Shown: positions 1-34,992 of the stretch, one piece after another
How positions within the stretch are numbered: position 1 is the first letter of the stretch
How the letters are laid out: every line of letters starts with the position of its first letter
Origin: Lachnospiraceae bacterium
GTDB lineage: Bacteria; Bacillota; Clostridia; Lachnospirales; Lachnospiraceae
NCBI GenBank assembly: GCA_014239155.1
Contig: JAAZZQ010000016.1
Coordinates: 1 to 34,992 of the forward strand
DNA length: 34,992 nucleotides
Reading direction: 5' to 3'
Notes under the pieces: model-generated
Seen by the model: the letters and a program-made list of their open reading frames with translations, nothing else
Databases searched by the model: none
Told to the model about the DNA's origin: nothing
Program-made: the position numbers and the translations under genes

Positions 1-7
1 CGAATAA

Positions 8-131
8 CTGCTTTAGCAGGACTTCCAGCTGACTTTAGTCAGGGAAAGACGGGGCTTTAGCCCCCAAAGCGACTTTCAGTCGCAAAACTTGGGCTTTAGA
101 CCGAGATAACCCACCGGCTTTCAGCCGGTGG
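8..131. repeat. Tandem array of small hairpins sharing a TTTA/TTTCA loop
   Basis: Five hairpins follow one another. Each has a different stem, and the loop is always TTTA or TTTCA closed by C-G: stems at 8-11/16-19, 29-33/38-42, 51-55/60-64, 69-73/79-83 and the strongest, CCACCGGC/GCCGGTGG, at 111-118/124-131. A weaker sixth lies near 91-102. Hairpins of this kind are typical of the 3' end of IS200/IS605-type (TnpB) elements, whose gene would lie left of the window. A short frame open from base 1 on the + strand ends with TAG at 58-60 and could be its C-terminus. No transposase is visible, so the IS assignment is an inference. Confidence 0.5.
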
Positions 132-391
132 TAGTTAAGTTGAGAAAGGAAGTCCAGAAGTAAAAGGCAATCCTTTGACGGTGTGGAACTGGTGACTCTG
201 TGACACACTTCTAAGAATACACTAAGAATAAGAGATGTATCTGTTGTATCTGACAGAAGCAGCGCCTCCCAATGTTTGAGACTTGTGTCTAACGCGTCGC
301 CCGATAAAGAATCCAATTCCTGTTTTATAGAAACAAATTCATCAGGGAGACCGTTTGGAAAGATCGTTGGAATAAGTTCTGTGTGATTCAT
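35..391 (-). CDS. Hypothetical protein, C-terminus probably derived from the hairpin array
   Basis: A 118-residue frame with a good ribosome binding site (AGGAGGG on the minus strand just before the ATG). I do not recognise the family. The first ~85 residues look like a normal acidic, Leu/Ser-rich soluble protein. The last ~34 residues are read antisense through the tandem hairpins at 8-131 and are basic and repetitive in character (LSRSKAQVLRLK). The simplest reading is that an insertion replaced the original 3' end of the gene and the frame happens to stay open to a TAA inside the array. It may therefore be a truncated, non-functional gene. Confidence 0.5.
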   Translation of the reverse strand: MNHTELIPTIFPNGLPDEFVSIKQELDSLSGDALDTSLKHWEALLLSDTTDTSLILSVFLEVCHRVTSSTPSKDCLLLLDFLSQLNYHRLKAGGLSRSKAQVLRLKVALGAKAPSFPD

Positions 392-527
392 TTTTTCCCT
401 CCTTTGTATAGAAATATAAATATTTGTTTATGTTTATAATAATACTATATTTCATAGGGATTATCAAGGTGATTTTCGTTGTATGTATTCTAAAATAAAT
501 GTGATAAAGGCATTTAGAAAAAAATAT

Positions 528-1082
528 CTAATTCTCTTTTTTAAATCGGTTTAATACGAATGGTTCCAAATCACGAATTGGTCTTAAATCCTTATCATAC
601 ATCACATAGTTGTCTAAATATCCCTGATTTTCAATTTGATTTTTTTGCATCATATCATGAAAAGTGTACCAGCCAATAAGCTTTACAGTGTTCGTCTCAC
701 GAAAAAGACGCACAGAGATAAAAATATCTTTGGGGTGGTTTCTTGCCTGCTCGACCATTTCCAAAGTTCGTTTGTGGTAAGCTTCTGTTCTTGTTTTTAC
801 ATCCACTGTCAATTGTTCTGTTTTGTTAACCAGAAGAAAATCATATTCATCGCGCTCGTCATATCCTGTATGATCTTCAATAAAAGAGACTGCATTGTCA
901 ATAAAAAGTAATTTTACAGCTTTTTCCCCAAGTTTCCCCTCAAACATTTTTTTCTTTTTATTGTCCAAACCGCCAGCATGAAAGTCGTGACGGTTTGAGG
1001 TAAACGCTTTGGAACGTTCTGCATATTGTAATGCCTCTTGATAGAGGTCGCCAGTTATCGCATAATTTTCTCGGATTATCAT
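528..1082 (-). CDS. Putative PD-(D/E)XK superfamily nuclease
   Basis: A 184-residue soluble protein. The visible signature is a helix with E53 (GKLGEKAVKLLF), a strand with D81 (YDFLL) and a strand D94-V-K96 (LTVDVKTR). This is the expected order and spacing of the PD-(D/E)XK restriction-endonuclease-like core, and the strand after it (DIFISVRLF) also fits the fold. The start is supported by GGAGA about 8 nt upstream. No methyltransferase, helicase or specificity subunit lies nearby, so it is not part of an evident restriction-modification operon. Stand-alone proteins of this kind occur in mobile and defence regions. The substrate cannot be inferred from the sequence. Confidence 0.6.
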   Translation of the reverse strand: MIIRENYAITGDLYQEALQYAERSKAFTSNRHDFHAGGLDNKKKKMFEGKLGEKAVKLLFIDNAVSFIEDHTGYDERDEYDFLLVNKTEQLTVDVKTRTEAYHKRTLEMVEQARNHPKDIFISVRLFRETNTVKLIGWYTFHDMMQKNQIENQGYLDNYVMYDKDLRPIRDLEPFVLNRFKKEN

Positions 1083-1278
1083 TTGTGTTCTCCAATCGTT
1101 TTATTGATTTGTTGTTGATACATAAGGGTAGAACATGAGATGCGTTTGTAACACATCTTATTAAGCCTATTTAAACATATTCTATTTTATTCGTCAATCC
1201 TATTGATTTGCTAATTTGAACTGAACTTAATAACATTACAAACTGCACTGTCACCAAATGTCTTAGGAAGCATTAAAT

Positions 1279-1345
1279 TTTTGGTGGTCACATTTACAAC
1301 TGTTGGCGGACAATAGAAACAAAATAATTTTTTAAGTGTTATACT
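1279..1345 (+). promoter_or_regulatory. Bacteriocin promoter with LytTR-type direct repeats
   Basis: Two direct repeats, TTTTGGTGGTCACA at 1279-1292 and TGTTGGCGGACAAT at 1301-1314, have a 22-bp period. A -10 box TATACT lies at 1340-1345, 25 bp beyond the second repeat. The -35 position (about 1317-1322) is poor, as expected for an activated promoter. The same layout is found on the minus strand upstream of agrB (7716-7783). AgrA-like LytTR regulators bind tandem repeats spaced about two helical turns apart, so this is the likely operator through which the agr system switches on the bacteriocin. The rest of the 370-base gap from 1083 shows no gene. Confidence 0.6.
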
Positions 1346-1452
1346 CATAACATCAACAAAACCTATCGAGTGAATTTAATGATATGGGATGTTGATATGT
1401 TTTCATAAAAATTTGCATATATTATATGCACCAAAAAATGGAGGTAGTATTT

Positions 1453-1875
1453 ATGTTCAGAAAAAAATTAGCAGCATTGGCAGTAGCAACAACGATGATT
1501 GTAGCATCCGGAGTTCCAGTATTTGCAGCAGAGACGGATGCACCAATTGGAGGTGGTGAGGAGATTGTTTATGAGAATCAAGGTCTGATTGAATCCTTTG
1601 TGGATGTGGGAGCAGTTACATATGGAATTACAAGTGGAGAAGTTGATTCAGGAAGTAGACTGGGATACTGGATTCGTGGTGACAAGAAGATAGATGGAGT
1701 GAAATGTGTTTATTCCTCTTACAAGAATTATAAATATCAGGGTGCAGCAAGTGTAACAAGTGGAACAGGTGTATACGTCGATGGAGGATATAAGCCAGCA
1801 GATACGATGAGTACTGCTCATACAGAATGGACTTTTTGGGGCACAAATAAGGCAAATTATCGTATCAAGGAATAA
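1453..1875 (+). CDS. Lactococcin 972 family bacteriocin precursor
   Basis: A 140-residue secreted peptide precursor. The ATG at 1453 is preferred over the GTG/TTG-type upstream start because GGAGGT at 1440-1445 lies 7 nt before it. Residues 1-25 form a Sec signal peptide (basic MFRKK, hydrophobic core, V-F-A before the cleavage point). The mature C-terminus shows the lactococcin 972 pattern: an aromatic Y-SSY-NY segment, a G/T/V-rich middle and a terminal aromatic block (EWTFWGTNKANY). Lactococcin 972 itself is 66 residues when mature and acts on septum formation through lipid II. This mature form would be ~115 residues, with an extra acidic N-terminal part. The two following genes are the usual partners of this family. 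Confidence 0.85.
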   Translation: MFRKKLAALAVATTMIVASGVPVFAAETDAPIGGGEEIVYENQGLIESFVDVGAVTYGITSGEVDSGSRLGYWIRGDKKIDGVKCVYSSYKNYKYQGAASVTSGTGVYVDGGYKPADTMSTAHTEWTFWGTNKANYRIKE

Positions 1876-1980
1876 ACGCTTATGGATTGTTTCGAAATAG
1901 CTTATGACAAAAACGTTATGTAAATGTTTCGTTGAAAAGATAGGTTATTTATTAACAGTTCAGGAATTAATACACAAAAG

Positions 1981-2006
1981 GATTGTCATATAGTGACAAT
2001 CTTTTT
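1981..2006 (+). terminator. Hairpin with T-run between bacteriocin and transporter genes
   Basis: Perfect 8-bp stem GATTGTCA (1981-1988) / TGACAATC (1994-2001), 5-nt loop and a run of T. It sits between the bacteriocin gene and the permease gene. It could terminate most transcripts so that the peptide is made in excess over its transporter, with read-through feeding the downstream genes. Confidence 0.75.
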
Positions 2007-2027
2007 GTGAGAAAGAGAGTCGCATAC

Positions 2028-4175
2028 ATGAAAAGAATAATTGTGATTATTTTAGTGGTGCAAAGTTTTTTACTTACTATTGTGGGTTTACAAGTTTTAA
2101 AAAATATAAATTATATAGAGCTTCTATATCACAACAAGAAAGCTGTTTTGATTAGGGCTGATAACGGAAAGAATAATAAAGATGCAGCAGATGAATTAAT
2201 TTCTTTTATGAATGATCAGAAAATAAGCCAGAATATAACAATTTCTAAATATGTATATATAAATGATGATAACTTGGTAATTTATACAAATGATCTCTCA
2301 CTTGATGGGAAAATAAAACTTACTTTTAAAAATCATTTTTCTACTGATATGTTTCTTGCTAATTATGATAGCGGCAATGAAAATCAAATAGAAAAATTTT
2401 ATATGTTTGTTCCAAAACTCAAAGTGACAATCTACCCATTAACACAGGTTCAGAAGGTGGGGGTGGATGGCATTTACTATATTACAGGAGAGGGTGCCAG
2501 AAAAATTATTGCAGACATTAATAATGGAATCGGATACGCAGAAGTATACAATGAATATAATCCCAATATAAAAGCTTATTTGGAAGGCAGTATACAATTA
2601 ATTGTTTGTGTGGGGATGACAACACTTATTTTGGTGGTGATTATGGTGCATTATACAATAAAATCCGGAAAAAAGATAGGGGTTTTAAAGATGCATGGTT
2701 TCTCATCATTAGAAATAATTCAAAATATATTTAAAGAGTTTTATAAGATGCAATTAATCGTGTTATTAATTGGATTGCTGGTTTCAGCTGGCTATGGAAT
2801 CTATCAATATGGAGAAGATTATATTGTTACAATATGTAAAGGATACTTAATATCTTTCTTGCTGACTATTTTTATAAATTGTATTGTTGTATTTTGTGTT
2901 CTTTTTTTACAAATTAAATTGAGGAACATTGTTCTTTTGATTAAAGGAAAAAGACCTTTTGGAGTAATATTTGGGTCCTATATTTTTTTGAAATATGTTT
3001 TTTTTACTACTTTAATTATTGGCGGAATCAATTTAATTTATCAGATACAATATTTACAGATTCAGTATGATAATTTGGATATATGGAAAAAGGCAAAGGA
3101 TGTTTATGCCATCAACTTAAATTATATTGGAGAGTCACGAGATTCAGAAATTAAATTGAAACAGTTTTATGATTTGATAAATCAGGGTGGGGGATTTCTG
3201 ATCGACGCACAAAATTATGTGATGGTGGATGAAAAACATCATTTATATGATTATAATGCTCCGGGAGAGGAAAGTTATTATGATCCATATGGAAGGACTA
3301 TTACAGTCAATGAGAACTATTTAAAACAAAATGCAATTACATGCAATGGAAGTACTGAGTTTATTTTGTCTCAAATTGATAATAGTGATGATGTATGTAA
3401 TATTTTAGTGCCATTGAACCTAAAAAAGTATGAAGATAAAATACAAGAGCGTTTTTTGGAGGATTTTTATTTTAAGAAGATAGAAGTGGAAAACATTTAT
3501 AATAAAGAAGAAGGAGGCGTATTAAACAATACATCGAAAAACGAATTAAAATTAAATATTATATATATAGATGAAAATCAGGAGTATTTCGCATACTCAA
3601 ATATTGAACAAAATAATGGCTGTAAGATTATCAATCCTATTGTAGTTTTGGAGACGGGGAATGTAGATTATAGCTACTATTTGTCATATTTATCTAGGTG
3701 CGTTTTCTTTAAATATCAAGGAATTGATGTGTTTGATTATTTAACACCATTAATTAAAGAGGCAGATGTTTTATCAGAGATTCAAAGTGTTACAGCACTA
3801 TATGACAATCATGGAAAACAGATTTATAATTTGGAAGTGCGTATGAATTGTGCGGTTATAACAATTTTTGTGATGATAGGGATATTTGTTATCATTGGAT
3901 TTGTAATAGTTTCTGCTTATTATCAGGAAAAGAAATATCAAATTTATATTAAAAAGCTTTTTGGATTTGGTCTGATACAAAGAATCAATAAATTTTTAGC
4001 AGTATTGTGTTTGTTTGATATAATTATATTAGGTGTTGTAAAATTATATCAAGATAGTATGCTTGTCTTAGTTTTTGGCGGTTTTATTGTATTGACAGAC
4101 TTGACTATGATATTGATAGAGGCAAAACGATTAGACGAAAAAAATTTTAATATTATTATAAAGGGGGAGCATTGA
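2028..4175 (+). CDS. Bacteriocin-associated integral membrane protein (lactococcin 972 transporter/immunity permease)
   Basis: A 715-residue membrane protein of the DUF1430 type that accompanies lactococcin-972 peptides. ATG 2028 is chosen because the alternative TTG at 1983 lies inside the terminator hairpin. One N-terminal membrane segment is followed by a ~150-residue extracytoplasmic part. A cluster of four helices comes next (roughly residues 185-335), then a second large extracytoplasmic domain and three C-terminal helices (about 620-710). This FtsX/MacB-like duplicated layout fits an ABC permease that works with the ATPase encoded next. The 3' end overlaps the ATPase start by one base. 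Known relatives are annotated as immunity or export components. The direction of transport cannot be read from the sequence. Confidence 0.8.
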   Translation: MKRIIVIILVVQSFLLTIVGLQVLKNINYIELLYHNKKAVLIRADNGKNNKDAADELISFMNDQKISQNITISKYVYINDDNLVIYTNDLSLDGKIKLTFKNHFSTDMFLANYDSGNENQIEKFYMFVPKLKVTIYPLTQVQKVGVDGIYYITGEGARKIIADINNGIGYAEVYNEYNPNIKAYLEGSIQLIVCVGMTTLILVVIMVHYTIKSGKKIGVLKMHGFSSLEIIQNIFKEFYKMQLIVLLIGLLVSAGYGIYQYGEDYIVTICKGYLISFLLTIFINCIVVFCVLFLQIKLRNIVLLIKGKRPFGVIFGSYIFLKYVFFTTLIIGGINLIYQIQYLQIQYDNLDIWKKAKDVYAINLNYIGESRDSEIKLKQFYDLINQGGGFLIDAQNYVMVDEKHHLYDYNAPGEESYYDPYGRTITVNENYLKQNAITCNGSTEFILSQIDNSDDVCNILVPLNLKKYEDKIQERFLEDFYFKKIEVENIYNKEEGGVLNNTSKNELKLNIIYIDENQEYFAYSNIEQNNGCKIINPIVVLETGNVDYSYYLSYLSRCVFFKYQGIDVFDYLTPLIKEADVLSEIQSVTALYDNHGKQIYNLEVRMNCAVITIFVMIGIFVIIGFVIVSAYYQEKKYQIYIKKLFGFGLIQRINKFLAVLCLFDIIILGVVKLYQDSMLVLVFGGFIVLTDLTMILIEAKRLDEKNFNIIIKGEH

Positions 4176-4792
4176 TGATTAAGGTTAGTAAACTATCAAA
4201 AAAATTTGGCCAACGAGAAATTTTTAATAATATTTCTTTTTCTATTGAAGAAGGAGAATTTGTAGCGATTACTGGAGAAAGTGGAAAAGGCAAAACGACA
4301 CTTTTAAATTTGATTAGTTTATTGGATCAAAACTATAAAGGACGAATTGAGATTGATGGGAAGGCTATTTTTTCTATTAGGGAGATACAGATGATGCAGC
4401 GATATAAGTTTGCATACCTTTTTCAGAACTATGCATTAGTTGAAAACGAAACGGTGCGGCAGAATTTGCAGATTGCTTTAAAATATCGAAAGGATGCTAA
4501 TCCAAATAATAGTATAAAGAAGGTACTCAAAATTGTAGGGCTAGAGGGAGTTGAAAATTATAAGATTTACGAGTTAAGTGGGGGAGAGCAGCAGAGAGTT
4601 GCATTGGCAAGGGCATATTTAAAGAAACCAAAGTATGTTTTTGCAGATGAACCGACAGGAAATTTGGATAAACATAATAGAGATATTGTGTTTGGGCTTT
4701 TGAGGAAAATGAATCAGTTTGGCACTACAATAATATTCGTGACACATGATATGGAATTATCTCAAAGCGTTGAAAGAACTATTGAGGTATGA
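4175..4792 (+). CDS. ABC transporter ATP-binding protein, bacteriocin-associated (MacB/LolD type)
   Basis: A 205-residue stand-alone nucleotide-binding subunit. Walker A GESGKGKT is at 34-41, the Q-loop is in LFQNYA, the signature LSGGEQQR is at 134-141, Walker B with YVFADEP is at about 154-160, the D-loop is GNLD and the H-loop is THD at ~190. All catalytic residues are present. ATG 4175 (TGATG overlap with the permease stop) has GGGGGAG 5 nt upstream. A TTG at 4172 would add one residue. It would power the preceding permease, so the pair forms the lactococcin-972-type immunity/export complex. The C-terminus ends soon after the H-loop, as is usual for this compact class. Confidence 0.9.
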   Translation: MIKVSKLSKKFGQREIFNNISFSIEEGEFVAITGESGKGKTTLLNLISLLDQNYKGRIEIDGKAIFSIREIQMMQRYKFAYLFQNYALVENETVRQNLQIALKYRKDANPNNSIKKVLKIVGLEGVENYKIYELSGGEQQRVALARAYLKKPKYVFADEPTGNLDKHNRDIVFGLLRKMNQFGTTIIFVTHDMELSQSVERTIEV

Positions 4793-4877
4793 TACAGAAA
4801 AAGTGAATGTGGTTATAATGACTTTGCTTTTCTTGTACATGAATCGTATTTGTTTTTGGAACAGGGAGGTAAATACA

Positions 4878-5417
4878 TTGTATAGTGGTAACACACAACA
4901 GTATGTGGAAGCAATCAAGTTAGCAACAGGGAGCGTGCAATATAAGAATCTCTCGGTAAAACAAACATTTTTTATGAGTGTAAAACAGCTTTATGAATAT
5001 TATAAAAATATGGATAATGCATGTTACTTAGAGATAGCACTCCTGCATATTCAGGCGTATTTAGAAATGGGATTTCCTTATGATGAAGGAAGAGAAATAT
5101 TTGACCCTGTGATTGAGGAAACTGGAAGTACGAAGGAGCTTACATTTCCCAATAAATTTTATGTCGCAAAAACAATTAAACTAAATAGGACACAAGTCAG
5201 AAGTATGATAAGAAAATGGCCTCCTTCGCCACATCAGACAATGAAGATAGATGAAGTGGTAGATGACATTATCTCAAAAGTGAAAGGAAAAGAAAACGGA
5301 ATATTTTATTATAAGTGTGCTGCGACGAAGGATATTTATGAATTGGTGATCAGCGAAAAGGAAACATTTTTCCACGATATGCAAAGAGGGATTTTTTATA
5401 CATTTTTAAGTGTATAA
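4878..5417 (+). CDS. Unrecognised 179-residue protein in the bacteriocin operon
   Basis: The frame is open from ATG 4746, inside the end of the ABC gene. The best initiation signal is GGAGGT at 4865-4870, 7 nt before TTG 4878, giving 179 residues. I do not recognise the family. The sequence is mainly helical and soluble, with the Tyr-rich stretch YEYYKNMDNACYLEIALLHI near the N-terminus and a C-terminal part rich in K/E/F. It lies 85 bases after the ATPase gene on the same strand, with no terminator between, and converges on the agrC-like gene 10 bp away. Position alone suggests an accessory or immunity role for the bacteriocin; that is inference. Confidence 0.6.
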   Translation: MYSGNTQQYVEAIKLATGSVQYKNLSVKQTFFMSVKQLYEYYKNMDNACYLEIALLHIQAYLEMGFPYDEGREIFDPVIEETGSTKELTFPNKFYVAKTIKLNRTQVRSMIRKWPPSPHQTMKIDEVVDDIISKVKGKENGIFYYKCAATKDIYELVISEKETFFHDMQRGIFYTFLSV

Positions 5418-5427
5418 AAAGTTCGGA

Positions 5428-6747
5428 CTAATTTATAATATCAGGCGTGCCTTCAAAGAATAAGACAATCTTAACCACAAATTCATTTTTCTCATTTACA
5501 CATTTTAATGAACCATTATATTTTTGTACTGCGTCTATTACACTGGGAAATCCCCAACCATGTAGTTCCTTATCCTTTTTTGTGGTTTCTGGATAATAGG
5601 TAAATTTTGTATTGTGGTTAGCACATGGATTGGATATTTTAATAAGTAAAAAATAATTTATTTTCCGAATTGTCAAAGATATTTTTCCAGGATTTTCTAG
5701 TGCGCTTGCTGCTTCAATTGCATTATCCAATAGGTTCCCCAGTATGGTGCACATGTCATGGGATGAAATATTAGTATTTTGTGGAAACTCTACATTAATT
5801 TCAAATGAAATTCCTTTTTCCTTCATTTTTTCAAGTTTGCTGTTAATTATGACATCAATAACATCCATTCCTGTCCAAACGGTTTTTGATAATTTCATAA
5901 TTGGTGCACTAATATTTTTAATGTATTCTTTTGCCTCGTCTGTATTTCCATCTTCTAACAGTTGATATAAAACATTAAGATGATTGTTCAAATCATGATG
6001 TAGCTTTGCATTGCTCATATAAATTGCATTGATTGTTTTGTAGTTTTCTTCCAGTAAGTGATTTCTCATTTCTGAGAAATTAAGTTTCATTTTTTCTTCC
6101 CTTGTTGTAATAGTAAAGTAAAAAATAAAGGATAGAAGGGCTAAAAAAATAATAAAACTCAACCATAAACTTGATATAGTGTAGGAAAATGCTTTAAAAG
6201 TTTGGTTTACTAAAAAAACAAATCCCACAAGTCCCACACATGAAATTGCAAGAACGGTATAGGAGTCACCTATTTTTATTGAAAATTTAACAAAATATTT
6301 TTTTACTAAAAAGTATAACATAATCCAAAAGAATTTAACAACAATAATGACTATTGTACGTAAAAATCCCATTGTTGAAAGTATGATAGATAAAGTTTCG
6401 CGCCCATTCCCAAACTCTGAAAATAATGTAAGCACTAAAAAATCAAAACAACTTAAACATAACAAATAAAAACTTCCTAATGAAAAAATTACAACGAAAT
6501 TGACGTTGTACAAAAAGACAGATGAGATACTTATATACAATACAAAAATTAACATAGTAAAATAGGAAAACAAGGAGATATGGTTGCACATCCATATAAT
6601 AAATGCACCAATAATTGCCAGACCTAAATCAATATGGTTGTTTTGAGCATAGCGGTACTTATAAAGGATATCTCTATATATTTTATATAAGACAAATATT
6701 TCAATAAAACATGCGATTATTTCAACAAATTCAAATATTATATTCAT
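5428..6747 (-). CDS. agrC: AgrC-like sensor histidine kinase (HPK10, GHKL ATPase)
   Basis: A 439-residue sensor kinase. Residues 1-210 carry six or seven membrane helices (peptide-sensing domain). A cytoplasmic linker leads to the phospho-acceptor motif LHHDLNNHLN with H250/H251, then the N box GNLLDNAIEAA (D341, N342) and a G-box-like GWGFPSV. The HHDxxNH form of the H box and the polytopic N-terminus are those of the AgrC/VirS group, which detects cyclic autoinducer peptides. The start has AAGGGG upstream. It lies downstream of agrB-agrD on the same strand, separated by ~170 bp with a hairpin. Its likely partner is the LytTR regulator at 7896. Confidence 0.88.
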   Translation of the reverse strand: MNIIFEFVEIIACFIEIFVLYKIYRDILYKYRYAQNNHIDLGLAIIGAFIIWMCNHISLFSYFTMLIFVLYISISSVFLYNVNFVVIFSLGSFYLLCLSCFDFLVLTLFSEFGNGRETLSIILSTMGFLRTIVIIVVKFFWIMLYFLVKKYFVKFSIKIGDSYTVLAISCVGLVGFVFLVNQTFKAFSYTISSLWLSFIIFLALLSFIFYFTITTREEKMKLNFSEMRNHLLEENYKTINAIYMSNAKLHHDLNNHLNVLYQLLEDGNTDEAKEYIKNISAPIMKLSKTVWTGMDVIDVIINSKLEKMKEKGISFEINVEFPQNTNISSHDMCTILGNLLDNAIEAASALENPGKISLTIRKINYFLLIKISNPCANHNTKFTYYPETTKKDKELHGWGFPSVIDAVQKYNGSLKCVNEKNEFVVKIVLFFEGTPDIIN

Positions 6748-6884
6748 TTCAAATTCCCCTTAGTTGTTGATAAATAATTAAGTTATACAAATTTTTTTAA
6801 AATAATACGAAAAATTTAATTTATAATAAATTATTAATATTAGTGAAAACTTATCAGACCTATATTCAATGTTTTTAAATGCAT

Positions 6885-6913
6885 AAAGATGTCAGAAAAA
6901 CTCTGACATCTTT
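6885..6913 (-). terminator. Hairpin between agrD and agrC
   Basis: Perfect 11-bp stem (6885-6895 with 6903-6913), 7-nt loop, lying 5 bp past the agrD stop. The T-run after it on the minus strand is weak, so it may act as a partial terminator or as an mRNA end stabiliser that separates agrBD from agrC. Confidence 0.5.
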
Positions 6914-6918
6914 GCAAT

Positions 6919-7023
6919 TTACTTTAAAATTTCTGGAAGTTTAGGCTGGTATGTTCCACATATAGATACACAATTTGCGCCCATAATTGCACATAATTTA
7001 ATGATCTTTGCAAGTAAAAGCAT
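6919..7023 (-). CDS. agrD: AgrD-like cyclic autoinducer prepeptide
   Basis: A 34-residue peptide read from ATG 7023 to TAA 6919, with AAGGGG 10 nt upstream. Its start lies inside the 3' end of agrB. It has the AgrD layout: an amphipathic N-terminal helix (LLLAKIIKLC), a short core around N17-C18-V-S20-I-C22-G-T24, then the conserved acidic/proline tail YQPKLPE. Aligned on QP-x-x-P with the Clostridium perfringens prepeptide (from memory, ring CLWFT followed by HQPEEP), the ring would be S20-T24. That would make a lactone from Ser20, although C18 or C22 could also supply a thiolactone. AgrB is expected to cut and cyclise it at the membrane, and AgrC to sense the product. Confidence 0.85.
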   Translation of the reverse strand: MLLLAKIIKLCAIMGANCVSICGTYQPKLPEILK

Positions 7024-7633
7024 GTTCGTTTTTCCCCTTTCTCTTAAATTTTATAAATATTGGCTCATCGGCAATAAACATAAAAAATGCTATTAGACAA
7101 ATACTTAATACAGCCATACAAAACAGTTCTTTTCTGCTATAAGATAATAAAAATATCCACAAAGTTTCAAAACACAAAATAATTTTTGTAATTTTTTTAC
7201 TGCGTATTTTCTTATATGGATTAATTGGCTGTGCTGGATTTATTACAGGCGCTTTTAACATAATGAAGATATACGATATTAGCAATAAACAATACCAATA
7301 ACGAGTTATAATACACGACCATAGCAAATTTTTTATAATTAAGATGAGAAGGTAAGTTAAGTTACTTAAGATAAAACATCGACTATATGTGTCAGCATGA
7401 TATCCCCCTGTAAACAATCTCAAGGGAACAAATGTGATAAGGAACACCAAACCTGATATGGGACTCGATAATATAGCAGAAATAACTATGATGGAAACAA
7501 AAAAAATAATTGTAGATATTATTAGTTCGAAACCATATGTATACACATCTTGTTCTTGCTTATCTTCTTTTATCTTTTGTAATAGAAATTTTGATAGTTG
7601 AACAGAAACTTTATTTAACATATTAATAACCAT
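6998..7633 (-). CDS. agrB: AgrB-like accessory gene regulator, membrane endopeptidase
   Basis: A 211-residue polytopic membrane protein. The catalytic signature RLFTGGYHADTYSRC places His79 and Cys86, which correspond to the His77/Cys84 pair of Staphylococcus aureus AgrB. The conserved PINP/K-rich stretch follows in the second half (PVINPAQPINPYKK). AgrB is a membrane cysteine protease that removes the C-terminal tail of AgrD and forms the (thio)lactone. The start may be ATG 7633 or ATG 7621; the AAAGG signal is better spaced for the second. Its 3' end overlaps agrD by 26 bp in another frame. A 5' leader hairpin lies at 7646-7669. Confidence 0.92.
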   Translation of the reverse strand: MVINMLNKVSVQLSKFLLQKIKEDKQEQDVYTYGFELIISTIIFFVSIIVISAILSSPISGLVFLITFVPLRLFTGGYHADTYSRCFILSNLTYLLILIIKNLLWSCIITRYWYCLLLISYIFIMLKAPVINPAQPINPYKKIRSKKITKIILCFETLWIFLLSYSRKELFCMAVLSICLIAFFMFIADEPIFIKFKRKGKNEHAFTCKDH

Positions 7634-7715
7634 GCCTTTCTCTTAGCCTGCAAACTTTGGGTTGCGGGCACAAAGTTGTGTGCAAAAAATTTATTTTTCA
7701 CACTGCTTGTAATAC

Positions 7716-7783
7716 ATATTATCAAAATTACTGTGGGAGATCTACAATTTGTCCGTGAATTCCTATATTTTTGTCCACGAATT
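7716..7783 (-). promoter_or_regulatory. agrB promoter with LytTR-type direct repeats
   Basis: On the + strand TTTGTCCGTGAATT (7748-7761) and TTTGTCCACGAATT (7770-7783) are direct repeats with a 22-bp period. Read towards agrB they are AATTCGTGGACAAA and AATTCACGGACAAA. A -10 candidate TAATAT (7721-7716) or GATAAT (7723-7718) follows at about 25 bp. The match in sequence, period and distance to 1279-1345 supports a common regulator, presumably the LytTR protein at 7896. The pair lies between divergent genes and could also affect the + strand promoter. Confidence 0.65.
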
Positions 7784-7838
7784 ACAAATTCAAATATTTT
7801 TTATGAAATTTATGAATATGGTGAAAAAAATAGTGATT

Positions 7839-7868
7839 TTGTAGTTGGTTGTGATATACTATTATAAT
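7839..7868 (+). promoter_or_regulatory. Promoter of the LytTR response regulator gene
   Basis: TTGTAG at 7839-7844, an 18-bp spacer and a perfect TATAAT at 7863-7868, 28 bp before the start codon. This looks like a constitutive housekeeping promoter, so the regulator could be made independently of the autoinduced agrBD(C) transcript. Confidence 0.65.
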
Positions 7869-7895
7869 AATTTACAGTTTTAGGAGGAGAGAAAA

Positions 7896-8615
7896 TTGTT
7901 ATATATTGCAATTTGCGATGATGATGAAAAAATAGTGAAAACATTTGAAAGTAAGGTTATCATGTTTCTTAAAAAAAATAATATTGTTGCAGAAATAAAA
8001 ACATATACACAAAGCAAATTATTACAATATGATATTCAAGAAGGAAAATTTTTTGATTTGGTTTTGTGCGATATAGAAATGCCAGATATTGATGGAATGA
8101 GATTATCGGCTTATATTAGAAGACATCTTCCAAATACATTAATCATACTTATTACATCGCATTTAAAGTATGCGATAGATGCTTTTGAGCTATCAATATT
8201 CAGATATATTCCTAAGAATTCATTAGATATAAGGCTTGAACATGCATTGAAGGATGCTGTTAATATGATTCAGTTACAAGCAGATCAATACTATACAATA
8301 AAAATGCCAAGCCGAATAGAAAAAATTCAATATCATAGAATACTATATATTCAGCGGGAAGGGAAAAATGCAGTCATTGTATTAATGGATGGAACTTCGA
8401 CAAAAGTAAGAAAAAGTTTAAGTCAGGTATATAATGAGTTAAACTCAAAAGATTTTCTTTATGTTGATCGTGGTGACATTGTGAACTTAAGCCATATTGT
8501 AAGGATTAAAGAAGGCATTGTAGAATTGGAAGGAGGAATCAGGATTCCAGCTAGTCATGCAAAGTTGGAGTATATTAAAGAAAGGTTAAATGATTTTTGG
8601 GGAGAACAAATATAG
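7896..8615 (+). CDS. agrA: AgrA/ComE-like LytTR response regulator
   Basis: A 239-residue response regulator. The start is TTG 7896, preceded by AGGAGGAGA. The receiver domain has the acidic pocket D8-D9-D10, phospho-acceptor D59 in LVLCDIEMPDIDG, a conserved T/S in ITS and K in YIPKNS. The C-terminal ~100 residues (from about 137) form a LytTR DNA-binding domain: IQYHRILYIQREGKN, FLYVDRGDIVNLSHI and ending ASHAKLEYIKERL. This architecture is that of AgrA, VirR and ComE. It is divergent from agrB, with paired direct repeats in the 260-bp gap, and most likely receives phosphate from the AgrC-like kinase. Confidence 0.9.
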   Translation: MLYIAICDDDEKIVKTFESKVIMFLKKNNIVAEIKTYTQSKLLQYDIQEGKFFDLVLCDIEMPDIDGMRLSAYIRRHLPNTLIILITSHLKYAIDAFELSIFRYIPKNSLDIRLEHALKDAVNMIQLQADQYYTIKMPSRIEKIQYHRILYIQREGKNAVIVLMDGTSTKVRKSLSQVYNELNSKDFLYVDRGDIVNLSHIVRIKEGIVELEGGIRIPASHAKLEYIKERLNDFWGEQI

Positions 8616-8676
8616 GAAATAGACAGGACCTTTTTCGATTTGCTTTGCCCCTGAGAATTAATGAATATACAGCATT

Positions 8677-8744
8677 AAATTCCTTTGGCTTAGGATTTAT
8701 TTTGCAGTTGTAAGCAGTGAAATCCTGAGCCAAAGGAATTTTAT
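8677..8744 (+). terminator. Long hairpin after the response regulator gene
   Basis: Arms of 22 nt (8677-8698 and 8720-8741) pair completely in RNA with one G-U, loop of 21 nt, followed by TTTATAT. It is much longer than an ordinary terminator stem and could also be a small repeat element. No gene is visible in 8616-8908. Confidence 0.6.
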
Positions 8745-8908
8745 ATAATTCTTTCAATAATCTAAGTCTCTTTCCAGTGGCAAACAAGAAAAACGTAATA
8801 ATTGACATCATAATTTTCACAAGATAAAATAAAGATAGTTTGAAAAATAATTTGTGACAAAAATGGCATATAAATATTTGCTTATGAGAGGTGTTTGGAG
8901 GGATAAGC

Positions 8909-9172
8909 ATGAATCAAATTGTGTATGTAGAACCAAAGTTGTTGAAGGGAGAAGCATTGCAGAATGCATGTTTTGTTAAGGAGTTGGAGGATCGTTGGGT
9001 ACTGCAAAGCGCGTTACCGGAAACAGGAAATATTGATGTGTATGAAAAAATGGATAGGAAACAAATATTGCAATTATTCCCGGAATTGGAGGAGCTATTT
9101 GAATTGGAGCTAGATAGAAATGTTGTTTTTAGAAAGGGACGCAATAGTGGAAAGTGGTATGACTTTACATAG
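8909..9172 (+). CDS. Small acidic hypothetical protein
   Basis: An 87-residue soluble protein. ATG 8909 has GGAGGG at 8897-8902, 6 nt upstream, and is preferred to the in-frame GTG at 8891. I do not recognise the family. It is acidic in the middle (FPELEELFELELDR) and ends in a basic/aromatic tail (FRKGRNSGKWYDFT). It is followed after 44 bp by another small acidic gene. Size and charge resemble immunity proteins or small adaptor proteins, but no toxin is encoded near it. Confidence 0.65.
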   Translation: MNQIVYVEPKLLKGEALQNACFVKELEDRWVLQSALPETGNIDVYEKMDRKQILQLFPELEELFELELDRNVVFRKGRNSGKWYDFT

Positions 9173-9216
9173 TGTATTATTGCAAAAAAGATTAGAACGG
9201 AAAAGAGGAAGGGAAA

Positions 9217-9681
9217 ATGACAGGATTAATATTAAATGACATTTATTTTGCACTGAACGCAAACACAAGAGAAACCGCTTTTTTTGTTTTTTATGATTCA
9301 GAGGAAGGGCTGGAATACAGCGTTGCGTGTTGTTTTCAGGCAAATGAGTTTCAGGAGGAGCGCGTAACGCCCAAACTGGAGTTGGGGATTGTTAGCACAT
9401 CAGTGCGCCAGATTGAAGATATTGCTGGAATGACATTTGAGGTAAAAAATATGGAGGAGGCATACAATAGAGAGGATTTATTTTATATTTTTGAACATGA
9501 GCCATTGTTGAATTATCAGCTTACCATTGTGGAGTTCAAAGAGGACAGGGTACACATTTTGTGCAGTGGAACAGCAGTGAATGATGGTTATGCAGACCCT
9601 GTTACAAATGTGACATTTGAGATTGATTGTTGGCTGCCAGTTATCACAGATATAAAAGATTGGGAAAAGTACGGATTATAA
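9217..9681 (+). CDS. Hypothetical protein, 154 residues
   Basis: An acidic soluble protein with alternating beta strands (ETAFFVFYDSEEGLEYSVACCF, YQLTIVEFKEDRVHILCSG, VTNVTFEIDCWLPVI) and four cysteines. GGAAGGG lies just upstream of ATG 9217. No family is recognised. It probably shares a transcript with the preceding 87-residue gene. The strand-rich acidic form is compatible with an immunity or chaperone-like role; no partner can be named. Confidence 0.65.
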   Translation: MTGLILNDIYFALNANTRETAFFVFYDSEEGLEYSVACCFQANEFQEERVTPKLELGIVSTSVRQIEDIAGMTFEVKNMEEAYNREDLFYIFEHEPLLNYQLTIVEFKEDRVHILCSGTAVNDGYADPVTNVTFEIDCWLPVITDIKDWEKYGL

Positions 9682-9691
9682 AGGAAATGAG

Positions 9692-9838
9692 AGTTGCTAT
9701 TTGCGGGTTAGGAATGCGCAGTTTATGCGCATTCCGTAAGAATATAATTCAGAAGTGATGGGCGATTTTTGCGAAGCAAAACTTGAGATATCGCCCCGAA
9801 TTGTTACTATGAGCGGTTCCTATGCTATGAATCGTAAC
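9692..9838. repeat. Structured intergenic repeat, copy A
   Basis: This is one of two similar copies; the other is 17851-17997. It contains three palindromic parts. The first is a hairpin 9711-9720/9726-9735. The second is a nested stem in which GGGCGAT pairs with ATCGCCC around the tip TTTTGC-GAA-GCAAAA, closed outside by AATTC/GAATT. The third is a stem TTGTTAC/GTAACAA (arms near 9801-9807 and 9834-9840). It lies in the 336-base gap 9682-10017, where no gene is visible. The rest of the gap is the leader of the gene at 10018. Confidence 0.7.
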
Positions 9839-10017
9839 AAACGAGCTGTGCGTTGTCGTTGACAGGGGCAAAACAGTATGCTAAACTGACTTTTAGAGTG
9901 GGGGAAGCTGTCATGTGTATTGAATAGAAAATTGTCTCATAAAGTATTCCCGCTCAGATAATATGCTTTTAAATCAGAAATTTGATAAGGAAGCAGCAGC
10001 GTCAGAGGTGATGAGAC

Positions 10018-13000
10018 TTGGACAAATACGAATACAAAGTTCGTTCAGAAGAAATTTCAAATTTGATCGAACAGGAAAAATATACAGAAGCCGTAAAAAT
10101 AGCAGATACGATTGACTGGAGAAGAGTTAAGAGCGCGTCGATGCTGTTAAAAATTTCGGTATTATATAGAATCAACAGACGAAATGAAGAGGCTAGGGAA
10201 GTGTTGATGCTGGCGTATGAACGTTATCCTGCAAACCGTTCTGTTGTGTATTCCCTTTGTGAATTATCAATTGAGTTAGATGATGTTGTGTCAGCGATTG
10301 AATATTATAAACAGTTTGTAAAGTTGGCGCCAAAAGACAATGGCGTATTTACGCTTCGATATCGGATATTGGAAGCGCAAGAGGCAAGTCTTGAAGAGCG
10401 AATTGAGATTCTTGAAGAGTTAAAAAAGAAGGATTATCAGGAGGAATGGGCATATGAACTTGCCTATTTATATCATAGAGTAGGATTGTCTACAAAATGC
10501 GTGGAAGAGTGTGACGACATTATACTCTGGTTTGGAGATGGTCCGTATGTGATGAAAGCAATGGAGCTAAAGGCGGTCCATGTGCCACTTTCCAAATCAC
10601 AGCAGGAAAAGTATGAGACCATGCTGAATCATGCGTCGGACAATTATAGTGATGATACGGAGACAAATGGAAGTTATACTCAGGAGATGGATTCTGAGGA
10701 GGGATATGAAGTCGAAGACACAGAGTATTATCAGGATAATTATGCAGATGAAACATATGAAAGTACAGGGTATGAGCAGGAAAATTATCCGCAGCAATTG
10801 TATGATAATAGTGTTGGATATGATTCTCAGAGTTATCAAAATGAAGGATATGCAAACAGTGAATATGATACACAAGGTTATTCCAATGGAGCATATGCAA
10901 ACAATGAATATGATACACAAAATTATTCCAATGGAGCATATGCAAACACAGAATACAATACACAAGGTTATCCCAATGAAGGATATGAAAACAGTGGATA
11001 TGATACACAAGGTTATTCCAATGAAGGATATGAAAACAGTGGATATGATACACAAGGTTATTTCAATGAAGGATATGAAAACAGTGGATATGATACACAA
11101 GGTTATTCCAATGAAGGATATGAAAACAGTGGATATGATACACAAGGTTATTCTAATGAAACATATGAAAATAATGGATATAATATGCAAGATTATTCCA
11201 ATGAAGCATATGAAAATAGTGGATATGATGCGCAGGGCTATTCTAATGAGGGGTATGAAAACAGAGGGTATGATAATACACAAGGCTATTTGAATGAAGT
11301 ATACGAAAACGCGCAATACGATCAGGAAACTTATGCGCGTGAATCGTATAATACAGCCACATTTCCACAGGAGAGCTATTCTGATTATGGACAGAATGAT
11401 TATGTAGACGATGGTTATGCAAATATAAATTACTCCAATAAAAATAGTTATACTGGTGAATTTTATGTGGAGCAGACTTATGACGAAAATGGGAATTTAA
11501 TAGAAAATAGAAATGATACCAATCATTGGGAAGATTCTGGACGCGGCAAAGAACCAGATAAGAGCTATCGCAATGGGCTTTATTTGTACCAGAGTAATCC
11601 TGCACCTACTGCAAATTCAAGTGATATGAGTCAGTACAACACAATCAATCTTCAAAAAGTGGTTGCGGAGGGTATGAAAGAGGTGCTTGCGGATAATGAA
11701 GATGTGTTTGCAGAGGATAGGGAAAAATATAATTCTAGTGAAGATGTCAATAACATTGTTAGGCATACACAGGCATATGCCAATGTGCAAAACAGAGGCG
11801 GACAAGAGTCAGAAAGTATGGCATATACAAACAGTATTGCGCAGTTAGTGACAAGTGTATCGGAGGCTGCACCTGCCCCCAATACAGGGGCGATTCGCAA
11901 GGTTTATGTGCCGGGAAAAGATGCGCGCTTAATTAAGTCAGATTCTGATATAGAGGAACTACGATACACTACAGAGCAGTCTGTCAATGAAGAGCACAAT
12001 CGTATGGAGAATAATGAGGAGAATGTGTACCATAATCAAAATTCTTTAGAAGTAAGTGGGGAGTTGGGTGCCCAGATTACAGGTACAATGAATCTGAAAG
12101 ATGTGTTGGCAGAGTGGGAGCGAAAAAAGACAGAAAATGCGAAGAAGCATCAGGAGGAGATTAAAAAACGTGTTCTGACACAGACTGGTAAAATATTAGC
12201 AGATTTTGATAATTCGCTCAAGAGTGGCATATTGGGCGAAATTCAGCGGGAGGAGGAAGCCGCGCAGAAAAGAACGCCTCGCAAGGACAGATTTTTGGAG
12301 GCGGATGTAACGGGAGATATTCCGCAGAACCGCGCAAAACAAGTATCGGATGATGCGTTTGATGTGGAGTATAGGACAGAACAGACAAAAGGAAGAAAAG
12401 AGGAGTCTTTTGTAAGGGAGGAATATCAACCAGAACTTGAAAACACATTTGAACAGGAGTTAGAAATTGCTGAATCATCGGAGGAAAACAAAGCCAAGGG
12501 TGATTCCGCTTACATGTCGCAGACAAATGAGGAGATATGGGAATCCAACGATGGATATGAGACAGAGGGTGATTTGCGCGATAATGATAAATACACGCTA
12601 GAACAGGACTTACAAGACAATGCAACGTATTTTCCAGAAGAGGACTTAGAAAATAATACAGTGTATTTGTCAAAAGAGGATTTAGAAGACAATGCAGCGT
12701 ATTTTCCGGAGGAGAACATACAAAATGGTGAAACGTCAATTTCGGAACAAAATACAGAAGTCAGTGCAGGGTACACACAGGAATTAAATACAGAAGACTA
12801 TATATTAGAGGATAATATAGAACTGGAAAATGGTTATGTGGAGAAGAGTAATAGCACGGATTTACAGGCGGATGCGCAAGATATAGATGTAGAAGATGGT
12901 ACCTATTATGAGGAGGACAATAATGAATATCTGTTAGAAGGAGATGATGGCAACCTTGATGGATATCAGGCGAATGAGCGTTTAGATATAGAATCAGACA

Positions 13001-14169
13001 GTGATGCGTATAATGATATTTATCAGATAGAAGAGAATCCTATCGAAGATGTGACAGAAGACTACAATGACACACACGAAATTTATTCCTATGATGACAG
13101 CAATGAGTATATACAGGAATCAAAGGAAGAGATTGAGATAGAATATGCGGATTACGGATATGCAGAAGACGCGAATGGATATACACAAGAGCTGTATCCT
13201 GAAGAGACCTATGTTGCTTCAGATAGGAAAGAATATCAACAAAATTATCGGTATGATGAGAGTGAGCTTGATCCAGAGGATGCGGAGAGTATTGCCGAGA
13301 TGGCAAAAGAGGATGCCCTCAAGACGCAGGAGATTAAGATGAACACAGCGGATCTCAGCTCGCTTTCAGAGAAGATTGTCGCCACGACAAAAAAGGAAGC
13401 GCGTGGGGCAAAGCGTGAGGAACTACGCGAATTTACGGCAGAAGAGCAGACACTGTTTGAGAATTTTGCTGTCACTAAAAAGATTAAGAAGCAGATTATT
13501 TTTGCTCTGGAAAACATGACACTTACAGCTTACACTGGAAATGTTATTATCACGGGTGACGCGGGGTTAGATACAGTTAGAATGGCAAAAAATCTAATCA
13601 AAGAGTACCAAGTATCTGATGAGAGTTTTTCGGGGAGACTTGCGAAGATTACCGGCGAAAAAATCAATCAAAGAAATATCAAAGATATCTTTGAGAAATT
13701 GAATAATGGTGGTATTATAATAGAGAAGGCAAATGGTATGAGCGAGGAGAAGCTATATGAGATGGCGCTAAATCTCAATCAGGAAAGTCTTGGAGTTGTA
13801 GTCATTATGGAGGACACCAAAAAAGAGATTTCAAAACTTTTGCAGAAGCAAGCGATGATTACAGACTATTTTAATATTAGGATTGATTTGATGGAGATGG
13901 ATAATAATGCTCTGGTTGCCTACGCTAAAAATTATGCCTTGGCTTTGGAATATTCCATTGATGAGTTAGGTACACTTGCCCTTTACACAAGAATAGCAAA
14001 TATGCAGAGTGGAAATCATGTGGTGACAAAGGATGAGGTGAGGGACATCATAGATGAGGCAATTTGGAAATCCAGAAAGTCCAAGCTCAAAAATTTTGTG
14101 GATGTGCTATTCGCAAGAAGGTATGACAATGAGGACATGATTGTCCTCAAAGAAAGGGATTTTATATAA
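10018..14169 (+). CDS. Giant TPR, Tyr-rich repeat and degenerate AAA+ protein
   Basis: A 1383-residue protein starting at TTG 10018 with AGAGGTGATG upstream. Residues ~1-200 are TPR-like helical repeats. About 271-437 is a run of 15-residue units of the form SNEGYENSGYDTQGY. The middle is a very acidic, Tyr/Asp/Glu-rich, probably disordered region with a second set of 13-residue units near 855-900 (DLEDNAAYFPEE type). The last ~240 residues resemble an AAA+ domain of the SpoVK/CbxX group, but the Walker A position reads GDAGLDTVR without GK(S/T) and the Walker B position reads GGIIIEKA. It therefore probably does not hydrolyse ATP. No signal peptide or membrane segment is seen. It ends 18 bp before glgB on the same strand, so a link to glycogen metabolism or a polar scaffold is possible. 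Confidence 0.85.
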   Translation: MDKYEYKVRSEEISNLIEQEKYTEAVKIADTIDWRRVKSASMLLKISVLYRINRRNEEAREVLMLAYERYPANRSVVYSLCELSIELDDVVSAIEYYKQFVKLAPKDNGVFTLRYRILEAQEASLEERIEILEELKKKDYQEEWAYELAYLYHRVGLSTKCVEECDDIILWFGDGPYVMKAMELKAVHVPLSKSQQEKYETMLNHASDNYSDDTETNGSYTQEMDSEEGYEVEDTEYYQDNYADETYESTGYEQENYPQQLYDNSVGYDSQSYQNEGYANSEYDTQGYSNGAYANNEYDTQNYSNGAYANTEYNTQGYPNEGYENSGYDTQGYSNEGYENSGYDTQGYFNEGYENSGYDTQGYSNEGYENSGYDTQGYSNETYENNGYNMQDYSNEAYENSGYDAQGYSNEGYENRGYDNTQGYLNEVYENAQYDQETYARESYNTATFPQESYSDYGQNDYVDDGYANINYSNKNSYTGEFYVEQTYDENGNLIENRNDTNHWEDSGRGKEPDKSYRNGLYLYQSNPAPTANSSDMSQYNTINLQKVVAEGMKEVLADNEDVFAEDREKYNSSEDVNNIVRHTQAYANVQNRGGQESESMAYTNSIAQLVTSVSEAAPAPNTGAIRKVYVPGKDARLIKSDSDIEELRYTTEQSVNEEHNRMENNEENVYHNQNSLEVSGELGAQITGTMNLKDVLAEWERKKTENAKKHQEEIKKRVLTQTGKILADFDNSLKSGILGEIQREEEAAQKRTPRKDRFLEADVTGDIPQNRAKQVSDDAFDVEYRTEQTKGRKEESFVREEYQPELENTFEQELEIAESSEENKAKGDSAYMSQTNEEIWESNDGYETEGDLRDNDKYTLEQDLQDNATYFPEEDLENNTVYLSKEDLEDNAAYFPEENIQNGETSISEQNTEVSAGYTQELNTEDYILEDNIELENGYVEKSNSTDLQADAQDIDVEDGTYYEEDNNEYLLEGDDGNLDGYQANERLDIESDSDAYNDIYQIEENPIEDVTEDYNDTHEIYSYDDSNEYIQESKEEIEIEYADYGYAEDANGYTQELYPEETYVASDRKEYQQNYRYDESELDPEDAESIAEMAKEDALKTQEIKMNTADLSSLSEKIVATTKKEARGAKREELREFTAEEQTLFENFAVTKKIKKQIIFALENMTLTAYTGNVIITGDAGLDTVRMAKNLIKEYQVSDESFSGRLAKITGEKINQRNIKDIFEKLNNGGIIIEKANGMSEEKLYEMALNLNQESLGVVVIMEDTKKEISKLLQKQAMITDYFNIRIDLMEMDNNALVAYAKNYALALEYSIDELGTLALYTRIANMQSGNHVVTKDEVRDIIDEAIWKSRKSKLKNFVDVLFARRYDNEDMIVLKERDFI
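10828..11325 (+). repeat. 45-bp coding tandem repeats
   Basis: About eleven units of 45 bp inside the giant gene, several in the middle (about 10970-11150) nearly identical. The unit keeps frame, so copy number can change without breaking the protein. Long open frames on the opposite strand here are by-products of the repeat. Confidence 0.85.
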
Positions 14170-14187
14170 CAGAATGGAGGACATTTT

Positions 14188-16095
14188 ATGAGCAAGGAAG
14201 AAACAACAGTGTTTATCTCTGATGCGGACCAGTATGTATTCGGTCAAGGTACACATTATGAGATTTACAAAAAATTAGGTGCACATTTTTGCAAAAAGGG
14301 CAAAAAAGATGGTGTGTTCTTTGCAGTGTGGGCGCCGAATGCAAAAGAGGTCTATGTCATTGGAGAGTTCAATGACTGGGATGAAGGTGCATCTCCTATG
14401 GAACGTCTTGGTGAGGGTGGAATTTATGCCACATTTATCGAGGATGTAAAAGAAGGTCAGATGTATAAGTATATGTTGGTGCTGCCAGATGGCAGAAGAC
14501 TATACAAAGCAGATCCATATGGCAATTATGCGGAGATGCGCCCGGGCACAGCGTCCCGCGTATATGATTTGAATCATTTTAAATGGACAGATAAAAAGTG
14601 GATGACCGAGCGCGAAAAGAAGGATATGAACAAAGAACCTATGTCAATTTATGAGTGTCATATTGGTTCTTGGATGAAACATCCTGACGGAACAGAAGAC
14701 GGGTTTTACAATTATCGTGAATTTGCAGACAGAATTGTAGAGTACTTACAGGAGATGCCATATACACATATTGAGCTGATGGGGATTGCAGAGTTTCCAT
14801 TTGACGGTTCTTGGGGATATCAGGTAACAGGTTACTATGCACCGACATCAAGATATGGAACTCCAGATGATTTCCGTTATCTGATTGATTTGCTGCACAA
14901 AAATAATATTGGAATTATTTTAGACTGGGTTCCGGCGCATTTTCCAAGGGATGCACATGGTCTTTGTGAGTTTGACGGTACCTGTCTCTATGAGCATCCA
15001 GATAAACGCCTTGGAGAGCATCCAGATTGGGGTACTAAAATATTTAATTACAGCAAAAATGAGGTACGGAATTTCCTGATTGCCAATGCACTGTTCTGGA
15101 TCCGTGAGTTCCATATTGATGGATTGCGCGTGGATGCGGTGGCGTCAATGCTTTATCTGGATTATGGCAAGCAGGCTGGTCAGTGGGTGCCAAACAAGTA
15201 CGGCGGACATGAAAATCTTGATGCGATAGAGTTCTTTAAGCATCTAAATTCTGTTATTCACGGTGCGCATCCGGGTGTGATGACCATTGCGGAGGAGTCC
15301 ACTGCATGGCCGAAAGTTACCGCGGAACCCGAAGACGGTGGTCTTGGATTTTCCTTTAAGTGGAATATGGGTTGGATGCATGATTACTGCGAGTATATGA
15401 AACTAGACCCATATTTTAGAAAGGACAATCATTATCGACTGACTTTTGCTATGAGTTACAACAGTTCCGAAAACTATATTCTGCCGCTCTCACATGATGA
15501 GGTGGTGCATTTGAAATGCTCTATGGTTAATAAAATGCCGGGCTATGAGATTGATAAGTATGCAAATCTCAGAAACCTTTATACCTTTATGTTTGGGCAT
15601 GAGGGAAAGAAATTGCTGTTTATGGGACAGGAGTTTGGTCAGGAGCGCGAGTGGAGTGAAGCAAGAGAGCTGGATTGGTTCTTGCTGAAGGAGCCGTTTA
15701 ACAAGGGTATGCATGATTATATGAGCGAGCTTTTGAACATTTATAAAAAGAATCCTTGTCTCTATGAGATTGACAATGACTGGCTTGGTTTTGAGTGGAT
15801 GAACGCAGATGATACTGAGCGCAGCATTTACAGCTTTGTCAGGAGAACGAAAGACGGCAAACAGCATATGCTTTTTGTTATTAATATGACGCCTGTAGCA
15901 TATCCAAAGTTTAAAGTTGGTGTTCCAATGAATACACAGTATAAGTTGCTATTAAACTCTGATGAAAAGAAGTTTGGCGGAAATGGGAATAAGATTGCAA
16001 AGACAATCAAAGCTAAGAAAGGATTATGTGACAACAGAGATCAATATATTGGATTCCCGCTACCACCACTCACAGCAGTGATTTTTACTTTCTAA
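14188..16095 (+). CDS. glgB: 1,4-alpha-glucan branching enzyme
   Basis: A 635-residue GH13 branching enzyme that makes alpha-1,6 branches in glycogen by cutting and transferring alpha-1,4 chains. An N-terminal CBM48 module (VFFAVWAPNAKEVYVIGEFNDW) is followed by the catalytic barrel. It shows nucleophile D316 in DGLRVDAVASM, acid/base E369 in MTIAEEST and the transition-state Asp D437 in LSHDEVVH. A C-terminal beta domain ends in PPLTAVIF. Start ATG 14188 has GGAGG upstream. It lies 18 bp after the giant TPR/AAA-like gene and is followed by a strong terminator. No other glycogen gene is in the window. Confidence 0.96.
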   Translation: MSKEETTVFISDADQYVFGQGTHYEIYKKLGAHFCKKGKKDGVFFAVWAPNAKEVYVIGEFNDWDEGASPMERLGEGGIYATFIEDVKEGQMYKYMLVLPDGRRLYKADPYGNYAEMRPGTASRVYDLNHFKWTDKKWMTEREKKDMNKEPMSIYECHIGSWMKHPDGTEDGFYNYREFADRIVEYLQEMPYTHIELMGIAEFPFDGSWGYQVTGYYAPTSRYGTPDDFRYLIDLLHKNNIGIILDWVPAHFPRDAHGLCEFDGTCLYEHPDKRLGEHPDWGTKIFNYSKNEVRNFLIANALFWIREFHIDGLRVDAVASMLYLDYGKQAGQWVPNKYGGHENLDAIEFFKHLNSVIHGAHPGVMTIAEESTAWPKVTAEPEDGGLGFSFKWNMGWMHDYCEYMKLDPYFRKDNHYRLTFAMSYNSSENYILPLSHDEVVHLKCSMVNKMPGYEIDKYANLRNLYTFMFGHEGKKLLFMGQEFGQEREWSEARELDWFLLKEPFNKGMHDYMSELLNIYKKNPCLYEIDNDWLGFEWMNADDTERSIYSFVRRTKDGKQHMLFVINMTPVAYPKFKVGVPMNTQYKLLLNSDEKKFGGNGNKIAKTIKAKKGLCDNRDQYIGFPLPPLTAVIFTF

Positions 16096-16102
16096 AAAAG
16101 AA

Positions 16103-16128
16103 GGGGATGCTTTTGTGCATCCCTTTTT
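16103..16128. terminator. Bidirectional terminator between glgB and the ABC-F gene
   Basis: Stem GGGATGC (16104-16110) / GCATCCC (16117-16123), followed by TTTTT on the + strand. On the minus strand the stem is followed by TTCTTTTTT. It serves two convergent genes. Confidence 0.9.
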
Positions 16129-16164
16129 ATGCGCCTGGCACTTGTCAGCGAAGATAAGACTTCC

Positions 16165-17724
16165 TTACTTGATTATTCGTGTGCTCCATTGAGAGCAATC
16201 CCAGATATCGGTGGCGAGATCATTGTAAAATTCAGGTTCGTGGCATACCATAAGAATACTTCCTTTATATGCGGTAAGAGCGCGTCTTAGCTCTGATTTT
16301 GCATCTGTATCTAAATGGTTTGTAGGTTCATCTAAGAGTAACACATTCGTGGGTTTGTTGATTAGTTTGCACAACCGAACTTTTGCCTGTTCGCCACCGC
16401 TTAAAACTTTTACTTTACTCTCTATATGTTTGGTGGTCAAACCGCATTTTGCAAGGGCAGAGCGTACCTCATACTGTGACAGAGAAGGAAATTCATTCCA
16501 TATTTCTTCAATGCAGGTGGTTGTGACAGACGGATCCATTTCCTGTTCAAAATATCCAATCTCCAAGTAATCCCCTAATTCGACCCCGCCATTTAAGGGG
16601 CAAATCAGTCCCAGAATGCTCTTTAAAAGCGTGGTTTTGCCAATGCCGTTTGCACCTGTCAGTACAATTTTCTGTCCGCGTTCCATTGAGATGTCAAGCG
16701 GTTTGGACAGTGCTTCCTCATAGCCAATTACCAGACTTTTGGCTATAAAGACATATCGACCACTGGTTCGTGCTTCCTGAAAATGAAATTCCGGTTTGGG
16801 TTTCTCTTGAGCAAGTTCAATCAGCTCCATCTTATCCAGTTTCTTTTGGCGTGACATTGCCATATTTCTAGTAGAGACGCGCGCTTTGTTTCGCGCTACA
16901 AAATCCTTTAAGTCTGCAATTTCTTTTTGTTGCCTATTGTAAGCAGCCTCGAGCTGTGCCTTCTTCATGGCGTAGACTTCCTGAAACTTATCGTAATCGC
17001 CTACATAGCGTGTCAATTCTGCGTTATCCATGTGATAGATAATATTGATAACGCTGTTTAGAAAAGGAATATCATGTGAGATTAGGATAAATGCATTTTC
17101 ATATTCCTGTAAATATCGTTTTAGCCATTCAATATGGTTGGCATCAAGATAGTTTGTTGGTTCATCTAAAAGTAGAATGTCTGGCTTTTCCAACAATAGT
17201 TTTCCAAGCAGGATTTTTGTTCGTTGTCCACCACTCAAATTTGTGACATCTGTGTCAAGTCCAACCTCCATAATACCAAGTGCCCGCGCAACTTCTTCAA
17301 CCTTTGCGTCAATCATATAAAAGTCATGTTGGTCTAGCAGTTCTTGTATTGTGCCAAGTTCATCCAGATAGGATTCCAGCTCTGCCTCAGAAGCATCGCC
17401 CATTTTATCGCAAATTTCATTCATTTGATTTTCCATTTCATATAGAAAATCAAACGCGGAGGAGAGGACACCTTTGACAGACATTCCTTTCTCTAAGACT
17501 GTGTGCTGATCAAGATAGCCTACACGTACATTTTTGGCCCATTCAACCTTACCTTCATCTGGCATGAGCCTCCCTGTGATAACATTCATAAAAGTGGATT
17601 TGCCTTCACCGTTAGCACCCACCAGTCCAATATGTTCTCCTTTTAAAAGTCGGAAGGACACATTAGTAAAAATTGTTCTGTCGCCAAAGCCGTGAGAAAG
17701 ATGTTCAACATTTAAAATACTCAT
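16165..17724 (-). CDS. ABC-F family ATPase (YkpA/YbiT-like)
   Basis: A 519-residue protein with two ABC domains in one chain and no membrane segments. The first domain has Walker A GANGEGKST (~36-44), signature LSGGQRTK and Walker B LLLDEPTNYLD. The second has GANGIGKTT, LSGGEQAK and LLLDEPTNHLD. A charged helical linker (about 250-310, KKAQLEAAYNRQQKEIADLKDF onwards in two halves) joins them, as in ABC-F translation factors that act at the ribosomal E site. It lacks a long C-terminal extension and does not resemble an antibiotic-resistance subtype that I can name. GAGG precedes the ATG. It is transcribed alone. Confidence 0.9.
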   Translation of the reverse strand: MSILNVEHLSHGFGDRTIFTNVSFRLLKGEHIGLVGANGEGKSTFMNVITGRLMPDEGKVEWAKNVRVGYLDQHTVLEKGMSVKGVLSSAFDFLYEMENQMNEICDKMGDASEAELESYLDELGTIQELLDQHDFYMIDAKVEEVARALGIMEVGLDTDVTNLSGGQRTKILLGKLLLEKPDILLLDEPTNYLDANHIEWLKRYLQEYENAFILISHDIPFLNSVINIIYHMDNAELTRYVGDYDKFQEVYAMKKAQLEAAYNRQQKEIADLKDFVARNKARVSTRNMAMSRQKKLDKMELIELAQEKPKPEFHFQEARTSGRYVFIAKSLVIGYEEALSKPLDISMERGQKIVLTGANGIGKTTLLKSILGLICPLNGGVELGDYLEIGYFEQEMDPSVTTTCIEEIWNEFPSLSQYEVRSALAKCGLTTKHIESKVKVLSGGEQAKVRLCKLINKPTNVLLLDEPTNHLDTDAKSELRRALTAYKGSILMVCHEPEFYNDLATDIWDCSQWSTRIIK

Positions 17725-17850
17725 ACTTTATCCTCTTTATAGTTTTTCATACAACGAATACCTGAAATATTCCTTTGTGATTTATAGTATTTGTATCATA
17801 TCATATTTTAGGATATATGGCAAATTAAGACACAGCAGTAGTTCTTAGCT

Positions 17851-17997
17851 AGTTACTTTTCACAGGACATGAATACGCATAAACTGTACATTCCGTGAGA
17901 ACACGATTCAGAAATAATGGGCGGTTTTTGCGAAGCAAAACCTTAAATATCACCCTGAATCGTTGCTATGAGCGATTTTCTAAGCCATGAATAGTAA
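17851..17997. repeat. Structured intergenic repeat, copy B
   Basis: Same element as 9692-9838, roughly three quarters identical. The closing pair of the outer stem changes from A-T in copy A (AATTC/GAATT) to G-C here (GATTC/GAATC), so pairing is kept. The tip of the first hairpin reads CATAAACTG here and CAGTTTATG in copy A, which are exact reverse complements. It lies in the ~500-base gap 17725-18220, which holds no gene. Confidence 0.7.
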
Positions 17998-18112
17998 TTC
18001 TTATCCAATGAATTCATGCTGTAATGGGCTAGTTTATCCGAACGGTTACACTTTTGCAATAGATTTTAAAATTACTTTGTCAGAAAGGTTTTTATTTGAT
18101 AAGTTTATATGG

Positions 18113-18164
18113 TATAATAAAAAAGTAACTTTCTAAAACAAATTCGGTTAGTAGAGATAACCGA
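18113..18164 (+). promoter_or_regulatory. fucO promoter -10 and leader palindrome
   Basis: A perfect TATAAT at 18113-18118 with only a weak -35. About 25 bp below it the leader has TCGGTTA (18144-18150) / TAACCGA (18158-18164) with a 7-nt spacer. It could be a repressor operator or an RNA hairpin; neither is proven. Confidence 0.5.
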
Positions 18165-18220
18165 GTAAAAAGAATGTAATTACATAAGTGGAAAAATTTT
18201 ATGGAAAAGGAGAAAAATAT

Positions 18221-19369
18221 ATGGCAAACAGGTTTGTATTGAATGAGATATCATATCATGGAGCGGGCGCAGTAAAGGAGATTGTACCTGAGGCGAAGGG
18301 AAGAGGATTTCACAAGGCATTTGTGTGTTCCGATCCAGATTTGGTAAAGTTTGGTGTAACAAAAAAGGTGCTTGACGTTCTCGAAGGGGAGGGAATGGCA
18401 TATGAATTGTATTCCGAGATAAAACCAAACCCAACAGTTGAGAATGTGCAGACTGGAGTAGCTGCATACAAGAAATCTGGTGCGGACTATCTGATTGCGA
18501 TTGGCGGTGGTTCTTCTATGGATACAGCCAAAGCAATCGGTATTATTATTAACAATCCAGAGTTTGAGGATGTTGTGAGCCTTGAGGGTGTGGCGCCTAC
18601 CAAAAATAAGTCTGTGCCTATTTTTGCAGTGCCAACCACAGCAGGAACAGCGGCGGAAGTAACTATCAATTATGTTATTACAGACGTGTCAAAGAACCGC
18701 AAAATGGTTTGTGTGGACCCAAAAGATATTCCTGTGGTAGCATTTGTAGACCCAGAGATGATGGCGACAATGCCAAAAGGACTGACAGCAGCAACTGGTA
18801 TGGATGCACTTACACACGCTATAGAAGGCTACATTACAGCTGGAGCATGGGAGCTGTCTGATATGTTTCACTTGAAGGCAATTGAAATTATAGCGCGCTC
18901 TTTAAGAGGTGCAGTTGACAATACTCCGGAAGGAAGAGCTGATATGGCACTTGGGCAGTATGTTGCAGGCATGGGATTCTCCAATGTAGGACTTGGCATT
19001 GTGCATTCTATGGCACATCCACTGGGCGCACTATATGACACCCCACATGGTGTTGCCAACGCAATTATTCTCCCTACAGTTATGGAATATAATGCGGAGG
19101 CAACGGGAGAGAAGTACCGTGAGATTGCAAGGGCAATGGGCGTACAAGGTGTGGATAATATGTCACAAGAAGAGTATCGCAAGGCGGCAGTTGATGCAGT
19201 AAAGAAATTGTCACAAGACGTTGGAATCCCAGTAGATTTAAAGGAGATTGTTAAGAGAGAAGACATTCCATTCCTTGCACAGTCCGCTTATGATGATGCG
19301 TGCAGACCGGGGAACCCGAAGGAAACGAGTGTTGAAGATATCACAAAGCTGTATGAATCATTGATTTAA
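18221..19369 (+). CDS. fucO: Lactaldehyde reductase / 1,2-propanediol oxidoreductase, iron-dependent
   Basis: A 382-residue group III iron alcohol dehydrogenase, the same length as Escherichia coli FucO and alike throughout (MANRFVLNE start, GADYLIAIGGGSSMDTAKAIG, TTAGTAAEVTINYVITD). Metal ligands are D195, H199, H262 and H276, matching D196/H200/H263/H277 of FucO. The dinucleotide-binding GGGS is near residue 96. ATG 18221 is preferred to ATG 18188 because AAGGAG lies 8 nt before it and the FucO N-terminus starts there. It reduces L-lactaldehyde to 1,2-propanediol with NADH in fucose/rhamnose fermentation. No fucose genes adjoin it, so broader alcohol/aldehyde use is possible. Confidence 0.92.
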   Translation: MANRFVLNEISYHGAGAVKEIVPEAKGRGFHKAFVCSDPDLVKFGVTKKVLDVLEGEGMAYELYSEIKPNPTVENVQTGVAAYKKSGADYLIAIGGGSSMDTAKAIGIIINNPEFEDVVSLEGVAPTKNKSVPIFAVPTTAGTAAEVTINYVITDVSKNRKMVCVDPKDIPVVAFVDPEMMATMPKGLTAATGMDALTHAIEGYITAGAWELSDMFHLKAIEIIARSLRGAVDNTPEGRADMALGQYVAGMGFSNVGLGIVHSMAHPLGALYDTPHGVANAIILPTVMEYNAEATGEKYREIARAMGVQGVDNMSQEEYRKAAVDAVKKLSQDVGIPVDLKEIVKREDIPFLAQSAYDDACRPGNPKETSVEDITKLYESLI

Positions 19370-19463
19370 AGATAGTTTCTTGACTGTATGATATGTCAAT
19401 ATAGCATTTTAAGATTCACAAAAGTTTAAAATATCTTTTGATTTCAACATTATTAATGTATAT

Positions 19464-19495
19464 AAAAAAACGACTGCAGATGTAGTCGTTTTTTT
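19464..19495. terminator. Bidirectional terminator after fucO
   Basis: A7-CGACT (19464-19475) pairs with AGTCG-T7 (19484-19495) around an 8-nt loop. The A and T runs on either side suit the convergent genes fucO and 19532-20143. Confidence 0.92.
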
Positions 19496-19531
19496 ATATG
19501 TATGGGTGTCCCCAAAATACGGGAATACAAA

Positions 19532-20143
19532 TTATTGAATGTTGTGATAGCGTATAAAGTGATTTTGTGCAATTTCATATTTCCAGATATAATTTGGTTT
19601 TTTGTTTAGATACATACTTCGGAAACTAACAACAAAATCGCCTACCAACAGAATAAAAAAACCTACAGCTAAAATATGTAATGTGGTCTTTGGAAGTTGC
19701 TGTACCTTATTTAAAATAGGTTCCATTAAATATTCCATAAAAAATTCAATAATGCCTGCAAATCCCATGCTGGTAGGAAGTGAAGTGTATTTTGTAAGAT
19801 GGAAAGGCAGTTTTTCATAATTCCAGTATGTAATCTCGCAAAAATATTCTACCGTTTTTCCAAGAAGAATTTCTCCAATGCTCACAAGAACGATCATTAG
19901 AAGAAAATATGCTAGATAGACTATGTATTTACTTGCGAGTTTTCGCTTTCGCCATTTTTTAGGTGTTCCCAAAATCAGATAGATGCCTACAACTGTGAGA
20001 CCATATCCCAACAAGAAGGGCAGGTACATATTTCTGTTGTTGATGTATTGTTGTGTAATAGCAAGCCATATATTTTCAACACAATATCCCAGAAAGGAAA
20101 TAATTGTGACAGTCAATAGGTATGCTGCAGCAGTGTATTTCAT
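19532..20143 (-). CDS. CmpB-like putative ABC transporter (type IV) membrane protein
   Basis: A 203-residue polytopic protein with five to six membrane helices. It has the features of the ABC_trans_CmpB (DUF1113) family: an early GYCVENIW motif in helix 1, the loop NNRNMYLPFLLGYGLTVVGIY, and a later SMGFAGIIEFFMEYLMEP segment. The family name implies transport, but members usually stand alone with no ATPase and their function is unknown. It is transcribed by itself, convergent with fucO. Confidence 0.8.
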   Translation of the reverse strand: MKYTAAAYLLTVTIISFLGYCVENIWLAITQQYINNRNMYLPFLLGYGLTVVGIYLILGTPKKWRKRKLASKYIVYLAYFLLMIVLVSIGEILLGKTVEYFCEITYWNYEKLPFHLTKYTSLPTSMGFAGIIEFFMEYLMEPILNKVQQLPKTTLHILAVGFFILLVGDFVVSFRSMYLNKKPNYIWKYEIAQNHFIRYHNIQ

Positions 20144-20309
20144 AAAATTCCTCCATTCTTGCCAAAGTCTGCAAACTTGTACTTACGCCTAAATTTGCTG
20201 TGTGAAAAATTTAATTTTGACACAATGCATCTTTCAATCTGTGAATTATTTAATGCATAATTCTACCATAAACGTTATAAACATACCATTAAAAATATCT
20301 TAAGAATTG

Positions 20310-20975
20310 CTATTCAATAATGCTTTCAATAAAATCGTAATGTTCTGTAATTGCATGAATCCCTTCTACTGTGTGTAATGTAAGACAGGATAAAATGCGC
20401 GCATGATACGATAAAAGTTGTTCCCACGCATCAGAAGAGAGATAGGGCTGCTGTGCTTGGATAGTGTGCTCAAACAGTTGGGATAATGTTTCATTTAACA
20501 AAACAAATATTCGGTTTTCGGAAAATTGAATCAATGTGTCATGAAATTGTTTGTCCACCTTTGCGCGTTCTTTTGGATTACTGTTTTTAAGTGCCTCAAA
20601 ACAGCGGGAAAGTTCTTGAATTTGTGTGTCTTGTATCCGTTTTACAGCGAGCAGATAGGCGCTAATCTCAATGCTGCGGCGAAGCTGAATGACTTCTAGG
20701 TTGCTGCATGCATTCATAAAAAGCAACAGAGAAAGAGTACTTCCAAGGCTTTGGCTAACATGATTTACAAGAAAGCTTCCCTGTCCGTGCCGACTTTCAA
20801 CAACACCCATATTTTCTAGGCTGCGAAGGGCTTCGCGGATAGAATTTCTGCTCAGTCCAAGAATGGTTGATAGTTGTCGCTCTGATGGCAGCTTTCCGCC
20901 GAAGGACATTTTATTCTGTTGGATAAGCATCTGAATATATTCTATTACGATATAGTACGCTTTTGTTTCGCTCAT
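20310..20975 (-). CDS. GntR family (FadR subfamily) transcriptional regulator
   Basis: A 221-residue regulator. The N-terminal winged helix has GGKLPSERQLSTILGLSRNSIREALRSLENMGVVESRHGQGSF. (split: GGKLPSERQLS then LSRNSIREALR). The C-terminal FCD ligand domain shows the D-x-x-FH pattern (VDKQFHDTLIQ) and a later H in YHARIL. ATG 20975 is chosen because GGAGG lies 11 nt before it; ATG 20993 overlaps that site and would add six residues. It lies 18 bp after lrgB, so it is the third gene of an lrgA-lrgB-gntR operon, whose promoter holds a FadR-type palindrome. Autoregulation is likely. The effector is probably a small carboxylate, given FCD chemistry and the LrgAB neighbours. Confidence 0.88.
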   Translation of the reverse strand: MSETKAYYIVIEYIQMLIQQNKMSFGGKLPSERQLSTILGLSRNSIREALRSLENMGVVESRHGQGSFLVNHVSQSLGSTLSLLLFMNACSNLEVIQLRRSIEISAYLLAVKRIQDTQIQELSRCFEALKNSNPKERAKVDKQFHDTLIQFSENRIFVLLNETLSQLFEHTIQAQQPYLSSDAWEQLLSYHARILSCLTLHTVEGIHAITEHYDFIESIIE

Positions 20976-21011
20976 TGGGGTAAAATCCTCCATGTACAGT
21001 TTTCAGCTTTT

Positions 21012-21704
21012 TTACATTAGATTTGCAAATACAGAAGCGCCAATAACGGTTAAAAGCCCAGCGACGGCGATTGCAAGACTGCTCATTGCGCCCTCAATTT
21101 TTCCAAGCTCCATCGCTTTTGCAGTGCCAATTGCATGCGAGGCAGTGCCCAAAGCCAATCCTTTGGCAATAGGTTCCTCGATGCGAAAGATTTTACAGAC
21201 AAATTCTGCAATAACATTTCCAAGAATGCCGGTTACAATAATAACAGCGACAGTGATTGTCTGTATGCCGCCAAGTTCCTCCGAAATTCCCATTCCAATT
21301 GCAGTAGTGATGGATTTGGGTAGCAATGTCACATATTGTTCATGGTTCAGTGAAAATAATTTTGCCAACAAAAATACGCTGATAAGGCTGGAAAGGACTC
21401 CGGCGGTAATACCACCAGCCACAGCTTTTAGATTTCTTTTTAACAATTCAAGCTGTTCGTAGAGAGGAACAGCAAGACAGACCGTTGCAGGGGTTAGCAA
21501 ATAGCTAATGTATTTCGCACCTTCCTGATAGTGCTGATACTCCACTTTCAAAAGCAACAAAACTGCCATCACACAGACAGTTGCAATCAAGAGCGGATTT
21601 AGAACAGCCAGTTTAAATTTCTTTTTAATGAGCAGTCCTGCCTCATATGCGGCAAGGCTGAGTATGGCACCAAAAAAAATAAAATCTGCAAAAAATGCAT
21701 TCAT
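21012..21704 (-). CDS. lrgB: LrgB family membrane protein
   Basis: A 230-residue polytopic protein with the LrgB signature TLLPKSITTAIGMGISEELGG and the glycine/alanine-rich end (KGLALGTASHAIGTAKAME). ATG 21704 overlaps the lrgA stop by 4 bp (ATGA) with GAGGG upstream; the longer frame to 21833 lies inside lrgA and is not used. LrgAB/CidAB proteins were described as modulators of murein hydrolases. The Bacillus homologues PftAB (YsbAB) take up pyruvate. With a GntR-FCD regulator in the operon rather than LytST, the metabolic transport role seems the more likely one here. Confidence 0.93.
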   Translation of the reverse strand: MNAFFADFIFFGAILSLAAYEAGLLIKKKFKLAVLNPLLIATVCVMAVLLLLKVEYQHYQEGAKYISYLLTPATVCLAVPLYEQLELLKRNLKAVAGGITAGVLSSLISVFLLAKLFSLNHEQYVTLLPKSITTAIGMGISEELGGIQTITVAVIIVTGILGNVIAEFVCKIFRIEEPIAKGLALGTASHAIGTAKAMELGKIEGAMSSLAIAVAGLLTVIGASVFANLM

Positions 21705-22063
21705 TTCTTCTTTCCCTCTTTTCCTTTCCGAATCATAAACTGTGTAACCTGCCCTGTTACGCCCATAACAATAACTGTTGTTAGAATTGTAATTATGACA
21801 ACAGGCACAAAGATTGGCTGTAGTGCAGACCATGATTCCAAAAGTCCCACAGCGGCAGGAATAAACATCACTGGCATAATTTCAATTAAAAAGTCAGCGG
21901 TTTCTTTAACTTGTTCTAGGCGAAGGACGCCAAAACAGAGAGCAAGTAGCATAAGAATTAGCCCATAGACACTTGCAGGAATTGGAAGTGGTACTATAAT
22001 GTGCAATAGCTCGCCAAGGAACGAGACAAACAGAATAATAGTAAATTGTTTTAAATAGTTCAT
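21701..22063 (-). CDS. lrgA: LrgA/CidA family holin-like membrane protein
   Basis: A 120-residue protein with four membrane helices, starting at ATG 22063 (AGGAGAT 7 nt upstream); the longer frame to 22123 runs through the promoter. Typical LrgA segments are visible: LGELLHIIVPLPIPASVYGLILMLL split as LLHIIVPLPIPASVYG, then ETADFLIEIMPVMFIPAAVGLL. It is the partner of LrgB in one membrane complex, translationally coupled to it. Expression is probably controlled by the palindrome 14-30 bp upstream of the start. Confidence 0.93.
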   Translation of the reverse strand: MNYLKQFTIILFVSFLGELLHIIVPLPIPASVYGLILMLLALCFGVLRLEQVKETADFLIEIMPVMFIPAAVGLLESWSALQPIFVPVVIITILTTVIVMGVTGQVTQFMIRKGKEGKKK

Positions 22064-22076
22064 TTTTTCATCTCCT

Positions 22077-22123
22077 AACTGGTAGTACCAGTTTATCATA
22101 ATCCATATGTAAAGCAGTGTCAA
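22077..22123 (-). promoter_or_regulatory. lrgAB-gntR promoter with FadR-type operator
   Basis: On the minus strand TTGACA (22123-22118), a 17-bp spacer and TATGAT (22100-22095) form a near-consensus promoter. The perfect palindrome AACTGGTAGTACCAGTT at 22077-22093 covers the expected start site. Its core TGGTnnnACCA is the consensus for FadR-subfamily GntR proteins. The regulator is encoded as the third gene of this operon. Confidence 0.85.
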
Positions 22124-22234
22124 TAGAAGGATGAAAAGTATAAGAAAATTCGTTACTGTTCAGTCTAGGACTTTGTACTTACTGCAAATTATGGCTTTAT
22201 AAGTTGCGTAAAAGTACGTAGTGGCAGAAATGCG

Positions 22235-22286
22235 TTAAGCCAAGGGATGTCGCTTTGACACAACGAAGTGGTTTTGCATGGCTTAA
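22235..22286. other. Inverted repeat upstream of sigV
   Basis: TTAAGCCA (22235-22242) and TGGCTTAA (22279-22286) are 8-bp arms with smaller complementary parts inside. It lies about 50 bp above the ECF promoter. I see no gene in 22124-22399. Its role is unknown. Confidence 0.35.
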
Positions 22287-22337
22287 TGTCTGTAATAGAA
22301 GGCTGAAGATTGAACACTACAAAAATTTTTACCGTTT

Positions 22338-22366
22338 TGAAACTATTTGATAGGCAGGTGGGTCTA
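22338..22366 (+). promoter_or_regulatory. ECF-type promoter of sigV
   Basis: TGAAAC at 22338-22343 and GGTCTA at 22361-22366 with 17 bp between. This matches the SigV/SigW-type pattern (TGAAAC, about 16-17 bp, CGTC-TA) with one change. Self-activation by the sigma factor encoded next is expected for this group. Confidence 0.65.
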
Positions 22367-22399
22367 ATGATTAAATAGGTGATAAAGGAGGTGAAGAGA

Positions 22400-22918
22400 T
22401 TGCGCATGTTTGTAAATAGGAGAAATGAGACCAATAGAGTTTTGATTGAGCAAATCCTTCTACAAAAGTATGACCAATATTATCGTCTTGCATACAGTTA
22501 TACTCACAATGAAGCAGATGCATATGACATTGTACAAAATGGGTCATACAAGGCTCTGCGTGGGAGTAATACACTGAAAAATCCTGCGTATGCGCAGACG
22601 TGGGTATATCGCATTATGCTAAATGAGTGTTTTCGCTTACTCAAACAACCACAGCATTGTTCCTATGACCATATTCAGAATGAAATAGAAAAGGAATTGC
22701 TGTCTATTCATAACAATGATAACAGTTTAGAGATTGATTTGCAAAGAGCAATAGACGCTTTGCCAGAACAGGATAAGGCAGTTGTGATACTACGTTTCTT
22801 TGAGGATATGAAATTTGAGGAAATTGCAGATATTCTTGAGGAAAATATAAATACCATCAAAAGCAGATTATATCGAAGCTTAAAGAAACTGCAGTGCACA
22901 CTGAAAGAGGACACATAA
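22400..22918 (+). CDS. sigV: ECF sigma factor, SigV-like
   Basis: A 172-residue ECF sigma factor. TTG 22400 is favoured by AAAGGAGG 8 nt upstream; ATG 22406 is a close alternative. Region 2 covers about residues 15-85 (YRLAYSYTHNEADAYDIVQ, WVYRIMLNECFRLLK). Region 4 is at about 115-165 with the helix-turn-helix FEEIADILEENINTIKSRL. The assignment to SigV rests on the next gene, an RsiV-type anti-sigma factor. In Bacillus subtilis and Clostridioides difficile this system answers lysozyme by inducing cell-wall modification. An ECF-type promoter lies directly upstream. Confidence 0.88.
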   Translation: MRMFVNRRNETNRVLIEQILLQKYDQYYRLAYSYTHNEADAYDIVQNGSYKALRGSNTLKNPAYAQTWVYRIMLNECFRLLKQPQHCSYDHIQNEIEKELLSIHNNDNSLEIDLQRAIDALPEQDKAVVILRFFEDMKFEEIADILEENINTIKSRLYRSLKKLQCTLKEDT

Positions 22919-23065
22919 CATTGACTGTGGATTTTTCCTTTATAAGAAATGATAACAATATAAAATACTACAATAAAAATTAAAGGTTTTATAAGATGGT
23001 GTGGTACATGTTTTTGGAAGAATTTGTGAGAGTGTTTTGGAGTAGTATGATAAAGGAGGTTTATT

Positions 23066-23998
23066 ATGAATGACAGAGAGTATGATTCAGACCTGCAAAA
23101 TGCATTGCAAAAACTGAAAATAAAATATTTCAGTCAGCAGATGACAGAAGCTCAAGTAGCGCAGTTGCATCAAAAAATAGAGGAGGTTAAAAAAATGGAA
23201 CAAAATAGACAAGGAAAAAATCAAATAGTAAAGTTTGCAGCGATGGCTGCCGCCGCAGTGATAGGAATTTTTATCGTTTTACCGAACACATCAGGAACAA
23301 TTGCACACGCAATGGAACAGATACCAGTGATTGGCCAGCTTGTAAAAGTAGTAACGTTTCGCAATTATGAATATGAAACAGAACGCAATATGGCAGAAAT
23401 TGAAGTGCCAGAGATTCAGCCAGATGAAAAGATGGATGGACAGCCGCAGGACAGCACGGTGAAAGAGAATTTAGATCGCACAACAGCAGAAATCAACGCG
23501 GAGATTCAATCCATTACAGACAATCTAATCAAAGAGTTTGAGACGAATCTGAAAGAGGAACAAGGGTATCAGGATGTGATTGTGAAAAGTGAAGTGCTTA
23601 TGACTACGCCAGAGTATTTTACACTGAAACTTATTTGTTATCAAGGGGCTGGCAGCGGTTATGAGTGGAATTATTTTTATACGATTGATTTGACAACTGG
23701 GGAGCGGTTACAGATAAAAGACATCTTTAAGGAAGGAGAAGATTATATCACGCCAATTAGCGACGAAATTAAACGCCAGATGCAAGAGCAGATGGATTCG
23801 GATGAAAATGTTTATTATTGGCTAAATGATGAGATTGAGGAGTGGAATTTTAAGGCGATTACAGATGAAACTTCTTTCTATTTAAATGAAAATGGCAATG
23901 TGGTGATTGCGTTTAATGAGGGAGACGTGGCACCAATGTATATGGGAACAGTAGAGTTTGAAATACCAGCAGAAGTGACAAAAGAGATTCGGAAGTGA
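23066..23998 (+). CDS. rsiV: RsiV-like anti-sigma factor (DUF3298)
   Basis: A 310-residue single-pass membrane protein. The cytoplasmic part (1-53) would hold the sigma factor. One membrane helix spans about 54-73. The extracellular part starts with a DUF4179-like IAHAMEQIPVIGQLVKVVTF segment and ends in a DUF3298 domain (about 205-305; YTIDLTTGERLQIKDIF, VVIAFNEGDVAPMYMG). In B. subtilis RsiV this domain binds lysozyme directly, which exposes RsiV to signal peptidase and releases SigV. GGAGG precedes the ATG. It follows sigV after 147 bp. A terminator lies after it. Confidence 0.88.
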   Translation: MNDREYDSDLQNALQKLKIKYFSQQMTEAQVAQLHQKIEEVKKMEQNRQGKNQIVKFAAMAAAAVIGIFIVLPNTSGTIAHAMEQIPVIGQLVKVVTFRNYEYETERNMAEIEVPEIQPDEKMDGQPQDSTVKENLDRTTAEINAEIQSITDNLIKEFETNLKEEQGYQDVIVKSEVLMTTPEYFTLKLICYQGAGSGYEWNYFYTIDLTTGERLQIKDIFKEGEDYITPISDEIKRQMQEQMDSDENVYYWLNDEIEEWNFKAITDETSFYLNENGNVVIAFNEGDVAPMYMGTVEFEIPAEVTKEIRK

Positions 23999-24031
23999 CG
24001 TAAAAGCTTAGTCGTTGACTTTTTGTTATAA

Positions 24032-24076
24032 GCATCAAGCCATGCACAATCGTTTTGCAATGGCTTGATGCATTTT
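24032..24076 (+). terminator. Terminator after rsiV
   Basis: GCATCAAGCCA (24032-24042) pairs with TGGCTTGATGC (24061-24071), followed by ATTTTTG. Strong 11-bp stem. Confidence 0.88.
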
Positions 24077-24141
24077 TGTTATTACGCAATCTTAATAGAC
24101 CGCCAGCACTTCACTATTCCAAACCAAAGACCAAAAGATAA

Positions 24142-24276
24142 GCATTATGGAATCTCATTTTAACAGATAATGGGGTGTACTATATCTTTTGTGAAGGTGC
24201 GGACAAGGAAGATAAACCACAAGTATCTGTTTTGGTTGGAAGCATTCAGTTTGTTGTAGTGCGAAAAAATAGCTAG
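24142..24276 (+). pseudogene. Possible gene remnant without start codon
   Basis: An open stretch of 44 codons, preceded by a stop and with no usable start, whose translation (VYYIFCEGADKEDKPQVSVL in the middle) has the composition of a real protein. It ends within the left arm of the hairpin at 24273-24330. It may be a fragment left by deletion or insertion. I cannot name the source gene. Apart from this, the hairpin and the -10 box TATAAT near 24402-24408, the 24000-24482 gap shows nothing. Confidence 0.3.
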
Positions 24277-24330
24277 TACAGTATTGCGGAAATAGAATAC
24301 AGCACTGTTATTTGTGCAATACTGTACTAG
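24273..24330. repeat. 58-bp near-perfect hairpin
   Basis: CTAGTACAGTATTGC (24273-24287) and GCAATACTGTACTAG (24316-24330) are perfect 15-bp arms. Inside them AAATA pairs with TATTT. No T-run follows, so a terminator is less likely than a small palindromic repeat element. Confidence 0.6.
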
Positions 24331-24482
24331 GCATCTATCGGACTGTTTGACAATAAGGAAACACTTGTTGAAAGCGGACACGTCACCTCGGACATGGAGG
24401 ATAGTATAATTTGACACAAGCGGATAAATATTATATATTAAATCCTATAACAAACTTGCAAAAGGTTGGGAGGTATAGAAGT

Positions 24483-24902
24483 ATGGAGGAAAGAGAAAAA
24501 ATAATACGTCTATGGTTTGATATGTGGTTATGTCAAGAGGATTTAGGAATAGATGATATTTTTACAGATAATGTTATTTATACTGAAAGTTGGTGTCCCA
24601 AATACGAAAATCGAAAAACAGTGAAGCATTGGTTCAAAGAGTGGAATATGCGGGGAAAAGTTCTTGTGTGGGAAATCAAACAATTTTTTCATAAAGACCA
24701 TCAAACTGTTGTGGAATGGTATTTTAAAGATGAAATGAACAATGGCTGTATAGAGGAATTTGACGGAGTATCACTTATTGAGTGGACAAGCAATAATAAA
24801 ATAAAATCTTTAAAGGAATTTGGCTGCAATCTAAATAATTACAATCCATATCAAAACAGTGATATACCACAGTTTAAGGCTGAAAAAGTTAATTGGTTTT
24901 AA
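24483..24902 (+). CDS. NTF2-like / SnoaL-like small protein
   Basis: A 139-residue soluble protein. ATG 24483 has GGGAGG 9 nt upstream and gives the typical N-terminus MEEREKIIRLWFDMWL of SnoaL-like proteins; the TTG at 24411 would add 24 atypical residues. The pattern continues with DIFTDNVIYTESW, a strand VWEIKQFFHKDHQTVVEWYF and the final GVSLIEWTSNNKIKSLKEFG, as expected for an NTF2 fold with its cone-shaped pocket. Members are enzymes or ligand binders of many kinds. The neighbours give no clue to the substrate. Confidence 0.75.
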   Translation: MEEREKIIRLWFDMWLCQEDLGIDDIFTDNVIYTESWCPKYENRKTVKHWFKEWNMRGKVLVWEIKQFFHKDHQTVVEWYFKDEMNNGCIEEFDGVSLIEWTSNNKIKSLKEFGCNLNNYNPYQNSDIPQFKAEKVNWF

Positions 24903-25003
24903 CTAAGGCATCAAGAAAAGGGTTCCTATTGTTGCGCCCATTTTTGGCATTTTGAAAAATCGCCAGTATTATATTGTGTAAAGGGGATAGAAATAACAAC
25001 CTG

Positions 25004-25143
25004 TTGTAACAGTTCAGATACCTTCACTGTTACAGGCAAAAATTCATACAAAATCGCCTTTGGCGATGAATTTTTGCTTGCAGCCACCACGCTTTCCTAC
25101 GGTATTTGCAGCACAGTGCAAATACCTGCTTGAACTGTTACAA
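25004..25143. repeat. 140-bp three-way-junction palindrome
   Basis: Outer arms TTGTAACAGTTCA (25004-25016) and TGAACTGTTACAA (25131-25143) are perfect. They enclose two perfect hairpins: GCAAAAATTCAT (25036-25047)/ATGAATTTTTGC (25066-25077), and GGTATTTGCA (25101-25110)/TGCAAATACC (25117-25126). The whole would fold as a cloverleaf in RNA or as a cruciform in DNA. It lies in the 478-base gap 24903-25380, 37 bp before the cas promoter. No coding sequence is seen in it. Confidence 0.75.
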
Positions 25144-25180
25144 CCTGTTACATAATAACAAAAAAACTTACAAAAAGTAC

Positions 25181-25209
25181 TTGCAAAAAGTAGTATCTTG
25201 TAGTATTAT
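25181..25209 (+). promoter_or_regulatory. Promoter of the cas operon
   Basis: TTGCAA (25181-25186), 17-bp spacer, TATTAT (25204-25209). The predicted start near 25216 gives a 5' leader of ~165 nt before cas6 that contains the degenerate CRISPR repeat. Confidence 0.65.
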
Positions 25210-25243
25210 AACAATATCGAAGGAAAAATCTGGATTAAACTTC

Positions 25244-25272
25244 TATTAATAGAAACATTTATGTATTGAAAT
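25244..25272 (+). repeat. Solitary degenerate CRISPR repeat in the cas leader
   Basis: 29 nt that match the 30-nt array repeat at 26 positions: 14 identical bases ATTAATAGAAACAT, then TT in place of GAG, then 12 identical bases ATGTATTGAAAT. The complementary ACAT/ATGT arms and the 8-nt 3' handle ATTGAAAT are intact. It lies on the same strand as the array repeats and about 28 nt below the predicted transcription start. Confidence 0.85.
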
Positions 25273-25380
25273 AGTAATAAGTACAGGTTTTTTCTTTTAG
25301 TGCAAGTTTTGTTTAATCAAGTAAAAAGTATAGGTAGTAAAACAATAAAACTATAGACAAAAGGAAAGGATAAAACAAAT

Positions 25381-26085
25381 ATGGTAGTATACGAAATTAC
25401 AATAAAGATAGTTCTCTCGCAAGAAATTCCTGTGTCTTCAGCGAGTGAAACATTAGCGCGATATATAGATAGTTATTTAGTAAAGGATACACAGTTTGAA
25501 GTACTACATAAAAAAAATACGATCAAAGGATACTGTTTTGATATGCCGTCTAAGATTGAAAAAGGAATGAAAGTATATAAGAGCGATGAAATCTATCAGT
25601 TTCGTATTAGAACTGTAAATCAAGAATTAATGTCCTATTTAATGGAAGGTATTGCAGACCACAAGACAAATGCTGTGAAGGGATTATCAAGAACTGTCAA
25701 GCAAATACCACACAAACCAATTGCATCTGTATACACATTGACCCCGTGTGTAATCAGGACTGCCGACAATAAAGGTTATTGGAGAGATTGTATGAGTTTT
25801 GAAGAATTTGAGCGGGAACTCTGTGCAAGTTTAATTCACCAATATGAACGTTATACTGGTGAGGAAGTGGAAAAAAACGTTGCACTCTATGACCAGATTG
25901 AATTAAAGAGCAAGTGCGCCATTGGCGTAACATACAAGGGGATCACGATGTTAGCGGACAAGCTTGCTATGCAGGTATCTGACAATGAGACTGCACAGAA
26001 AGTTTTGTATTTTACATTGGCAAATTCGATTGGCTGCATGGGCTCAAGAGGAATGGGCTTCCTTGCGTATCGGTTTGTAAATTGA
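25381..26085 (+). CDS. cas6: CRISPR-associated endoribonuclease Cas6
   Basis: A 234-residue Cas6 that cuts the pre-crRNA within each repeat. Two ferredoxin-like halves are visible. The N-terminus carries the family features VSSASETLARYID and FEVLHKKNTIKGYCFD. The C-terminus has the glycine-rich RNA-binding loop NSIGCMGSRGMGFLAYR. It is the first gene of the type I-B operon. The ATG has GGAAAGGA upstream. Its own mRNA leader carries a repeat-like site (25244-25272), so it may cut its own transcript. Confidence 0.9.
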   Translation: MVVYEITIKIVLSQEIPVSSASETLARYIDSYLVKDTQFEVLHKKNTIKGYCFDMPSKIEKGMKVYKSDEIYQFRIRTVNQELMSYLMEGIADHKTNAVKGLSRTVKQIPHKPIASVYTLTPCVIRTADNKGYWRDCMSFEEFERELCASLIHQYERYTGEEVEKNVALYDQIELKSKCAIGVTYKGITMLADKLAMQVSDNETAQKVLYFTLANSIGCMGSRGMGFLAYRFVN

Positions 26086-26125
26086 TAAACATTAAAAAAC
26101 TATTATTTAAGAATGGAGGGATTGT

Positions 26126-27913
26126 GTGTTATATGATGCAATAAAAGTTTTTGAAAAAAAGCGAAATGCGGTAGCGGAACGTTTTTTTTCAGAGGAAGCA
26201 ACTGCGCTAGAGTGCAGAACAAAGTTGTTGGTTGACAATTATATTCCAAAAGATGGGACTTATATTTTAATTACAATGGATGCAGATTTTCGATTGGAAG
26301 CACCTTTGGAAATTAAGTATGACCAAAAAAATGATGTGTTGAAGGGAAGTACAGAACCTTGTTTTAACTATGTGCGTTATCTGGATTACAACAGCAAATT
26401 AATTGAGATGAATAAGCCCATTGATACAAAAAAGGTAATTCATTCCAATCAGATATATGCTTTTTTTATAAAGAAGGAAAGTATAGTTGAAAAAAAGTTG
26501 ACAGTAGATGTTGTTGATGGGTATTATAACACATTGTCTGCACCTGAAACCAAGTATAAAGGCAAGGGAAAGAAATTGTATCAGCAGACAGCAGAAGAAC
26601 TTGGAGAACCAGATTATGAAACATTAGAGAAAATACGTGCATGGATTCAAGATTGGATTGCAAATCCTGAGAAGTTACCAATTGATGTTACTGGCAAAGA
26701 TTATCTAAAACTGTTTTTTGTCTATTTAGATAAAAAACGTACCAAAGAACTATTTGAACAAGAGAATCAAAGATATGTCATTCCTAATATATACAATAAC
26801 AATGATTATAATATTGAAGTAAATGATACTATTTTAGGAATGCCAAGCAACAATTTGGGACTGAATGCCAAAAAGCCATTTCTGGAAAATAAACAGCGAA
26901 AAACACCAGCGCCATATCTACTTGATAGGGAACAAGTTCTGTTACAAAGTCAGTTCTTTGATTATCTATGGGGACATGCCTGCAAGGGAAATGTAAATGT
27001 GTATATTGATTTGGACGAGGAAGAATTTTATGCAATTCGAGATAGAGATGAAAATATTCCTCTGATAAAAAATGGTTTGTTTCTTCGGATTAAAAAGGGA
27101 AAAGAAGTTGAGATATTGGATTGGGATATTGTGATGGACGTTAGCCCAAATCTAACACCAATTTTTGATTTTAAGCCGATTGTCAAGGGGCAAATAGAAG
27201 GGAAAAACTATGGCAAATGCGATAGAACAGCCCAGTTGTCCGCGGTGATTGACGAAGTGTTTTTTGACAAATATTTAGGCTTTAACTATTTTACAGAGGC
27301 GCAGGATTTACCACAAATGGATAGCAAGCTAAAATATATTTTGCTTACCTATCGCAGCAGAATCTTTTCATGGCTGTATAAAACACCACAGTGCGATATG
27401 AAAGCGATTTTATCCGAAATGGCACTAAAACTAATCAGCAATAAAATTGCAAATGGGTATTATGGCCGTGCGCGTGAGCAGCTAAATTTGCTGCTTTCTT
27501 TAGAGGATTATTTGAATGGCAATCAAGAGAAGGAGGAGCTTATGAAGATTGTGCAAGATAATTTTAAAAAACATATTGATTCAAAGGAGGAATGGAATTT
27601 TAATGACGAAGAGTATTACTATGCAGTGGGGCAGTTAATTTATTATTTTCTGTCAAAATCCAAGTCTGCCAAGAAGCCTTTTTCAATGGCAAATCAGTTT
27701 TTAAATGCAGAAAATGACGTGCTTATCAAGGACAAAATTTGCCAGATGTTTAAGCGCTATGACCACGCGATAGATTTGGAAAAAGACAGCAGGGCAAAAA
27801 ATGTGATTCACCATGTTTTAATGTATGAACCAACATGCAAAAAAGTAATGCAGCGGGAATTGATTGCAGGATTGACAGCAGACAGCGCATTTTATGTAAA
27901 AAAAGAAGAATAA
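26126..27913 (+). CDS. cas8b: Type I-B CRISPR-associated protein Cas8b (Csh1-like)
   Basis: A 595-residue protein in the position of the large subunit of the I-B Cascade complex, which recognises the PAM and the start of the target duplex. The start is GTG 26126 with GGAGGG upstream. The sequence is highly diverged, as usual for Cas8. The C-terminal half is helical (AILSEMALKLISNKIANGYYGRAREQ in two parts) and resembles the small-subunit-like domain that Cas8b carries at its end. The assignment rests on size, place between cas6 and cas7, and general resemblance to Csh1-type proteins. No separate Cas11 gene is seen; an internal start producing Cas11 from the 3' part is known in I-B systems. 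Confidence 0.82.
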   Translation: MLYDAIKVFEKKRNAVAERFFSEEATALECRTKLLVDNYIPKDGTYILITMDADFRLEAPLEIKYDQKNDVLKGSTEPCFNYVRYLDYNSKLIEMNKPIDTKKVIHSNQIYAFFIKKESIVEKKLTVDVVDGYYNTLSAPETKYKGKGKKLYQQTAEELGEPDYETLEKIRAWIQDWIANPEKLPIDVTGKDYLKLFFVYLDKKRTKELFEQENQRYVIPNIYNNNDYNIEVNDTILGMPSNNLGLNAKKPFLENKQRKTPAPYLLDREQVLLQSQFFDYLWGHACKGNVNVYIDLDEEEFYAIRDRDENIPLIKNGLFLRIKKGKEVEILDWDIVMDVSPNLTPIFDFKPIVKGQIEGKNYGKCDRTAQLSAVIDEVFFDKYLGFNYFTEAQDLPQMDSKLKYILLTYRSRIFSWLYKTPQCDMKAILSEMALKLISNKIANGYYGRAREQLNLLLSLEDYLNGNQEKEELMKIVQDNFKKHIDSKEEWNFNDEEYYYAVGQLIYYFLSKSKSAKKPFSMANQFLNAENDVLIKDKICQMFKRYDHAIDLEKDSRAKNVIHHVLMYEPTCKKVMQRELIAGLTADSAFYVKKEE

Positions 27914-27990
27914 AATGGTTTTTGCTGAAAGGTATTGAAAAATAGTATAGATTTTATAAGTCTATCAACAGGAAATGGAGGAAAGTAAAA

Positions 27991-28941
27991 ATGATGAGAC
28001 AAAGAGTGTATGGTGTGATGGGCATTTCGTCAATTATGGCAAATTGGAATGCTGATTTTAGCGGGTATCCCAAGACAACTTCTAAGGGGGAAACCTTTGG
28101 AAGCGACAAGGCATTTAAGTATCCAATGAAAAAGATGTGGGATGAAAATGGGGAAAAGGTTTTGTACATCAAATCTATAACAACAGTTCCGGACAAAAAG
28201 AACGGAGGAGTCAATGTTGTCCCCCAAACATTGTTGCAGCGTTATAAACAACTTTTTAATTCGGAGGATGTGGCAGATGCAAAGAAGGTTCTGGAAAACT
28301 TGTTTAATGCAGTTGATGTCAAAAATTTTGGCGCTACTTTTGCAGAGAAAGGTTGTAATATTGCCATAACGGGTGCTGTGCAGTTTGGTCAGGGTTTTAA
28401 TAAATACACGGATAGTATGCCGCAGGAACAGCAAATTCTCTCACCATTTCGGGATGCAAAAGCATCAGAGAAGAACAAAGATGGGGAGGAAGCGAAAAAT
28501 TCATCTCTTGGCACAAAGATTGTGAGTGATGAGGCACATTATTTTTATCCGTTTGTCATCAATCCCAAGACGTACAAAGAGTATATTGAATTGGGAGTTA
28601 CACAGGGATATACACAGGAAGATTATCAGAAATTTAAGGAGACTGCGTTGTGTGCAGCGACCTCCTTTGCAACCAATGCAAAGGCAGGCTGTGAGAATGA
28701 ATTTGGGCTGTTTGTTGAGACACAGGAAGATGTATATTTACCCGACCTTACCACATATATTCAGTTTGAACATAATGATAACGAAAAGAATATTATTCGG
28801 GTTCAGTGTGGGGATTTATTACAAGAGTTTGCCACAAAAATTAATGCGGTAGAAATTTATTATAATCCGTTTACAACAAAGTTAGAAACGGATATTTCAA
28901 ATGTAAAAATGTATCATATTTTTACGCGAAAGGAATTGTAG
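27991..28941 (+). CDS. cas7: Type I-B CRISPR-associated protein Cas7 (Csh2-like)
   Basis: A 316-residue backbone subunit that polymerises along the crRNA. The features are the N-terminal RRM strand (VYGVMGISSIMANWNADFSG), the central FGATFAEKGCNIAITGAVQFGQG segment that is typical of Csh2/Cas7, and SDEAHYFYPFVINP. ATG 27991 is followed at once by a second ATG; GGAGG lies upstream. It ends 6 bp before cas5. Confidence 0.9.
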   Translation: MMRQRVYGVMGISSIMANWNADFSGYPKTTSKGETFGSDKAFKYPMKKMWDENGEKVLYIKSITTVPDKKNGGVNVVPQTLLQRYKQLFNSEDVADAKKVLENLFNAVDVKNFGATFAEKGCNIAITGAVQFGQGFNKYTDSMPQEQQILSPFRDAKASEKNKDGEEAKNSSLGTKIVSDEAHYFYPFVINPKTYKEYIELGVTQGYTQEDYQKFKETALCAATSFATNAKAGCENEFGLFVETQEDVYLPDLTTYIQFEHNDNEKNIIRVQCGDLLQEFATKINAVEIYYNPFTTKLETDISNVKMYHIFTRKEL

Positions 28942-28947
28942 AATTGT

Positions 28948-29661
28948 ATGGAAATTTTGAAATTTACTTTGTCTGGAAAACAGGCAATGTTCAAAAAGCC
29001 AGAGGTTAACGCAATCTACTATTACACCTATGGACAGATTCATAAGCCTGCGCTTCTAGGAATGTTTGGTGCCATTTTGGGATACGGAGGATACAATCAG
29101 ATGAAAAAATCGGACAAGTATCCAGCATATTATCAAAAGTTAAAACCGCTGCAAATTAGCATTCTGCCCAATGCACAAAAGGGATATTTTGCAAAAAAAA
29201 TTGTGCATTTTAACAATTCTGTTGGCTATGCGTCAAGGGAACAAGGAGGCAATCTAATTGTGAAGGAACAATGGCTGGAGTATCCATCGTGGGATATTTT
29301 TGTACTGCTAGATTGTGACGAGGCAAACAAATTGGCAGACAGTATTATAGGACGAAAGTGTGTCTATATTCCATATCTGGGGAAAAATGATCATCTGGCA
29401 GATATAACACAAGTGTCAGTTCTTGAGGGAAGTGTCCAAGAAAATGCGGAACAGTTGAATTGTCTTTTTCCAAAATATATGGCAGAGATAGATACAGCTT
29501 TATTTGATGATGGCTTTAAATATGAAGAAGCACTTCCTATTGGACTTGACGAACAGACACATCAATATCAATTGCAACGATTTGTCTATACGAATATGAT
29601 TCTCTGCGATATAAAGAATACGGTCTGGGAAGTAGATGAAAAACAGATTGTGTTTTATTAA
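28948..29661 (+). CDS. cas5: Type I-B CRISPR-associated protein Cas5
   Basis: A 237-residue RAMP protein that caps the 5' handle of the crRNA. The N-terminal strand-loop LKFTLSGKQAMFKKPEVN and the G-rich PALLGMFGAILGYGG segment are typical of Cas5 of I-B systems. IGRKCVYIPYLGKNDHLADI is another Cas5b feature. It is closely packed between cas7 and cas3. Confidence 0.9.
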   Translation: MEILKFTLSGKQAMFKKPEVNAIYYYTYGQIHKPALLGMFGAILGYGGYNQMKKSDKYPAYYQKLKPLQISILPNAQKGYFAKKIVHFNNSVGYASREQGGNLIVKEQWLEYPSWDIFVLLDCDEANKLADSIIGRKCVYIPYLGKNDHLADITQVSVLEGSVQENAEQLNCLFPKYMAEIDTALFDDGFKYEEALPIGLDEQTHQYQLQRFVYTNMILCDIKNTVWEVDEKQIVFY

Positions 29662-29700
29662 GGAATTGTGTACATAAAACAGATAAAATAGGATAAAAAA

Positions 29701-32259
29701 ATGAAACTTACAGAAATATTAGATTTAACGTTACCAGTGTATGCACACAAAGATTCCAAGGTGGAGACGCAAAAGGAAACATTGCAGGAACATACAGATC
29801 GCTGTGAAAAGTATTTTATGCGCTTGTTAGATAAAGAAAAAATGCGTGCGGCATTTGACGCAATAGAGCCTGTTCTAACAGGCGATACAGATAAAAAGTA
29901 TACAGATTGGTTTTGGCAATCCATGAAAGATGTGATTTTATTTCATGATACTGGAAAAATAAACCCTGTATTTCAACAAGAAGCAATGGAAAATAAAGCA
30001 TTTGACAAGATAATAATACCTGGGTTGTATGAGAAAAATCATTCTGCACTTTCGGCATATATTTATTTGGATTATCATATTGCACAATTAGAGCAGATGT
30101 GCGAAAAAATAACAATCAATAGAGATATTTTAATAAAACTTTATGAAATTCTATGTATTAATGCATATCTAATTATGAAACACCACTCTAATTTATCTAA
30201 TTTTGATGAGTTTGTTGCTGCGATTCAGCCAGATGGCAAACTAAATAATATAGATATACAGATGATACAGCAGTGCTATTGTAAGATTTATAAGGGCAAG
30301 TATTCCAAACGGTCTGTTAAAAGTTATGTAGGGGTTCTGCGCAAGGCAAAAAAGGATTCAGAGGAACGCGGGTTTGCAAAATTTTCTTATGTTAGATTAA
30401 TGTTTTCTTTGCTGACAGCATGTGATTACTATGCGACAAATGAATATATGACAGGGACAGAGATAACAGCGTTTGGCTCTGTAAAAGAGTTGACGAATCT
30501 GAGAGAGACATTTGAAAAAACAAAAAGAATGCAAGAAATCAGAGCATTTTGTCCGGAAACTGCAATAGATAATGGCAAGGATATTAACTATCTAAGAACA
30601 ATGCTTTTTTATGAGGCAGAGCGAACTATCGTAAAAAATCATCAGGAAGATATTTTTTATTTGGAAGCGCCAACAGGTTGCGGAAAGAGCAATACTGGCT
30701 TGAATTGTAGTTTTCACCTCGCTGAGAATGACATGAGCAAAATTATTTATGTCTATCCTTTCAATAATCTGGTAGAGCAAAATAAAGCTAGTCTGGAGGA
30801 ACTATTTGCGGGAGAGAATCTTTTAAATAGAGTTGCAATTGTCAATTCTGTAACGCCAATTAAGCGCGATGAAAAAATGGCGGAAAATCCCGAGGAGTTT
30901 GAAGAAAATTGGACTGAGTGCAATTGGAGCAAGTCCTTGCTGGACAGACAGTTTTTAAACTATCCAATTTTATTGACAACGCATGTAAGTCTGTTTCAAA
31001 CGATGTTTGGAACAGAACGGGAAGCCGTGTTTGGATTTCATCAACTGGTAGGCAGCGTGATTGTGTTAGACGAGATTCAAAGTTACAAGAATGCTATCTG
31101 GACAGAAATTATGATGTTCTTACAGCATTATTGCAAATATTTGCAATGTAAAGTGTTGATTATGTCTGCTACACTGCCAAATCTTACCGTTTTAACTGGA
31201 AAAAGTGCGGGTGTCAAACATTTAATTGAAAATCGAGTATTTTATTTTTGTGATAAAAGATTTCAAAAACGCGTTCAGATTTCTTATGAATTGTTAAATG
31301 ACCAGAATTTTAATGAAGATGCATTGTATTTCCATATCAAAGAGCAGGCAAAGACAAGAAAAAAGATTTTGGTCGAGTTCATTCAAAAGAAAATGGCATA
31401 CCAATTTTTTGAAAGATTGGCATTCGACACAGAAATTGAGGCTGTGGTGGACCGCATGACTGGAGATGATAATTCTGTTGACCGAGAAAAAATATTAAGA
31501 CGTATTAAAACAGAAGATTTTTCGCAAAGTGGGTATATCTTGGTTGCGACGCAAGTAGTGGAAGCTGGAATCGATATTGATATGGATATTGGATACAAGG
31601 ATATTAGCACATTGGACAGCGAAGAACAGTTTATGGGAAGAATTAACAGAAATGCGCGCCGAGATGGTATTGTATACTATTTTGATCTGTATTCTGCAAA
31701 GCGCATTTATGGTGAAAATGATTACCGAATCAGTGAACAATTTACATTAAAAAATAGGAGTATGCAACAGCTTTTATTAGAAAAGAACTTTCAAGAATAT
31801 TATAAACAGGTTATGCAAGTTATTCAGAACAACCGAAATAATGCCTCCAATTTTGTTGGAATTGAAACCTTTGTAGGGGAAGTTGGTTCCTTAAATTTTC
31901 GGAAAGTTATGGAAAGAATGCAGTTGATAGAGAAGGACCAGTGGAGAATGTCTGTTTTTCTGGCACGGACTATCACCCTCACAGATGGAGAAGTTATTGA
32001 TGGCAGGGAACTGTGGAATCAGTACAAACAAATGCTTACGAATCCGCCAAAAGACTATGCACAATTTCGCGTTCAATTGTCCGAGATTAGCAGCAAACTA
32101 AATCTTTTTATCTATCAGATAAAGAAAAACTCAGATATTGTTTATACAGATAGAATCGGTGAAATTTACTATATAGAGCATGGAGAAGATTTTTTTGTCG
32201 ATGGCAGGCTGGATAAAAAGAGACTTGAAGAAAAAGGAGGTCTGTTTATTGACATCTAA
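29701..32259 (+). CDS. cas3: CRISPR-associated helicase/nuclease Cas3
   Basis: An 852-residue fusion of HD nuclease and superfamily 2 helicase that degrades DNA marked by Cascade. The HD domain shows H31, H82-D83 (HDTGK) and K-H-H near 161. The helicase has Walker A in APTGCGKS (~326-330), the DEIQ box at 457-460, SATLP at 489-493, VEAGIDIDMD and QFMGRINR at 643-650. All key residues are present. The 3' end overlaps the cas4 start by 11 bp, so the two are probably translationally coupled. Confidence 0.95.
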   Translation: MKLTEILDLTLPVYAHKDSKVETQKETLQEHTDRCEKYFMRLLDKEKMRAAFDAIEPVLTGDTDKKYTDWFWQSMKDVILFHDTGKINPVFQQEAMENKAFDKIIIPGLYEKNHSALSAYIYLDYHIAQLEQMCEKITINRDILIKLYEILCINAYLIMKHHSNLSNFDEFVAAIQPDGKLNNIDIQMIQQCYCKIYKGKYSKRSVKSYVGVLRKAKKDSEERGFAKFSYVRLMFSLLTACDYYATNEYMTGTEITAFGSVKELTNLRETFEKTKRMQEIRAFCPETAIDNGKDINYLRTMLFYEAERTIVKNHQEDIFYLEAPTGCGKSNTGLNCSFHLAENDMSKIIYVYPFNNLVEQNKASLEELFAGENLLNRVAIVNSVTPIKRDEKMAENPEEFEENWTECNWSKSLLDRQFLNYPILLTTHVSLFQTMFGTEREAVFGFHQLVGSVIVLDEIQSYKNAIWTEIMMFLQHYCKYLQCKVLIMSATLPNLTVLTGKSAGVKHLIENRVFYFCDKRFQKRVQISYELLNDQNFNEDALYFHIKEQAKTRKKILVEFIQKKMAYQFFERLAFDTEIEAVVDRMTGDDNSVDREKILRRIKTEDFSQSGYILVATQVVEAGIDIDMDIGYKDISTLDSEEQFMGRINRNARRDGIVYYFDLYSAKRIYGENDYRISEQFTLKNRSMQQLLLEKNFQEYYKQVMQVIQNNRNNASNFVGIETFVGEVGSLNFRKVMERMQLIEKDQWRMSVFLARTITLTDGEVIDGRELWNQYKQMLTNPPKDYAQFRVQLSEISSKLNLFIYQIKKNSDIVYTDRIGEIYYIEHGEDFFVDGRLDKKRLEEKGGLFIDI

Positions 32260-32758
32260 TCATACACGAGTAAATGGAACGCTTATCAATTACTATTTCC
32301 ATTGTAAGAGACAATGTTATTTACACGGAAATCGATTCAATCTTGAGGACAATAGCGAACTGGTTCAGATTGGACGCGCAATTCATGAAGTGAAAGCAAA
32401 AGAAAGCGAGAACGCAGAAATTGCAATTGAGAATATTCGGCTGGATAAATTAACAGCCGAATATTTGACAGAAATAAAAAAGTCTGATGCGGATATTGAA
32501 GCCAGCAAATGGCAGCTTTATTATTACCTTAAAATACTAAAGGAGAAAGGTATTATTAGAAAAGGAAAGCTTGAGTTTGAGGAAAAAAATAAATCTAAGA
32601 AAGCGACAATGATTCTTGAACTGGGGGAGGCAGAAGAAAAACAATTAGAGCAGATTCAGGTGCAGATTGAAGAGCTGCTGCAATCTAATATTGTTCCAGA
32701 AGCTGTTGAGCGGGCGGGCTGTAAAAAGTGTGCATATTATGAGTATTGCTTTGTATAG
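32249..32758 (+). CDS. cas4: CRISPR-associated Cas4, RecB-like Fe-S nuclease
   Basis: A 169-residue Cas4 starting at TTG 32249, inside the end of cas3, with AAAGGAGGT 8 nt upstream. The Fe-S cysteines appear as CKRQC near the N-terminus and GCKKCAYYEYC at the C-terminus. The RecB part shows GRAIHE and KGKLEFEEKNKSKKATMILEL. Cas4 trims prespacers and selects those with a PAM, handing them to Cas1-Cas2. The I-B subtype of Cas4 uses the short KxxKK-type core seen here in place of a classic E-x-K. Confidence 0.9.
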   Translation: MTSNHTRVNGTLINYYFHCKRQCYLHGNRFNLEDNSELVQIGRAIHEVKAKESENAEIAIENIRLDKLTAEYLTEIKKSDADIEASKWQLYYYLKILKEKGIIRKGKLEFEEKNKSKKATMILELGEAEEKQLEQIQVQIEELLQSNIVPEAVERAGCKKCAYYEYCFV

Positions 32759-32792
32759 ATTTCAGAATCGTTTTGTTTTAGAAATTGTAGCA

Positions 32793-32821
32793 AAATAAAT
32801 GGTATAGATTGCGCAGGATAT
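32793..32821 (+). repeat. 29-nt motif before cas1, copy 1
   Basis: It matches 33868-33896 at 25 of 29 positions, with the 15-nt core ATTGCGCAGGATAT and its flank identical. It lies 38 bp before the cas1 start in the gap between cas4 and cas1. No clear promoter boxes were recognised in it. Confidence 0.7.
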
Positions 32822-32858
32822 GTTTTCAAAATCGTAAGAAAAAGGGGAAGCAGAAAAG

Positions 32859-33857
32859 ATGGGAAGTACAAGATATATTATGTCACAAGGGGAATTGACA
32901 CGCAAGGACAATTCATTATGTTTCCGCAGAGATGGAAAAAATGTCTATATACCAATAGAAAATACCAAAGAAATTTATTGCCTAAATGAAGTGAGTATTA
33001 ACACAAAGTTATTAGATTTTCTAGCTTCAAATCATGTTATAGTACATTTTTTTAACTATTATGGCGGATACAGTGGTACTTACTATCCAAGGGAGCAGTA
33101 TTGCAGTGGTAAACTTTTGATAAAACAAGTTCACGCTTACGAGAATCAGCGTATGGAGATTGCCAAGGCAATTGTACATGGGATTGGAGAAAATATCTAT
33201 GAGATTCTATATCACTATTACAAGCATGATAAAAAGGAAGTAAAGCAAACAGTTGATTGGATTCGAAAGGATTTTCACAAGAATGTAGATTTGTCAGAAA
33301 AAGTAACGGAGCTTATGTCAGTGGAAGGAGAAGTGTGGGCAAGATTTTATGCAAATTTTAAGTATTTTTTACCAGAGGATTTTATTATGAATAAGCGGGT
33401 GAAGCGCCCGCCTGATAATCCGATAAATGCATTGATTTCTTTTGGAAACACACTTCTTTATGCCAAGACAATCTCTGCTATTTATAGAACACATTTGGAT
33501 CAGCGAATTAGTTTTTTGCATGAACCATCAGAGGGGAGATTTTCATTAAGCCTTGATTTGTGCGAGGTGTTTAAACCAGTTATTGTCTATAGAACAATCT
33601 TTGAATTAGTAAACAACAGAAGATTGCAGGTGGAAAAGCATTTTGACAGAAAAGTCAATTACTGCTTACTTAACGAAGAAGGGCGCAAAATTTTTATAGA
33701 AGCTTTTGAACAACGATTAGAATCTGTATTTTATCATGAGCGTTTGAAACGCAAAATTACTTACCGGACAGCTATTAAATTAGATTGCTATAAATTGATT
33801 AAATTTATTTTGGAGGAAAAACGATTTATTCCATTTTCTATTAAAACGAATGTTTAG
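32859..33857 (+). CDS. cas1: CRISPR-associated integrase Cas1
   Basis: A 332-residue Cas1 that integrates new spacers. The metal ligands appear as E156 in SVEGEVWARFY, H221 in FLHEPSEGRFSLSLDL and D233/E236 in LDLCEVFKPV. The N-terminal beta domain begins GSTRYIMSQGELTRKDNSL. The ATG has AAAGGGGAAG upstream. It is separated from cas2 by 180 bp, wider than usual. Confidence 0.95.
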   Translation: MGSTRYIMSQGELTRKDNSLCFRRDGKNVYIPIENTKEIYCLNEVSINTKLLDFLASNHVIVHFFNYYGGYSGTYYPREQYCSGKLLIKQVHAYENQRMEIAKAIVHGIGENIYEILYHYYKHDKKEVKQTVDWIRKDFHKNVDLSEKVTELMSVEGEVWARFYANFKYFLPEDFIMNKRVKRPPDNPINALISFGNTLLYAKTISAIYRTHLDQRISFLHEPSEGRFSLSLDLCEVFKPVIVYRTIFELVNNRRLQVEKHFDRKVNYCLLNEEGRKIFIEAFEQRLESVFYHERLKRKITYRTAIKLDCYKLIKFILEEKRFIPFSIKTNV

Positions 33858-33867
33858 GAGTTGTACG

Positions 33868-33896
33868 AAATAAGTGATACAAATTGCGCAGGATAT
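33868..33896 (+). repeat. 29-nt motif before cas2, copy 2
   Basis: Second copy of the motif at 32793-32821, starting 10 bp past the cas1 stop. A hairpin GTAGCC (33916-33921) / GGCTAC (33928-33933) follows it in the cas1-cas2 gap. Confidence 0.7.
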
Positions 33897-34037
33897 TGCG
33901 TTTATGTTAAAAAACGTAGCCATAGCAGGCTACAACAAGACTTTTTAATAATTTTATATGTCTGTGCATTATGAAATTGGCAATCAGAAACAGCTAAGCA
34001 AAGTCAGTTATTTTTCTACAGCTTCTTAGGAGACAAT

Positions 34038-34337
34038 ATGAATAAGGAAAAGAAGAAAATCAATTATAACTATGCATTTGTTTTTTATGATGTTAATGAG
34101 AAAAGAGTTCAAAAGGTTTTTAAAGTTTGCAAGAAATATCTTTCCCACTTTCAGTTTTCTGTATTTCGGGGTGACATTACTCCATCCAAATTAATTGAAC
34201 TGGAAAATGCGTTGCAAAAGGTAATCAACCTAGAAGAAGATTTTATTTGTATTATTAAACTGATGAATGACAATGTGTTTGGAGAGGATATTATAGGCAA
34301 GCGAGATAAAGCGACTGGAGAGGATTTAATTTTATGA
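34038..34337 (+). CDS. cas2: CRISPR-associated Cas2
   Basis: A 99-residue Cas2, the dimeric core of the Cas1-Cas2 integrase. The ferredoxin fold starts with YAFVFYDVNEKRVQKVFKVC, with the conserved Asp in YDV, followed by FQFSVFRGDIT and IIKLMNDNVF. The ATG has TAGGAGAC upstream. It is the last cas gene before the leader and array. Confidence 0.93.
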   Translation: MNKEKKKINYNYAFVFYDVNEKRVQKVFKVCKKYLSHFQFSVFRGDITPSKLIELENALQKVINLEEDFICIIKLMNDNVFGEDIIGKRDKATGEDLIL

Positions 34338-34517
34338 ATTTTTACCAGGTGCAAAGGAAGGGAAAGTACGAGAAAAACTTGTAAATATAAGGAATTTTTG
34401 CATTTTCTTTATCGCAAAGAAATATGTGTAGTTTACTTGGTAAAAAATGGGAAAAAGAGTAATTTTTTCAGGGATTGATAGTATAATAGGGAAAACGAAA
34501 CCGCCAAGGTACGTTGG
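34338..34517 (+). promoter_or_regulatory. CRISPR leader
   Basis: 180 bp of AT-rich DNA between cas2 and the first repeat. TATAAT at 34482-34487 would start transcription about 24 nt before the first repeat. An inverted repeat TTTTTACCA (34339-34347) / TGGTAAAAA (34438-34446) frames the upstream part, and a small stem TTTCTTT/AAAGAAA lies near 34403-34422. Confidence 0.75.
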
Positions 34518-34992
34518 GATTAATAGAAACATGAGATGTATTGAAATTTGCTGAACCTCCTTGAATCAGGTATTCCCAGTAGTGATTAATAGAAACATGA
34601 GATGTATTGAAATTGGATTGCTCCTGTGCGCCCTTCTCCGTTGGAATTGATTAATAGAAACATGAGATGTATTGAAATTCTAACTCTCCTCCGGGATAAT
34701 GTACTTCTAATGGATGGATTAATAGAAACATGAGATGTATTGAAATTTGTCCGGATTGTGGCTGCAAAGTTGCGAAAATAGATTAATAGAAACATGAGAT
34801 GTATTGAAATCCTATATAATTCATATTTAACATTTTTTATTTTCCTGATTAATAGAAACATGAGATGTATTGAAATGCTGATGTCTATGAATACATAAAG
34901 GCAATGGCGCGCGATTAATAGAAACATGAGATGTATTGAAATTCCTGCGGAATGGAGGATAGTAGGGTATGCAGAATTGATTAATAGAAACA
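34518..34992 (+). CRISPR. Type I-B CRISPR array, at least 8 repeats, cut by the window end
   Basis: Seven complete, identical 30-bp repeats start at 34518, 34584, 34649, 34717, 34781, 34847 and 34913; an eighth begins at 34979 and is cut after 14 bases. The repeat begins GATTAATAG and ends ATTGAAAT, the usual I-B 3' handle, with a small ACAT-GAG-ATGT stem. Spacers are 36, 35, 38, 34, 36, 36 and 36 bp and all differ. The leader is on the left, so the leftmost spacers are the newest. None of the spacers has an obvious match in this window. Confidence 0.98.

Follow-up and report, generated by a model that had tools for sequence, protein, structure and literature searches.

CreR RNAs (Liu et al. 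2023, Cell Host Microbe) resemble crRNAs and repress the cas operon of their own locus, whose promoter region they match in part (PMC12737573, PMC13131331). In these two sources, repression of the own cas operon by CreR is reported for types I-B, I-E and V-A (PMC13131331) and for type I and V-A (PMC12737573). A similar guide is CreA from the CreTA system of H. hispanica, which consists of one degenerate repeat (psi-R), a pseudo-spacer and a T-rich terminator, matches a promoter region and has a seed identified by mutation as nt 1-5 plus 7-11 (PMC8501985). As described there, one-repeat creA has lost its second repeat and ends in the T-rich terminator (PMC8501985).

The window analysed here, a stretch of 34,992 nt from a member of the Lachnospiraceae, harbors a comparable element in the leader of a cas operon. 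With CreR it shares a non-array repeat with an intact handle at the cas locus and a limited seed match in the cas leader, and with H. hispanica CreA the single degenerate repeat, the pseudo-spacer, a T-rich end and a seed of nt 1-5 and 7-11 (PMC8501985). In contrast to CreR, its target lies downstream of the guide gene, and the single repeat is combined with an enclosing stem. While H. hispanica CreA represses the RNA toxin CreT, cas6 comes first behind the target in the window; the haloarchaeal CreA PAM is TTC, whereas the window PAM is TCA, and CreA of H. hubeiense has two degenerate repeats, whereas no second one is detectable here. It is very likely, judged from the comparative evidence below, that the element is a CreR-type guide, which is predicted to repress its own cas operon. 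Such autorepression is known, while the enclosing stem is possibly a new part. A literature search covering reviews and CreTA papers found no CreR case from the Lachnospiraceae, although Liu et al. 2023 may list these loci.

Other CRISPR effectors likewise serve as repressors via limited pairing, as in the autoregulation of Cas9 by the long form of tracrRNA. The scaRNA of Francisella resembles the present guide in the same way (PMC9458426). Both are Cas9 systems that use a different RNA, unlike the I-B guide of the window.

The degenerate repeat and the cas operon

The CRISPR array of the window (34518-34992, + strand) contains seven copies of the 30-nt repeat GATTAATAGAAACATGAGATGTATTGAAAT. 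As it runs to position 34992, the end of the contig, and contig C55 of the source genome holds 40 further repeats (G000:C55:198-2997), both may be parts of one broken array. The degenerate repeat, 29 nt in length, is located at 25244-25272 on the + strand and reads TATTAATAGAAACATTTATGTATTGAAAT. In line with the sequence-only reading that preceded this analysis, comparison with the array repeat revealed that 26/30 positions are kept and that the differences are restricted to the first base and the loop (GAG to TT). The ACAT/ATGT stem is unchanged, and so is the 8-nt 5' handle ATTGAAAT (25265-25272, + strand), which is identical to the last 8 nt of the array repeat. By inference from CreA, Cas6 would be expected to cut between 25264 and 25265 (PMC8501985). 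A search with the pattern ATTAATAGAAACAT-N2-5-ATGTATTGAAAT gave eight matches in the window, compared to 0 expected from 100 shuffles, and a chance origin of the repeat was dropped on these grounds. The 4.57-Mb source genome contains 48 matches to this pattern, i.e. 40 on contig C55, seven in the window array and the degenerate repeat, which is thus the sole non-array match.

The repeat lies on the sense strand between the promoter-like site P1 and cas6, whose start at 25381 is 108 nt after the handle, as good as the roughly 110 nt first estimated. P1 (TTGCAA, 17 nt, TATTAT; 25181-25209, + strand) scores 9/12 in a consensus scan and has a presumed transcription start at about 25216. It had been called a good promoter; the site is indeed present, although chance alone would give 1.5 sites of this kind in the scanned stretch. 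Its hexamers and their spacing are identical at the related loci G016a and G016b, and G010 and G033 possess other promoter-like sites at comparable distance. About 40 nt upstream of P1, a palindromic, MITE-like element of approximately 136 bp (25005-25140) can be found, which has 34 matches in the source genome (self and partial matches counted) and, by eye, is bordered by the short direct repeat AACCTGTT and absent from the same place in G016a.

Among the genes behind the self-target, cas6 (25381-26085, + strand; TIGR01877, E 9.1e-18; PF01881) comes first. It is followed on the same strand by the remaining cas genes (26126-34337), encoding a protein at the cas8 position, a cas7-like protein, cas5b, cas3, a cas4-like protein, cas1b and cas2. 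The family matches of Cas5b and Cas1b agree with type I-B; those of the cas7-like protein are under the curated cut-offs, and that of the cas4-like protein is just under its cut-off. The 595-aa protein at the cas8 position (26126-27913) gave no NCBIfam or Pfam match at E 0.001 and is probably a divergent Cas8. Elsewhere in the window, a 1383-aa open reading frame (10018-14169) contains a block of 45-nt tandem repeats (10770-11309).

The self-target, its relatives and the PAM

The pseudo-spacer (psi-S; 25273-25299, + strand), whose 3' end is not defined, begins with AGTAATAAGTACAGG. Its nt 1-15 match the self-target AGTAAAAAGTATAGG (25320-25334, + strand) at 13/15 positions, and the target is preceded by TCA (25317-25319, + strand); a 36-nt protospacer would extend to 25355. 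As the mismatches are confined to positions 6 and 12, nt 1-5 and 7-11 pair, which corresponds to the seed published for CreA. In Cascade, every sixth crRNA base is flipped out. When the TCA PAM and this seed were both demanded, 0/500 shuffles gave an equally good site; when the match was scored without PAM, 5/1000 shuffled regions and 37/1000 shuffled window spacers did so. PAM plus seed, TCRAGTAANAAGTA, occurs once in the 4.57-Mb source genome, at the self-target. A reversed control pattern also occurs once, so that the single count is not rare by itself and it is the location that is telling.

The sequence-only reading had expected a target at the cas promoter and reported no convincing match there. 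The latter still stands: when both strands of the upstream 412 nt were searched for a P1 target, the best listed sites other than 25320 had at least five mismatches in 15. The expected position, however, does not hold in the window, where a PAM-flanked pseudo-spacer match lies downstream of the repeat (25317-25334), in the leader about 104 nt below the presumed P1 start. No clear second promoter was detected at the window target by the consensus scan, and bound Cascade may hence either be a roadblock or lie over a weak promoter. The target's first base is 61 nt from the cas6 ATG, and the + strand of 25320-25380 contains no ATG, GTG or TTG. This speaks against a CreT-like reading frame, i.e. 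a CreTA-type toxin gene under the targeted promoter, while a toxic RNA without reading frame between target and cas6 is possible.

Among 38 genomes of the genus, six contain a related cas6, at seven loci altogether. As the sequence-only reading had proposed, the region upstream of cas6 was inspected in these relatives, and a degenerate repeat precedes cas6 in 7/7 loci. Since G006 has a second one further upstream, the genus provides eight elements, seven of them distinct because G010 and G006_2 are identical. Together with 26 more distant loci, 34 elements or loci were scanned for TCA plus seed; L038 and L039, partial cas6 matches with stops, were left out. Ten of the 34 have a TCA-flanked target with perfect seed and five a target with one seed mismatch, one of these weak. 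Within the genus, the window, G016a, G033 and G006_1 belong to the former group and G016b, G010 and G006_2 to the latter, with G010 and G006_2 pairing at nt 1-10 only. At G012, the match is lost (three seed mismatches to the best TCA site), which would be explained by its leader, as this looks by eye like a G006_1-type upstream half joined to a G010-type downstream half. In other genera, with Cas6 proteins 27-39% identical, perfect-seed targets were found at G417, G055, G658, G587, G516 and G699 and a one-mismatch target at G549, each matched by 0-2/500 shuffles. A further one-mismatch site at G114 is weak (16/500 shuffles), and the remaining 18 distant loci showed no TCA site with fewer than two seed mismatches.

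All self-targets with a perfect or one-mismatch seed are on the + strand. At L030, L050, L051, L052, G006_1 and L045, the -35 hexamer of a good promoter starts 20-28 nt after the first base of the protospacer, and at L056 13 nt after it. With the hexamer 13-28 nt into the protospacer in these seven loci, Cascade would cover the -35 box there. The target of L033 is placed just below a -10 box, and at G016b the site TTTTCA-18-TATAAA spans the target. No good promoter stood out at the targets of L054 and L044 in the promoter scan.

Spacer and target change together. Between the window and G016a, the pseudo-spacer differs at nt 2, 13 and 15, and the target carries the same three changes; between the window and G016b, a change at nt 10 is mirrored in the target, while nt 2 of the G016b target has changed alone, with the spacer unchanged. 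Over 13 matching loci (G012, the weak G114 and the duplicate G006_2 omitted), position 6 is mismatched nine times and position 12 is mismatched 12 times, compared to 5/169 in the rest of nt 1-15 (13 positions). As these loci were picked for matching, the permutation result is descriptive only.

For the PAM, spacers from a G010 stretch, a G016 array and the C55 array were searched against the genus genomes, and the flanks of the matches were read. The six spacers with the best genus protospacers (E up to 3.2e-7) gave TCA twice, TCG twice, and TAA and AAT once each. Four weaker protospacers (E 1.2e-6 to 5e-6) gave GAG, GAG, CAT and TAG, two of them being unmatched at the PAM-near end. In viral contigs, one spacer has TCG in 21/21 matching contigs and a second one TTA in 5/5; as these contigs are related to one another, this evidence is worth two spacers. 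One of the three viral-contig scans was without match, and the C55 array, the only one compared with GenBank phages, had none there. These flanking sequences suggest that TCA likely works as a PAM. The ten best self-targets across loci all have TCA (10/10), which is partly built in because the scan required it, and a list compiled with any PAM gives TCA for the same ten. Perfect-seed sites with a non-TCA PAM occur in 4/34 loci (L028, L034, which is an array, L045 and L055).

The enclosing stem

The repeat is enclosed by a helix. Its 5' arm (GAAGGAAAAATCTG; 25219-25232, + strand) starts just below the presumed start site and pairs with the 3' arm (CAGGTTTTTTCTTT; 25284-25297, + strand), which corresponds to psi-S nt 12-25, is T-rich and may be the region in which a free guide RNA ends. 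The predicted fold has -17.3 kcal/mol (z -2.9), and 1/500 shuffles gave a helix as long as its 14 bp. Across the genus, the 5' arm partners a pseudo-spacer segment that begins at nt 9 or 12 and reaches at least nt 23, with stem lengths of 14 bp in the window clade, 13-16 bp in G010, G012 and G006 and 28 bp in G033 (0-11/500 shuffles as long). Psi-S nt 1-8 stay outside the main helix, as do nt 1-11 in the window clade and G010. At psi-S nt 12-23, 96/96 cells are paired in the eight elements (seven distinct), and changes on both sides of the stem occur at nt 14, 15, 16, 20, 21 and 22, in about three independent sequence versions. Stem partners were read from each element's own best helix, which favours pairing; the shuffles used the same maximum search. 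Three further T follow the 3' arm in G010, G006_2 and G012 and none in G006_1. A terminator scan by GC rule called no terminator in the leader. By eye, the stem was also dropped as a DNA target of the guide, as the reverse-complement match comprises psi-S 12-25 and does not cover the seed.

A second repeat after the pseudo-spacer was sought in 25290-25380, where the best ungapped match reaches 16/30 positions, equalled by 303/500 shuffles. The more distant relatives L033, L050, L051, L052 and L056 look two-repeat by eye. In this genus, the stem takes the place of the second repeat known from the commoner form, and it probably sets or protects the 3' end of the RNA. It thereby raises the question how one-repeat guides obtain their 3' end. 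No description of an enclosing stem around a creA or creR guide was found in the available portions of the CreA/CreR literature.

Proposed autorepression, alternative readings and further repeat elements

The element is best viewed as a CreR-type gene with one repeat, situated in a I-B cas leader that would be transcribed from P1. Cas6 could cut the degenerate repeat in this transcript, which would afford a guide composed of the handle AUUGAAAU and the pseudo-spacer. Cascade loaded with this guide would then recognise the PAM TCA and bind 25320-25334 through seed nt 1-5 and 7-11. As such pairing would be too short for full interference, Cascade would presumably stay in place and keep transcription from entering cas6 and the genes that follow. 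Hence, the operon could be kept repressed as long as free Cascade abounds and be released once array crRNAs or anti-CRISPRs take Cascade away; we infer this sensing role by analogy with published CreR.

The CreA/CreR-type reading, already put forward by the sequence-only reading, is strongly supported by the PAM-flanked seed target in the cas leader, the covariation of spacer and target and the repeat conserved before cas6 in the genus loci. The alternative that Cas6 cleaves the repeat in the leader of the cas mRNA and thereby limits this mRNA directly, without Cascade on DNA, was likewise envisaged there. It fits a sense-strand repeat with intact stem and handle between P1 and cas6, and with no clear second cas6 promoter in the window, cutting would hit the cas transcript; in fact, Cas6 cutting of its own mRNA leader would follow if the guide comes from that transcript. 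Yet, a cleavage site by itself leaves the PAM-flanked, covarying seed match unexplained, and at G033 and G006_1 a near-consensus promoter behind the target means that the main downstream transcript does not have to contain the element, which makes this alternative distinctly improbable. That the repeat is a stray or relic piece of an old array without function would agree with its changed loop, its single copy and the ectopic repeats elsewhere in the genome. The sequence-only reading had denied that it is a stray array end. Retention before cas6 in all seven genus loci and the covariation of spacer and target as well as of the stem speak against a relic, which is therefore barely conceivable.

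The stem itself invites another explanation, namely a Cas6-gated attenuator in which the uncut leader forms the stem and terminates, while Cas6 that binds or cuts in the loop prevents the stem and cas6 is transcribed. Its complete pairing at psi-S 12-23, the six positions with two-sided changes and the T-rich 3' arm are in keeping with this. However, A and T predominate in the stem, whose loop measures approximately 50 nt, the terminator scan was empty, a near-consensus promoter lies below the stem in G033, and relatives from other genera seem, by eye, to have two repeats and no stem of this kind. An attenuator acting in place of a guide thus appears highly improbable. A combination of both, in which the stem couples guide production to cas transcription, is unlikely but somewhat easier to imagine: the uncut leader would form a terminating hairpin that yields a free guide, and Cas6 on the repeat would permit read-through. 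If true, one leader would sense Cas6 and make a guide that senses free Cascade, and the downstream target would be a roadblock.

The CreR-type guide proposed here would constitute a testable autoregulation circuit for I-B systems of the Lachnospiraceae and relatives, with repeat, handle, seed, PAM and target named by nucleotide. In addition, the spacer-target pairs provide a search rule, i.e. a handle and a nearby TCA-flanked seed match with mismatches allowed at 6 and 12, by which such guides can be found in genomes without further data.

Several other repeat elements were observed. The source genome (G000) contains another ectopic repeat, whose stem is intact and whose handle, ATTGAAAC, is near-intact (G000:C41:111376-111409; L091 ~1877-1910); it is flanked by a sortase / Transposase_31 gene pair on one side and by an open reading frame that starts like a secreted protein on the other. 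This repeat is kept in three genomes (G000, G016:C5 and G022:C1). PAM plus seed of its pseudo-spacer have a single site in the genome, at a distance of 9 kb; as the control pattern is likewise present once, this match could be due to chance. Stretches of two repeats each, at least one of them degenerate, stand alone at G016:C49:11901-11982, G016:C18:46523-46599, G022:C96:778-867 and G013:C2:63079-63176. Finally, L024 of G006 (2222-3540) harbors two tandem guide elements with RelB/YoeB-type genes, families that were named on the L025 copies. The yoeB-like open reading frames of L024 encode 59 and 67 aa, compared to 87 aa in L025, which contains the leader of Lachnospiraceae bacterium COE1, a relative in which the element is likewise present. 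A perfect-seed target of the first element adjoins a near-consensus promoter before a yoeB-like open reading frame, and a guide linked to a protein toxin is possible at this locus.
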